A stretch of 63,672 nt of DNA. Origin: Planctomycetota bacterium. GTDB lineage: Bacteria; Planctomycetota; UBA8108; UBA1146. The stretch covers positions 1 to 63,672 of the forward strand of contig JAPKAM010000005.1 in assembly GCA_028825265.1 (NCBI GenBank), given 5' to 3'. Each line of letters opens with the position of its first letter. Within the stretch, counting starts at the first letter, position 1. Of the stretch, positions 1-63,672 are shown in pieces. The notes under the pieces are model-generated. The model did not search any database. It was not told the origin of the DNA and saw only the letters and a program-made list of their open reading frames with translations. The translations under genes and the position numbers were made by a program.

Positions 1-91
1 ACTGAGACTTCACTGAGGATTCACTACGACAAAGTTTAGAAGCGATACTGAAGCCAGAATAGACGATCCCAAGATGCGAGAGGAGTTCGAG

Positions 92-1003
92 ATGACCATC
101 GATCGACGAGATTTCCTGACCGCCGCAGCGGCGCTCGCTGCAGTCAGCACTACCGGAGTTGCCGGAGCCATAGACGGCAGGAACCGATCCGAGTTCCAAC
201 GCGACGATGGATTTATTCCACTTCCCTGGGGAAAGACACGCTTCGCGGTCAATATCGAGATGTGGGGATTCGGCGGAGGTCCTCATCAAGACAGGATTCG
301 TGCGGCAGCAAAGTTGGGATACCCCGCCGTCGAGATGTGGCCGTGGCGAGGAAAGAACATCGCCGAGATTCGCAAGGCGTGCGACGAGACCGGAGTCGAA
401 GTGGCACAGTTCACGGCTTGGGGTTTTTCTCCCGGCATGAATGATCCGAAGAACCACGATCAATTTGAGAAAGAAATCGCGGCCTCCATCGAGACGGCAA
501 AGAAACTGAAGGCTCGAAAGATGACGGTGGTCGGAGGCAATGACCAGCCCGGAATGACCCAGGAGCAGATGCACGAGAACATCATCACGGGTCTCAAGAG
601 AGTCGCTCCGATGGCCGAAGCGGCCGGCGTGATGTTGATTCTTGAGCCGATGAATATCCGGGTCGACCACAAGGGGCACTGCCTCTACGGCAGTCCGCCA
701 GCGGTGCGAATCTGCAAGGAAGTGAATTCGCCGATGGTCAAGATCAACTGGGATCTCTACCACATGCAAATCACCGAGGGCGATCTGTGTCGTCGTCTGA
801 GAGAGGGTTGGGACCAGGTCGGATACCTGCAACTGGCGGACAACCCTGGTCGTAGGGAACCGGGTACCGGCGAGATCCAGTACTCCCGCGTCTTCAAGGA
901 GGCATGGGACCTCGGCTACCGTGACTTCATTGGACTGGAGTGCTCACCGAGTGTTGAAGAGGCGCTCGCTACCGAGCGTGTCAAAGCGGCGGACGTGTGG
1001 TAG
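92..1003 (+). CDS. Sugar phosphate isomerase/epimerase (TIM-barrel, hydroxypyruvate isomerase-like), Tat-type leader
   Basis: ORF 74..1003; ATG at 92 preceded by AGAGGAG; N-terminus DRRDFLTAAAALAAVS (RR Tat leader); LILEPMN / WDLYHMQITEGD / YLQLADNPGRREPGTGEI motifs typical of xylose isomerase-like TIM barrels. Confidence 0.85.
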   Translation: MTIDRRDFLTAAAALAAVSTTGVAGAIDGRNRSEFQRDDGFIPLPWGKTRFAVNIEMWGFGGGPHQDRIRAAAKLGYPAVEMWPWRGKNIAEIRKACDETGVEVAQFTAWGFSPGMNDPKNHDQFEKEIAASIETAKKLKARKMTVVGGNDQPGMTQEQMHENIITGLKRVAPMAEAAGVMLILEPMNIRVDHKGHCLYGSPPAVRICKEVNSPMVKINWDLYHMQITEGDLCRRLREGWDQVGYLQLADNPGRREPGTGEIQYSRVFKEAWDLGYRDFIGLECSPSVEEALATERVKAADVW

Positions 1004-1013
1004 GGAAACTATA

Positions 1014-1997
1014 TTGATAAATCTCAAGTCTCTTCCGTTGTTGTTGTCGCTGCTGTTTCTGATGGCGATGGCAGGACCGTTACTTCCAGACCTTCATGCG
1101 CAGGACAGCATTCTCGATGAGTTGGAAGCGGAAGACCCCTGCTCCATCGAAATATATTCTGCTGTGAAACGTTTTCAGCCCGGGGTTCCATTTCAGGTCG
1201 GTGTGCTGATCAAACCGTTACCCGGCTGGCATGGCTACTGGCACTCCTCTCGCGATGGGGGGGATGCACCGGAAGTGATCTGGTCGTTGCCAGATGGATG
1301 GAAGGTCAGCGAGGCGGACTATCCAGTACCGACGCGGATGGTCGAGGCGGGCAACCTGATCTCGATCGGCTACAGCAAACCTTTTCTACTGCGATTTCGC
1401 ATCACTCCCACGGTCCAGGATGATGAGGAAACTCCAGCCAAGATCAGCATCCCGGTGAAGGTGATCTGGCAGGTGTGCGAGAAGACCTGTATCTACGGGG
1501 CGAGTGAAACAGAGTTGAGCATCTCCGCAGGTGGAGCACCGATCCCCATCGATACGGGTGGAAGTACGATCTTGGCCGGCTGGAAAGACCAGTATCCGAT
1601 TCCCGCAGCGAACGCACGAGGCTTCCACTTCGAGCACCAATGGATTCCAGAACAGGGAACAGAGCGGGTTCGAAATGGCACATGGGTGGTGCGCTGGGCG
1701 CGACAGGGTCACGATCGACGCCCAGCAGTTCCGCTGCAGTGGATCGCTTTTCCTCATGGCATCGAAGCGGGCTTGATCTCCGAGGCGAAAGTGCAGAAAT
1801 GGAATCCGGAGTCGACTATCGAGAATGGTCGCCGCATCGGATGGCAGGTTCATTTCCAGTTGAAGGAGTTGGGCTTGGGCTTTCATCCTGGGTTGCTGGG
1901 TGTCACACTGGTACCCAGTCCAGGAAAGGCTGCAGGGCCGGTGCCTGGGATGCCAGCGATCACTTTCGCTGGGCCAGAGTTGAAGAATCAGAAGTAA
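1014..1997 (+). CDS. Secreted DsbD N-terminal-domain-like protein
   Basis: ORF 921..1997; probable TTG start at 1014 just after the upstream stop; signal peptide INLKSLPLLLSLLFLMAMA; GWHGYWHSSRDGGDAPEVIW and WQVCEKTCIYG motifs of DsbD alpha-domain proteins. No transmembrane domain follows. Confidence 0.7.
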   Translation: MINLKSLPLLLSLLFLMAMAGPLLPDLHAQDSILDELEAEDPCSIEIYSAVKRFQPGVPFQVGVLIKPLPGWHGYWHSSRDGGDAPEVIWSLPDGWKVSEADYPVPTRMVEAGNLISIGYSKPFLLRFRITPTVQDDEETPAKISIPVKVIWQVCEKTCIYGASETELSISAGGAPIPIDTGGSTILAGWKDQYPIPAANARGFHFEHQWIPEQGTERVRNGTWVVRWARQGHDRRPAVPLQWIAFPHGIEAGLISEAKVQKWNPESTIENGRRIGWQVHFQLKELGLGFHPGLLGVTLVPSPGKAAGPVPGMPAITFAGPELKNQK

Positions 1998-2049
1998 TTA
2001 CTAATGCTCAGGAGCCGTAAGGTTCCTGCAAATGGAAAGGAAGCGGCCG

Positions 2050-2604
2050 ATGAGAAGCGTCGCAACCATCTTGGCCCTAGCGCTCTGCTTGTGCAGCGGT
2101 GTTGCATTGCAGGCCGACGATGAAAGTGTCAAGAAGGCTCCTCCCGTGCTGTCTTTCGATCTGAAAGATCTCGACGGCAAGTCGGTCAAGTCCGCGGATT
2201 TCAAGGACAAGTACATCGTGTTGGAGTGGACCGAATCCGGTTGTCCTGCGGTGAAGCCTCTGTACAAGGCCAAAAAGGTACAGAAGTTGGTTGCCGAGTA
2301 CAAATCCAAGGAAGTTCAGTGGTTCTCCGTTTGCTCGACGAAGCACAACACCGTCGAGGGACTCAAGAAATTCACCCAGCAATACGGAGTCGAGCACAAG
2401 ATTCTTACCGACTTCGATGGCAAGGTGGGAAAGAAGTTTGGAGCCAAGAGAACTCCGCATGTCTTCATCCTGAAGAATGGCAAAATCTTCTACCAGGGCG
2501 CATTCGATAACCGCCGTTCGGGAGAAAACTACGTCAAGAAGGCGCTCGATGAGTTACTCGCCAACAAAGAGGTCTCGACACCTCGTACCAAGCCATACGG
2601 CTGA
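2050..2604 (+). CDS. Thioredoxin-like/redoxin (AhpC/TSA-type) exported protein
   Basis: Signal peptide MRSVATILALALCLCSGVALQ; VLEWTESGCPAVKPLY...KFGAKRTPHVFILKNGKIFYQGAFDNR. Confidence 0.8.
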   Translation: MRSVATILALALCLCSGVALQADDESVKKAPPVLSFDLKDLDGKSVKSADFKDKYIVLEWTESGCPAVKPLYKAKKVQKLVAEYKSKEVQWFSVCSTKHNTVEGLKKFTQQYGVEHKILTDFDGKVGKKFGAKRTPHVFILKNGKIFYQGAFDNRRSGENYVKKALDELLANKEVSTPRTKPYG

Positions 2605-2616
2605 ACGGTGAAATAC

Positions 2617-2641
2617 GCGTCGTAGTTCACGACGCATTTTC
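2617..2641 (+). terminator. Hairpin followed by ATTTT, candidate first terminator
   Basis: GCGTCGT-AGTTC-ACGACGC, then ATTTTC, directly after the 2604 stop. Confidence 0.5.
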
Positions 2642-2666
2642 GCTTCGATGTTCTTTTAGATTCTAG

Positions 2667-2701
2667 AGGGCCCGGACGTGATCACGTCCGGGCCCTTTTT
2701 G
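2667..2701 (+). terminator. Strong rho-independent terminator
   Basis: 28-nt perfect palindrome GGGCCCGGACGTGATCACGTCCGGGCCC (2668-2695) followed by TTTTTT. Confidence 0.9.
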
Positions 2702-2781
2702 CATCGCTGGTACTTTCCATAGGTCGGTCCTTGGTCCACGAGTGCCGAAGGTGCATTCTGGGATCACTGATGGGAGTTCGA

Positions 2782-5685
2782 ATGTCACCAATCCGCTTGA
2801 TGATCTTGTGGCTCAGTTGCTTGGTCGGTTTCTCGACTCCGGTCGAAGCCGGCGCGAGAATCCAGGAAGATGGTTGGGTTCCGGTGCCGGTTCCTGGGCG
2901 CTGGGAAACCGCTTTCGGAGATCACGATGGCCACGGCTGGCTCAAGGCATACCTGATTCTTCCAGAGAGTTGGGCGGGAAAGGATCTGGTGCTCCACGCC
3001 GGCCGAATCGATGATCAAGATGAGACCTTCTTCAACGGCGTCAAGATCGGTGAAGGATCGGTTTGGAATCAAGATCGGATCTATGCCATCGATGCGACGT
3101 TGGCCCATGCAGGGGCCAACTTGATTGCCATTCGGATCAAAGATACCGGTGGAAGTGGCGGCATCACCGGCGGGTCCCCGTTCATCGAGGGACCGGACGG
3201 CCGTATCCGCCTCGATGGAGGAACCTGGCTCGGCCGCAAGGGAGACGACTTCTCCTGGAAGGAATGGCCCGTTCCGCAGGGGTCGTTGCAGGCGATGCTG
3301 ATGGCACGGCAGTATCTGGCCACCCAGGGAGCGGGAGCCCGTGCACCGGGTGGCGGAATGCGAACCTCGGGCGAGGCGACCCGACCGAGCGGAGATCTGA
3401 TCCTCTGGTACCGGACACCGGCCGGGAAAAATTGGAACGAAGCGCTTCCGGTCGGCAACGGCAGACTGGGAGGGATGGTGATGGGGGATCCCCGTCACTG
3501 GAAAGTTCAGCTCAATGAGGACGGAGTGTGGGCCGGGACGCCTGCCAACCGTGTCCGTAGGGGGGCGCATCTCCATCTGGACCGGGCACGCGATCTCATC
3601 TTTTCGGGAGAGGTGGTTGAGGCACAGAAACTGTTGCAGGAGCAGTTCATGTCGCCGCGTATGACTCGCTCATACCAGACACTGGCGGATCTGGAAGTGC
3701 ATCAGGCGGATATCGAAGAGTCGATCGATTACCGTCGCTGGCTCGATCTCGATGAGGCCCAGGTGACCGAGGAGTTTACCTCCGGGGGGGTCCAGTATCG
3801 CAGAAGAGTGATCGCCAGCGGGCCGGATGATTGCGTGGCAGCGATCCTCGAAGCGGATCAACCCGCATCGATCTCCATCGATACCAAACTATCGAGAGAG
3901 ACGAGCGGTTCATTGCTTGAACCGATCCGTATCGATGGGAATCGCGCCTGGATGCGATTTGGCGGGCGGGCTTCCCACGGCGAGAGTCAGTTGGGAGCCT
4001 ATTTCGAGTGCCGGGTCAGTATCGTGGTTCAAGGCGGGCTACTGAAGATGAACGGTCCCGGGGTCACGATCGTGGGAGCGGATTCAGTGCTTTTCATGAT
4101 CACGGCAGACAGCGATCCGGATGGAGAGTTCGACCGGGAGAAGTTGGTTCTGCTGCCGGATGACGATGAAGAAATCGTCGATCCTTCCAGTCGATACCAG
4201 CAATTCAAACAGCGCCAGAGTGCCGATCATCGATCGCTGATGGATCGAGTGTCGTTGTCTCTAGGCGGCGAGTCGCGTCGCGCAATCCCGACCGACCTGC
4301 GACTTCAAAGCGTTCAACAAGGGCAGCAGGACCCCGATCTGATTGCGACCTTCTTTCAATTTGGTCGCTACTTGCTGATCAGTTCATCTCGACCAGGATC
4401 TCTTCCCGCCAATCTTCAGGGCATCTGGAATCCTCACATCTCTGCGCCTTGGAACAGTGACTATCACATCAACATCAACCTTCAGATGAATTACTGGCCT
4501 GCTGAAGTGGCGAACTTACCTGAGTGCCACGAACCGCTCTTTGAGTTCATCGATGCGCTGGTGGTACGGGGAGAAGAGACCGCCAGAGAACTCTACAATG
4601 CTCCCGGTTGGGTGGCGCACCACACCAGTGATGTTCATGCCTTCACCGTGCCGATCGGGAGAACGGTATGGGGATTGTGGCCGCTGGGCGGGGCATGGCT
4701 TTGCCGTCATCTGTGGGAGCACTATCAGTTCGGGGGAGATGAAGAATTCTTGCGTGAACGTGCATGGCCAGTCTTGCGTGGCGCCAGCGAGTTTTTCTGC
4801 ACTTACCTGGTCGAGGATCCTGCGACAGGAAAGCTGGTCAGTGGTCCATCTTCCTCTCCGGAGAACTCCTACAAGACTCCCGATGGCCAGGTGGCAGATG
4901 TCGGGATGGGAAATGCGATGGACCAGGAAATCATCTGGGACCTGTTCAGCATGACTCTCAACAGTGCCAAGGTTCTGGGTATTGAAGATGATCTGGTGAA
5001 CACCATCCGTGAGACCCGAAGCCGGATGGCCAGGCCCAAGATCGGCCAAGACGGTCGTATTCTCGAATGGTCACGACCATGGCAAGAAGTGGAGAAAGGG
5101 CACCGCCACATGAGCCACCTTTATGCCCTGTATCCCGGTGAGGAATGGACCGCTGAGCAAACTCCTGAACTGGTGAGCGCTGCTCGTCGTTCGATCGAAT
5201 TTCGCCTCGCCAATGGCGGTGGGCACACCGGTTGGAGTCGAGCCTGGTTGCTCAACTTCTTCGCCCGGCTCGGGGAGGGCAACACTGTGGAGGAGAGTCT
5301 GCAGAAACAACTGTCCAAATCGACTCTCCCCAATCTGCTCGATGATCACCCACCCTTCCAGATCGACGGTAATTTTGGGGCGACCGCGGGAATCGCTGAA
5401 GCTCTGGTCCAGTCTCATGGGAAAGTGCTCCGATTGCTTCCTGCACTTCCCGATGGCTGGGCCGACGGTGAAGTGGCTGGATTACGTACCCGATTTGGGG
5501 TCGAAGTCTCCTTGCGCTGGAAAGATGGTTCCATCGAGTGGGTTCAGCTGGTTCCATCTCGTGATGTTTCATTGATCCTGGCGAGTGATGGGCAGAAACT
5601 GGATCTGACGCTGGTCCAGGGGAAGACCACTGAATTACGGACCAGCCAAGGTCGCCTGATTTCAGGTGAGCCGGTCGGAGAGTGA
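2782..5685 (+). CDS. Glycoside hydrolase family 95-like (alpha-L-fucosidase) with N-terminal jelly-roll module
   Basis: [28 protein letters not shown]...[60 protein letters not shown] are GH95 hallmarks. Confidence 0.92.
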
Positions 5686-5746
5686 TGGATGACGCAGATG
5701 AACGGTACAATCAGATGATCCCGCTGACCCCCTGGAGGAACTCCCG

Positions 5747-7858
5747 GTGAATCCCCGCAACCTGATCATCGCATGTACCATCTTGCTCGTGATCGTCACG
5801 GCGATGGTGTTGTTTCTTCCTGACGATGGGCCGCTGAGCGGCGAGATCGATGGGCCGTCCCAGGATCCATCCACCCGCAGTGGCCAGGGCACCTCCTTCG
5901 ATGAAGGCGGGACCAGCAGCCGTGATGGAGGGGCAAACACATCTTCCAGAACTGACGGGTCGGGCCGCTCTGATGAAGACTCTTCCGCTAGCGCCGTAGA
6001 CACCACCGGTACTCGGTTTCGCAATCAAGGAACAGGATCGACCGGAGGATCTTCTGCAGTCGAATCGGGAGCGACTTCTTCCGGGCAGGATCCCCTGTCT
6101 AACAGTCGCGGAGCCGCGGATTCTCGAGGTTCGGGGAATCAGGGTTCGAAGCCTGGCTCTCGAAGGGGAAATCAGGCTTCTGCTAGCCAACTTCCAGATG
6201 GAATGGTGCGGATCAACGGTGAAGTGATGCTGGAAGATGCTCCCACCGAGGTGTTGGATCAATTGTCTGGCCATCTTCAGATCGGATCGCTGGCTGGTTC
6301 TCGTTCGATCCCGGTGATTCGTGGACGGTTTCAACTGGTCACGCCGCAGGAGGGTGCGATTCAGTTTTTTGGTGCGATCATCGAAAATCGTCCTGCCCGG
6401 GTGGTGGCTCCGATCGGCATCATCAAATCTCGAGCCGCTGGAGTGGTGCGGGTGATTCTCCGATACGACGCACTCACGATGCTCTCCCTGAAATCAGCCG
6501 TTACTGGTGAAGAGTTGACCGATGTCGAGGTGATCCGAGTGCAGGATTACTCTCGTAGTTCACTGCCTCACCCGGGATGGGCGTTGCCGGAAGATCCCCG
6601 GATCGTCTCGCAGCAAAGTCCGGTCGCGCTCGACGGGCGGATCGGGTCGATCGGATCCGCGGTGGCGCTTCACGCCCGAGCTCTAGGTCACGAATGGCGT
6701 CGGATCACCGTCGATCTGGTGGCCGGGGGTGAACGAGAACTGAGCCTTGAGCAGAGTGGGACCATCTCGTTGAGATTGTTCGGCGATACCGAGAGAGAAG
6801 GAGTGGTTCTGCGACTGCGAGAGCAAGGTCGAGCGGGATCCCCTCATTCGGAAGTCACCGTCACCGGTGTCTCGACCCAGCAACTCGAGGGACTGTTGCC
6901 GGGGTCCTGGATTGCAACATTGGAATCGGGCCACTGGGCGCATCAACCAGAGGTCTTTGATGAGATCTCCTTCGAATTGACGACCGAAGATGTGCTCGAA
7001 CTGGATTTGGAGATTCCATTCGATGATGAAGAGAGAGTCGATCTGGCGGGCTCCGTGTTCATTCCCGAGGGTTGGCAACTGGACAACTTCTCGGTGAGGA
7101 TCAGACCCACGGGTCCTGGTAGCGACCCCATCAACGACACCATCGAGGTGCAAAGTGTTTCGATGGTCAGCACCTCGATGGCCGGAGGCTTCCTCTGGGA
7201 ATGGGGTCCAGTGCAGGTGAAACAGGGGAGCCACGGTATCCTGGTTTTACCTGTCGGGGTCGGAGACCTGTTTCAGGTCGGCGAAGATGGGTTACTGGAT
7301 GCCAACATCGAATTGCCCGCACCTGTCGACATCTCGGTGCAAACGGTGCTTGCCGATGGAACGGGCGTGGCCACACCGAGTTTGATTCGGTGGGCTCCGG
7401 TTCGTCCTCCCGGAACCCCGGGTGCTGGGGCGATCCCGGTCGGATCGGCCACCAACGGTTTCTTCCAGTTCCAGGTGCCGGTGGGGGCCGTGTTGATCTC
7501 CTGCTCCGATGTGGCGTACCGACCCACGCATCAACAAGTTCAGGTCACTCTTTCGGGACCCAACGAGTTCACATTGCCACTAGAGCCCGCAATGGGGATG
7601 CGGCTCTTCCTCGATGAGAACGGAACTTCAGTTCCGTGGGATCTGGCCTGGCATCCCGCAGTGAGTGCACAGGGGCATAACGGCACAGTGGTGACCCGCG
7701 GCCGTACCGGGAATGGCTACCGGGTGCTGGTCAGTGCACCAGGGCTGTATCTCGTCACCGTTCCCGAATTGACAGGCTTCATGCCTGTCGACCCCTTTGT
7801 CGTACAGGCCATCGAAGGCAATGTCGTCGAAGAACTGATCCAACTCGAATCGGAGTGA
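5747..7858 (+). CDS. Membrane-anchored/secreted protein with Ser/Gly/Thr-rich linker, function unknown
   Basis: GTG start; N-terminal TM (LIIACTILLVIVTAMVLFL) then ~130 aa low-complexity linker, then beta-rich region. Confidence 0.7.
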   Translation: MNPRNLIIACTILLVIVTAMVLFLPDDGPLSGEIDGPSQDPSTRSGQGTSFDEGGTSSRDGGANTSSRTDGSGRSDEDSSASAVDTTGTRFRNQGTGSTGGSSAVESGATSSGQDPLSNSRGAADSRGSGNQGSKPGSRRGNQASASQLPDGMVRINGEVMLEDAPTEVLDQLSGHLQIGSLAGSRSIPVIRGRFQLVTPQEGAIQFFGAIIENRPARVVAPIGIIKSRAAGVVRVILRYDALTMLSLKSAVTGEELTDVEVIRVQDYSRSSLPHPGWALPEDPRIVSQQSPVALDGRIGSIGSAVALHARALGHEWRRITVDLVAGGERELSLEQSGTISLRLFGDTEREGVVLRLREQGRAGSPHSEVTVTGVSTQQLEGLLPGSWIATLESGHWAHQPEVFDEISFELTTEDVLELDLEIPFDDEERVDLAGSVFIPEGWQLDNFSVRIRPTGPGSDPINDTIEVQSVSMVSTSMAGGFLWEWGPVQVKQGSHGILVLPVGVGDLFQVGEDGLLDANIELPAPVDISVQTVLADGTGVATPSLIRWAPVRPPGTPGAGAIPVGSATNGFFQFQVPVGAVLISCSDVAYRPTHQQVQVTLSGPNEFTLPLEPAMGMRLFLDENGTSVPWDLAWHPAVSAQGHNGTVVTRGRTGNGYRVLVSAPGLYLVTVPELTGFMPVDPFVVQAIEGNVVEELIQLESE

Positions 7859-7862
7859 GTCG

Positions 7863-10505
7863 CTAGTCCTCGTCACCATTCACTCGTTCCTCGATGGTTC
7901 CATCTTCTTGAACAATCCAACTAACATCATCTTTGGTTCCCGGCTCACCGTCTGGACCGACGCTGACGATTCGAGCGATTCCCTGATCATCCGGAGCGTT
8001 GAAGACGGATAGTCGTTGCCCGTATGGATCGACAAGAGCGTCCTCGGCCACGGAATCGAGCATCCTGGCAGCGGCTGGAACAGGAGTTCCTCGTTCACGA
8101 TTCTTGATGCTGGCTGCCATCTCGCGCCCGAGGCGACTGGCGGCGATCTGTGCCTCGATACGAAGTCTCTCATCTCGACTTTTCTGCATCGGGTTGCTGC
8201 GATCCCCTTCGGGGTTGATACGGAAGCGTTGATGATCGATCTCTTGCGGGAAGATATTGTTGCTGCGATCGGCGTCTGCAATTTCAAGTCTGGGATCGAT
8301 CTCGACCCTGACCACAGGCTCGTCGGTGACCAGTAACCTCGATACGGCTCGTGGATCGGAGCGCCACAACTCCGCTGGGATCCTGAAATCCTCAGTCTTT
8401 CCCGATTCGTAGGTCACTCGCAACGGCACCGGCATCAGCAAACCGCCAAAATTTCTCAGCCGAATCACGGTGAAGTTCCAGTCTCTCTCGATCAGTGCGG
8501 CATCTCCTTCATCGAGACGTGAGAGGAAGCGTTCGTACCCTCTTCGGTCCTCTTCCGTCACCTCAAGTTCGTCAAAGGAGTTGTAGAAATCGAGTAACTC
8601 CGGGTATCGATCGGAACGCATCGAAAGACCCGCATTGCCCGCACGACTGATCCATTCCGGATCGGAATCTCGTTCTTCCTGTTGGAGAGGCTTCTCCACA
8701 TCCGGATTGCCGGTATCGAGGTGGTAGCGCACCACCCGCTCGACGGCGAAATCGGTGTGATCGGTGGTGTAGAACCAACCGCGCCAGAACCAGTCCAGAT
8801 CGACTCCGCTGGCATCTTCAAGGGTTCGGAACAGGTCTGCGGGCTCCGGTCTACGGAACGCCCAGCGCCTGGAGTATTCAGCGAAGGCGAAATCGAACAG
8901 CTCTCTCCCGAGAACGCTTTCTCTGAGAATATTGAGTGCGGTGGCAGGTTTTGCGTAGGCGTTGTTTCCAAACTGTAGCAGTTGCTCACTATTGGTCATG
9001 ATGGGCATCTGGTCGGTGCTGGTGATGAAGCCGGTGATGTTGCGTGCTTCACCCCTGCGAGATGGGTATTTTTCTTCCCATAGTTGTTCGGCGATGAACT
9101 GGGCAAAAGTATTGAGGCCTTCATCCATCCAGGTCCACTGGCGCTCATCCGAATTGATGATCATCGGAAACCAGTTGTGCCCCACCTCATGAATGATCAC
9201 ACCGATCAACCCGTACTTGGTTCTCTCTGAATAGGTTCCATCCTCTTCGGGCCGTGGACCATTGAAACAGATCATCGGATATTCCATGCCCCCGATGGGG
9301 CCATTGACACTGATGGCAACGGGATAGGGGTAAGGGATGCTGATCTGCGAATAGACCTCGACGGTGTGGGCCACGGCATGAGTCGAATAACGACTCCACA
9401 ACGGCTCCCCTTCATTGGGGTAGAAGGACATCGCCATCGTGGTGCCCCCTCCTGGCACGGAGACTCCCATCGCATCCCAGATGAATTTCGGAGATGCCGC
9501 CCAGGCGAAATCTCGGACATTCTTGGCATCGAAGGTCCAAGTCTTTACGCCCTTGGATTCCACTTGTTCGTTTGCCAGAGCCTCTTCGGGTGTCACGACG
9601 AAGATCGGTCGGTGGGAGTCTCTGGCCGTGGAGAACCGTTCCTTCTGTTCCTCGGTGAGAACGTCATTCTGATTGACCAGCACACCGGTCGCGCTGACGA
9701 TGAAGGTGTCAGGCACCGTGATGGAGACCAGGTAATCGCCGAATTCGAGGGTGAATTCACCACTGCCGATGAACTGTTTGTTTTGCCAGCCGGCGTAGTC
9801 GGTGTAGGCGCACATACGAGGGAACCACTGGGCGATCTCGTAGATCGCATTCCCGGCATCTTCAAACCACTCGTATCCACCTCGAGCCCGCATGACATCG
9901 GCATTGACGATGGAGTGATTCCACTCCACATCGAATTCCAGAACCTCTCCGGACTTGAGCGGTGAGGCCAGATCGATGCGCATCATCGTGTCGACGATCA
10001 CGTGATGAAAATCGGTACCGGCTGGGCTGCGTACCGCCAAAATTTCATAGCCACCCTGGAACTCTTCTTCGAAGGCCAGGCGCCGCAGCCAGCGAATACT
10101 CTGTTCCTCTCCCAGGTCACTAGGATCTCCAGCATTGCCGATGGAGTCGCTGCGGAAGCGGTTCTGGTCCAGTTGCATCCACAGGTAGGTGAGTTTGTGG
10201 GGTGAGTTGTTGTGGTAAGTGACACGTTCCTTGCCATAAATTCGGTGATTCTCGGCGTCGAGGGTGACCTGGATATTCATGTCAGCCTGTTGCTGCCAGT
10301 ACCCAGGTCCAGGGGCGCCCGATGCCAAGCGTGCCTCGGTGGGTGTCGGTAGCACGTCATCGAGTTGACGGAATGGATCTTCTCGATCGAGTTTGTCGAT
10401 GGCTAGAAATGGCGGTGGGATGTCATCGTGAGGATCGTGGCACAGCCCGATGGTTGGAAGTAGCCCCAGGATGAGGAGTGCAGGAAAGCGCATGAAAACC
10501 ACCAT
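7863..10505 (-). CDS. M1-family (gluzincin) metallopeptidase
   Basis: GVIIHEVGHNWFPMIINSDERQWTWMDEGLNTFAQ (HExxH + E) and GGMEYPM exopeptidase motif; signal peptide. Confidence 0.9.
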   Translation of the reverse strand: MVVFMRFPALLILGLLPTIGLCHDPHDDIPPPFLAIDKLDREDPFRQLDDVLPTPTEARLASGAPGPGYWQQQADMNIQVTLDAENHRIYGKERVTYHNNSPHKLTYLWMQLDQNRFRSDSIGNAGDPSDLGEEQSIRWLRRLAFEEEFQGGYEILAVRSPAGTDFHHVIVDTMMRIDLASPLKSGEVLEFDVEWNHSIVNADVMRARGGYEWFEDAGNAIYEIAQWFPRMCAYTDYAGWQNKQFIGSGEFTLEFGDYLVSITVPDTFIVSATGVLVNQNDVLTEEQKERFSTARDSHRPIFVVTPEEALANEQVESKGVKTWTFDAKNVRDFAWAASPKFIWDAMGVSVPGGGTTMAMSFYPNEGEPLWSRYSTHAVAHTVEVYSQISIPYPYPVAISVNGPIGGMEYPMICFNGPRPEEDGTYSERTKYGLIGVIIHEVGHNWFPMIINSDERQWTWMDEGLNTFAQFIAEQLWEEKYPSRRGEARNITGFITSTDQMPIMTNSEQLLQFGNNAYAKPATALNILRESVLGRELFDFAFAEYSRRWAFRRPEPADLFRTLEDASGVDLDWFWRGWFYTTDHTDFAVERVVRYHLDTGNPDVEKPLQQEERDSDPEWISRAGNAGLSMRSDRYPELLDFYNSFDELEVTEEDRRGYERFLSRLDEGDAALIERDWNFTVIRLRNFGGLLMPVPLRVTYESGKTEDFRIPAELWRSDPRAVSRLLVTDEPVVRVEIDPRLEIADADRSNNIFPQEIDHQRFRINPEGDRSNPMQKSRDERLRIEAQIAASRLGREMAASIKNRERGTPVPAAARMLDSVAEDALVDPYGQRLSVFNAPDDQGIARIVSVGPDGEPGTKDDVSWIVQEDGTIEERVNGDED

Positions 10506-10632
10506 TCCAGTTCGTAATCATTCAGTTGGCGATGACATCCTGGAATCCTCCGGATGGAGTCAGCGACCAGGATGGAAACTGAACCGAATCGGCATGATAG
10601 CCGCAGCGGGTCTCTTGAACTACTGCCGAACT

Positions 10633-10664
10633 GGGTCCGTGACTCTTTTGAGCGTCACGGACCC
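10633..10664 (-). terminator. 11-bp inverted repeat directly downstream of the CDGSH gene; terminator or 3' end hairpin
   Basis: GGGTCCGTGAC ... GTCACGGACCC (10633-10643 / 10654-10664); no clear T tract. Confidence 0.4.
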
Positions 10665-10669
10665 CACCG

Positions 10670-10903
10670 TCAGGAGTGAGAACCGTCGCAGAAGGGAGCG
10701 CCGGAAGTCTTCTTACAGGCGCACAGCGCAACCTTTTTTTTCTCTTCCACTTCGAACACAACGGGGGTCATGCCGGAGCCGGAATGACTTCCATCGCAGA
10801 AAGGATGATTGCTGGATTGGCCACAGGCACACCAAGCATATTTGCCGGCGTCTAGTTCGATGACCACTGGTTTGTTGTCCACGGATCTAGGTTCTTGATT
10901 CAT
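10670..10903 (-). CDS. CDGSH iron-sulfur domain protein with two CDGSH motifs
   Basis: [16 protein letters not shown] ... [16 protein letters not shown]; start overlaps the end of the upstream gene. Confidence 0.92.
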
Positions 10904-10907
10904 GACT

Positions 10908-11993
10908 TTATTCCGTCTCATGGATGGGTTGAAGAAGTCTCAGACCTAAGTGGCTTGAGAATTCCGATTCGACAATTTCGTTCCAGAAGCATTTCTTGGA
11001 GACATTACTGGAAGGGCGCCCGTTGATCTCGAGGTATGGATTCACGAAGTAGTTGAGAACGGGACCGGCCTGTCGCGGAACCAGTGTCAAGTCTCGACCG
11101 GTGCTGAGGGTCACTCGGTTTTCGGAGTGAGTGCCGAAGTATCGTCCGGCGTTTTGCGGATCTTTATCTGCTTCAGAAATGTCCACCGGAATCCAACCCT
11201 GACCGGGCACATGGAACTCTGCCCAGCAGTGATATCCTCCGGTCTGATATTCACCGACCACGGATTCATATTTACCCCACATACCGATCTGGAACCGGGA
11301 TGGAATGCCGCTCGCAAGGCACAGGGCATTGAAGTAGGTGTGGAAGTCAGTGCAGTTTCCTTTTCCCACATCACAAGCATGCGAGATGTCACCACGACCC
11401 CAGCCCTGATGCTTCTGGTCATAGGACATTCGATCCAAGATGAAGTCGAAAAAGGCTAGAGCCTTTGCCAGGTCAGTGGTCTTGTCGGCGGTCAAGAGTT
11501 CGGCTTCTCGTTTCACCTGAGGAGTGACATAGCAGAGCGAAGATGGAGTCAGGTACTGCGACATCGAATCTCGCGAACGATCATCGGTTTGTTTCGCCAC
11601 CTGGGACTGGTCGATGGAGTACGCGTAACGATCGACGTCGTACTCGATCGTGAAGTTCATCTGTGCAGAGGAACATTTCCCTTCGAAATAGTACATCGAG
11701 TTTCCGAAACGCGACTCGCTGGAAAGAGTTCCTTCGATGGGCGTACGAACCTTCATGTTGGAAATGACCTGATGGTCGTCATCGTGAGGAACGGGTATCC
11801 AGAGCTTGAAATCATCTCCGATGGTGCAGTCCTTCATCGAACTGACATATCGGATGTGGAACACTCTCTCGAGCTGACCTGTCCGCGTCTCGGATGTGGA
11901 AAGCAGCCCACACCCGGATGTCAGGAGCGAGAAGCTCAGCAGTAGCAGTGTCATCTGCGTTCTGGACCGCGGGAAACGGCGGAAGGCGTGCAT
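10908..11993 (-). CDS. Transglutaminase-like domain lipoprotein
   Basis: Lipobox [31 protein letters not shown] ... [25 protein letters not shown] (Cys/His/Asp triad of the transglutaminase core). Confidence 0.87.
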
Positions 11994-12098
11994 TTTTAGC
12001 TCCTCGAACCAGCAAACTTGTAGCGATGAGAATGGTCATGATTGAATGGAAAACCGAACATCTGTGGGGTCGCCATCGTGCTTCACCAGTGGGTCAAG

Positions 12099-12938
12099 TC
12101 AAGGTATTACAAGTGGCTGGCGCGTTGGCTTCGAAGTGGTCTTCTCGATCTCACGCGATCCATTTTCAAACAGTTGTTTGAGGTCACTCTCTTTTAACGA
12201 GTTCTTTAGCATCTGATCGATTCGATCCTGAGTCCACCCGACTCGACCTTGTGAATGGACACCTATGATGATGGTCTCTTGGATCTCGTTGAGGATTCTC
12301 GAGATGTAACCCTTGGCGATTGCGATGATCGGACTCCACATCAAACGTTTGAAGGTGCCCACCTCTTCCCGTTTCATGACTCCGTCGATGATGATGTCGA
12401 GATTCCTGTGGATTCTGGATGAAGTGGAAATGACCACTGCATCGCCCCACACTTCAGCGGGTCGATTTACTGGCGCTTCGAGAACCCCGGGAATCAGGCT
12501 GAGCAGTGCGTGGAGCATCTGCTGCTCCTGCTCAACCCCATCTCCACCCTGCTTCTTTGCCGAATCGATCATCTGGCTTTTGATCTCTGGTACGGACTTG
12601 CCAGAGATGCGGGATATTCCTTGAAGTCCCGCCTCCAGCATCTGATCCGCGACGGAGTCATCACGATCCACTGCGACGTAGATCAGTTGACGTGGTTCTT
12701 CTCCTGACATTCTTCGGAAGGCTTCTGCAGCGGTATCGGCATGGCCTGCGATTTCACGAGCCGCCCGCACGCTGGTCGCATAGACCAGAACTCCTTCTGA
12801 CTGATAGAGATCCCGCCCCCAGGCGACCAGCGGAAGGCCGCCCTCCTCGGTGACCCGCTCGACCTGCCGACAACCGGTCATCAAGATCGACATCAGCGCC
12901 AACAGGTAGATGAGTTGGGAGCTACGGGAAATCACCAT
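12099..12938 (-). CDS. Lipoprotein of unknown function
   Basis: 279 aa ORF with lipobox LMSILMTGC; no family I could name securely. Confidence 0.6.
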   Translation of the reverse strand: MVISRSSQLIYLLALMSILMTGCRQVERVTEEGGLPLVAWGRDLYQSEGVLVYATSVRAAREIAGHADTAAEAFRRMSGEEPRQLIYVAVDRDDSVADQMLEAGLQGISRISGKSVPEIKSQMIDSAKKQGGDGVEQEQQMLHALLSLIPGVLEAPVNRPAEVWGDAVVISTSSRIHRNLDIIIDGVMKREEVGTFKRLMWSPIIAIAKGYISRILNEIQETIIIGVHSQGRVGWTQDRIDQMLKNSLKESDLKQLFENGSREIEKTTSKPTRQPLVIP

Positions 12939-13045
12939 AGATGGGCACCTTCCTCCATCTCCATCCGTGCCGAGCCGGCAAACGATGCGGTGGAAATGCT
13001 GGGTTACAGAGCGGATCTAAAACCACGCAGTTGAATCAATCGGAA

Positions 13046-13645
13046 TCATTCATCTGGAGCATCTTTATCGCTGGGAGGTTGCATTTCCAGAATCAATTCC
13101 ACTCGATCGGCGAGGGAAGGGGTCGAAAACAGACGATATCGTTGTTCTGTACTCATCGGGGTGATCATGATGAGGATATCGGAAAGTTGTTGTGCCGAGG
13201 TGTCCTCGGGAAGGTCGACATCGTTTTTGAGTTCGGAGATCGATTCCTGAAGTGACCGAGTTTGCTGGTCGGAAGTAAAGGAGCTTGACTCGACGAGATC
13301 TTCTATCCGAGCCTCAGGATACAACTGGTTACCGATATGAGGATGAATCCTGACACGCTTTTCACCCAGGATCATCACAAGGAAGCGCCCGTCTTCAAGA
13401 GTTTGATATTGTTGGAGTCTTCCCTGGCACGCGATCGGTTGGACCGGTGCATTCTCTTGGAGACGTTCCTTGTCTTTTCCTAGAACCGTCCCGAGGATGA
13501 TTTCGCCAGCATTGTCGAGCAGGTCACGGGTCATCTGGCGGTAACGGGATTCAAAGATGTGAAGAGGTAGAATCTGGCCGGGAAAGAGAATCACATCGGG
13601 CAGCGGAAAAAGAGGTAGTATTCTGGGTCTGGCTTCAAGATTCAT
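13046..13645 (-). CDS. Lon N-terminal (substrate-binding) domain protein, stand-alone
   Basis: LPLFPLPDVILFPGQILPLHIFESRYRQMTRDLLD; lacks the AAA and protease domains of Lon. Confidence 0.87.
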   Translation of the reverse strand: MNLEARPRILPLFPLPDVILFPGQILPLHIFESRYRQMTRDLLDNAGEIILGTVLGKDKERLQENAPVQPIACQGRLQQYQTLEDGRFLVMILGEKRVRIHPHIGNQLYPEARIEDLVESSSFTSDQQTRSLQESISELKNDVDLPEDTSAQQLSDILIMITPMSTEQRYRLFSTPSLADRVELILEMQPPSDKDAPDE

Positions 13646-14073
13646 CGTGACTTCGATCCAGTGGAAAAGGCCTTGGCGGAGCCGATATGAAATACGAAGT
13701 GGAAAGAAAAGTGGCGACCGATGGTCTGCAGTATCGACGGATCATGTTTGCTTTCATGGCGCTTTCATGTGGCGGATCGAGACGATTGCGATCTTTGCTA
13801 CACTTCAGTATGGGCTAGTTTTGGTGAACTTTTGGGCTCGATTTCGGAACTGATTTTGGTCTCTCTCTGGACAGTGGAGTTGACGACAACCGGGCCGGAG
13901 TCGTTCCAGGTTCCTGCCTCTAAAAATCTCAATCACCCCAACGATGAGAGTCGAATAGGAACCTATCAGAGAAGGGGCGAGGATTCCATGACGCACAGCC
14001 GAAGTATCATGCTCGATGACTCCGCAAGATCGACCTTGCCATCGACCGGTAAGAAAAGGAGTGGAGTGTCTCG

Positions 14074-14742
14074 ATGATGCGTCAAGATAAAGCAGATAAG
14101 GTGGCGAAGATTCTCGCCCGGTTGTATCCAGATCCTCCCATCCCACTTCAGCACGACAGCACATTTACTTTGTTGATCGCAGTGCTGCTCTCGGCGCAAA
14201 CCACCGATGCGAGGGTCAATCTGGTGACCCCTGGGCTTTTCAAACGAGCCAGGACTGCCGCAAAGATGGCCCAGCTGGAGGTGGCGGAGATCCTCGAACA
14301 GATCCGGACTTGCGGGTTAGCACCGAAGAAGGCGAAAGCGATCAGGGATCTCTCGCGGATCCTTGTCGAAAAGCACGGCTCCCAGGTGCCGGCACACTTC
14401 GAAGGTCTAGAGGCGCTCCCTGGAGTGGGGCACAAGACCGCCAGCGTGGTGATGGCGCAAGCATTTGGAGTTGCGGCATTCCCGGTCGACACTCACATCC
14501 ATCGCCTGGCGGCCCGTTGGGGTCTCTCCACCGGTAAAAACGTCGAGAAGACCGAGGCGGATTTGAAGAAGTTGTTTCCCGAACGGCTGTGGAATGATCT
14601 GCACCTTCAGATCATCTATTTTGGTCGTGAGCACTGTCCGGCCAGGGGACACGATCTCTCGACCTGCAAGATTTGCTCATGGGCAGCCACTGCGAAAAGG
14701 GTTCGTGAAGAGGCGAGTAAGAAGGGTGGTGCTAGGCGTTGA
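14074..14742 (+). CDS. nth: Endonuclease III
   Basis: HhH motif LEALPGVGHKTASVVMAQAFGVAAFPVDTHIHRLA; C-terminal [4Fe-4S] Cys pattern CPARGHDLSTCKIC. Confidence 0.95.
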   Translation: MMRQDKADKVAKILARLYPDPPIPLQHDSTFTLLIAVLLSAQTTDARVNLVTPGLFKRARTAAKMAQLEVAEILEQIRTCGLAPKKAKAIRDLSRILVEKHGSQVPAHFEGLEALPGVGHKTASVVMAQAFGVAAFPVDTHIHRLAARWGLSTGKNVEKTEADLKKLFPERLWNDLHLQIIYFGREHCPARGHDLSTCKICSWAATAKRVREEASKKGGARR

Positions 14743-14805
14743 ACTTCTGATCGAGAAGTTCTGGCGGCGATGCGAGCGGCGATGAGAGCGGCGAGCAGCG
14801 ATGAG

Positions 14806-14846
14806 AAACACCCCGCCCGGCTTCAGCGCCGCACGGGGTGTTTTTC
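14806..14846. terminator. Bidirectional terminator between convergent genes
   Basis: ACACCCCG ... CGGGGTGT followed by TTTT on + and AAACA on the other side; lies between nth (+) and the 14876..16216 gene (-). Confidence 0.75.
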
Positions 14847-14875
14847 TTCCTCGGTGGCGCTACCGCCCCGATCGA

Positions 14876-16216
14876 TCAGCAGCCGTTGTAGATCTGGCAG
14901 TTCTGCGGTTCTCCGGCATTTCCACAACTGGGGAAAGGAGGAGGAGGTGCCGCTCCGTTGGTGAAGATGTAGGAGATCAACCAGACCGGATCCGCAACAT
15001 CGAACAGTTGGTCTGCATTGGAATCCTTGGAGTCGTGGCAGGTTCCTTGAGGACCCGAGTTGAAGATTTCCTGCAATGACCAGACGACATCTGCGACGTC
15101 AGTGATACCGTCGCCATTGGAATCCCCGCGAACGAAATCCAGCACCGACTGAGGATTCAGGATCAGTGATCCATCATAGGTTATGGGGGCAAGGCTCTGA
15201 TTGTTGAAAGTGATCACATTGAAGATCGGTGGAGTGCTGTGACTTTGCCAGGAGAGTGGTACGGTCGCTCCTACCTCATCTCCGGCCAGGACCGATTGCA
15301 CGGTGGATCCCGTTAGGCTGACGGCATTCGTTGGACTGGAAAACTGGATGTATACCGGCAACTGAAAAGCGTACACCACTCCAATCGCCCAACCCGATTC
15401 GGTCAGGATCGCCTCGGAGAATGCAGGGTTCGCCTGAGCGACGGGCCCGGCCACCATGGCTCCCGTGGGAACGATGTAGGTCGAGTCGGTGACCAAACTC
15501 ATCGAGAAGCCTTGAGTGTTGGAAGGGTAGGTCGCATTGGCTGGATCTTCTGCGATGGTCATGAGTGCGTTGAAGTTGGCCGAACCGTCGATGGGGTCAT
15601 AGTTGACCTGTTTGTCGGGAGCGGTGAAGTAGAACAGTGTCGGAGGCTGCTCGAGTATCTCGATGGTGCCATCGGTGCTACTCATCGGATTCGAGCTTCC
15701 ATTGACCACCGCGACGCTGGAAACCGGTGGGTTGCCGAGGATATTGCAGAGGCCAACAGTGGTCAACGTCCCGGCCGGTCCGAGCAGGCGGTAAAAAGCG
15801 GTTCCGATCTCGGTCGAACCCACATCCATGACGGCACAGGAGGTGAAACAAATCACGCATCCGACCGCCCAGCCGCCCGATTCAAGGTTTTGCTGGAGGA
15901 AATCAGGTGGCGAACCATTCTTGATGGTTTCCATCTCGGTGGACCAGTCGATGACGTAGTCAAATTCTCCTGTGCCGGGTCCAACCGGTTCTAGTGCGAC
16001 CATGTTGGTATCGTGGCAAACTCCGAAAGAGAACCCCTGGACCCCTGTAGGAGCGGAATGGGTGAGAGTGAGAGTGACTGGAACGAGTCCGCCTTCGGCT
16101 GCAGAGCCGCTGGAGAAACTCATGTCGTAGCCACCACCCATGGCTGTGGCCAGGGCTGGAAACTGAAATAGCATCAGGCTGGCCAGTATTGCAGCGTGGA
16201 TCGGTCGAATTTTCAT
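14876..16216 (-). CDS. Secreted protein with C-terminal EF-hand/dockerin-like repeats
   Basis: Signal peptide; GDSNGDGITDVADVVWSLQEIF and DSNADQLFDVADPVWLISYIF repeats; C-terminal PPPPFPSCG...C motif. Confidence 0.8.
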   Translation of the reverse strand: MKIRPIHAAILASLMLFQFPALATAMGGGYDMSFSSGSAAEGGLVPVTLTLTHSAPTGVQGFSFGVCHDTNMVALEPVGPGTGEFDYVIDWSTEMETIKNGSPPDFLQQNLESGGWAVGCVICFTSCAVMDVGSTEIGTAFYRLLGPAGTLTTVGLCNILGNPPVSSVAVVNGSSNPMSSTDGTIEILEQPPTLFYFTAPDKQVNYDPIDGSANFNALMTIAEDPANATYPSNTQGFSMSLVTDSTYIVPTGAMVAGPVAQANPAFSEAILTESGWAIGVVYAFQLPVYIQFSSPTNAVSLTGSTVQSVLAGDEVGATVPLSWQSHSTPPIFNVITFNNQSLAPITYDGSLILNPQSVLDFVRGDSNGDGITDVADVVWSLQEIFNSGPQGTCHDSKDSNADQLFDVADPVWLISYIFTNGAAPPPPFPSCGNAGEPQNCQIYNGC

Positions 16217-16459
16217 GGCGATCGTCTCCTCTTATGATTCAGGTGTTACCGTGGAATTCCTGGCAACAGACTCCGTCTCCCGTGATGATCGCCATGGCGA
16301 AGCCAGACCGATCAGTTGCATATTACCTCTCACCTTAAATACTATCGGACGACGGTGTGATTCGATAGGAGCGGTTCACGAGGTTCAGGAGAGACTCATT
16401 ACGATATTTGTACTAATTCGTCACAATAAGTCCTGCAAACTTGACTGGAGAGGCTGTTG

Positions 16460-18175
16460 ATGTCCGATATACACGATACGGCTGCCGGTGAAGCGGCCAG
16501 GCCTGACAATTTCATCGAGAAAAAGATCCTTTCGGATGGGAGTTCCGGACCCTCTGGCGGGCGGATTCAGGTTCGATTCCCACCAGAACCGAATGGCTAC
16601 CTGCACATCGGCCATGCCAAGGCGATCTGTCTCAACTTTGGTCTGGCTGCAAAATTTGCTGGACGCTGTAATCTTCGATTCGATGACACCAATCCGTCTC
16701 GTGAAGAGCAGGAGTATGTCGATTCGATTCAAGATGACATCCGCTGGCTCGGATTCGAGTGGGATCAACTGTGTTTTGCATCGGACTACTTCGATCAACT
16801 CTATCAGTGGGCGACCCAGTTGATCGGTCAGGGAGACGCCTATGTGTGCGATCTCACAGGTGAAGAGGTTCGACAGTACCGTGGAAGTTTGACCGAGCCT
16901 GGGCGGAATGGCCCGCATCGAGGGCGCTCCATCGAGGAAAACCTGGATCTGTTCGGCCGCATGAAAGCGGGAGAATTTCCTGACGGGGCGAAGACGCTAA
17001 GGGCCAAGATCGACATGGAATCTGCCCATATCGTCATGCGGGATCCGGTCATGTACCGAATCCACCGCTCGATGCATCACCGAACCGGCGATACCTGGTG
17101 CATGTATCCCACCTACGACTGGGCTCATGGTCAAGGCGATGCCATCGAGGGCGTGACTCATTCATTGTGTAGTCTTGAGTTCCAGAATCATCGACCGTTG
17201 TACGATTGGTTCCTCGAAAAGGTCGGCCTCGAGGAGCAGCCCCGACAAACCGAGTTCGCCCGACTGGCACTTTCTTATACCGTGATGAGCAAGCGGTCCT
17301 TGAGAACTCTCATCGAGGATGGGCATGTCGAGGGGTGGGACGATCCACGACTTCCGACTCTCTCGGGAATCAGGCGTCGCGGTTACACTCCAGAATCGAT
17401 TCGGAATTTCATGGCAGGAATTGGAGTGGCCAAGTTCAACTCGATCATCGAATATTCGGTGCTGGAAAATTCGGTTCGCGATCATCTCAACAAGATTGCG
17501 ACCCGCAGGATGGCCGTATTCGATCCTCTCAAGTTGGTGATCGAGAACTTCCCTGAAGACCTTCAGGAGATGGTTGAAGCGGTCAACAATCCAGAGGATC
17601 CGCAAGCAGGCACTCGCCAGTTACCCTTCGAGAGGCAAGTATGGGTCGATCGTGATGACTTCCGCCTCGAACCGCCGAGAAAGTGGCGTCGACTGGCTCC
17701 CGGTGCCGAAGTTCGATTGCGATACGGGTACTGCGTGACGGTCAAGGAAGTGATCCAGGATCCCGATAGCGGGGAGGTGCTGGAGTTGAGGTGTGATTAC
17801 GATCCAGACACGGCTCGCGGGCAGACTCCCGACGGCCGAAAAGTTCGAGGCATCATTCACTGGGTTCCCGGTTCGTGCTGCGTCGAGCTACCGGTGCGGC
17901 TTTATTCGCCACTCTTCAGCGTTGCGGATCCTGATCATGTTCCGCAAGGAAAGTCTCTGACCGATTTCCTCAATCCCGATTCGCTGGTCGAGACTACCGC
18001 CTTGTGCGAGCCCTTGCTGGCCGAGGCGGCCGCCGGAGATCGTTTCCAGTTGGAGCGGGTGGGCTACTTCGTGGCGGACCAGAAGTTGTCGAAAGAAGGG
18101 GCGCCCCATCTGGCGAGAATTGCCCCGTTGAGGGATTCCTGGGCCAAGCAAGAGAAGCGGCAGGCTGCTCCCTGA
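16460..18175 (+). CDS. glnS: Glutamine--tRNA ligase
   Basis: RFPPEPNGYLHIGHAKAICLNFGLA (HIGH), RFDDTNPSREEQEYVDSIQDDIRWLG, VMSKRSL (KMSKS-like). Confidence 0.96.
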   Translation: MSDIHDTAAGEAARPDNFIEKKILSDGSSGPSGGRIQVRFPPEPNGYLHIGHAKAICLNFGLAAKFAGRCNLRFDDTNPSREEQEYVDSIQDDIRWLGFEWDQLCFASDYFDQLYQWATQLIGQGDAYVCDLTGEEVRQYRGSLTEPGRNGPHRGRSIEENLDLFGRMKAGEFPDGAKTLRAKIDMESAHIVMRDPVMYRIHRSMHHRTGDTWCMYPTYDWAHGQGDAIEGVTHSLCSLEFQNHRPLYDWFLEKVGLEEQPRQTEFARLALSYTVMSKRSLRTLIEDGHVEGWDDPRLPTLSGIRRRGYTPESIRNFMAGIGVAKFNSIIEYSVLENSVRDHLNKIATRRMAVFDPLKLVIENFPEDLQEMVEAVNNPEDPQAGTRQLPFERQVWVDRDDFRLEPPRKWRRLAPGAEVRLRYGYCVTVKEVIQDPDSGEVLELRCDYDPDTARGQTPDGRKVRGIIHWVPGSCCVELPVRLYSPLFSVADPDHVPQGKSLTDFLNPDSLVETTALCEPLLAEAAAGDRFQLERVGYFVADQKLSKEGAPHLARIAPLRDSWAKQEKRQAAP

Positions 18176-18483
18176 GGTCGATCGGTGGAGATGGCCCGCA
18201 GAATGCAGGATAGCCTCGGGGGAACGGGATCGAGTTCCCGAGCCGACCCTGAATTCTTAGGTCAGCAGTCCTTCGGTCCGTAGGGAATCTGCCAACAGGG
18301 AATCGGCATATTGGGCCAGTGATCCGGGACCGCCTCCTTGACCGCCCCCCCCATACTTGCGATTCTGAGCGATCTTGGCGGCTTGAGTCCGCTCACGTGT
18401 TTCGTCCGAGTTGCTTCGTCCGAGCTGCTTCGTCACAGGGGTCATTCTGGCCTTCTGGAGGGAGCATTCTGAAAGGAATAATC

Positions 18484-20232
18484 ATGCGAACCTTTGCCAT
18501 CACGATGTACTTCTGTTCCCTGATGTGGATCCCCGCAATTGCGACGGCCTCCGATGGATCCGAACCAAAACTCACTGAGATGCAGCAGAAGTTGATCGAT
18601 ATCGGAATCGAAGATAACCAGGTGGTCGACGTCCTGGACCAACTGGTCAACGGCATCGGTCCTCGGTTGACCGGCAGTCACCAGGATCATCTGGCTTGTG
18701 AATGGGCGCGGGATCTGTTCATCGAGTTCGGTCTGGAAAACGTCAAGATGGAAGAAGCAGGACAATTCAATGTCGGCTTCCAGCGGGGTGCGTGGCGAGG
18801 CCACATGATCTCCCCCGAGCGGGTCGATCTTGAGTTCGGTACTCCTGCCTGGTCTGCGGGCACCAGAGGAGTGCAAGAGGGTCCGGCAGTGCTGCTACCG
18901 GATTCGGTCGAGGACCTCGATGTGGATGCGATGAAGGGCGCGTGGATCGTGCGCCCTGCTCAGCGAGGACGGCAGGATCGCGAGGCGCGTCAAGCTCAGC
19001 GTGAGGTGACCGAAAAGCTCGAAGGTGCGGGAATCGCCGGCTGGATCTACCCGACCCGTGGCGAGAACATCAACGTGTACGGCAATCATCGGATCACCTG
19101 GGATGATCTACCGACGATTCCGCGCATCAACCTGCGCAAAGATCAGTACGACATGATTGTGGAGAAGTTGAATGGCGATGAGGAGGTCACTCTTCGCATC
19201 GACGTCCGCAACCACTTCCAGCCAGGACCAGCCAAGTTTTACAACGTAGTTGGCGATATTGTGGGCAGCGAGTTTCCCGATGAATACGTCATCGTGGGGG
19301 GCCATATCGATTCATGGGATGGGGCTACAGGGACCACCGATAACGGTACTGGAACCGCCACGACCATCGAAGCCGCACGGATGTTGATGGCCACTGGAGC
19401 GAAGCCACGTCGTACCATTCGTTTCATGCTATGGAGCGGTGAAGAGCAAGGGCTGCTCGGCTCGAAAGCCTGGGTCGATCAGAACCCGGAACTGCTCGAT
19501 AAAATCTCTGCTGTGTTCGTCTATGACGGTGGACCCAATGCCATCGCAGGACTTCCCGCGACCGCAGCGATGAAAGATGATTTTGAAAAAGTCTTCACTC
19601 CGATGATGGATCTTAATCCCGACCTACCGTTCAAACTCACCGATGTCGATGGAATCCCCCGCGGTATCGGAAGTGACCACGAGTCGTTCCTCGCCCGCGG
19701 TGTTCCCGGCTTCTTCTGGACACAGGAAGGGCGAGCAGATACATGGCACGGTATTCACACACAGTTTGACACCTTTGATCTGGTGATTCCTGAATACCTG
19801 GAGCATTCGACCACGGTGATTGCTCTCGCTGCACTGGGTGTCGGTAATCTCGACGGTCTTCTTTCTCGTGAAGGAATGCTGGAAGAGAATGGCGGTCGTC
19901 GCCGCGGCGGTGGTGGCCGGAGACTGGGCGTGATGCTCGATGGAACCACCCTTGTCGAGGTGATGCCAGATTCGACCGCTGCCAAGGCCGGGATGAAGGC
20001 GGGCGATAAGATCATCAAGATCGGAGATGAAGAAGTGTCCGATCGTCGTTCACTGATTCGCGCCATCATGGGAGGTGAATCGAAGCGCAAGGTCGTATTC
20101 GAACGCGAAGGAAAGAAGATGGAAGCCATCATCGAATGGCCGCGGCCTGATGGAGAGGGCTCTGAGGACGCAGCCCCCGCAAAGCCGAAGGTCGAGAAAA
20201 AGGAAGAGAAAAAACGAGGAGCTGTTCGCTGA
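18484..20232 (+). CDS. M28-family metallopeptidase with C-terminal PDZ domain
   Basis: Signal peptide from ATG 18484; VGGHIDSWDGATGTTDNGTGTATTIEAARML, LWSGEEQGLLGSKAW; PDZ LGVMLDGTTLVEVMPDSTAAKAGMKAGDKIIKIGDEEV. Confidence 0.92.
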   Translation: MRTFAITMYFCSLMWIPAIATASDGSEPKLTEMQQKLIDIGIEDNQVVDVLDQLVNGIGPRLTGSHQDHLACEWARDLFIEFGLENVKMEEAGQFNVGFQRGAWRGHMISPERVDLEFGTPAWSAGTRGVQEGPAVLLPDSVEDLDVDAMKGAWIVRPAQRGRQDREARQAQREVTEKLEGAGIAGWIYPTRGENINVYGNHRITWDDLPTIPRINLRKDQYDMIVEKLNGDEEVTLRIDVRNHFQPGPAKFYNVVGDIVGSEFPDEYVIVGGHIDSWDGATGTTDNGTGTATTIEAARMLMATGAKPRRTIRFMLWSGEEQGLLGSKAWVDQNPELLDKISAVFVYDGGPNAIAGLPATAAMKDDFEKVFTPMMDLNPDLPFKLTDVDGIPRGIGSDHESFLARGVPGFFWTQEGRADTWHGIHTQFDTFDLVIPEYLEHSTTVIALAALGVGNLDGLLSREGMLEENGGRRRGGGGRRLGVMLDGTTLVEVMPDSTAAKAGMKAGDKIIKIGDEEVSDRRSLIRAIMGGESKRKVVFEREGKKMEAIIEWPRPDGEGSEDAAPAKPKVEKKEEKKRGAVR

Positions 20233-20270
20233 GAACTTCAGAACCACGCACTACAGGGCGTTCGAGTCGG

Positions 20271-21560
20271 ATGGGTTTCACTCTTCGACCCGAACGCCTT
20301 TTTGAATTCACATTGAAATCCACCTTCGGATCCAGCGTCGGTTGGCTGTGCGGTCTCTGGCTGAGCATCGCCACTCCAGCGGGGATGCTCCATGCGGTAG
20401 ATTCCATCACCTCGCATGTGCCCAAGCCGATCAATATCGAAGTGGATGTGCGAGAAGCGGAAACCGAAATGTTTCTGCTCGTCGATGAAACCTTGTTTCT
20501 CCACTGGTTTTCTCTCGCCCCCAAAGCGATCGATGACCTCGATCCGGAGGTGAAGAGCGAATGGGGAGACTATGGAAATCGAGTGGTGGAATGGCTCGAT
20601 TTGCATGCGCCAGTTCAGGTGGATGGGGTCCAGCTGATTCCAGTGCTTACTGATCTGGAGTATCAGGAAGGATTCGATCTTAACGATCTGATGAACTTCG
20701 TCGCCATCACCGTGACCTATCCGACCAAGGCGCGGCCCCGGCAGCTTGATTTCATCTGGAGTCGGTTCGACACCGAAGATGGTTTTCCTCTCGAATCGGT
20801 CTATTACGTGCTCTCCACCAGAGACGATTATCAGGTATACCGATTCCAGGAAGACACACCCGGCTGGAGCTGGAGCCCGCCCGAGGCGGAGATGATGATC
20901 GACCCGGAGCTGGTGGCACCGGGAATCCGCATGCCGTGGTTCAGTATCGACCTCCTTCCGGTTCTGTTCAGTATCATTGGTGTGATCGTGGTCTGGAGAT
21001 CGAAGCGATTCACAAGGATCACGGTCGCCACTGGATTGATCTGCGCTGCATTCGCCTTATTTTTCCTGGGAGAAACCAAGGTCGATGTCCGTCCATTCTG
21101 GCTCTCGCCAGTGGTGCTGCCTCCTCCCGATCAAGCGGAAGCCCTTTTCGAAAGTCTTCACAGGAACATCTACCGCGCGTTTGACTACGAAGATGAGGAG
21201 CAGATTTACCAACTGCTCGCACGAAGTGTTTCCGGTGAGTTACATCAGCAAATTTACGACGAGATTCACGAAAGCCTGATGATGCGGATCGAAGAGGATG
21301 CGGTCTGCGATGTACGTGCAGTGCGATCTCTAGACACAGAAGTCATCGCTAATCCTAAGGTGGTGGAGCCGATGTTTCGGGTCCGTGCCCGGTGGGAAGT
21401 GATCGGTACAGTGAAGCACTGGGGACACAGCCACTGGCGGAAGAATTTATCAACAGCGCTGTACGATGTTCGTTGGATTCCTGAAATCGGATGGCGAATC
21501 GATGGAGTCGATATGGTGGAACAACGACGTCTGGATGATGGTCAGGAGTTGATCAAATGA
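20271..21560 (+). CDS. Membrane protein of unknown function, first gene of ABC-type operon
   Basis: 429 aa; two TM segments; Trp/His-rich TVKHWGHSHWRKN; stop overlaps the next gene's ATG. Confidence 0.7.
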   Translation: MGFTLRPERLFEFTLKSTFGSSVGWLCGLWLSIATPAGMLHAVDSITSHVPKPINIEVDVREAETEMFLLVDETLFLHWFSLAPKAIDDLDPEVKSEWGDYGNRVVEWLDLHAPVQVDGVQLIPVLTDLEYQEGFDLNDLMNFVAITVTYPTKARPRQLDFIWSRFDTEDGFPLESVYYVLSTRDDYQVYRFQEDTPGWSWSPPEAEMMIDPELVAPGIRMPWFSIDLLPVLFSIIGVIVVWRSKRFTRITVATGLICAAFALFFLGETKVDVRPFWLSPVVLPPPDQAEALFESLHRNIYRAFDYEDEEQIYQLLARSVSGELHQQIYDEIHESLMMRIEEDAVCDVRAVRSLDTEVIANPKVVEPMFRVRARWEVIGTVKHWGHSHWRKNLSTALYDVRWIPEIGWRIDGVDMVEQRRLDDGQELIK

Positions 21561-22222
21561 CGGGTTCTCCTGTTTCAGTCTCCGACCTGGTTCATTGCCA
21601 TCCGGGTCAACAACATCCGATTCGTGTCGACAAGATCGCCATCGAAGCGGGAGAAAAGGTCGCCATCATGGGGCCATCCGGCTGCGGGAAGACGACGCTT
21701 CTCTCGTGTATTGCTGGCATTCTATGTCCATCCTCGGGCGAGGTTCAGGTCGGGGAAATCAGAATCGACCAGCTATCGGATGCGAAACGCAGGAAGTTTC
21801 GCCGAGAGCACATCGGGCTGGTATTCCAAGAGTTCGAATTGCTCGAACACATCGATGTGAGGGAGAACTGCTATCTTCCGATGTGGCTCGATGGTCGAGA
21901 GCCGACTGCGGAGGAACAATCCAAGTTACTCGAGCGGTCTCGCCGCTGTGGCATCGAGGATCTACTCCACCGGAAACCGAGGGCACTCTCCCAGGGAGAG
22001 AGGCAGCGGGCGGCGGTCTGTAGAGCGCTGATGACATCCCCATCGTTGATCCTGGCCGATGAACCGACTGGCAGTCTCGATGGAAAGTCGGGGAGAGCGG
22101 TACTGGAACTGTTATTTGAGGAGGCCGATTTGACGGCAGCTACGGTCATCGTTGTGACCCATGATTCGTCCATCCTGGCGGGATTCGATCGAGTCGAGTC
22201 GCTGACGGGAAGTGCCTCATGA
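21557..22222 (+). CDS. ABC transporter ATP-binding protein (LolD/MacB type)
   Basis: GPSGCGKTTL Walker A, ALSQGERQRAAVCRAL signature, LILADEPTGSLD Walker B. Confidence 0.92.
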   Translation: MTGSPVSVSDLVHCHPGQQHPIRVDKIAIEAGEKVAIMGPSGCGKTTLLSCIAGILCPSSGEVQVGEIRIDQLSDAKRRKFRREHIGLVFQEFELLEHIDVRENCYLPMWLDGREPTAEEQSKLLERSRRCGIEDLLHRKPRALSQGERQRAAVCRALMTSPSLILADEPTGSLDGKSGRAVLELLFEEADLTAATVIVVTHDSSILAGFDRVESLTGSAS

Positions 22223-23397
22223 GTGGCCCGATGCTGAGACTGGCTCTACGATCGCTGGCACATCATAAGGTAAGAACCGTGGTACTCGCACTGTGCATTG
22301 CACTGGTCGGGGTGCTTCCTGCTGCGGTCGATGGATTGCTCGATCTGTATCGTGCGAGACTCGAGGCGAGGGCGGTATCGACACCGCTGGTGGTCGGGGC
22401 TCCGGGAAGTCGATCGGATCTGTTGATCCATGCACTCTACTACAGGGGTGTGGTGGAGCGGACCATCGAGATGAAGGTCGCCATGGAAGCGGGCGAATCT
22501 GGTTATGGCGTACCGATTCCCATCCACCTGGAGGGATCGGTGAATCAATATCCGCTGGTTGGAACCACTCCTGATTATCAGGAATTCCGAGGGATCCTTC
22601 TGCCGTCCGGGCAACACTGGCCACAACGATTGGCCGAGGCCGCGGTGGGAACCGGAGTTGCGAAAGCCCTCGATCTTTCGGTCGGCGACTCCATCGCCAC
22701 CGATGTCCATAAACTCCACGATCTGGCTGGATCTTATCCTTTGTTACTGAAGGTGACTGCGGTGATTCCTGCCACGGGCACACCAGACGATGACGCCGTG
22801 TTCGTCAGTTTGCACACCTCCTGGGTGGTCACTGGAGAAGGACATGGGCACCTGGAAATCGACCCGGAGAAGGACTTCCACTTGGTGCTGGAGAGCAAGA
22901 GTAATCACGTCACGGCCTCCGCCGCGGTGGTGGAAGCGGTCGAGGTGACCGCGGAGAACGAGGACAGTTTTCACTTCCATGGAGATCCGGATCAGTTACC
23001 GATCACTGCATTGATCATCCACGCCAAGGATGAGAAGGGTCGCACGATTCTCCGTTCGAGGTTTCGCAGGCAACAGGATCTGCAAACCATCGACTCGGAG
23101 GTGGAGTTGAGAGAACTACTGACGGTCGTGATGAGAGCGAAGGCGATTCTCGATGCCAATTCGATGCTGGTCATGGTGGCGACGACACTCCTTCTGGGAT
23201 TGATCGTGACACTCGATGTGAAAGTCCGGGAGCGAGAAGTGAAAACTTTGGAGAGAATCGGCGCTCCACGGGGTTTTGTTGCTCGTTTGCTCTTCACCGA
23301 GGTTGCCATCGTAGTTCTCTGTGGCGGATTCCTGTCCCACTTGTTGGCCATTGCTGCGATTCGATTCGTGGCGGATGGTCCTCTGCTCTTACCGTGA
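22219..23397 (+). CDS. FtsX/MacB-type ABC transporter permease
   Basis: N-terminal MLRLALRSLAHHKVRTVVLALCIAL; C-terminal VKVREREVKTLERIGAPRGFVARLLFTEVAIV; overlapping ATGA junctions. Confidence 0.82.
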   Translation: MSGPMLRLALRSLAHHKVRTVVLALCIALVGVLPAAVDGLLDLYRARLEARAVSTPLVVGAPGSRSDLLIHALYYRGVVERTIEMKVAMEAGESGYGVPIPIHLEGSVNQYPLVGTTPDYQEFRGILLPSGQHWPQRLAEAAVGTGVAKALDLSVGDSIATDVHKLHDLAGSYPLLLKVTAVIPATGTPDDDAVFVSLHTSWVVTGEGHGHLEIDPEKDFHLVLESKSNHVTASAAVVEAVEVTAENEDSFHFHGDPDQLPITALIIHAKDEKGRTILRSRFRRQQDLQTIDSEVELRELLTVVMRAKAILDANSMLVMVATTLLLGLIVTLDVKVREREVKTLERIGAPRGFVARLLFTEVAIVVLCGGFLSHLLAIAAIRFVADGPLLLP

Positions 23398-24368
23398 TAA
23401 AGGACGACTCGATGCGGCCACGTCAATTGATGCTACTCCTGTTGCTGGTGGTGGCTTCGGTCAGTATCGGCTGTTCGATGGATTCGGCACCGGCCGCCGG
23501 TGAGGGTGATTCCTCGATCATCGACAGCGGCACCCCGCTGCAATTGGTGGTTTCCATTTCACCGTTGGCATGGATCGCATCTGAACTGGTGATGGATCTG
23601 GGCGAGGTGACGCCACTGATGCCCACGGCTGCCGACCCAGCCCGCTGGATCCCCGACGATGCCGCTCTGGAGACTCTTGCGGCTGCGGATCTCATCATCC
23701 TCAACGGAGCGAATCTAGAGGGATGGGCTCGAAGATACTCGCTTCCCATCGTCAAGAGCGTCGAGGTGGCTAGGGCCTGTCGTGAGCAATGGCTGCACTA
23801 TCCGGATGTGGTGACTCACAGTCATGGTCCAGAAGGCAGCAGTTCTTACGAGGGGATTGCCGGCCACACCTGGCTCGACCCAGAGCTTCTGATCGTGCAG
23901 GGAGAGAGGATTCTTCATCGGCTGATCCAGCGGTTGCCCGAACATCGGGCTGCACTGGAGAAGCGCTGGAGTCTGCTGGTGCTTCCGCTCGAGGCACTAG
24001 CGAAGCGGATGTCGAAACTGGCCACGACCCATCCGGAACTCTCGGTGCTGACCAGCGGTCCCTTCTGGGTCTATCCCGCGGCCAAGATGGGGTGGTCGAC
24101 CCAACGTATCGATCTCGACCCGCAAGGAAAATGGAACGATGGTCTGGCCGCCGACCTCAAGCAACTTCAGATCCGCAGCGGAGCCCTGATATTGCTTTGG
24201 GATCAAGTTCCAGCGACACCACTGGCCGAGCAAATATTCAACGAAACTGGCCTGGTCAGCGTGGTGTGGCCGGTGGCGGATTCGTTGGGAGAAGACCATC
24301 GGCAGTACCTGGAGATCCAACAACAGGTGCTGGATCGGTTGGAAACCGCCCTGTCAGAGTCCCACTGA
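23394..24368 (+). CDS. ZnuA-like (cluster A-I) metal-type substrate-binding lipoprotein
   Basis: Lipobox VASVSIGC; VVSISPLAWIASEL, LIILNGANLEGWA, GHTWLDPELLIVQGERI; part of the same overlapping operon. Confidence 0.8.
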   Translation: MIKDDSMRPRQLMLLLLLVVASVSIGCSMDSAPAAGEGDSSIIDSGTPLQLVVSISPLAWIASELVMDLGEVTPLMPTAADPARWIPDDAALETLAAADLIILNGANLEGWARRYSLPIVKSVEVARACREQWLHYPDVVTHSHGPEGSSSYEGIAGHTWLDPELLIVQGERILHRLIQRLPEHRAALEKRWSLLVLPLEALAKRMSKLATTHPELSVLTSGPFWVYPAAKMGWSTQRIDLDPQGKWNDGLAADLKQLQIRSGALILLWDQVPATPLAEQIFNETGLVSVVWPVADSLGEDHRQYLEIQQQVLDRLETALSESH

Positions 24369-24513
24369 CCGTCCTTGACCTGGCCACAACCAGAGCGGAC
24401 GATCACTGCTGATGTCGTTTTTCTCGGGTGCCGATTTTCGGACCCCATTTCACATGGCGCGCAGTTCCTGCGGCGCCGAAAACTAGGGTTTCGATGGCCC
24501 AGGAGGTATCTCG

Positions 24514-26529
24514 ATGATGAGACCGATCCGATGTGCCCAGTGGCTGCTCACCAGCGGTTTGCTGCTCTTCTCGCCGTTTGTTTTGGCGATCGATGTACCA
24601 GCAGTCTTCAGCGATCACGCAGTCCTTCAGCGCGACATGGATCTGCCAGTGTGGGGAACCGGGGCTCCGGGGACCGAGGTTTCTGTCAGTTTCGCCGGTC
24701 AGGAGAAGAAATCTCAGGTCGACGATCAAGGCCAGTGGTCCGTCACTCTGGAGCCGTTGGCCGCCAGCGCAGAGGGTCGAGCGATGACCATCGTGGGCTC
24801 CGATGGAACCATCGTGGTCAAGGATCTTCTGGTCGGAGAAGTGTGGCTCTGTGGTGGTCAGTCCAACATGGAATGGCAAGTTCGAAGTTCGATGAACTCC
24901 GATGAGGAAATCGCCGCCGGAGATCTTCCCTGGTTGCGAAGGATCAAGGCGCCCCATCTTCTATCCAGGAATCCCGAGTTTGATATTGCTGCGGCGTGGG
25001 AAGTTTCGACCCCGGAGACGGCAGGAAATTTCACGGCGATCGGTACCTTCATGGCACGGCGTCTCTACGAGGAACTGGGAGTTCCTGTTGGATTACTCGA
25101 TGTCAACTGGGGTGGGACTCGTATCGAGCCCTGGACTTCAACTGTGGCGATGAAACGCCATCCAAGGTTCAAGGAACGGGTCTCAAAGTTGGAGAGAGAA
25201 GAGGCTCGCTGGGGGAATCGTTCCGCCGAAGAGATCCAGAAGTTGTATCGCGAACAGGTCGCCCAGTTCGAGAAAAGGACTGGCGAGTGGTGGGACAAGA
25301 AACTAACCGGAGATCCTGGCGTCATCGGATCCTGGGCTGAACCCGCCTTTTCCGATGACAACTGGGAAGAGATGCCAGTTCCAGGACTGTGGGCTGGTGA
25401 GAACCAAGGTTGGGACGGATTCGTCTGGTATCGGAGGACCATCGAAGTTCCCGAGCAGTGGAAGGGGCAGGATCTGCTTCTGCAGCCGGGGGCCATCGAT
25501 GATGCCGACATCACATTCTGGGACGGTCAGGAAATCGGTCGCACCACCAATCAACACGCACTGATGCGCAGTTACACCATCTCCGGTGATCTGGTTCAGT
25601 CCGGCAAGGCAACGATCGCTATCGCCGCCCTCGATACTGGCGGTGCCGGCGGGATCACTGGATCTTCATCGATGATCAAAATCCGTCCAGTCAGCGCCAA
25701 GGAAGATGAAGCGATCCCCCTGGCAGGGAATTGGAAGATCAACCGGGGAAATGCCTTCTCCGGTGATCGAGGTCCGAATCCACCGCAGCCCATCGAGGCT
25801 CCCGGTCGCAAGACCAGCGATCCAGGTGTGATGTTCAATGCGATGCTCTCGCCATTCAGCGGATACGGCATACGAGGAGCCATCTGGTATCAGGGAGAAT
25901 CGAATGCTGGGCAGCCCACCGAGTATGCAGAGTTGTTGCCCCTGATGATCGGGTCGTGGAGAGAAACTTGGGGCCAGGGAGATTTCCCCTTTGGCATCGT
26001 GCAATTGGCAGCGTTCAAGGCAATCAGCGACAACCCGGTCCAGGGTGGCTGGGCCACTCTTCGGGAAGCTCAGGACTTCACTCACCGGGTCGTCCGCAAC
26101 ACCGGGCTCGTCGTTCTGACCGATGTGGGGGATGCACGAGATATCCATCCTCGTAACAAGCAGACGGTTGGCAAGAGACTCGCCGATTGGGCACTCCACC
26201 GCTGCCACGACAGGTCGGACTTACCAGAATCTGGACCCTTTTACCGTAGTCATGAGGTCGATGGAAAGAGCATCGTGCTAGCCTTTGATCATGTCGGAGA
26301 TGGCCTGACCGGCCGTCGTGGACAGAAGATCGATGGATTCGCGCTGCAGGGCACCGATGGAAATTGGCATTGGGGAGAAGTCGAGATTCTGGATGGGGGC
26401 CAACTTCGCATCAGCCATCCAGCCGTGGAGTCGCCAAAGGCAGTCCGATACGCTTGGCAAGACAACCCGGTGAGGGCCAACCTGGTCTCGAGTCATGGAT
26501 TGCCAGCGGCACCCTTCAAGACCGATTGA
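24514..26529 (+). CDS. Sialate O-acetylesterase-family esterase with internal jelly-roll module
   Basis: SD AGGAGG; GEVWLCGGQSNMEWQV, VPVGLLDVNWGGTRIEPW, GAIWYQGESNAGQPTEYAELLPLMI. Confidence 0.92.
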   Translation: MMRPIRCAQWLLTSGLLLFSPFVLAIDVPAVFSDHAVLQRDMDLPVWGTGAPGTEVSVSFAGQEKKSQVDDQGQWSVTLEPLAASAEGRAMTIVGSDGTIVVKDLLVGEVWLCGGQSNMEWQVRSSMNSDEEIAAGDLPWLRRIKAPHLLSRNPEFDIAAAWEVSTPETAGNFTAIGTFMARRLYEELGVPVGLLDVNWGGTRIEPWTSTVAMKRHPRFKERVSKLEREEARWGNRSAEEIQKLYREQVAQFEKRTGEWWDKKLTGDPGVIGSWAEPAFSDDNWEEMPVPGLWAGENQGWDGFVWYRRTIEVPEQWKGQDLLLQPGAIDDADITFWDGQEIGRTTNQHALMRSYTISGDLVQSGKATIAIAALDTGGAGGITGSSSMIKIRPVSAKEDEAIPLAGNWKINRGNAFSGDRGPNPPQPIEAPGRKTSDPGVMFNAMLSPFSGYGIRGAIWYQGESNAGQPTEYAELLPLMIGSWRETWGQGDFPFGIVQLAAFKAISDNPVQGGWATLREAQDFTHRVVRNTGLVVLTDVGDARDIHPRNKQTVGKRLADWALHRCHDRSDLPESGPFYRSHEVDGKSIVLAFDHVGDGLTGRRGQKIDGFALQGTDGNWHWGEVEILDGGQLRISHPAVESPKAVRYAWQDNPVRANLVSSHGLPAAPFKTD

Positions 26530-26540
26530 GGGGCGACGAG

Positions 26541-28013
26541 TCAGGGACCACCGACCGCCAGCATCAGATCGAATTGTGCCTGGTTGTGGGAGACGATGGA
26601 ATTGAGGGAAGCGGTTCGAGCTGCGGCGAGATCCGCTTCCCGTCCGAGCAGTTCTTCCAGTAGTGCGGCACCAGCCTTGTAGCGTGAATCGATCAGTGTC
26701 ATCGCTTCTTCTCCAGCTTCCAGTTGACGCTGGGCAGCGGTCATTGCCGATCGTGAAGCTTGCAGCCTGGCCAGGCTCACGCGGATCTGCGCAATGATGC
26801 GAAGTTCCAGTTTTTTCACCTTCAGCTGGATCTCCTCGAAGGCGGCCACCGCCCGTCGATGAGAAGCGGTCGCAGCGAGCCCAAACTGCCAGCCAACCGC
26901 CACTTCAGCGGTCTCCTGGTCCGATAGGTCAGCCGAATCCGCGCCGAATCTACCGACCCTGGATCTGGCGCTGATGGTCGGGCGACCCCATGCAGAAGAC
27001 GCCCGGCTGAGGGATCGAGCCGATTCGGCCCTGGCGCGAGCGGCCATCAGATCGGGCCTTCGGTCGAGTCCTCTTTGGATCAGTTGAGCGACATTCGACG
27101 GGTCCAGCGCGAATCTATTGGGAGTGATTTGGGTCGAAACGGGAACCAGAAATGGATCGAAACTGGGATCATCCGAGAGCACCAAAAATTCAGCGAGTTT
27201 CACCGAGGCGATCTGGGCGTGAGATTGAGCGAGAGCCAGATCTCGATCGGCTGCGGCTTCTTTTGCCAGTGCCCCGAGGAAATCTTCACGCAGCCCATCC
27301 CCGGCATCGAGCCTGGCACTGGCAGTCAGGGCGAGTTGCCGACCAAAACGAACCGCACGCTCTGCGATTTCGATTTCGCCGTGGGATCGGACCAGCTCGT
27401 GAAATAGCTGGGCTCCGCGATGGATGGCAAACTGTTCAGCCCAATAGAGCATCTGTTCGGTGGCTTCGAACTGACCCCGCGCTGCCTGGTGACGATGCCA
27501 ATCTCCCCAAGGATCGAGATCGAAGCGCAGTTCCATTCCAGTGAAGAGGCTGTTCTTCGAAACATCGACGACCGTTCCATCGGTTTCCTGCGCGGCACCA
27601 TCGGTGCGTGCATAATCGATTCTCGGGCCGATGGTTGGCAGGAATGCAGAAGTGGCGATCTGTTGAGTGGCCACTGCCGCATCGAGGCGCTGTCGAGCCA
27701 TATGAATCGACAGCGCTTGGTCCTTGGAGAGCTGTAGAACGACATCCAGTGTGATCGGATAGATCGTAGTCTCGCTGGATGTATCTGCAGGGAGGGGCTC
27801 GTTGGAAACCTCGATCGCCAAATCAGTTAAATCGCCGGGCTCGTCATCGCGTCGCTCGGGTAAACCAATTGTACGGGCAGGATCCTGCTCGACCGTCTCG
27901 ATCGGCTGCGGAATCCAGAGAGCCATTTCACTCGACCGATGACGGGTCGAAGTGTCCGTGCTGCACGAGCTCAGAGCTATGGCCATCAGAGTTATGGCGA
28001 ACCATCGCAACAT
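26541..28013 (-). CDS. TolC-family outer membrane efflux lipoprotein
   Basis: Lipobox MLRWFAITLMAIALSSC from start at 28013; paired coiled-coil OEP repeats; last gene of RND operon. Confidence 0.85.
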   Translation of the reverse strand: MLRWFAITLMAIALSSCSTDTSTRHRSSEMALWIPQPIETVEQDPARTIGLPERRDDEPGDLTDLAIEVSNEPLPADTSSETTIYPITLDVVLQLSKDQALSIHMARQRLDAAVATQQIATSAFLPTIGPRIDYARTDGAAQETDGTVVDVSKNSLFTGMELRFDLDPWGDWHRHQAARGQFEATEQMLYWAEQFAIHRGAQLFHELVRSHGEIEIAERAVRFGRQLALTASARLDAGDGLREDFLGALAKEAAADRDLALAQSHAQIASVKLAEFLVLSDDPSFDPFLVPVSTQITPNRFALDPSNVAQLIQRGLDRRPDLMAARARAESARSLSRASSAWGRPTISARSRVGRFGADSADLSDQETAEVAVGWQFGLAATASHRRAVAAFEEIQLKVKKLELRIIAQIRVSLARLQASRSAMTAAQRQLEAGEEAMTLIDSRYKAGAALLEELLGREADLAAARTASLNSIVSHNQAQFDLMLAVGGP

Positions 28014-28087
28014 GATACTCTCCGCTCGATACGAGAAACCGGTCAAATTACTGGACCATGGATGACGGATAGGGTGGGTATCGAGGA

Positions 28088-29524
28088 TCAAGGATTGGCT
28101 CCCACCGCTTCGACTCGGTCGCCTTCTTGTACCAAACCTTTACCGATTAGGATCACCTGCTCGGTTCCGCTCAAGCCTTCAGTGATTTCAACGGTAGTGC
28201 CGTCATCGAGTCCGATTTTGATCGGGAACGCCTGGCAAATTCCTTTGACCACGCAGTACACGTGGTATTCACCGGTTGACCCGAGTAACGCCTGAGCCGG
28301 AAGGGTCAATGCGTTTTTCCGCTCGATCAATTTGAAATCGACGGTCGCAAACATACCCGGATAGATCTGCCCTTCCTTGTTCTCGAGCAAGATCTCAACT
28401 GTCATGGTGCGTGTGCGTCGATCGAGATTTTTAGCGATCCGCGAAACGGATCCCTGAAACTTTCTATTCGGATAAGCGCTACAGGTGATCGCCGCCGCGT
28501 GACCCTCCTGGATGTAAGGGACATCCGGTTCAGGGATTTGAACGTAAACGCGTAAGCGACTCAAATCTTTGAGTGAAACGATCGCGGTCGTCCTGGATGA
28601 AGAAGATGTGACGATGGCGGCACCCGGATCGAGAAATCGTTCAGTGATAATTCCAGAAAATGGCGCCCGAATCTTGGTGTATCCGACCATCGTGGTGGCG
28701 AGATGGACCCGAGCGCTAGCGCTGGCGATGGCGGCTTGTGCCACGGCGACCAGGCTATCGAGAGCTTCCTTTTCCGATTGCGCCACTTGGATGTTCGCTG
28801 CTGCGGCTCCCACCATCGCTTCCGCTGATGTGACCGACTTTTCGCCAATCGCCACATCGCTGAGAGCCTGAAGATGATCTCTCTGGGCAGTTTCGAGCTG
28901 AGCATCGGTGGCGGCATCTTGCTCGTGGAGTTGGCTCACTCGATCGAGATGAATCTTCTCGGCATGGTGGATGGCTCGTGCCTTGTCTAGTTTTGCGTGG
29001 GCTTGCAATACTGTAGCGTCGGCCTGAACAAGTCCTGCCCTGGCTGCAACGATCTGAGATTCTCCGCCGGTCGCTTTTGCCTGAACCGCACCGAGCTGGG
29101 CCCGGGCTTCCAGCACCTTGGCCTCGGCACGGCGCAGCTCGTCAAACAGTTCAGGAGCATCGAGGACTGCGATCACCTGGTCCTTCTCCACAGTGTCTCC
29201 GATATCCACGTGGATCTGTTCGAGATAACCATTGGTCCTGGCGTAAAGAGTCGCCTCCTGGACTGCATGAATCTCGGCAGGTTTCGATGGGAGTTCGTAG
29301 GTGAGGGTTTTCTGGGCCGGTTGGATGACGGTGACACGAGGTGTCTTGCCGCCCGACTGTGCAGCGCAAGGCGGTGTCGAGAGCCCCATGACCAGAATCA
29401 TGAGCCAGAGCGAGGAGTGCTGGAGACCACCAGCTCCATTCGACAGGCGGGTGATGGACTTGTGGTTCGAAGATCTGATCATTGTGCTATTCCTTCCGTA
29501 ACTCATCGCGGGCGAGCAGGTCAC
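28088..29524 (-). CDS. RND efflux periplasmic adaptor (HlyD/MFP)
   Basis: ATLYARTNGYLEQIHVDIGDTVEKDQVIAVLDAPEL; TKIRAPFSGIITERFLDPGAAI; TMTVEILLENKEGQIYPGMFATVDF. Start may be the internal M near 29482. Confidence 0.92.
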   Translation of the reverse strand: MTCSPAMSYGRNSTMIRSSNHKSITRLSNGAGGLQHSSLWLMILVMGLSTPPCAAQSGGKTPRVTVIQPAQKTLTYELPSKPAEIHAVQEATLYARTNGYLEQIHVDIGDTVEKDQVIAVLDAPELFDELRRAEAKVLEARAQLGAVQAKATGGESQIVAARAGLVQADATVLQAHAKLDKARAIHHAEKIHLDRVSQLHEQDAATDAQLETAQRDHLQALSDVAIGEKSVTSAEAMVGAAAANIQVAQSEKEALDSLVAVAQAAIASASARVHLATTMVGYTKIRAPFSGIITERFLDPGAAIVTSSSSRTTAIVSLKDLSRLRVYVQIPEPDVPYIQEGHAAAITCSAYPNRKFQGSVSRIAKNLDRRTRTMTVEILLENKEGQIYPGMFATVDFKLIERKNALTLPAQALLGSTGEYHVYCVVKGICQAFPIKIGLDDGTTVEITEGLSGTEQVILIGKGLVQEGDRVEAVGANP

Positions 29525-32500
29525 TGATCACTCGAGTTTTCCCGGAAATGAGTTCATAAAGTATCGGAACGACGAAGAGTGAAAGCCCCATCGCTGCTAG
29601 TACTCCTCCGATGATCGCTCGAGCCAGAGGAGCATTTGCGCCCCCTCCGAATCCGAGGGCCATCGGAAGGAGTGCCAGTACTGCTGCAAGAGAAGTCATC
29701 AGGATGGGGCGAAGCCGTGTGCGAGCAGCGGTCTGAATTGCCGCTCGAGTTTCCTGCCCTTCGTCCCGTAATCGATTTGCGTAGTCGATCATCAGCACGC
29801 TGTATGCGACGACGATCCCCGTCATCATGATGATTCCCATGAATGATTGAATGTTCAGGTTGGTGTCGGTGAGATACAGCATCCACGCCACCCCGGTGAA
29901 GCCGAGCGGTACCGAGGCGAGGATAATCAGTGGATCTCGGAAGGAACGGAATATTGCGACCATCACCAGGTAAACCAGCATCGCAGCCACCAGTAGGCCG
30001 AAGGCGAACTGTCCGAAGGAATCTCGGGCTTGCTGGATCTCTCCTTTGATCTGCACGCGATATCCCTTATCGCTGTATTGATCCATCAGTTTCTGCATTC
30101 GTGGCGATTGTTCCAGTCGCTGTTCGATATCACTGACGACGCTACCTAGGTCTTTCCCGACAACATTGGCGTAGACATTGGTCACCCGGGTGATGTTGAC
30201 GTGGTTCACCACGGTGGGACCGGTGGTGCGTTCGAATGTGGCGATGTTTCTCAGCAGGATCGGTTCGGTGGAATCTCCCGAACTGGGTCGTATCGGAATG
30301 TTTTCGAGGGTAGCAAATGAATTGATCTCACCTTCCGGGTACTGAGCACCGATGAAGTAGTGATTGCGTTTCTTCTTATCGATCCAGAAGGAAGGACTGA
30401 AGGTGACACTCGAATTGGTCGCCGTGATGATGTTCTTGACCACTTCATCCGGGGTGATTCCGAGATAGGCCGCCTTGACTCGATCGATCACGATGTGAAT
30501 GGAAGGGTAGTCGAGACGCTGGGCTACTCTGACATCGACCGCTCCGGTAACCTGACGAACCTCCTCGGAGATGGTGCGTGCGATCTCCTGGCCTACTTCG
30601 AGCTTGCTTCCGGTAACCTGGATATCGATCGGAGAGGGCAGCCCGAAGTTGAGTGCCGCAGTGAGAATCCCGCCGGTATCGAAGGCGAACTCTATGCCCG
30701 GAAACCGTTGTGTCAGACGCTCTCTCAGTAGCACCGAATAATCGATGGAACTTTTCGAGCGCTCTTCCTTTAACTGCACCAGCATGAAAGCGTCCATCGG
30801 ACCGGTATTGGGAGTGTAGGCCGCAGGCCAATCCATCAGTACGCCGAGATTCGAGATCAACATCTGAAGATCGGAAGAGGCTTCCTCGTCACGAGGGTCC
30901 CACTGGCCGATCACATCCTGAACCTCATTCTCGACCTTCTCGATTAGCAATTCAGTGTTCTCGATGCGGGTTCCGGATGGGGCTCTGACGAAGATGGTGA
31001 ACTGGCCTGAGTCGGTCGCCGGGAACAGCTCCTGGCCCACTTTTGTTGGTGCAATACTCCAGGGAACACCTGGAATCAGCCCCAGGGAAATCAGGAAGAA
31101 GATGAGTACCGAGAAGCCGACCAACTTTTTTCGATGAAGGACTCGATCGAGCATCGTTTGATAGAGACGACCGATACTCTGGAAGAATGCTGGCTCGTGT
31201 TCCTCACTGCTGCCGCTTCCACCAGGCTGGGCCTTGAGGAAACGCGCGCAGCAGAGCGGGACTACGGTCAGCGCCACCAGGAATGAAGCCGCCATCGACA
31301 GGATCACGCTGATCGCCAGTGGCGTGAACAGGAACTTGGAGATTCCACTGAGCAAGACCACAGGGAAGAACACCACCATGATGGTGATGGTGGCCACAAA
31401 CACCGGGCCGGCGACTTCGCTGGCTCCATCGAGGGCCGCTCGGGTCGGGGTTTTCCCTAGGCTCAGATGGCGAGAAATATTTTCCAACGTCACGATGGCC
31501 TGGTCGACGATCAGCCCTACCGCCAGTGCCAGCCCCCCCAGCGTCATGCTGTTGATGGTATTGCCACTCAGATACAGGCCGATGAATGTCGCCAGGGCGG
31601 CCAAGGGAAGCGACAGCAAGATGATCAACATCGAGCGGACACTTCCGATGAAGATCAGCACGATCAGCCCGGCCAAAAATGCGCCGATCAGAGCCTCATG
31701 TTCGAGGGCGGAGATGGAGTCTCGAACAAAGATCGACTGGTCCATCACGACCTCAAGAAGGACATCATCGGCACCTTCGTACATATCGACGACTCGCTGG
31801 CGGATCTGTGTCAACTTGTCGCGAATCTCGTTGACGATCTCGATCGTATTTGCGCCCGGTTGGCGGTAAATGGGAATGTAGACCTGGCGACGGCCATTGA
31901 TCCGTACCACGTTGGTTTGGATCGATTGAGTGTTTTCAGCCTTGGCAACATCGCGCAGGAAGACGGGTTTCCCATCGACGATTTTGATCAGTATGTCATC
32001 CAGTTCCGGAATCTCGTCGACCATTGCATTGGTCGTGATCATGTAATCGAGGTCACCCAGTTTCGCATTGCCGGTCGGGATGAAAACATTTTGGTCCTGG
32101 ATCGCCCGAACCACATCCATCGGTGACAACTGACGAGCTTCTAGTTTTTCTCGATCTAGATAGGCGAAAATCCTACGTAGCACTCCACCGTAGACAGCAG
32201 GGGCCACCACTCCGCGAATCGACTGCAAGCGGTTACGCAGTTCGTAGTAAGCGACATCGTAGAGTTGCTGTTCAGACATGGTTTCCGAAGAAACGCTGAC
32301 CAGGCACAGCGGCACGGACGCCGTCGGGTCAAACGGCATTACCATCGGCGGAATCGTGCCAGGTGGAAGGTAAAACAGGTCACTCATCGCGTAACTGGTG
32401 ACCTGGGACATCGCACTTTCCATGCTGATGTCTTCGCGGAAGAAGTCCTTGACGATGGACACACCGGTCATCGATTTCGCTTCTTGATGGGAAATCCCGA

Positions 32501-32744
32501 CCGATTGGCCGGTCCAGCGCTGCATTCGACTGCTGATGTCCCCTTCGACCACCTCGGGAGGCATGCCGTTGTAGAAGGTCACGACCTGAACTGCTGGAGT
32601 CCTGAAGATCGGCAGCAGGTCCGATGGGAGTTTGGTCAGGAAGATGATGCCGAGGGAGATCACGGCGAGCGTGATGACAAGGATGAGATATGGAAAACGG
32701 AGTGCTGATCTGACGAGCCACATGTTTGGACTGCTCCAATTCAT
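29487..32744 (-). CDS. RND efflux transporter permease (AcrB/CusA superfamily)
   Basis: 1085 aa; GGLALAVGLIVDQAIVTLENISRHL; FMGIIMMTGIVVAYSVLMIDYANRLRDEG; RLRPILMTSLAAVLALLPMALG. Confidence 0.95.
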   Translation of the reverse strand: MNWSSPNMWLVRSALRFPYLILVITLAVISLGIIFLTKLPSDLLPIFRTPAVQVVTFYNGMPPEVVEGDISSRMQRWTGQSVGISHQEAKSMTGVSIVKDFFREDISMESAMSQVTSYAMSDLFYLPPGTIPPMVMPFDPTASVPLCLVSVSSETMSEQQLYDVAYYELRNRLQSIRGVVAPAVYGGVLRRIFAYLDREKLEARQLSPMDVVRAIQDQNVFIPTGNAKLGDLDYMITTNAMVDEIPELDDILIKIVDGKPVFLRDVAKAENTQSIQTNVVRINGRRQVYIPIYRQPGANTIEIVNEIRDKLTQIRQRVVDMYEGADDVLLEVVMDQSIFVRDSISALEHEALIGAFLAGLIVLIFIGSVRSMLIILLSLPLAALATFIGLYLSGNTINSMTLGGLALAVGLIVDQAIVTLENISRHLSLGKTPTRAALDGASEVAGPVFVATITIMVVFFPVVLLSGISKFLFTPLAISVILSMAASFLVALTVVPLCCARFLKAQPGGSGSSEEHEPAFFQSIGRLYQTMLDRVLHRKKLVGFSVLIFFLISLGLIPGVPWSIAPTKVGQELFPATDSGQFTIFVRAPSGTRIENTELLIEKVENEVQDVIGQWDPRDEEASSDLQMLISNLGVLMDWPAAYTPNTGPMDAFMLVQLKEERSKSSIDYSVLLRERLTQRFPGIEFAFDTGGILTAALNFGLPSPIDIQVTGSKLEVGQEIARTISEEVRQVTGAVDVRVAQRLDYPSIHIVIDRVKAAYLGITPDEVVKNIITATNSSVTFSPSFWIDKKKRNHYFIGAQYPEGEINSFATLENIPIRPSSGDSTEPILLRNIATFERTTGPTVVNHVNITRVTNVYANVVGKDLGSVVSDIEQRLEQSPRMQKLMDQYSDKGYRVQIKGEIQQARDSFGQFAFGLLVAAMLVYLVMVAIFRSFRDPLIILASVPLGFTGVAWMLYLTDTNLNIQSFMGIIMMTGIVVAYSVLMIDYANRLRDEGQETRAAIQTAARTRLRPILMTSLAAVLALLPMALGFGGGANAPLARAIIGGVLAAMGLSLFVVPILYELISGKTRVISDLLARDELRKE

Positions 32745-32951
32745 CCGGGGTCAAGGACACTCCCGGGAAGGGAAACTCTTCACTACCCGCAATTGTGGGA
32801 TTAACACTGCAGTGTAGAAAGAAGATCAAAGTCTCGTAATCGAGATGCCAAACTCGCCCCCAGCATCGGCGACCGCAAGAGGCGGGGAGGGAATTTGCAA
32901 GTTTCCAGCGCACTAGGGGAGTGGGGGGGGAGCGAACAAATTATCGGGTCG

Positions 32952-34307
32952 TCAGAGTCGAAGTCCCGGTAAGGCGCCACTGCTATCTCCGATATGCTCG
33001 ACTGGCGAGCCTGCAGCGTGGGCCATGGAGAGGAACAGGTTACACATTGGAGTGCCCTTGGTGGTGACCAGATGACGCCCGGGGTCGATCAGTCCGTGAC
33101 CCCGTCCGGCGATCAAAACAGGTAGGTTGTCATGATTGTGTCGATTTCCGTCCCCGATGGCGGATCCGTGGATAACGACGGTCGAATCCAGCAATGAGTG
33201 CTCTCCATCTTTCACCTCGCGGAGTCGTTGCACGAAGCGGGCGAACTCCTCGACCTGCCAGCGATTGATGGTGCGAACCTGGTCGACCTGGTTCTTGTTT
33301 CCCTTGTGGTGTGTGAGGGTGTGGTGCCCTTCACCCACGTCGAGATGGGGGTGGGTACGATTGGAGCCTTCGTTGGCCCACATGAAGGTGCAGACACGAG
33401 TCAGGTCGAGCCTGAATGCGAGAATGATCAGTTCGTGCATCAGCTGAATATGTGCACTGATTCCGCTGGGTGGGGCTTGTCCGAAGTCGGGGAGGTCACT
33501 CTCTTGGCGCTCTAGCATCTCCATCTGTTCCAGTCGATCAATACGACGCTCGATGTCCCGGATGCCCGCAAGATATTCGTCCAGGCGTCGACGGTCTCGG
33601 ATCCCCAGTTGCTGCTCGAGGCGCTTTGAATCCTCCAGGATGAAATCGATGATGCTGGAGCGTCGAGAGATTCTTTTTCGGCGTGCATCGCTGGTTTCTC
33701 CGGCACTTCCTCTCAGGAACATCCGCTCAAAAACGCGCCGGGGTTGAGTTTCATGGGGAAGAGGTCGGTTCGCTCCCGCCCAACTGATGTTCGACGAATA
33801 GGCACATGAATATCCGGAGTCACAATTACCAGACTGTCTTCCACCTTCGGTGCCCAGTTGCAATGAGGGAATCAAGGTCTGCTCACTCACTGCAGCAGCA
33901 ATGATCTGATCGGCAGAAATCCCCGCATGAATATCTTCTCCAGCAGTTTTGAAGGGATGGGCGCCAGTCAGGAAGCAGGCGGCGGAACGGGCGTGGTCAC
34001 CAGGACCATCGCCGAGGGCACGAGCGTTGTGGTGGGCCAGACCACTGACCACCAGTACATCTTCGCGGACCGCTTCCAGAGGCTTGAGAATCGGTGAGGC
34101 GATCCAGTCGGAGCCTTGACCAACAGGAGACCACTCCGCTTGATGGACGCCATTGGGAATGAAGAGGAACACCGTTCTTAGGGCTGGAGCGATCGGCGGA
34201 AGTGTACTGGCCAGTGCGGTCAACGGGCTCATCGCATCGAGCCAGGGCAACGCCATCGCTGTCCCGAGCCCGCGCAGAAATGTACGACGATGAATCGGAT
34301 AGGCCAT
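32952..34307 (-). CDS. DUF1552 family protein
   Basis: RRTFLRGLGTAMALPWLDAM leader; FLFIPNGVHQAEWSP; CSYSSNISWAG-like NISWAGANRPLPHE; IHGSAIGDGNRHNHDNLPVLIAGRG. Confidence 0.92.
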   Translation of the reverse strand: MAYPIHRRTFLRGLGTAMALPWLDAMSPLTALASTLPPIAPALRTVFLFIPNGVHQAEWSPVGQGSDWIASPILKPLEAVREDVLVVSGLAHHNARALGDGPGDHARSAACFLTGAHPFKTAGEDIHAGISADQIIAAAVSEQTLIPSLQLGTEGGRQSGNCDSGYSCAYSSNISWAGANRPLPHETQPRRVFERMFLRGSAGETSDARRKRISRRSSIIDFILEDSKRLEQQLGIRDRRRLDEYLAGIRDIERRIDRLEQMEMLERQESDLPDFGQAPPSGISAHIQLMHELIILAFRLDLTRVCTFMWANEGSNRTHPHLDVGEGHHTLTHHKGNKNQVDQVRTINRWQVEEFARFVQRLREVKDGEHSLLDSTVVIHGSAIGDGNRHNHDNLPVLIAGRGHGLIDPGRHLVTTKGTPMCNLFLSMAHAAGSPVEHIGDSSGALPGLRL

Positions 34308-34382
34308 GACGCGATCGCTCCTCTCACCGGTAGATGAGACACTGCGCTGGGGGGAGAAACAAGCGACGAGCCCCCCACCTGA

Positions 34383-36620
34383 TCAGCGGACCAGCCGCCG
34401 TCGAAATGCCTCCAAGAGGACAATCTCCTCGATCAGTGCAGCGATCGTCGCTTCTGATTCGAGTCGCACCAGCAGTCTGGCCACCGCCGGGGCATCATCA
34501 TCAACCAGTCCACGACCTAGAGCATAGGTCAGGAGATTTCTCGCCAGAGATCGCTGGAACCCGGACGAGTTCTGGATGTTCGCGCGGAGATCCTCGATGC
34601 CTTCGAGCACCGATCCATCGGGAAGCTCGCCACGGTCATCGATCTCACCGGTTCGATAGCGACCGATGGCATCAAATCGTTCCAGTGAGAATCCCAGTGC
34701 GTCCATTCGGCGATGACAGATGCTACACGCCGGTTCGTTGCGATGGAGTCGCAACTGTTCTCTCAGTGGGAGATCGGCCCCTTTCTCACCGGGCAATGGC
34801 AAGGATCCGGCACCGGGAGGTGGTGGCGGAGGAGCAGCATCCAGCAAAACCTCTAGTAGCCACTTACCGCGTAATACCGGAGAGGTTCGCTGACGGGTAC
34901 TGGTGGCAAGCAAGACGCTGGCCTGAGAGAGCAGTCCGCCACGAGGTGGCTCGACTTCGAGAAGCCGCATCTCATCGCCGGTGATCGGTTCGAGACCATA
35001 GTGACGAGCCAGTCTCTGATCGACAAAAGTGTAGGGGGCCGCGACTAACTCGTTGATCGGCAATCGCTGACGCAAGATATGATCGAAGAATTCGATCGTT
35101 TCTAACCTCATGCTGTCGAGTAATTTCTTGTCGAACTTGGCGAAGATCTGGGGATCTGGCTGAAGGTCCCCGAGGTCGCGGATCCTCAGCCATTGCGTTG
35201 CAAAATTACTGGCCAGAGATCGTGATCTTGGATCGACAAGTAACCTGCGCGTATGGGTCAAGAGTCCCGCGGAATCATCGAGTTCGCCACGACCCGCGGC
35301 CGCGAGCAATATCGGATCCGGGGTGGTACCCCAGAGAAAGTACGCAAGCCGTGTGGCGAGTTCATGTCCAGATAGATCACGAATGGTCCCGGGTTCAGCA
35401 TCCGTGGGGTCGATCTCGAGTCGCAGGATGAATCTAGGAGAAGCGATCGCCGTCACCACCGCTGCCCGAAGCAAGGATTCTGCCGAGGTTTTATCCAGTG
35501 CCGCCTCGGTGGCGGTTTCCACCAGACGTTGGCATTGTTGGGGGGTGACGGGCCCTCGCCAGAATCGCGGCAGCCATTCCTGGATGCCTCGTGCGAGTCG
35601 TGCCGTTGGAGTCCCATCTCCGGCCAGTGCTGCGGTCTGAAAGACCGATGGTTCCAGCCCTTCCGCGGGACCTTTGACGGTGAAGGAGAGGATGGCTGCA
35701 TTTCGGTCTCGTTGTGAAGGCTCAGGATGGTCCGGTTTGTAGTAGTCATTGATGAAAGTGGCAGAGATTTTGTGAGGGCCCGCAGGAACAAGGAATTCGA
35801 TGCTTCTCATACCTGGTTGATCTCGAGACTCCGGAATGTGAATGACTCTTGGCTTTTGATTCCCGATCTGGACTCGAAAGCGCGTCGCTTGGTCCCCGGC
35901 TTGCTGACCCCAGCCGTGAATGTGGATCTGATAGGTGCCGGTGCGAGGAAAGTGATGATCGACGGAAGCGGTTCCTCTGCTGTAGAAGAAGGCACTGTCG
36001 GAGAGCACCCTTCCTGCACCCTCAACGGTGATCGCATCGATGGCATAGTGGCTGGTGGGAGTCTCGTTGCCGTCATCGAGAATGACGGCACTGACCGCAA
36101 CCTCCTCGGCGATCCGGAACAGCCGCTCGATGAAGGTGTTGGAGAGCGCTCCCCCCTGATTGTCGAAGCCATCCGATGACGGATCGGCGGGAAGATGGCG
36201 CTGGATGTCGATCTCGACCCCGGTCAGATCAAGAATTGTCGCTCGGAGCTCCGATCTTCCGAGCCTACGGGGCCCGACAGTGCCGGGCAGTTCAGGTCTC
36301 GACTGTAATATTTCCTGCAACCAATCCCTCAAACTTGAGATCATCACATCGCGCTGCTGAGAAGTGGGTGCGGGCTCTCCTTCTGGAGGCATCTCTCCAC
36401 TGGTGATGACTCGTTCGATCCGTCGCCAGTCTTCCAGCAGTGCGCTGGCTCCATCTTCGATCAGTACTTCCAGGTCGATTCCACCCTTGGGCTTCTTTCC
36501 CGAGTGGCAATCGGTGCAGTGACTCTGGAGCCAGTGGGAGATCGGCTCGGGAACCTGGGCGATCGTCATCGCAGGTAGTAGTAGTACTAATAGTAGTGGC
36601 CAGAACAGCTGTCGGAGCAT
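34383..36620 (-). CDS. DUF1592/DUF1588/DUF1585-type cytochrome-like protein
   Basis: ORF extends to 37025 but real start is MLRQLFWPLLLVLLLPAMTIAQ at 36620; CTDCH heme motif; ELATRLAYFLWGTTPD; TSTRQRTSPVLRGKWLLEVLLDAAPPPPPPG; CSICHRRMDALGFSLERFDAIGRYR. Confidence 0.93.
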   Translation of the reverse strand: MLRQLFWPLLLVLLLPAMTIAQVPEPISHWLQSHCTDCHSGKKPKGGIDLEVLIEDGASALLEDWRRIERVITSGEMPPEGEPAPTSQQRDVMISSLRDWLQEILQSRPELPGTVGPRRLGRSELRATILDLTGVEIDIQRHLPADPSSDGFDNQGGALSNTFIERLFRIAEEVAVSAVILDDGNETPTSHYAIDAITVEGAGRVLSDSAFFYSRGTASVDHHFPRTGTYQIHIHGWGQQAGDQATRFRVQIGNQKPRVIHIPESRDQPGMRSIEFLVPAGPHKISATFINDYYKPDHPEPSQRDRNAAILSFTVKGPAEGLEPSVFQTAALAGDGTPTARLARGIQEWLPRFWRGPVTPQQCQRLVETATEAALDKTSAESLLRAAVVTAIASPRFILRLEIDPTDAEPGTIRDLSGHELATRLAYFLWGTTPDPILLAAAGRGELDDSAGLLTHTRRLLVDPRSRSLASNFATQWLRIRDLGDLQPDPQIFAKFDKKLLDSMRLETIEFFDHILRQRLPINELVAAPYTFVDQRLARHYGLEPITGDEMRLLEVEPPRGGLLSQASVLLATSTRQRTSPVLRGKWLLEVLLDAAPPPPPPGAGSLPLPGEKGADLPLREQLRLHRNEPACSICHRRMDALGFSLERFDAIGRYRTGEIDDRGELPDGSVLEGIEDLRANIQNSSGFQRSLARNLLTYALGRGLVDDDAPAVARLLVRLESEATIAALIEEIVLLEAFRRRLVR

Positions 36621-37189
36621 CACTCGCGCCTCCTTGGCTTTTCCGAGCCCGTTGCAAACTGCGAGAGATCGATGTCGTGCAGTCGATGCAGATCCTCGGC
36701 AAACTTCGCGCTCAGCACCGAGTTCATCCAAAGAGCCAGCAGCCCTGTGCCGGGAGGAAGATTTCCCTGGTCGATCCAGATGATGAGGGTGCCACCATTC
36801 GGCAGCGGTTTGAGGGTGATGGAGCCACTGGCATTGATCGTTTCGCTTTCGATGGCTCCTAGGTACCAGATTCCTCGATTCGGCTCGACACGATCGATGG
36901 TCAAGGTCCCGTGACTGGAGCGGCTCGACCAGCGGTAACTGTGGCCGCTGCTGGCTGCAGTGCCCGCGACTATGACGGTACGATCTCCGTATTTCTGATG
37001 GTCCCAGCCGACCCAAGGTTGCCACCGATTGAAGTCGGAGATCAGTGGGTAGAGTTCGGCTGCTGAATGAAGCGATGTTTGCTCGACCGTGACGCTCCAG
37101 TTGGAGGGGAGCAACAATGCAGAGACGGAGATCACCAGCAACAAGAAGCCGCCGCAGCCGAGCAGCAGCAGTTTTCGGAGCAGTTTCAT
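36620..37189 (-). CDS. SRPBCC (polyketide cyclase/START-like) family protein
   Basis: N-terminal TM; SVTVEQTSLHSAAELYPLISDFNRWQPWVGWDH; stop overlaps the downstream DUF1592 ATG. Confidence 0.82.
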   Translation of the reverse strand: MKLLRKLLLLGCGGFLLLVISVSALLLPSNWSVTVEQTSLHSAAELYPLISDFNRWQPWVGWDHQKYGDRTVIVAGTAASSGHSYRWSSRSSHGTLTIDRVEPNRGIWYLGAIESETINASGSITLKPLPNGGTLIIWIDQGNLPPGTGLLALWMNSVLSAKFAEDLHRLHDIDLSQFATGSEKPRRRE

Positions 37190-37399
37190 GGCAGTGACCT
37201 CCCGCTGATGGGTGGAAGATACAGGAGAGTCTCGAGCGAAACCAACCTCGTCACTTCAACCCGCGCCGCACATAGGCTTGAATCCAGTGATGAAGCCGGC
37301 CGACACTTACTATCGGGTAGATTTCGATCGAGCCATGGTGAATGGTATCTTGTTCTTGAACCGCAACGATCACCGCTAACGGTTCGATCTGGAGGAAAC

Positions 37400-37912
37400 A
37401 TCGCCAAAAAAATCCTGCTGACTCTGAGCCTGCTGCTGGTGCTTTTTTTGCTGCTGGGGTCGCTGCTGCCTGGAAGTTACTCGGTAACCCGAACCCTCTT
37501 CATCGAGGCGCAGGCCGATCGAATTCATGCACTCCTGGCGGATCTTCGGTCATGGCCAGAATGGACCCCGTGGAATCAGCAACTCGATCCGACGGTTCGA
37601 TTTCAGTTTTCAGGAGCCGAGGGGGTCGGCTCCAGTTACTCCTGGCAAGGAGACCAACTGGGCAAGGGGGTGCTGGAGATCACCAGTTCCGAGAGAGGTC
37701 GTGGTGTCGTCTACCTTCTTCGATTCGAAGGAACCCCTCCCGCCGATGGAGTGATTCAGATCACACCGATGAAGGGGGGCTGTGAGGTGTTGTGGAAGAT
37801 GAGCGGTGACACTTCACGACCCCTGGGCCCTTACCTGGTCCCGATGATGGATTCCTTCATCGGGGACGACTTGGAACAGTGCCTGAAGGGCCTGCAGGAG
37901 CAGTGCAGATGA
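37400..37912 (+). CDS. SRPBCC (polyketide cyclase/START-like) family protein, apparent ATC start
   Basis: GGAGG at 37391-37395 then AAAC-ATC; product (M)AKKILLTLSLLLVLFLLLGSLLPGSYSVTRTLFIEAQADRIHALLADLRSWPEWTPWN, co-linear with the divergent paralog. No ATG/GTG/TTG between the SD and the TM segment. Confidence 0.72.
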   Translation: MAKKILLTLSLLLVLFLLLGSLLPGSYSVTRTLFIEAQADRIHALLADLRSWPEWTPWNQQLDPTVRFQFSGAEGVGSSYSWQGDQLGKGVLEITSSERGRGVVYLLRFEGTPPADGVIQITPMKGGCEVLWKMSGDTSRPLGPYLVPMMDSFIGDDLEQCLKGLQEQCR

Positions 37913-39306
37913 GGTCTGTCCAGTGGCTTCTGCTGGTCGTGCTGATCTTCACCACCGTGGAGTTACTGGCAGTGGAAGAGGACCCCCCCCCCAACATCTT
38001 GTGGATCGTCTCCGATGACCAACGTGCCGACACCATCGCTGCACTGGGTAATGCGACCATCAAAACACCCACGCTAGATCGACTGGTCCGACAAGGAATC
38101 AGTTTTCAGCACGCTTACTGTATGGGGTCGACCAGCGTAGCGGTCTGTGCACCGAGTCGGTACATGATGATGACCGGTAGATCTCTGCATCGCTTACCCG
38201 GAAACATCTACAACATTCCGGTAGATGAAGTGACGCTTCCGCAAAAGTTGAGGCAAGGGGGCTGGAAGACCTTCTTCACCGGCAAGTGGCATAGCGGAAA
38301 AGCAGCCTTTGCACGCTCATTTAGCGACGGAGGGGAGATCTTTTTTGGTGGAATGGGAAGCCATACCCGCCTACAGGTTCATGACTATCAACCCGATGGG
38401 AAGTACTCAGATGAGGATCGCCATCCGCTCCCCGGATTCTCATCGACGACCTTCGCAGATGCGGCGATCAAGTTCATCGAAGAGCAAGAAAGTTCCTCGG
38501 ATGAAACTCCATTTCTCGCCTGTGTCTTCTTCACTGCACCGCACGATCCGAGAACTCCTCCACAGAAGTTCCAGCAGATGTATCCGCCATCCCGGATGAA
38601 GTTGCCGACCAACTTCCTGCCAGCGCATCCTTTTGACAATGGAGAGTTGAGGGTGCGAGATGAGAAACTGGCGCCATTTCCTCGCACTCCTCAGGTGGTG
38701 AAAGAGCATCTCGGTCTGTATTACGGAATGATTTCACAGATGGACGAACAGATCGGGAGAGTGCTCGATGCTCTGGAGAAGAGTGGGCTTGCGAAGAACA
38801 CCTTGGTGATTTTCACATCGGATCATGGACTGGCGGTGGGAAGTCATGGGCTTCTTGGAAAGCAAAATCTGTACGAGCATTCGATGAGAGTACCGATGGT
38901 GATCCAGGGACCAGGAATCGAAGCGGGTCGTGAGAGCGACCAACCGATTTACCTGCACGATCTGGTCGCCACCATCTCTGAGGCGGCAGGAATTGACCCT
39001 CCGGAGTCTTCGGAAGGGCGCAGTTTTCTGGGCACGATTCTTGGCCACCCGAAAGAGGCTCGAAAGCAGATCTACACCGCATACAAGGGGGTGCAGCGAG
39101 CCATCCGTCACCACAACTGGAAGCTGATTCGGTATCCTGCTGTCGATCGAACTCAACTATTTGATCTGGACCAGGATCCGTACGAGACCACCGATCTCTC
39201 AGGAGCTGAAGAACATCAGGGCAAACTGAGGGATCTGTTGGATCGGTTGCATCAGCAAAGAAAAAAGAACTCCGATCCACTCCTCAAAGATGCCGAGTCC
39301 CGTTGA
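37909..39306 (+). CDS. Sulfatase (type I, formylglycine-dependent)
   Basis: PPPNILWIVSDDQRAD; CAPSRYMMMTGR (CxPxR); FTSDHGLAVGSHGLLGKQNLYE. Confidence 0.93.
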   Translation: MRSVQWLLLVVLIFTTVELLAVEEDPPPNILWIVSDDQRADTIAALGNATIKTPTLDRLVRQGISFQHAYCMGSTSVAVCAPSRYMMMTGRSLHRLPGNIYNIPVDEVTLPQKLRQGGWKTFFTGKWHSGKAAFARSFSDGGEIFFGGMGSHTRLQVHDYQPDGKYSDEDRHPLPGFSSTTFADAAIKFIEEQESSSDETPFLACVFFTAPHDPRTPPQKFQQMYPPSRMKLPTNFLPAHPFDNGELRVRDEKLAPFPRTPQVVKEHLGLYYGMISQMDEQIGRVLDALEKSGLAKNTLVIFTSDHGLAVGSHGLLGKQNLYEHSMRVPMVIQGPGIEAGRESDQPIYLHDLVATISEAAGIDPPESSEGRSFLGTILGHPKEARKQIYTAYKGVQRAIRHHNWKLIRYPAVDRTQLFDLDQDPYETTDLSGAEEHQGKLRDLLDRLHQQRKKNSDPLLKDAESR

Positions 39307-39370
39307 TCATGAGATCGGATGCTGGCAACATCTCCGATTCACTCAAGACCGGAAAGGGAGTCCCTTGGCA

Positions 39371-40555
39371 ATGATCGAACTGGACAAGAGAGCCGCCCGC
39401 TTGGCACAGCGAGGGCACCCCTGGCTCTACCGTGATGACCTCAAAAAATCTGATCTGGAAGACTCCGAATACTCGACCGGCGCCATTGTGCGGGTGCTCG
39501 ATCCGGAAGGTCGCGATCTCGGGATTGCATTTGCCTCTACACGTTCAAAGATCGCATTGCGATTGTGTGGCTCCTGGGCAGGGGAAGATTCACCGGGCCT
39601 CGAGGAGTTTCTGGTCGATCGGATCGAGCGCGCCATCCGATTACGGGAAGGGATGGCGCCGGCGGATGGAGGGGTCCGGCTGGTTCATGGTGAGTCCGAT
39701 CTGATTCCAGGACTGGTGGTGGATCGCTATGCGGATGTGCTGGTCTTACAGGCCACCACTGCACTGATCGATAGCGCCCTGCCACTGGTGACCAAGATAC
39801 TATCGGACCTGCTTTCTCCCCGCATGATCCTGGCACGCAACGACCAGGCCGTGAGGCGACTGGAAAAACTCCCCGAAGAGGTGGTACTGCTGGCCGGTGA
39901 GTCAGTTGAACGAGTGGTCATCGAGGAGAATGGTATCCACCACATCGTGAGGCCGTATGCAGGGCACAAGACCGGGATGTATCTCGACCAACAACCCGCA
40001 AGGCAACGTGTCAAGGAACTCGCATCCGCAGCCAAGGTGCTCGACCTGTTTAGTTACCAGGGCGGGTTTTCAATGGCCGCATTGGGCGGTGGCGCGACCT
40101 CGGTTCAGATGGTGGATCAATCGAAAGTCGCATTGGAACTGGCCAAAGAGACCGCACTCCTGAACCACTTTGAAGTTCCGGAGATGATCCGTGGCAATGT
40201 ATTTGATGTGATTCGAGACCTGAGAAATGAACAACAGTTCTATGATCTAGTGGTGCTGGACCCTCCAGCTTTCTGCAAGAGTCGTCGTGAAGTCGAGGGA
40301 GGAATTCGAGGGTACCGCGATCTGAATCGTGGAGCTCTCAGGCTACTGGCGCCAGGTGGACGGCTGGTGACCTGCTCCTGCAGTCACCATCTGAAGTCGG
40401 AGCTGTTCGAGGAGACGATTCGTCAGGCAGCCCTCGATTTGCCATTCAGGGTCTTCGTCGAGGAGCGAATGGGAAGTGGTCGAGACCATCCTGCACTGCT
40501 CAGATTGCCAGAAACGGAGTATCTGAAGGTGAGGATCTTGCGACGCTGGGACTGA
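39371..40555 (+). CDS. Class I SAM-dependent rRNA methyltransferase, RlmI-like (PUA + MTase)
   Basis: HPWLYRDDLKKSD; VHGESDLIPGLVVDRYAD; GHKTGMYLDQQPARQRVKEL; VLDPPAFCKSRREVEGGIRGYRDLNRGALRLLAPGG. Confidence 0.9.
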   Translation: MIELDKRAARLAQRGHPWLYRDDLKKSDLEDSEYSTGAIVRVLDPEGRDLGIAFASTRSKIALRLCGSWAGEDSPGLEEFLVDRIERAIRLREGMAPADGGVRLVHGESDLIPGLVVDRYADVLVLQATTALIDSALPLVTKILSDLLSPRMILARNDQAVRRLEKLPEEVVLLAGESVERVVIEENGIHHIVRPYAGHKTGMYLDQQPARQRVKELASAAKVLDLFSYQGGFSMAALGGGATSVQMVDQSKVALELAKETALLNHFEVPEMIRGNVFDVIRDLRNEQQFYDLVVLDPPAFCKSRREVEGGIRGYRDLNRGALRLLAPGGRLVTCSCSHHLKSELFEETIRQAALDLPFRVFVEERMGSGRDHPALLRLPETEYLKVRILRRWD

Positions 40556-40615
40556 CCGGGAGAACCGATTACCATGAATGTGTGATCGGCACTTTATTGC
40601 CAGAACCCGGTTCGG

Positions 40616-42181
40616 TTGTGGCTGCCGCAGGATTTGCCCGAAGTGGAACGGAGCATCCGATGGTCAGGGGGTTCATTGAATGAAGCAACCCGCATCATCG
40701 GTCGGTCCCGCAGTTCGGACCTCGTGATTCCCTCGGCTAGAGTTTCACGTCGCCACTGTTCCCTGATTCCCTCGGGAGATGGTTATGTCCTACAAGATCA
40801 TGACTCTCGCAATGGAATCTGGGTCGAGGGGAAAAGGGTAAAATCCTCCTATCTGAAGAAGGGTGATCGTTTCGCCGTCGGTAGTTTCCGCGTTCGTATC
40901 TGTCGGGACGGCACCTTGGAACTGGAAGGCAAGGTCGATCCGAAGCAGATGATGTTGCGCGAGAAAATCCGTCATGACATTCCGGCGATCATTTCTATCT
41001 TGGTCTGCGTGGCGATCGTCCTGGGCATTTACCTGGCCCAAGAAGAGGTATCAGCACCAAAGAAGTGGCTGAAAGAACCGGTCCTTGCCGATCCGATGCC
41101 CCTCTGGACCCCATCGCAAGAGGATGGTCCCCAACTAGCGCAAGGCGAAGTTCGCGATGGGGATACTGAGGCAGGCAAGCAACCAGGTACCGATGGAGTC
41201 GCCGAGTTCGAATCCGCGGACGAGACGATGGGTTCGCCGGAATGGGTCACCACCTCGGGTCGGATCTGGACTCTGGATGAGCTGCTTGTACTGGCAGAAG
41301 CCATCGATGGGACGGACCGAACAACGGCGGAGTCTGACGCCACTGGCGAGTCTCCGGACCCTGCGAAGGTCACCGAGGTGGGCCAGTTGGAGTGGCCTCC
41401 GGCAGGGAATTCATCAGCGGATTCATCAGAGAATGCATGGGCGGAAGTGGAGCGCCTCAGGCGCGACAAGCGAACTCGCCGAAGGCGTGGACACCTCCCG
41501 ACCGCGGTGGGAAGTGGTGCGGCGCAAGCGACGACTTCGAATACCGCGGTGGTCCCATCGATGAGTTCTCCGGAGTGGCTCGAACTGGGGCGCGCGGCAT
41601 TGGGCTCGTATCACCTGCCCGAACGGGTGCTTCCCGACTTTAGCCTGGCCATCGAGTCGCTCGGTGAAATCGGAACCGAGGAGTCGTGGCAGAATCTCAA
41701 TCTTCTGAGGATCGAGGCGAAGACCCTTCTTCGATCGGTGGCTTCGAGGGCGAAACAGATCGGAAAGATGTACGGTCATCTCGATCGAAATCCTGACGCT
41801 CCACTCTCCGGACAGGATCGCCGAGAGGCAGAATTGGCCCTCAACCTGCTCGTTCTGATTCAAGAGCAGATGGAAGTTTTGCTCGATGCACGAGATCTGG
41901 CCTTTATTGAACTGACACACCCGGAACAGCCGGATCGGCTGGGATTTGCCCTTTCTGTGGCGATGGAGGACAAAGACGACGAACTGCTCGACCTGGTGCT
42001 GGAGCAGATGCACTCCAGTAATGCCGAACAATTGATCCCTGCGCTGATAAAAGGATTGAAAGTTCCCGCTGCAACCAGGAAATTGAAGGTACAGGCGACT
42101 CTTCAGCAGATCACCGGACAGAGTTTTCGGTCCGGATCTGAATGGGAGAACTGGTGGAGAAACAAGGAAGGAAGTCGATGA
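40616..42181 (+). CDS. FHA-domain membrane protein
   Basis: IIGRSRSSDLVIPSARVSRRHCSLIPSGDGYVLQDHDSRNGIWVEGKRV; one TM (AIISILVCVAIVLGIYLA). TTG start assumed. Confidence 0.85.
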   Translation: MWLPQDLPEVERSIRWSGGSLNEATRIIGRSRSSDLVIPSARVSRRHCSLIPSGDGYVLQDHDSRNGIWVEGKRVKSSYLKKGDRFAVGSFRVRICRDGTLELEGKVDPKQMMLREKIRHDIPAIISILVCVAIVLGIYLAQEEVSAPKKWLKEPVLADPMPLWTPSQEDGPQLAQGEVRDGDTEAGKQPGTDGVAEFESADETMGSPEWVTTSGRIWTLDELLVLAEAIDGTDRTTAESDATGESPDPAKVTEVGQLEWPPAGNSSADSSENAWAEVERLRRDKRTRRRRGHLPTAVGSGAAQATTSNTAVVPSMSSPEWLELGRAALGSYHLPERVLPDFSLAIESLGEIGTEESWQNLNLLRIEAKTLLRSVASRAKQIGKMYGHLDRNPDAPLSGQDRREAELALNLLVLIQEQMEVLLDARDLAFIELTHPEQPDRLGFALSVAMEDKDDELLDLVLEQMHSSNAEQLIPALIKGLKVPAATRKLKVQATLQQITGQSFRSGSEWENWWRNKEGSR

Positions 42182-43161
42182 TGATTCCTGATTCATTCAA
42201 ACGATTGAGTCTCATTCTGTCTGGCACGCTGGTGCTCAGTTTTAGTGGTGATCTGGCAGCCGGGGATGGCGACGACACTCGGATCACTCCTCGATCGGTT
42301 CCGAAACTGACGGGGACCGAGGTGGCCAAGCGGGTGGACCTGATGCTGTCTGGGGTCACCTGGCATGGCAACTTCGACGATGCGATGGCCAGCGCCGTGG
42401 AACAGGGTAAGCCACTCTTCTGGCTCCAGATGGTCGGAAAAATCGACGGCGGTTTGTGAAGCGCTGGGCATTCATTGAGAGCCGTGACGCTCTCAGAACC
42501 AAAAGTGATCGAAGTACTGAAAGATCAGTTCGTTTGCGGTTGGAGAAACATCAAGGGTCAAGAATCCTACGCAGGAAAGTCCCATGACCATCCAGTAGAG
42601 AGCACTGCACTTCAAACCAGTAACGGTGCCGGGGGACGCAATGTGCAGATGCTCTTCATCTCCCCTTCGGGGAATGTACTGCACTGTTTGCCAGGATACT
42701 GGGATCCGGATGGAATGATGCACGAGATCAAGTTCATCCTCGAACTGGCCAAACTGGAAGGCTCTGATCTGCCTCTGCTGGAAAAGAGAGACCAGTTCCA
42801 GCTTTCGCATTTAAATCATGCCGCCAACCATTCGGAGCAGATGGTTGCTGATTCACATCTGCAAGGCTTTGACAAGATGCGAGAAGACCAGGTCCAAGGC
42901 AGCGATTTCCGCCGGAAGACCGATGGAGATGTGATACGCACCGTCGATCAGGTGATGCATGAGCGAATGGCCCGTCGACCGATGATCTCGATCGAACAGT
43001 TCGATATCGGAACAGTGGTCGATTACGGCACTCGTTTTTATGATAAGGGCGGAGACGGTTGTTGCGATCTCGACAAGGGCAAGCCGACGGCTCCCAAGCG
43101 CATGAAGCCACCGGCCGGTGGCTACAAGAAATCAGGTGGCTGGAAGAAATCTGGCAGATGA
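42178..43161 (+). CDS. Candidate exported thioredoxin-like selenoprotein (in-frame UGA at 42457-42459 read as Sec)
   Basis: ORFs 42142..42459 and 42475..43161 share one frame (both start at position 1 mod 3) and are separated only by one TGA. Joined product: ...AVEQGKPLFWLQMVGKIDGGL-U-SAGHSLRAVTLSEPKVIEVLKDQFVCGWRNIKG..., with U at the first Cys position of a thioredoxin CxxC. N-terminal signal peptide; SECIS-like hairpin follows the TGA. Confidence 0.75.
42475..42496 (+). promoter_or_regulatory. Candidate bacterial SECIS element
   Basis: TTGAGAGC (42475-42482) - loop CGTGAC (42483-42488) - GCTCTCAG (42489-42496): 8 bp including one G-U; apical loop begins 23 nt after the UGA and has G in its first two nucleotides. 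Confidence 0.65.
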
Positions 43162-43787
43162 GTCTCGGGATGGAAGCCCTCGCATCGATGCCGGGGGCTT
43201 CCATCCGATACATCCCTGATTTCCTCGACGATCGTGATCAGCAGCGCATTCACCAACAACTTCGCCAACAGATGCAATGGAGCCAGCAACACATCACTGT
43301 GTTTGGCAAACGGCATCTGATTCCACGCCTCGAAGCATGGCACGGCGATCGTGGTGCTTTCTACCGCTATTCAGGAACGGATCACTCTCCTCATCCTTGG
43401 ACTGCCGCTCTCGACCAAATTCGAAACCGGCTGAAGAGTTTTCGCGAGGATCTGCAGTTCAATTCAGTGCTGGGCAACTGTTATCGAAACGGTGAAGATG
43501 CGATGGGATGGCACAGTGATGACGAGCCGGAACTGGGCCCGGATCCGTGCATCGCATCCATCAGTCTCGGCGCCCCTCGAGATTTCCGCATGAAGCATCG
43601 AACTAGAAAAGAACTCGATCCGGTCAAGATTTCACTTCAGCCCGGCTCGCTGTTGATCATGGAAGGGGAAACCCAGCAACACTGGCTCCATTCGATTCCT
43701 CGACGCCGGGGAAGAAATGCCGTTGCAGAGCGAATCAACCTGACCTTTAGAAACATCCTGACCTTCAGAAACATCGAGGAGATCTAG
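43158..43787 (+). CDS. AlkB-like 2OG-Fe(II) dioxygenase (DNA repair type)
   Basis: SVLGNCYRNGEDAMGWHSDDEPELGPDPCIASISLGAPRDFRMKHR; HxD and distal HS...R...RINLTFR; start overlaps the previous stop. Confidence 0.92.
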   Translation: MSLGMEALASMPGASIRYIPDFLDDRDQQRIHQQLRQQMQWSQQHITVFGKRHLIPRLEAWHGDRGAFYRYSGTDHSPHPWTAALDQIRNRLKSFREDLQFNSVLGNCYRNGEDAMGWHSDDEPELGPDPCIASISLGAPRDFRMKHRTRKELDPVKISLQPGSLLIMEGETQQHWLHSIPRRRGRNAVAERINLTFRNILTFRNIEEI

Positions 43788-44731
43788 GGAGCCGGGATGG
43801 AGGTCGCTTCGAGGGCTCTCATGAAATCCTCGGGAGGACCCACCTGGAACGAAAGCTCTTGCTGGCTGATGGGGTGATGGAATGCGATGGTTTCGGCGTG
43901 AAGTGCGGGTCGATCGATCCAGGGTGAGGAAACGCCATACCGGGTGTCCCCGATGATGGGCAATCCAATACTCGCCAGGTGGACTCGGATCTGATTCCTG
44001 CGTCCGGTTTCAAGGCGTGCTTCGATCAGCTGGTGGTCTCCCTGGACATGAAGTTTCTTCCATCGCGTGATCGCTTCAATACCGTCGTCATCTTTGTGCG
44101 AAATACGCATCTTCAAGGTACGAGGATCTTCGGACAGAGATTTGGTGACGATCCCTTCAGAAAAACTCGATTTGCCCTGACTGATGGCGAGATATCGACG
44201 CTCCATCTTGCGACTCTTCAGTTGTCGTCGAAGTCCCTCTCGAGCATCGGGTGTTCGTGCAATCGCGATCACGCCGCTGGTGCCTCGGTCGAGACGTTGA
44301 ACGACAAAGAGCGCCGGGCGCTTTTCTCCTTCTTTTCGTAGTTTCCTGGAGATCTCGCCGAGCAAGCAGATTTCTCTTTCGTCTTCATCGGTCGGAACGG
44401 TGAGTAATCCCGCCGGCTTGTTCACCACGATCACATGACGATCTTTATGCAGAACTTCCAGCCCCTTGGAGAGTAACTGTCGCTGTGCGGTGCGTAGTTT
44501 CATCGGCTCCGGGTTGGCTTCGATGGCATCGCCGGCACTGAGGCGAAATCCGGGATCCATCACCACATGGCCGGCAACCTTGACACCTCCGCGGCGGATG
44601 ATGTCCTTGGCGCGTCGATGTGGGATCTCCATCTGGGAGTGGATTTCAGCCTGCAAGGCGCGGCCCGCCTGCTGAACTTGCCAGTTTTTTGTATTTTGGT
44701 TCAAACGACCTCCAGGCCGGAGATGCTGCAT
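43784..44731 (-). CDS. Pseudouridine synthase, RluA family
   Basis: ORF to 44902, likely M at 44731; VIVVNKPAGLLTVPT; VVQRLDRGTSGVIAIART; RLETGRRNQIRVHLASIGLPIIGDTRYG. Confidence 0.92.
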   Translation of the reverse strand: MQHLRPGGRLNQNTKNWQVQQAGRALQAEIHSQMEIPHRRAKDIIRRGGVKVAGHVVMDPGFRLSAGDAIEANPEPMKLRTAQRQLLSKGLEVLHKDRHVIVVNKPAGLLTVPTDEDEREICLLGEISRKLRKEGEKRPALFVVQRLDRGTSGVIAIARTPDAREGLRRQLKSRKMERRYLAISQGKSSFSEGIVTKSLSEDPRTLKMRISHKDDDGIEAITRWKKLHVQGDHQLIEARLETGRRNQIRVHLASIGLPIIGDTRYGVSSPWIDRPALHAETIAFHHPISQQELSFQVGPPEDFMRALEATSIPAP

Positions 44732-44989
44732 CTTCGATCGCTGGTTGTCCAGCGATGCTCGACCGGGAAGTGAATTGCTGGTAGCCTCTTCTGATCGACC
44801 GCTGTGTTCTGGTGGCCACGACCCCGCAGGAAGGGGACCGTTCAGGACCCGTACCGATGCAGTGTCGTCGAATTGTGGACCGATACAGGACACCCAGCCC
44901 ATCTCGGCCAGCCCTCGTGCTCCCCGGGATGCTGCTCAAATGGCCGTAACCCATCTCGGTTTTCGGTCGACAGATTGGTGGTGGACACG

Positions 44990-47062
44990 ATGTCCCCAGC
45001 GTTAAAAAAATCAAGATCCTCCGCTCGATCGTCCCAACCGATTGCCGCCGATCGCACCGCCTCAGAGAATCTCTATCTTCCGATGACGGTGGAGGAATGC
45101 ATTGCGAAACGGTGGCTTCCACAACCAGGAGAATCTCATGACCCCGCAAGTCATGGGATTGACTTCGTCCTCGTCACCGGCGACGCCTATGTCGATCATC
45201 CATCCTTTGCCAATGCAGTGATTGGTCGTCTGCTCGAAGCGCGCGGATATCGGGTCGCCATCCTGCCCCAACCGGACTGGCGATCGGTCGAGCCGTTCCG
45301 CAAGTTCGGGGCTCCACGCATCGCCTGGTTGGTTTCTGCAGGAAATCTCGATTCTCATCTCAACCATTACACCGCACACAAGAGACCTCGTTCCGATGAT
45401 CAGTACTCCCCTGGCGGTAAGGCGGGAATGCGACCAGACGGAGCGACCATCGTTTATTCACAACGGTGTCGTGAAGCTTTCCGTGATGTGCCCATCATCG
45501 CAGGGGGTGTCGAGGTGTCGATGAGAAGGATGACTCACGTCGATTACTGGGCTGAGAAGATCAAGAGATCTCTTATCCTCGATTCCAGGAGTGATATCGC
45601 CGTCTACGGTATGGGAGAAAAAGCACTGGTGACCATCGTTGAGAGACTCGAGAAGGGTGAGCCGATCGACTCGATTCGCGATGTTCCAGGCACGGCATAT
45701 GGCATCGGCAAACATGGGAGACCGCATTTCATCGACCGGTCCACGTGGCAAGAGGGAACACCCTGGTGGGATCAGCATTGCTGCGATCCGAAAGTCGCTC
45801 TGGAGTTGCCCTCTTTCGATGAGATCCGAGGAGATGATGAGCAGAGCAAGGAGCGATTTGCCCGTGCTCAGCACATTTTTCATCGAGAGCAGAATCCGGA
45901 TAGCGCTCCAATTCTGGTTCAGCGCCATGCCGATCACACGGTGATCGTCAATCGGCCGATGAAAGCCCTTTCTACCGTGGAACTCGATGCGATCTTCGCA
46001 CTTCCCTACACCAAGGAGCCACACCCGGCATATAAGGGCGAGAAGATACCCGCTCATGAGACGGTCAAGTTTTCCATCAACATCATGAGAGGTTGTTTCG
46101 GCGGCTGTACTTTCTGTGCCATCACCGAGCACCAGGGTCGAGCAGTGTCATCGAGAAGCGAAGAGAGTGTTCTCGAAGAGGTCGCTGCATTGAAGAAATT
46201 AGATGGCTACAAAGGTGTCATCAGTGACCTCGGTGGACCCACCGCCAACATGTACAAAATGCAGTGCACCCGACCCGAGATCGAAGCTCGTTGCCGCAGA
46301 CCATCATGCGTCCATCCGACGGTGTGTAAGTTGCTTGGAACGGACCATGGACCGGTGAAGAATCTGATGAAGAAGGTGCGGGAGTCCGATGGCGTCAAGA
46401 TGGTACATGTGGCATCCGGAGTGAGAATGGATCTGGCGAACCTCGACCAGGAATACATCGATGATCTTGCCGCACACCACGTGGGCGGGCACCTCAAGGT
46501 GGCTCCAGAGCATATCGATGAAGAGACTCTTCGTTTGATGAAGAAGCCTGGCATGGATACCTACATCGAGTTTGAAAAAAGATTCCAGCAAGCGAGTGAC
46601 CGTGCAGGCAAGGAGCAATACCTGGTGCCTTACTTCGTCTCGAGCCATCCGGGGTGTGAGCAAGATGCTGCGGTACGTGTTGCAGAGTTTCTTGAAGCAC
46701 GCCACCTCAAGCCGCAACAGGTTCAGGATTTCATTCCAACCCCTGGAACGCCTGCCACCTGTATGTGGTGGACGGGAATCGATCCGACCCGGATGAAGTC
46801 GGTCTTCGTCGAGAAGAAGATGAGGAACAAGCGAAAACAGCGGGCGATGCTGCAGTGGTGGAAGCCAGAAAATCGGCCACTGGTTCGAGAGATGCTTCGC
46901 GAGAGTGGCCGTGAAGATCTGATTGGGAATCACCCGGGAGCCCTGGTATCAACCCACGATGCAAAGGCGGGCACGGGTCAGGTTTCTCCGCGTAAGATCG
47001 GCCGAAAGCCGCAAAGTCGGCGATTGGGTCGGAGTTCCGGACGTGGCCAGCGACGTACCTAA
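44990..47062 (+). CDS. ygiQ: YgiQ-family radical SAM protein
   Basis: NIMRGCFGGCTFCAITEHQGRAVSSRSEESVLEE (CxxxCxxC); DFVLVTGDAYVDHPSFANAVIGRLLEARGYRV. Confidence 0.95.
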   Translation: MSPALKKSRSSARSSQPIAADRTASENLYLPMTVEECIAKRWLPQPGESHDPASHGIDFVLVTGDAYVDHPSFANAVIGRLLEARGYRVAILPQPDWRSVEPFRKFGAPRIAWLVSAGNLDSHLNHYTAHKRPRSDDQYSPGGKAGMRPDGATIVYSQRCREAFRDVPIIAGGVEVSMRRMTHVDYWAEKIKRSLILDSRSDIAVYGMGEKALVTIVERLEKGEPIDSIRDVPGTAYGIGKHGRPHFIDRSTWQEGTPWWDQHCCDPKVALELPSFDEIRGDDEQSKERFARAQHIFHREQNPDSAPILVQRHADHTVIVNRPMKALSTVELDAIFALPYTKEPHPAYKGEKIPAHETVKFSINIMRGCFGGCTFCAITEHQGRAVSSRSEESVLEEVAALKKLDGYKGVISDLGGPTANMYKMQCTRPEIEARCRRPSCVHPTVCKLLGTDHGPVKNLMKKVRESDGVKMVHVASGVRMDLANLDQEYIDDLAAHHVGGHLKVAPEHIDEETLRLMKKPGMDTYIEFEKRFQQASDRAGKEQYLVPYFVSSHPGCEQDAAVRVAEFLEARHLKPQQVQDFIPTPGTPATCMWWTGIDPTRMKSVFVEKKMRNKRKQRAMLQWWKPENRPLVREMLRESGREDLIGNHPGALVSTHDAKAGTGQVSPRKIGRKPQSRRLGRSSGRGQRRT

Positions 47063-49308
47063 TCGTTGGTTTTTTCAGGACTTCCAGGATCAGGCAAGAC
47101 GGTAGTTTCTGGCTTGTTGAGGAACTCCTCATGGGCCGCCTTCAACCAGCGATCATCGGGATGCAGAAGTCGTGCCTTCTGCAATGCTGCGATGGCCTGT
47201 TTCGTTTGGCCACCATCATCCAACGCCACCGCATGGACCAGAGCATAGCGAGGGGATTGAGGGGCCAGTTGAACCGCCTGAGCCAGTGCCACCAGGGCCT
47301 GCTCCTTTTTTCCGACCCGGACCAGCGCCAGACCGAGTGCGTGATGTAATCCGGCATCGTCTGGAACTCTTTCGATGGCCTGTTGCAGCACCTCGATACC
47401 CTCGGCATCCCTGTCAAGAGTTCGGAATGCGTCTGCAAGGTTGACGGATGCGGGTCCAAAAGAAGGGGTTCTCTTTAGCGCCTCCTGGTAGCAGCGGATC
47501 GCTTCCTCGATGTCTCCTCTTCTGGTCGCCAGTGCCCCCAGATTGACATGGGATTCGGGACGATCACCATTGATCTCTTGCATCGAGATGTACTCCGCCA
47601 GCACTCGGCTCAGTTGTAGTCCGGCCCCTTGTGGGTCAGCGGAGAGTTCGCGCTGAATCGGCGATAGTAATTCCGCAGCAACGGTGCGGACGATGCGACT
47701 CGAATCACGCAGCAGATCGAGCAGCACTCCGTAGGTCTGCTCGAGCGGAAGACCGTCGAGTGCCAGCGCTGCCTGGCGACGCACCAGCGGATCAGAATCG
47801 GTGAAGCTACGGGACAGAAGATCAGAGTTGGTTCGATTGAGGAACGGGGTCAGTTCGGCCAAGGCCGTGGCACGGACGATTCCGGGGGTCTTTTCATCTT
47901 CGAGTACCATGCGGATCAATTCGGGGGCCACTGGAGAGTTATTTCTGGCGGCATGGAGCGCTTCGCCCCAGTGGAAATCACCCGATCGGCCATCGGGAAA
48001 CCACTCCCTCACTTTTTCTGCAGCCCAGTAATTCTCTTTATCCTGATGGCAATCATTGCATGCATTCGGGGTTCCGATGCGAATCGAAAGATCGGGGCGT
48101 GGAACTCGAAAGGAGTGATCGCGGCGAGGGTCGACCCCCATGTAGGTACGAGAAACCATGTGGCATTCGATACAGGATGCTCCGGTACTTTTGGGAGTGT
48201 GATGGTGATGCGATGGAAGGTCGTAGATCGCTGGATCGTGGCATCCGATGCAGAGAGAGTTTCCTTCGATGTGAAGTTTTCCACCATGGGGCTCGTGGCA
48301 GTCAGAGCAGGTCACCCCCTCTGCGTACATGCGGCTCTGGAGGAATGAACCATGCACGTAGACCTCATCGAGAATCTGACCATCAGGGTGATAGAGACTG
48401 GTATCGAGCAAACTGAGCAGATGAGTTTCGGAGAGGGGAGTTCCAGGCACAGATCCGTCGACCAAGGCAGTACGGCGAGAGTGACAACGAGCACAGGTCT
48501 CGGTTTCATCGTGATGGATTCTCTTGGGACTCCTCCGCGCGACCTTTTCTCCCGCTGGGCGAACCCAGGTGGCTTGATCGCGATGAAACTGTACCGGGAG
48601 GCCCTTCGGTGATCGACGATACCGCGGCTCTTCACGCTCTTCCTTTGTTGCTTTGGCCCACGTTACGTGATCACTACCGGGGCCATGGCACGCTTCACAA
48701 GAAACATCGAGTTCTTGCCAGTGGGTGTTAAAGGAATCACTCTCGAGATCGTAGTTCTTGACCATTCCGGTGGAGTGACATTCTGCGCACATGTGATTCC
48801 AGTTGTTGAGAACTCCCGACCAGTGCAGTGGATCTCCTGCAGGAGTTTTCTCGTCGGGAAAGAGCGGATACCAGCGAGCACCTCCAGCGGCTTCAGGTGT
48901 GGCCCAGGCGATGGGGAACGACTGGAGCCGACCCTTCTCTCCTTCCACCAGAACTTGCTGACAGGGGCTGGTGCCGAAGAAGTAACGAACCGGTAAGGTC
49001 TTTTTTCCGGAGGAGTCCTCGACCTCGATTACGGGTCGTTCATCGACTTGCAGAAAGCGCGACAGGACCCCTCCCGAAGAGACCTCAGTGCCGTCGAAGG
49101 GCGCCCGAGAAGCGGGATCGGACACTTCCAGCATCGAAAGATCATGGTGAGAGCCGCTCCACCGCGAGTGCTCTCCCTGGTGGCAACTGGCACACACTGC
49201 TCGTCCCACATGGGTCGGTGGTTGCTGAGCCCCGAGCGAGCCCATCCATAGCAATGTGAGTGAGATCAGCGAAGAGATCGGCATCCTATGGGTTCTCGAA
49301 CGGCTCAT
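47059..49308 (-). CDS. Multiheme c-type cytochrome with HEAT-like and TPR repeats
   Basis: Eight CxxCH motifs (CASCH, CAECH, CEACH, CARCH, CSDCH, CIGCH, CIECH, CNDCH), then HEAT-like and TPR segments; signal peptide. Confidence 0.9.
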   Translation of the reverse strand: MSRSRTHRMPISSLISLTLLWMGSLGAQQPPTHVGRAVCASCHQGEHSRWSGSHHDLSMLEVSDPASRAPFDGTEVSSGGVLSRFLQVDERPVIEVEDSSGKKTLPVRYFFGTSPCQQVLVEGEKGRLQSFPIAWATPEAAGGARWYPLFPDEKTPAGDPLHWSGVLNNWNHMCAECHSTGMVKNYDLESDSFNTHWQELDVSCEACHGPGSDHVTWAKATKEEREEPRYRRSPKGLPVQFHRDQATWVRPAGEKVARRSPKRIHHDETETCARCHSRRTALVDGSVPGTPLSETHLLSLLDTSLYHPDGQILDEVYVHGSFLQSRMYAEGVTCSDCHEPHGGKLHIEGNSLCIGCHDPAIYDLPSHHHHTPKSTGASCIECHMVSRTYMGVDPRRDHSFRVPRPDLSIRIGTPNACNDCHQDKENYWAAEKVREWFPDGRSGDFHWGEALHAARNNSPVAPELIRMVLEDEKTPGIVRATALAELTPFLNRTNSDLLSRSFTDSDPLVRRQAALALDGLPLEQTYGVLLDLLRDSSRIVRTVAAELLSPIQRELSADPQGAGLQLSRVLAEYISMQEINGDRPESHVNLGALATRRGDIEEAIRCYQEALKRTPSFGPASVNLADAFRTLDRDAEGIEVLQQAIERVPDDAGLHHALGLALVRVGKKEQALVALAQAVQLAPQSPRYALVHAVALDDGGQTKQAIAALQKARLLHPDDRWLKAAHEEFLNKPETTVLPDPGSPEKTND

Positions 49309-49400
49309 CTCTGCTCCTCCGAAGTGGTCGAATCCTTGGATCGATCGATGAAAGATCATGCTCGATCGATCGCAGTGAGTCGAGAGGACAGGTCTTCAGA

Positions 49401-49950
49401 TCAGGGACAAGCGGCGGTCGGATCACAGATCAAGCCATCGGCAGTGGGATCGACTCCACAGTCGTTACTGTCGGGGTCTGGTAGTGGCGATCCGCCAGAA
49501 AAGAGTGTTCCCAGACCAGTGATGGCGTCCGCGATGTTCTTCGATCCGTCATCGTTGATATCGCAGGAATTGGGGCAGTCACTCGCTGCTCCACCACTGA
49601 AGAGTGAAGCGAGCAGCGAGCAGGAACACGCAATCGGCGATGTTAAAGGAAGCATCCGAATTGCAATCTCCTCGATGAAAAGGGATGCCATTCGGTGGTG
49701 GAGGGGGAGCGGCCGCAGACTCACCGGCGGTGATGGCGACCTTGTCGATGGCCCACCACCCTTGGTTCCCAGGACTGGTGTACATGATTGGGAATGCCAC
49801 CTCCTCCGATCGGCTATAGTGGAGGGTACACAGGCAGGGGAAGATCCTCAGCACCAACAATCCAGGTCCCCAGCGTTCGAGGGGATGGACCGGGACATGA
49901 TCCTGGTGTAACAGACAGGCATGAGATTGTAGTACTGGCTCAATTGGCAA
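49401..49950 (-). pseudogene. Frameshifted remnant of a secreted dockerin/EF-hand-like protein
   Basis: GDCNSDASFNIADCVFLLA (frame of ORF 49579..49950) continues as SLFSGGAASDCPNSCDINDDGSKNIADAITGLGTLFSGG (frame of ORF 49401..49724) once one copy of tandem CGAGCAG (49610-49623) is removed. Confidence 0.7.
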
Positions 49951-50008
49951 CCCCCGGTATTCGGGCAGTGAGAATCAGAGTCCAACGAGGGGCTCGACAG
50001 GGAGTGGC

Positions 50009-51202
50009 ATGAATCAAAGAAGGTTGGATCAACTTCTGAAGCCCCTTGTGGAGGAGGAGCGGTTCGCCCTGTACCAGGGGCTCGCTCGATTTGCAGATGA
50101 GGAGCTCGCCGACAAAATTCTCGGCTGGGAGAGAGCCCATCAACTCCTGCCTCAGGATGTCATCGGGCAACTGGGAGAAATGGGTGTGTTCGGCTTGCCG
50201 ATCCCGGAGCAATACGGCGGGCAAGGGGGCGGCATGACCGATCTGCTACTGGCGGGTCTGGCACTCTCTTACCAGAGTCAATCGATCGCCATCACGCCCG
50301 GAGCGGCAGTTTCTCTGGGAGCCAATCCGGTGCTGAAATTTGGTACCGATGAGCAAAAAGCTAAATTCCTTCCTGAACTCTCGGCGGGTGATCGGATGTT
50401 CTGTTTCGGATTGTCTGAGCCGGGGCGCGGGTCGGATGCCGCAAATCCGCAGGTGGTGGCCACTCGTGAGGGGGATCACTTCAGGCTTCGAGGAGAGAAA
50501 TGCTGGAGTACTAACGCTGCATGGTCGAGTCACATCGTGGTACATGCGTTGACCGATCCTGATGGTCGAAATGGGCATCGAAGTACCTGTTTCATCATCC
50601 CCATCGATCGCGAAGGGGTGCACTACCAGGAGATGGAAGGAAAGACGGTCTGGCCTCTTTCCTCTACGGGTTCCGTTGCTCTCGATGGAGTCGTGGCCAC
50701 CGAAGACGAAATTCTAGGCGATCTCAACGAGGGGTTCCGAGTCATGGCCACGACCCTCAATGGGGGCAGATTGTTCGTCGCTTCGATGGCTTTGGGATCG
50801 CTGGCGTTCGCCCTCGACAAGACCCGGAATTATGTCCAGCAGAGAGATCAATTCGGTGGGCCGATCGGTCGCTTTCAGCGCGTTCAGGATGTGGTGCTGG
50901 AGATGGATCTGGCGCTGGAAAGAAACCTGACCTGGTTGATGCATCTGGCGCAGGGCCATGACCGCGGAGAGATCCAGCGGGAACAGGCTGCAAAGGTGAA
51001 GATTGATTGCAGCCGGGTCGCGTCGAAACTGCTGTTGGATGCGATGGAAGTTTGCGGTGGAGTGGCCGGTCTCGACGAGTTCGGGCTGGCACGTCACAGT
51101 GCGGACCTGTTTGTGACCCGGGTCGGAGAAGGATCTAATCGGGCACTGATGACTCAGGCGGTTCGTCCGCTATTGCCAGACATCGCGGATCAATTGCAGT
51201 GA
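50009..51202 (+). CDS. Acyl-CoA dehydrogenase family protein
   Basis: FCFGLSEPGRGSDAANPQVVATREGDHFRLRGEKCWSTNA; RDQFGGPIGRFQRVQDVVLEM; LDAMEVCGGVAGLDEFGLAR. Confidence 0.93.
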   Translation: MNQRRLDQLLKPLVEEERFALYQGLARFADEELADKILGWERAHQLLPQDVIGQLGEMGVFGLPIPEQYGGQGGGMTDLLLAGLALSYQSQSIAITPGAAVSLGANPVLKFGTDEQKAKFLPELSAGDRMFCFGLSEPGRGSDAANPQVVATREGDHFRLRGEKCWSTNAAWSSHIVVHALTDPDGRNGHRSTCFIIPIDREGVHYQEMEGKTVWPLSSTGSVALDGVVATEDEILGDLNEGFRVMATTLNGGRLFVASMALGSLAFALDKTRNYVQQRDQFGGPIGRFQRVQDVVLEMDLALERNLTWLMHLAQGHDRGEIQREQAAKVKIDCSRVASKLLLDAMEVCGGVAGLDEFGLARHSADLFVTRVGEGSNRALMTQAVRPLLPDIADQLQ

Positions 51203-51212
51203 TGAGGGCGGA

Positions 51213-52856
51213 TTATTTTCTGCTAGGCATCGGATAGCAGTACTGGGTGTATGGCGTTTCAGATTTACTTTGGAGTTCGAGGTGGCGGACCAGAAGTGAC
51301 GGACTGATGGTCGACACCGGAACGAATCCACTCTCGGCTCCACACCAACCATTATCCAGTACCGGTTGATCTCCAGCCGCGATGATTCCATGAACAGCAT
51401 TGAGAGGTGTACCGATGAAGTTGATTCCTCGAACCAACTCCTCGCGTCCATCGGGATAGATCCTCGAAGCCAGGTTCACCTCCCCGAGAAAGGCCTGGAA
51501 GTCATAGGAATCGGTCGCCGTTTCTCCTCCGGTGGCATCGATGATGCGGATCCCATACGGAAGTCCCTGCTGCTTGATCTGATCGATCAGTTGTTTCCTG
51601 AGAGACTTCGGGTCCAGTCCGTTGGAGGCCTCGAGGATTGTGACACCCATCCGGCTCATCGAGCGCTCATGCCGTCTCGATCGGGCGTGACCATTGGATC
51701 GGTGTCTTTTATTGACCGGAATCTTGCCCGTCAGAAACCCGGTCAATTTGCCAGCCTCGATGAGGCGGGCATCTGCAGCGGGGGTTCCCTCGTCGTCAAA
51801 TTGGTAGTGGCCGACCAGGCCGTGCTCTCGATCATTCGAATCGACCCACGATGCCTGGGTTGGATCGTCGTGCAGTGTCAAGAAATCGGGAAGGACCCGA
51901 TTGCCCAGGGCATCGGCAAAGGTCTTGGCCTCGCCGGTGGCGCGCAGTCGGTTTCCCTCTAACCGATGGCCAAGTGCCTCGTGAATCAGCAATCCTGCAG
52001 CAACAGGCTCTAGCAGGACCGGCCCCGAGTAGGAGTGAATCTTCGGTGCCGCTGCAATCTTCTCTAGTTGCCTTGCCGCAGCTCGAATCTCCCTGCGAAA
52101 ACTGTTCAGGTCGGGTAACTGATCTGGATGTGGAGTGAAGTGATTCACGGTCCACGGAATTCCATCTCCCTTGTCACTCAGATACCAGAGGTAGGCATTC
52201 AACTGCCAGTAAGCGAGGCTTTCGATGGAGACGGATCCATCGGAGTTGACGAATATGTTGGTCTGATGGCGAACTTTCAGTTCTACGTGACTGTTTCGAA
52301 TTCTCGGGAAGTCGAGCAGCGTGGCACTGGCTTTCTCGACATAGTCTGCCCAGTACTCGTGGTCGATGGGGGGGAGGTCGACCGGATTTTGGGCCTGAAG
52401 CGCAGCACTCTTCTGCCAGGCTGCGAGGTGTTCACAGGTATCGAGATAGGTCAATTCGTGAGCACGTTTTCGAAGGAAAGCCTCTTCCGCTTCCCGATAC
52501 TTGGCATCGGTCAGTCTCCAGAGTCCGATTCGCATAGGGTCCGAGCGATCGGAGATGGGCAACTCGACGTATCCATACGACTCATCTTCGTCGGAGTTGT
52601 CGAACAGACCACCATCGGTGACCTGATCACGGCGGTAACTCCCGACCCGTGCATCGGCGAGACAGTTTCTGCGCTGATACCGTTCATTCTTGTAGAGAGC
52701 TCCGTACCTGGCTTCAACTTCGAACAGGTCGAGGTCTCGAATCAGGTAAGAGAGGTAGAACAACTTCGGAAATCCGGGTTTTCTCAGTCCTAGGGTGGCT
52801 CGTTTCGCCTCGGTCGTCGCGAGACGAGCCAACTTCAATGCGCTTTTCCTGTTCAA
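51213..52856 (-). CDS. TldD/PmbA-family metallopeptidase
   Basis: TTG start with GGAGG; LLIHEALGHRLEGNRL (HExxGH); GVTILEASNG; YGIRIIDATGGETATDSYDFQAF. Confidence 0.85.
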   Translation of the reverse strand: MNRKSALKLARLATTEAKRATLGLRKPGFPKLFYLSYLIRDLDLFEVEARYGALYKNERYQRRNCLADARVGSYRRDQVTDGGLFDNSDEDESYGYVELPISDRSDPMRIGLWRLTDAKYREAEEAFLRKRAHELTYLDTCEHLAAWQKSAALQAQNPVDLPPIDHEYWADYVEKASATLLDFPRIRNSHVELKVRHQTNIFVNSDGSVSIESLAYWQLNAYLWYLSDKGDGIPWTVNHFTPHPDQLPDLNSFRREIRAAARQLEKIAAAPKIHSYSGPVLLEPVAAGLLIHEALGHRLEGNRLRATGEAKTFADALGNRVLPDFLTLHDDPTQASWVDSNDREHGLVGHYQFDDEGTPAADARLIEAGKLTGFLTGKIPVNKRHRSNGHARSRRHERSMSRMGVTILEASNGLDPKSLRKQLIDQIKQQGLPYGIRIIDATGGETATDSYDFQAFLGEVNLASRIYPDGREELVRGINFIGTPLNAVHGIIAAGDQPVLDNGWCGAESGFVPVSTISPSLLVRHLELQSKSETPYTQYCYPMPSRK

Positions 52857-53398
52857 TCTCTTTCCTCCAGCAGGTGAATCACCTGAGCATCGGGCAGTTT
52901 GGCTCGCCCTCCGAGAAAGGTGAGTTCCATCAGAAAGGCACAACCGATGACGACTCCGCCCATCTTTTCGACCAGTTCACAGCAAGCGGCCATCGTGCCA
53001 CCGGTGGCCAGAACATCGTCGACCAGCAATACTTTTTGACCGGGCTGGATCGAATCGGCGTGGATCTCTACGGTGTCGCTGCCGTATTCGAGGGAATACT
53101 CGACCGAGTGAACTTCTCTGGGGAGCTTTCCCGGCTTTCGAATCGGCACGAAGCCGACTTCCATTCGCATCGACAGCGGCACTCCGAACAGAAACCCCCT
53201 CGACTCAGGGGCTGCAATGATCTCGACGCCTAACTGGCCAACCCTTTCCTCGAGCAGTTCGATCGAGGTGGCGAAGGCACTGGGGCACGCGAGCAGGGGA
53301 GTGATGTCCTTGAACTGGATCCCGGGAGCCGGAAAGTCTGCGACCGTGGCGATCTTGCTCCTGAGGAGGTCGATGCGGCGATCTGTCGATTCATTCAT
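52853..53398 (-). CDS. apt: Adenine phosphoribosyltransferase
   Basis: DFPAPGIQFKDITPLL; APESRGFLFGVPLS; VLLVDDVLATGGTMAACCELVEKMGG. Confidence 0.95.
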   Translation of the reverse strand: MNESTDRRIDLLRSKIATVADFPAPGIQFKDITPLLACPSAFATSIELLEERVGQLGVEIIAAPESRGFLFGVPLSMRMEVGFVPIRKPGKLPREVHSVEYSLEYGSDTVEIHADSIQPGQKVLLVDDVLATGGTMAACCELVEKMGGVVIGCAFLMELTFLGGRAKLPDAQVIHLLEERD

Positions 53399-53500
53399 GG
53401 AAATCCCCCTCCAGTGGAGACGGTCCTGGACCGTCGCTGTTGAAGGGGGAAATGCTATCCGAAGGCTGGATGGGGTGGAAGAGAGCCGGCGGCTCGAAGC

Positions 53501-54364
53501 TTAGCCAGTCATCTCCTCGTATTGCTCGTCGTAGATCTCCGGTTGCTCGATCTGTCCCTCTGCGACCAACTCCTGGAGTTTGCCGAGGGCGTCATTCTCG
53601 ATCTGACGCACCCGCTCACGTGACAACTTCACCCGTTGACCGATTTCCTTCAAGGTCATCGGTTCTCCATTATCGAGACCATATCGCATGCGCAAGATCT
53701 TGGTCTCGCGAGCGTCGAGGTGACCGAGCAGGTTATGAATCATGTCGACCTGGATCTTCTTCTCGAGGGAAGCGTGAGGCTGAGTCTGCGAAGGATCTTC
53801 GAGGATGTCGGAGATGGTCCAGGAGTTTTCGATCGAGATGGTCTGGCTGACAGAATCTGCAACATAAAGTGCATTCTTGATGATGTCAGTTTTTTCCATG
53901 GGGATTTCCATCCGCTCGGCGATCTCGTGGAATTGTGCGGGGCGTCCCAGCTCGATGGTGAGGTCAGCGGCTGCTTTCTTCCACTTGGTGATGGTTTCCA
54001 CCATGTAAGAAGGGATACGAACCGATTTTACCGTGTCGATCAGCGCTCTTTTGATCGATTGCTTGATCCACCAGGTTCCGTAGGTGCTGAAACGGCATTC
54101 CGCTGCCGGGTCGAAGCGCTCCACTGCTTTGAGTAGGCCGAGGTTTCCTTCCTCGATCAAGTCGAGCAAGGGGAGACCGCGTTCGACATAGTGCTTGGCG
54201 ATACTGACCACTAGTCTCAAATTTGAGTGAACCATCTTGTCGCGAGCTGCGGGATCGCCTTGGCGAACCAGAATTGAAAGAGCTCGTTCTTCATCCGCTG
54301 TGAGGAGCGAATGGCGATTGATATCCAGGAAATATGCCTCAAGGCCGACCTCGCGAGCAGACAT
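53501..54364 (-). CDS. RNA polymerase sigma-70 family factor (group 1/2-like, no region 1.1)
   Basis: NLRLVVSIAKHY, LDLIEEGNLGLLKAVERFDP, FSTYGTWWIKQSIKRAL, TLKEIGQRVKLSRERVRQIENDALGKL. Confidence 0.95.
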   Translation of the reverse strand: MSAREVGLEAYFLDINRHSLLTADEERALSILVRQGDPAARDKMVHSNLRLVVSIAKHYVERGLPLLDLIEEGNLGLLKAVERFDPAAECRFSTYGTWWIKQSIKRALIDTVKSVRIPSYMVETITKWKKAAADLTIELGRPAQFHEIAERMEIPMEKTDIIKNALYVADSVSQTISIENSWTISDILEDPSQTQPHASLEKKIQVDMIHNLLGHLDARETKILRMRYGLDNGEPMTLKEIGQRVKLSRERVRQIENDALGKLQELVAEGQIEQPEIYDEQYEEMTG

Positions 54365-54448
54365 GCGGTGTTCCCTTCCAAGGAGAGCATTGTGATCGAG
54401 CCGGGAGTCGGCCCACGATCACCGGGGCGTTTGTTGCCCATGGAAGAG

Positions 54449-57262
54449 TCATCGGTCGCGAGGCGGGTTCATCTTTACTGGATCTGCGGATCTTTCTGAT
54501 CTTCTCTTCCACCAATCTTTCCAGCGCTCCGCAATTTCCTCCTGTGCGGTGGTCCTTTCACGGGTATCGGTGATGGAGAAAGTGTTCCACCAGCCCATAT
54601 CTGCCCCTGTGAGGCGTCGTAGCAGCGGAATCGAATAATTGCGGAGATTACGGGTGTCGCAACGCTGGACAAGCACTGCGAGGAGCCGCTCCCTGGGAAA
54701 ATTGCCTTCATTTGCGTGACTGGCGACCCACGACTCGATCGCCCGTAGTGCCACCGGTAGCTGATTTTCGAGGATGCGGTTGCGCTCGGAGGAGGGTGTT
54801 TCGAGCCATCCGAGCACCAGATCGACGGTCTCCAAGTCGCCGAGGAGGAGCAGTTGCTCCATCGATTTCTGGGCTTCCCGGGTGGCCCTCTGTTCCAGTA
54901 CCTGAATACCCCTGAACAGCAGTTCCCTGCCACGAAGGTCTCCCAGGACCAGCAATGCCCGCGCCACCGCCTCGCTCTGAGATTGTTCCCAGAGTGTGAT
55001 CAGGAGTTCCCTGGCAGACTCGAGTTGCAAGGTGGTCACGATGTCGATGACGGTATTTCGAGTGGTCTGCTGTGGTGAGTTCAATTGGGTCAGCAGTGTC
55101 TCCTCAATCGCGTCCCAGCTCGGTTCCGATTCCCAGCCCTGTTGCTTCTCGGCCTCATCGGCATCGATCACCTCCATCAGGACGAGGGTCTGGTAGGTGA
55201 CCAGCGAGCGAGACTGGGCACTCTCGGAACCCAATCTGGCGGAACTGACCCGGTGGACCCAGCGTCGCCAGCGCGGACGCAGCCGTGCGAGGACCGGACG
55301 ATCCTCCACCAGCAAGATCGATCCGGAAAGTCGATAAGTGTTGCCGCGCGTGGCTTCAACCTGGATCGATTCGTCCTCGCCGTTGTCCTCGATGGCGATG
55401 AAACGTCGTCCCACCTGCAACACCAGCCGCTGGAGTCTCAATGGATCGGTCTTGCCTTCCGGATCGATCCTGAAATCTGCCAGGGTCAGCCGGACCCACT
55501 GATTTGATTCGGTCTTCTGGTAGAGCTGGTCGTCTTCCAGTCCCGCTAGCTTCTCTTTCCAATACTTGGCCTGTTTGGTCCAGTAACTCTCGTCACGAGT
55601 TCGGACCTTCGTGGTGGTAGGGCTGCCTAGATTCTTCGAGAGCAGTTGAAGCGCAGTAGAGCGTTGGTTGTTGGAACCATGGGCGAGAACTTCGATCAGG
55701 GTTTCGAACAGGAGGCGGCGGATGGACGGTGGTAGGAAGTTGTACTGGCTCAACCGAGTCACCGAGTTCCTGACACGGAATCCGATGGTGGTGTCGGTAC
55801 TGACGAGCCCTTTGGCAAATCCCTTGCAGACCTGCTTCCAGATCTCTTCGGGAACCTCCTTCAGTTGCTGCATCTGAGCGGCCAGAACACCGACGGCAAT
55901 TTCCGAGTGCTGGGTCGGGATCAGATGGCTGACGCTTGTGAGCCACTCCAGTGGTAACTGCTCCGATTGGTTGGAGAGGAATGCAAGGGTTCCCAGGATC
56001 AAGGGGATTCGACCGGGAGCCTGGGCCAGATCCTCGCCGAGTGCATTGCGGACGCGACCATCGAGGGCCTCCATCCATTGGTCGCTGGGAACATGGCGGT
56101 GCAAGGCACTCCATATCGAGGCCATACGAGAGTTGGTCCAGCGCAGTATCGGCAGTGCCGCCGGTGAGAGAATCGCTTCGATCACGCTCTGTCCGTGAGT
56201 CGAGGCAAACTCGGGATCCTCGATCCGCTGGAGCAATGCATGCCAGGTGAGGTGCTGCCTCCACGGTGAGAGATCTCCGCAGTGGCGAATCATTAACTCG
56301 ATCGACCGATCGATATCGGCCTCGATGAGGCCGGGTATCAGTGCATCGATTCGATCGATCGAGATCGAATCGGTGCCGTCGAGATGATCTGCAATCAGGT
56401 CGGTGAGATGCTGCCGGGCCGTGGTCTCTCCACTGCTCAGAAGCGCCATCGAGTGAGCATCCAGAACCCGAGCGTTCGCTCCTTTGGCGGGGGCTGGAAG
56501 GATTTGCGGCTCGGGCCAGATGCTCGCCAGCATCCAGAGTGCAGGATCTTCGGTTCTGGGTAGATGCTTCAATATGGCCCTGCGAAGCCTTTCGGCGGGT
56601 TCCATTCGTTCCAGTTCCTCGGAGGGGTTGTGGTGTATGACTGCGGCCCAGGTCGCCAGTTCGCCGACCGTGGTGGTCTCTCCCAGCGCATGTTCCATCG
56701 CCACTCGTTCTTCGGAGAGGATCACCCAAGGGACTCCAGGGTCGAGACCGCGAGCGGGGGGGCCGCTGATGATGGTGGTGTTGACTCCAGGAAAGAGGAT
56801 CTCCACCGAATAGGGTGCTTCGGTCCCTCGGATCTCGACCTGGATCCTGCGCTCCTCGGTGGCGGAGGTGACGCTGCTCTGGATCAGGTCGTTTCGGGTG
56901 AAGCGGATCGAGGCCGAATCGAGATGGGTTCGGCGTGACAGAATCGAACCCTCGCTAGCATTTCCGATTCGCACGACATCGACGATCAAGATGGGCGGTG
57001 AGAGTAGCGAGAGCATTTCCTTGATGCGAGCTCGAACCTCGGGATCTGGGTGCTGCAGCGAGGAGCGTAGTGCGTCGACTGCAGCGGGTCCGGCGTCCAG
57101 CAGTTTTCTGGCCGCCTCTTCCCGTATCGACCAATTCTCGTCGCCCAGATTCTCGATCCAACTTGAGATGTCGGAACGGGTGACCGCCGGTTCGTCATCG
57201 ATGGCTGACATGGAGAGGGTAGGGAAAGCCAGGAGCGATAGTGAGAGAAGAATCATCAACAT
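54449..57262 (-). CDS. Large exported protein with HEAT-like repeat, function unknown
   Basis: Signal peptide MLMILLSLSLLAFPTLSMSA; ENWSIREEAARKLLDAGPAAVDALRSSLQHPDPEVRARI HEAT segment. Confidence 0.8.
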   Translation of the reverse strand: MLMILLSLSLLAFPTLSMSAIDDEPAVTRSDISSWIENLGDENWSIREEAARKLLDAGPAAVDALRSSLQHPDPEVRARIKEMLSLLSPPILIVDVVRIGNASEGSILSRRTHLDSASIRFTRNDLIQSSVTSATEERRIQVEIRGTEAPYSVEILFPGVNTTIISGPPARGLDPGVPWVILSEERVAMEHALGETTTVGELATWAAVIHHNPSEELERMEPAERLRRAILKHLPRTEDPALWMLASIWPEPQILPAPAKGANARVLDAHSMALLSSGETTARQHLTDLIADHLDGTDSISIDRIDALIPGLIEADIDRSIELMIRHCGDLSPWRQHLTWHALLQRIEDPEFASTHGQSVIEAILSPAALPILRWTNSRMASIWSALHRHVPSDQWMEALDGRVRNALGEDLAQAPGRIPLILGTLAFLSNQSEQLPLEWLTSVSHLIPTQHSEIAVGVLAAQMQQLKEVPEEIWKQVCKGFAKGLVSTDTTIGFRVRNSVTRLSQYNFLPPSIRRLLFETLIEVLAHGSNNQRSTALQLLSKNLGSPTTTKVRTRDESYWTKQAKYWKEKLAGLEDDQLYQKTESNQWVRLTLADFRIDPEGKTDPLRLQRLVLQVGRRFIAIEDNGEDESIQVEATRGNTYRLSGSILLVEDRPVLARLRPRWRRWVHRVSSARLGSESAQSRSLVTYQTLVLMEVIDADEAEKQQGWESEPSWDAIEETLLTQLNSPQQTTRNTVIDIVTTLQLESARELLITLWEQSQSEAVARALLVLGDLRGRELLFRGIQVLEQRATREAQKSMEQLLLLGDLETVDLVLGWLETPSSERNRILENQLPVALRAIESWVASHANEGNFPRERLLAVLVQRCDTRNLRNYSIPLLRRLTGADMGWWNTFSITDTRERTTAQEEIAERWKDWWKRRSERSADPVKMNPPRDR

Positions 57263-57408
57263 GTGTCAGGCTATTTTCCGGGTCCATTGCACATGGACCT
57301 AGAGTCTCCTACTCTTCCGCCAGAGGCGAATCTTCAAGAAAACACTTCAGTAGGCTCGGTTCTGCTGCCGATATTCCCCTTGGAGCCTCTTGTACCAAGC
57401 CCTGCTCG

Positions 57409-57436
57409 AGTTGGAGTCATCTCGTTGACTCCAACT
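57409..57436 (+). promoter_or_regulatory. Perfect 11-bp inverted repeat upstream of sigma-54 activator gene
   Basis: AGTTGGAGTCA (57409-57419) - TCTCGT - TGACTCCAACT (57426-57436). Confidence 0.55.
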
Positions 57437-57457
57437 TGAAACGGTCGGGCAAGAGCA

Positions 57458-59155
57458 ATGCACAAGGATACCCTGAATCGGGATCTCATGCAGGTTGGAC
57501 CAAATGCCCTGATCGGGCAGCAGCCAGGAGGATTGACCTTGTCGAATGACTCGCTCGAACTCGAACTTCGCGAAGGGCTTCAGGGCCTCGATGAAGTGCA
57601 GTTATCTCGACGATGTGAGTTCCTCACTGCATCGTTATTGGGAGTTTTCCTGGAGCAGTTCAATGCTCGCTGTGCCAGTGCCTTCCTAGTCACCTCCGAG
57701 GGCCAAGATGGAGAGTTCAAATGCGAGGAGATCGCCACCCGTGCGGTGGGTGGGCAAAGGCATCCCGAAGCGATCAACCTGAAGATGGTTCAGCAACTGT
57801 CAGCGCTGGATGGACCTCAGTGCACGGCAGGAAATCGCCCGTCTCACCAGGCCCATCATGGCCCCATCCTGTCGGTTGTACTTTCGTCCAGTCGCCAGGA
57901 GTTGGTGTTGTTTCTGGTCGAGGCGGATGCCAGCAGCGGCTTTGATCAAGACTCTGCCGACTTGCTGGCCACGATGGTGGAACTGGTTGAAAGTGAGATC
58001 ATCGATTCGCTGCTGATCAGCCAGCAGGCCCAGAGAATCGAGAATCTAGAGAATCATATCGAGCGAGCCGAGGAAACTCTGGCCGATCATGACATCGAGC
58101 TGCCGATTCTCGATGAGGTTCAACCCGCCATCCCAGACGAGACCACAGCGACTCTCCATTCGCTCGGTGGAGTTTCCAGTTACGACTTGGTGATGTGCGA
58201 GCTCCTCTCTCACCTGGACCGATTGCGCGAATCGGACCTGAGCGTGTTGATCTCAGGGGAAACCGGTACTGGCAAGAGCCTGCTCGCTAGAGCCCTTCAT
58301 GAGGGGACCTGCCGGCAGCATCATCGATTCGAGGTGGTTTCCTGCGGGGCGCTGACACCGAGCCTGGTCGAGGGTGAACTATTCGGCTGGCGTAAGGGTG
58401 CTTTCAGTGGAGCCGATGAAGACCAAAGTGGTGTTTTCGAACGAGCCAGTGGTGGTGTTGTGTTTCTCGAAGAGGTCGGGGATCTACCCCTCGAGTTTCA
58501 GCAGAAACTGCTGCGAGTGCTGCAAGAGGGACTCCTTCGCCCGGTCGGGGGCTCGGAACTGATCCCTGTCGATGTAAGGATCGTGGCCTCGACATGCCAG
58601 GATCTCCCCGAGATGGTGCGGGCAGGGAAATTCCGTGAAGACCTCTACTACCGGTTGGCCGGATTTACCCTCGAGGTGCCTCCGCTGAGGGAGCGCATCG
58701 TGGATATCCCGCACCTGATCGAGCAGTTCTTTTCCGATGCCCTGGAGCAGGACAGTCCGACACGAAAGTTTTCACGCAGTGCGATGACGGAACTGGTCGC
58801 CTACCCGTGGCCTGGAAATCTGCAGCAACTGCGAAATGTCGTGAATCAGTCGGTTCTCGCCAGCAAACAGCGGATCATTCCCCGCAAGATGGTCGAGAGC
58901 TACCTCGAGAAGCCTTCGGGGGAACGACTTCATGGTGAGAAAGTCCAGTCGACGGTCGAGGAATTGGTCCTGAGAATCCCAGCAACCGAGGGATTCAACG
59001 ACATCGTTGCAGAGGTGGAGCGACTGGTGATTCTCACGGCATTGCGCAGAAACCGCGGCAACAAGTCGAGGGTCACGAAGCAGTTGAAGATTCCGCGCCA
59101 GACCCTCTACAACAAACTGGATCGCTATGGGATCGACGAGTCCGAGTACAAGTAG
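57458..59155 (+). CDS. Sigma-54 interaction domain transcriptional regulator (bEBP) with Fis-type HTH
   Basis: GETGTGKSLLARALHEG; GWRKGAFSGADEDQSGVFERASGGVVFLEEVGDLPLEFQQKLLRVLQEG; C-terminal GNKSRVTKQLKIPRQTLYNKLDRYGI. Exact start uncertain. Confidence 0.9.
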   Translation: MHKDTLNRDLMQVGPNALIGQQPGGLTLSNDSLELELREGLQGLDEVQLSRRCEFLTASLLGVFLEQFNARCASAFLVTSEGQDGEFKCEEIATRAVGGQRHPEAINLKMVQQLSALDGPQCTAGNRPSHQAHHGPILSVVLSSSRQELVLFLVEADASSGFDQDSADLLATMVELVESEIIDSLLISQQAQRIENLENHIERAEETLADHDIELPILDEVQPAIPDETTATLHSLGGVSSYDLVMCELLSHLDRLRESDLSVLISGETGTGKSLLARALHEGTCRQHHRFEVVSCGALTPSLVEGELFGWRKGAFSGADEDQSGVFERASGGVVFLEEVGDLPLEFQQKLLRVLQEGLLRPVGGSELIPVDVRIVASTCQDLPEMVRAGKFREDLYYRLAGFTLEVPPLRERIVDIPHLIEQFFSDALEQDSPTRKFSRSAMTELVAYPWPGNLQQLRNVVNQSVLASKQRIIPRKMVESYLEKPSGERLHGEKVQSTVEELVLRIPATEGFNDIVAEVERLVILTALRRNRGNKSRVTKQLKIPRQTLYNKLDRYGIDESEYK

Positions 59156-59173
59156 CCGAGCGACGCTCTCATC

Positions 59174-60574
59174 TCACAAGGTTCGCAGGATCAACTCCGC
59201 CACGGCGATGAAGATGATCGCAGCGGTTACATCGTTGAAACTGGTGATGAACGGACCTGCAACCAGAGCCGGGTCGAGGCCGATTTTTTCACAGAAGATC
59301 GGCAAGGCAGTGCCGCAGGCGTTGGCCAGGATGATCCCTGCTCCGATTCCAAGCGCCACCGCGAGGGGGAAGTGGAACCAATCAGTGGAACCCTCTGATC
59401 CCGTAGCGAGTGCCAGGACCAGACCGACCACGCCGCCAATCGCGAGCGCGATGAAGATCCCGACCACCACCTCCTGACGGAACAATCTCAGAGTCGTACG
59501 GCCCAACTCGATATCACCTACGGCCATTCCACGCACCACCATCGTCGCGGACTGGGTGCCGACTCCGCCGGCGATGCCCATCACTAGCGGGATGAAAGCA
59601 GCCAGCAACAGTCGCTGATCCGATCCAGAGGAGAGGATCTCTGCCAGGCTTCGTTCATCGGGGTGCATCCAGGCCAGGATGAATCCGCTGATCACCGGCA
59701 ACAGCAGCCAGGGGATTCGCAGCAGTGCCCTGCGGAGCACCTTCTGCTGGGCGGGATGCACCTTGGGAGCTCCCGCTAGGCGGTAGATGTCCTCATCCGC
59801 CTCATCACTGAGAATCTCGACGATGTCGTCAAAGGTCGCCACTCCCAGCAGGTGGTCGTGATGATCGACCACCGGGATCGCTTGCAGGTTGTAGCGTCGA
59901 GCCAGATGCGCCACCGCCTCCTGATCCTCGTCCACGGCGATGGAGATCACTTCTGTTTCCATCAACTCGGAGACTTGGGTGTTCGGATCTGAACCGAGCA
60001 GGTCGCGGATCGAAATGACTCCGATCAGGTGTCGCTGGTCGTCGATGGCATAAACATAGTTGAACACCTCGGCCTCGATGTGTTTTTGGATCAGCGAGAT
60101 GGCTTCTTCGGAAGTGAGTGGAGGATTCACTGCGATGTAGTCGAGGGTCATGATGCCACCCGCTGAATCGTCCGGGTGCTGCATCAGGCGCAGCAACTCG
60201 ACGGTGGTTGCAGGATCCAACCCGGATAACACCTCGCGGCACTGCGCCTGGGGCAATTCGTTGAGGAGGTCGGTGGCCTCGTCCGGCGGCATTTCTTCGA
60301 TGATCAACTTGAGGTCCGTGACATCGAGATGCTCGAGGACCTGTTCTCGTGAGGTGGGGTCCGTCTCGTCGATGACCTCGGCCTGGGTTTCTGTTTCGAT
60401 GTTGTCGAAGACTCTCAACTTCTGATCGGAATCGAGATCATCGAGAACGCGCGCGATGTCTTCGGGGCGGATGCTCTTTAGCGTCGCTCTCAATTGCCGA
60501 TCGGGTTCGGCGCTATCGAGAGCCGCTCGGATCGCATCTCCGAGGTTAGTAGGGTCTTGGGCTGAGTGAGGCAA
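59174..60574 (-). CDS. mgtE: Magnesium transporter MgtE
   Basis: MgtE N-domain, tandem CBS domains, GGVGTQSATMVVRGMAVGDIEL TM domain; TTG start. Confidence 0.94.
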   Translation of the reverse strand: MPHSAQDPTNLGDAIRAALDSAEPDRQLRATLKSIRPEDIARVLDDLDSDQKLRVFDNIETETQAEVIDETDPTSREQVLEHLDVTDLKLIIEEMPPDEATDLLNELPQAQCREVLSGLDPATTVELLRLMQHPDDSAGGIMTLDYIAVNPPLTSEEAISLIQKHIEAEVFNYVYAIDDQRHLIGVISIRDLLGSDPNTQVSELMETEVISIAVDEDQEAVAHLARRYNLQAIPVVDHHDHLLGVATFDDIVEILSDEADEDIYRLAGAPKVHPAQQKVLRRALLRIPWLLLPVISGFILAWMHPDERSLAEILSSGSDQRLLLAAFIPLVMGIAGGVGTQSATMVVRGMAVGDIELGRTTLRLFRQEVVVGIFIALAIGGVVGLVLALATGSEGSTDWFHFPLAVALGIGAGIILANACGTALPIFCEKIGLDPALVAGPFITSFNDVTAAIIFIAVAELILRTL

Positions 60575-60911
60575 GTGCAGATCCCATTCCTCTCCATGAC
60601 CTGTGGCAACGGCTCCTCACCGTTGTCCCCGGTGGATCGTCGCCAACCCCCCCTGACAATTCAACAGATCCAACGCGGGTTACTCCTGCCACCGTGGCAG
60701 GAGTCTGCCGCCACTTCGGCGGGCGCCTGTCATTTTGGCAGCCAAAGTCCGCAGCGGACCGCAACTAGTTCCAGCAGAAGATTCATAAATGCCCATCAAT
60801 GTGCGACTTAGAAGAGCATTGCGAACTCGTCGCTGCGCGGCACGATCGTTGCGAAAAAGGAAGATGACCGGGAAAGTCCGGGATCGAAGACGGGACCACG
60901 AAGGGACTACG

Positions 60912-61367
60912 ATGCAGGCGGAGATCTTCATGCCGGGATCCACTTCCCGTGGGACTCGCTATCGGGTTCTACTCGCCGATGACGATGCGGGGGTTCGTGG
61001 CAGCCTGACCGCCTTGCTCGATAGTGCGGGGTTTGAAACCGAAAATGCAGGGGGCGGCGTCGAGGCGCTGGAATTGCTCTGTCGGGTTCAGTCACCGGCT
61101 TCCGACGAACGGGTTGAGTTCAGCCCTTTCGATTTCCTGGTGCTGGATGTGCATATGCCAGACCTGCCCGGAGTCGAACTGCTGAGAAGGATCCGGACCG
61201 AGTTTCGCTGGCAGTTGCCGGCACTGTTCGTCAGCGGCGAAGCGAGTGCCGCACTGAGAAAAGATGTAGAAGACGCAGGTGGTTTCGCATTGTTGCCGAA
61301 ACCGGTCGAGCCAGATCTATTCCGGAGCAGTGTCCGGGAACTGGTTCAAACCTTGCTGAAGAACTGA
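60912..61367 (+). CDS. Single-domain response regulator (CheY-like receiver)
   Basis: YRVLLADDDAGVRGSLTALLDSAGFE; FDFLVLDVHMPDLPGVELLRRIR; ALLPKPVEPDLF. Confidence 0.9.
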   Translation: MQAEIFMPGSTSRGTRYRVLLADDDAGVRGSLTALLDSAGFETENAGGGVEALELLCRVQSPASDERVEFSPFDFLVLDVHMPDLPGVELLRRIRTEFRWQLPALFVSGEASAALRKDVEDAGGFALLPKPVEPDLFRSSVRELVQTLLKN

Positions 61368-61456
61368 CAACAGATCTTTGACTGGATTCCGCTGAGGAAT
61401 CCGCAGAGGTCTTCATGAGAATGCCCGCATGGGCACGGGAAAGAGAGGCGACTCCG

Positions 61457-61753
61457 ATGGCGAAACTGAATCTTCGTCCGCTGAACGACAAAATCGTCGT
61501 CAAGCGACTCGAAGCTGAGGACAAGACCAAGGGTGGGATTTTCCTACCTGACAATGCGAAGGAAAAGCCGAGTGAGGGGCGCGTGATGGCCCTCGGAGAC
61601 GGCAAACTCCTTAAGGATGGCAAACGTGCCGATTTCCAGGTCACCAAGAACGATCGTGTGATCTTCAGCTCCTACGCCGGAACCCAGATTAAGGTTGAAG
61701 GCGAAGAGTACTTGATCATGAGTGAGGACGACGTCCTCGCGATCGTTGGCTAG
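61457..61753 (+). CDS. groES: Co-chaperonin GroES
   Basis: [47 protein letters not shown]. Confidence 0.97.
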
Positions 61754-61824
61754 TTCATCGAGATCAACCCAGTCATCCGCCGGGAAATCCCTGGAGGATG
61801 CCGATAATGAGAGGAAGCGACACG

Positions 61825-63486
<1,662 letters not shown>

Positions 63487-63513
63487 CCTAGCGAACAGTT
63501 ACATTGCAGATGG

Positions 63514-63549
63514 GGCCCCGTTCCGCACACCGCGGTACGGGGCCTTTCT
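63514..63549 (+). terminator. Terminator hairpin downstream of groEL
   Basis: GGCCCCGT ... ACGGGGCC followed by TTTCTC. Confidence 0.7.
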
Positions 63550-63604
63550 CATCCGGCTAGATGTTGAAGCGGGAAGTTGTGGTTTGAGGAAAGAGAAGAG
63601 AGAT

Positions 63605-63672
63605 CGAGACGGTAGAACGAGACGGTAGAACGAGACGGTAGAACGAGACGGTAGAACGAGACGGTAGAACGA
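63605..63672. repeat. 13-bp tandem repeat (CGAGACGGTAGAA)n, about 5.2 copies, truncated by window end
   Basis: Five exact consecutive copies 63605-63669 plus CGA. Confidence 0.95.

Follow-up and report, generated by a model that had tools for sequence, protein, structure and literature searches.

What would an ABC module that joins a MacB-like core to a ZnuA-like binding protein do for the bacterium that carries it? The question is raised by four consecutive forward-strand genes at 20271-24368 of a planctomycete contig, within the 63,672-nucleotide stretch of DNA that we analysed (the window). All four open reading frames listed there by the first-pass annotation were found as stated, and the combination that it had called non-canonical, an FtsX-type core together with a ZnuA-fold protein, was confirmed. 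The genes, referred to here as g1 to g4, are as follows:

20271..21560, + strand: g1, membrane protein of 429 aa (ORF; no Pfam family)
21557..22222, + strand: g2, LolD/MacB-type ABC ATPase (PF00005, 4.4e-33)
22219..23397, + strand: g3, FtsX-type permease related to ZrgB (PF02687, profile scores, tree and counts of transmembrane helices)
23394..24368, + strand: g4, ZnuA-fold (cluster A-I-like) lipoprotein (PF01297, 2.4e-27)

The genes had been described as joined throughout by 4-nt overlaps. This is certain for the ATGA junctions of g1/g2 and g2/g3, but g3 and g4 overlap only if g4 begins at the GTG of 23394. If it begins instead at the ATG of 23412, which AAAGGAC precedes, that overlap disappears; judged from the sequence this ATG is equal to or better than the GTG, and likely the true start.

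The nature of the core can be addressed by comparison with known machines. The LolD/MacB-like ATPase proposed previously is supported by the ABC_tran match of g2 in Pfam and by its Walker A (GPSGCGKTT), signature (LSQGER) and Walker B (LILADEP) motifs, and its best NCBIfam models are of the bacteriocin-export/DevA/LolD/FtsE type, all under their cut-offs. Similarly, the assignment of g3 as an FtsX-type permease agrees with its Pfam FtsX match (6.7e-7, covering profile positions 5-73 of 120). MacAB-TolC and LolCDE share both components, but the cassette lacks an adaptor and its permease is distant from theirs: a profile of the core permeases, the group that includes g3, scored at most 15 bits in that comparison and at most 20 bits against LolC, LolE, MacB, FtsX and YbbP of Escherichia coli. 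The same profile scored 94 bits against a ZrgB-type permease of Phaeobacter inhibens and 104 bits against a Catenovulum permease adjoining a DUF3299 gene. Identified by its gene context (Fur-family regulator, DUF2796, ATPase, permease, DUF3299, in that order), the Phaeobacter locus is a true Zrg locus. The zinc system of Vibrio had been named as a precedent for such a module and, since the permease is far nearer ZrgB than the FtsX-type permeases of E. coli, the precedent holds for the core. Comparable scores (75-110 bits) were obtained with alkaline-phosphatase-linked FtsX permeases of Shinella, Paracoccus, Ensifer, Deinococcus and Thermus, which belong to the same wider permease group; at their loci g1 and a ZnuA-fold gene are missing, the FHxH motif is absent, and a short protein encoded beside one such permease had no match in the PDB. 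A well-supported branch of the permease tree divides the core permeases from ZrgB and the phosphatase-linked group, the one intruder in this split being YbbP, whose branch is very long and whose placement is flagged as unsure. By sequence, g3 and ZrgB are related, with no claim of orthology: the core is a group apart from ZrgB.

Beyond the split MacB-like permease and ATPase, the Zrg systems (ZrgABCDE of Vibrio, PA4063-PA4066 of Pseudomonas) share with the cassette the presence of periplasmic metal-binding proteins. Yet the cassette differs in its parts. None of its four proteins matched DUF2796 (ZrgA) in Pfam, and a DUF3299 (ZrgE) gene was absent among the four genes and two scanned flanking genes, while two parts are added, the ZnuA-fold protein g4 and the NTF2-like domain of g1. 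The permease is predicted to have three transmembrane helices, not the usual four: by hydropathy, 100 of 107 core permeases have one helix early in the chain and two late, compared with four in ZrgB-type and most comparison permeases, and this also distinguishes the core from MacAB-TolC and LolCDE. The Pfam FtsX match of g3 likewise ends at profile position 73 of 120. A further difference lies in two histidine motifs of g3:

22840..22851, + strand: GHGH, g3 periplasmic domain, aa 208-211 (both His invariant in alignment A1)
22966..22986, + strand: SFHFHGD, g3 periplasmic domain, aa 250-256 (both His invariant in alignment A1)

Alignment A1 comprises 27 diverse permeases, and a smaller alignment, A2, was used for the genome scan. 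Among the core permeases an HGH/HAH pattern and an aromatic/V-HxH pattern were each present in 107 of 107, and the FHxH pattern occurred in none of four distant comparison permeases. The ZrgB sequence that we examined also lacks motifs of the g3 type, so the function of these motifs cannot be transferred from Zrg.

The first gene product, left as an unknown membrane protein by the first-pass annotation, keeps that description, in that it has predicted transmembrane segments and no significant Pfam family. Its AF2 model (pLDDT 79.6) combines a beta-rich domain, a transmembrane hairpin and an NTF2-like domain. Predictions place a signal or transmembrane helix at aa 22-45 (hydropathy and AF2 model), a periplasmic beta-rich domain at aa 54-201, the hairpin at aa 224-268 and the periplasmic NTF2-like domain at aa 286-421. 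In Foldseek searches of the PDB the top match of the model was a Cu-bound Ang-1 domain (3.1e-6), and further matches were the zinc-binding proteins ZrgA (1.8e-5) and PA4063 (1.4e-4), and also ARC6/PARC6. As the output gives no indication, target by target, of which half of g1 was aligned, we used size and secondary structure to assign the ZrgA and Ang-1 matches, provisionally, to the first domain and the ARC6-like folds to the second. The g1 profile gave no signal against one ZrgA sequence, and the modelled likeness to ZrgA is accordingly one of fold only, which weakens the Zrg-like reading. One stretch of g1 stands out by its conservation:

21417..21437, + strand: HWGHSHW of g1, aa 383-389 (conserved-position alignment and pattern search)

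H383, H386, H388, R390 and N392 (HxxHxHxRxN) are invariant across 40 sequences, and the HxxHxH pattern was present in 92 of 93. Both this motif and SFHFHGD had been singled out as possible metal sites, and indeed few positions in either family are conserved as strongly; because the underlying histidines of SFHFHGD and KHWGHSHW are kept across phyla, the motifs are far from chance. In Anglerases (Ang-1 with HupE/UreJ-2) the metal domain is joined to a membrane part (PMC12537917), as in g1, but the membrane part of g1 is different. A copper histidine brace was considered for g1 since some of its relatives (19 of 93 by a crude pattern) carry a histidine directly after a likely signal peptide; it was rejected for the g1 of the window, in which the N-terminal histidine is absent.

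Is g4, then, an ordinary metal-binding partner? The description of a ZnuA-like lipoprotein held as far as the Pfam domain (ZnuA), the fold and the lipobox (SIGC) are concerned. The best profile matches were YcdH (3.9e-47) followed by AdcA, and the AF2 model (pLDDT 87.7, good except near the His loop) retrieved YcdH, AdcA and ZnuA as top Foldseek matches (2o1e, 1.3e-18). What did not hold is the metal site, for which four positions matter:

23634..23648, + strand: DPARW, site of classical ligand His-1, Ala in the window (ligand comparison, 89 relatives)
23814..23828, + strand: THSHG loop (both His and the Gly invariant)
23862..23882, + strand: GHTWLDP, classical ligand His-2, retained in the window (ligand comparison, 89 relatives)
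24051..24080, + strand: TSGPFWVYPA, site of classical ligand His-3, Gly in the window (ligand comparison, 89 relatives)

The first classical ligand is gone throughout the family (His in 0 of 89 relatives, with the Trp of DPARW kept in 86 of 89). The second position is His in 38 of 89 and Thr in another 38, and the third, His in 72 of 89, is lost in the window's genus. By sequence, therefore, g4 does not have the His/His/His-(Asp/Glu) site that is classical for cluster A-I proteins, and the idea of g4 as an ordinary ZnuA partner was rejected because these ligands are lost. As an internal control, the other ZnuA-type protein of this genome retains its ligands (DPH, DPHLW, AHDAFGYF). The g4 of the window keeps only His-2 of the three classical histidines, which counts against a role in metal handling, as does the absence of a second His pair from its loop. 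Compared with ZnuABC and AdcABC, whose binding proteins share the fold, the cassette has no ABC-3 permease, g3 being of the FtsX type.

These genes are not a peculiarity of one genome. All 16 genomes of the window's family have g1, and 14 of them have g4. Across 392 Planctomycetota genomes, g1 occurred in 86, and the permease profile hit 84 places in 83 genomes at 322 bits or more, all other hits scoring at most 103 bits; a search of the genome contigs with the single g4 sequence gave no relatives. Scanning named genomes yielded at least 352 permease relatives, the best 80 of which include Planctomycetota, Verrucomicrobiota, Pseudomonadota (gamma, beta), Desulfobacterota, Acidobacteriota, Gemmatimonadota, Myxococcota and a Xenococcus MAG, among others. 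Nearly all relatives are MAGs, so single taxon labels need care, but the cassette is also carried by two complete plasmids, one from a cultured Methylomagnum and one from a cultured Paracoccus. The order g1-g2-g3-g4 is found in most of forty loci examined. At the 74 loci with sufficient flanking sequence the permease was accompanied by g4 in 65, by g1 in 61 and by both in 54. The cassette is conserved across many phyla, a variant of Zrg-like machinery for which we found no published description as a four-gene unit in the open-access literature.

Genomic context bears on whether such a cassette would replace a conventional importer. The first-pass annotation had proposed that a separate ZnuBC operon with its own ZnuA, combined with a cassette that does not respond to metal, would tell against its metal reading. 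As to the first half of this, the genome does have an ABC-3 operon on another contig, with a ZnuA-type protein and two ABC-3 (PF00950) permeases; as we read the sequence, a DtxR-like gene adjoins it. Of the 392 genomes, 327 carry the ABC-3 family, as does each of the 16 members sampled from the window's family. We therefore rejected the cassette as a replacement for ZnuABC and regard it as an addition to the ABC-3 importer. The anticipated link with metal genes and Zur or Fur boxes did not emerge. In two Pfam tallies of flanking proteins metal transport genes were not generally enriched, and upstream Zur, Fur and NikR boxes showed no enrichment over shuffles under an E. coli-type consensus, which the Zur box of this phylum need not follow. 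Both observations count against a metal reading. Individual neighbourhoods are more suggestive: the Methylomagnum plasmid cassette lies near NikR, CopC and TonB receptors, and that of Paracoccus near two genes of DUF4198, a family reported to bind nickel (PMC12537917).

The strict His pairs in three of the four proteins suggest that a periplasmic transition metal may be handled by an unusual route. We consider it probable that the operon encodes a Zrg-like MacB/FtsX mechanotransmission-type ABC module handling such a metal, most likely zinc, with nickel, cobalt or copper possible. Zinc is favoured by the relation to Zrg and by the nearness of g4 to the zinc-type proteins YcdH and AdcA; nickel or copper is favoured by the two plasmid neighbourhoods and the Ang-1 match. 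MacB-type permeases pass ATP-driven motion to periplasmic parts and have no classical import cavity. The Pseudomonas relative is discussed in PMC11481552. In the module that we propose, g4 and g1 would capture the metal through their His clusters, g1 being predicted to place its ZrgA/Ang-1-like and NTF2-like domains, with the HxxHxHxRxN motif, on the periplasmic side. ATP-driven motion of the g3 periplasmic domain would then power hand-over of the metal among g1, g3 and g4, and the metal would feed uptake or local delivery. More tentatively, and with some doubt, the cassette could represent a separate ABC family with members in many phyla, in which a three-helix FtsX-type permease would move metal along a relay of invariant His pairs among g4, g1 and g3, for uptake or the loading of secreted zinc enzymes.

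Could the direction of transport be the reverse? A MacB-like core might expel a metallophore, a metal chelate or excess metal from the periplasm, as proposed for PA4063-PA4066, and machines with FtsX/MacB-type cores mostly serve export or mechanotransmission. Mutants in PA4065, to whose branch g3 is related, accumulate cobalt in a pyochelin-dependent manner, and the work on that system supports cobalt-pyochelin export (PMC11481552). Nevertheless, we find an exporter unlikely: neither a MacA-like adaptor nor a TolC-like gene is present in the four-gene cassette, and proteins of the ZnuA fold more often belong to uptake systems. Work in Vibrio supports zinc acquisition by Zrg (PMC9820375, PMC9817125).

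The neighbouring genes raise another possibility, that the module loads zinc into secreted metalloenzymes (extracytoplasmic hydrolases) encoded nearby. In the window's family the cassette is flanked by an M28 peptidase, which recurs beside it, and an acetylesterase-type gene; alkaline phosphatase genes adjoin the sister permeases. At 10 proteobacterial, desulfobacterial and myxobacterial loci, GntH-like proteins of the metallo-beta-lactamase fold are encoded no more than about 7 kb from the permease, and most of these proteins have signal peptides. We think this explanation very improbable, however, since neighbours differ among lineages, most loci have no such gene, the neighbour counts carry no background control, and enzymes of these types are common. 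Equally hard to credit is a LolCDE/MacB-like transporter of lipids, lipoproteins or peptides, or an envelope sensor, with the ZnuA-fold protein recruited for another ligand: the lost metal cleft of g4, the FtsX fold of the permease, FadL-type outer membrane proteins near the cassette at a few loci and the failure to find E. coli-type Zur boxes upstream would fit it, but the His pairs are invariant in three different proteins, the g1 model matches metal-binding folds, the permease is distant from LolC/E and MacB, and a Pfam scan found no lipoprotein-sorting partners among the four genes.

Read as a Zrg-like module for a periplasmic metal, the cassette bears on an existing dispute, in which the role of ZrgB-type permeases in zinc handling is that of an importer according to work in Vibrio and of an exporter according to work in Pseudomonas. 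It also reveals a family of ZnuA-like proteins whose classical site has decayed while the His loop, normally auxiliary, is invariant. A widespread cassette with its own ZnuA-fold protein and fixed permease histidines thus gives specific targets for mutagenesis and a broad range of natural relatives for comparison.

MBL-fold proteins of the kind described by the GntH model were found repeatedly close to the cassette in comparison loci from Proteobacteria, Desulfobacterota and Myxococcota (L147, L163, L174, L162, L169, L175, L130, L149, L144 and L122), and most of these neighbours carry signal peptides. The sister permeases, FtsX permeases from the same wider group as g3, have as neighbours a gene for alkaline phosphatase and another for a small hypothetical protein (loci L096, L097, L098, L099 and L182, which as a set, unpaired, represent Shinella, Deinococcus, Paracoccus, Thermus and Ensifer).

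Two further features of the window were read by eye, the second from translations:

14876-16216, minus strand: secreted protein whose C-terminus bears calcium-binding repeats of dockerin-like type
26541-32744, minus strand: outer membrane efflux-type protein, membrane-fusion-type protein and RND-type transporter, consecutive

The expected position of g1, the membrane protein gene of the cassette, is occupied in one comparison locus by another gene:

L137:5596-6291: DUF3313 protein, upstream of the ATPase gene

Within the stretches retrieved, the rest of the cassette was absent beside the g1-like genes of L068, L070, L071, L077, L087, L089 and L091; it is possible that these solitary genes are paralogues with a different role.
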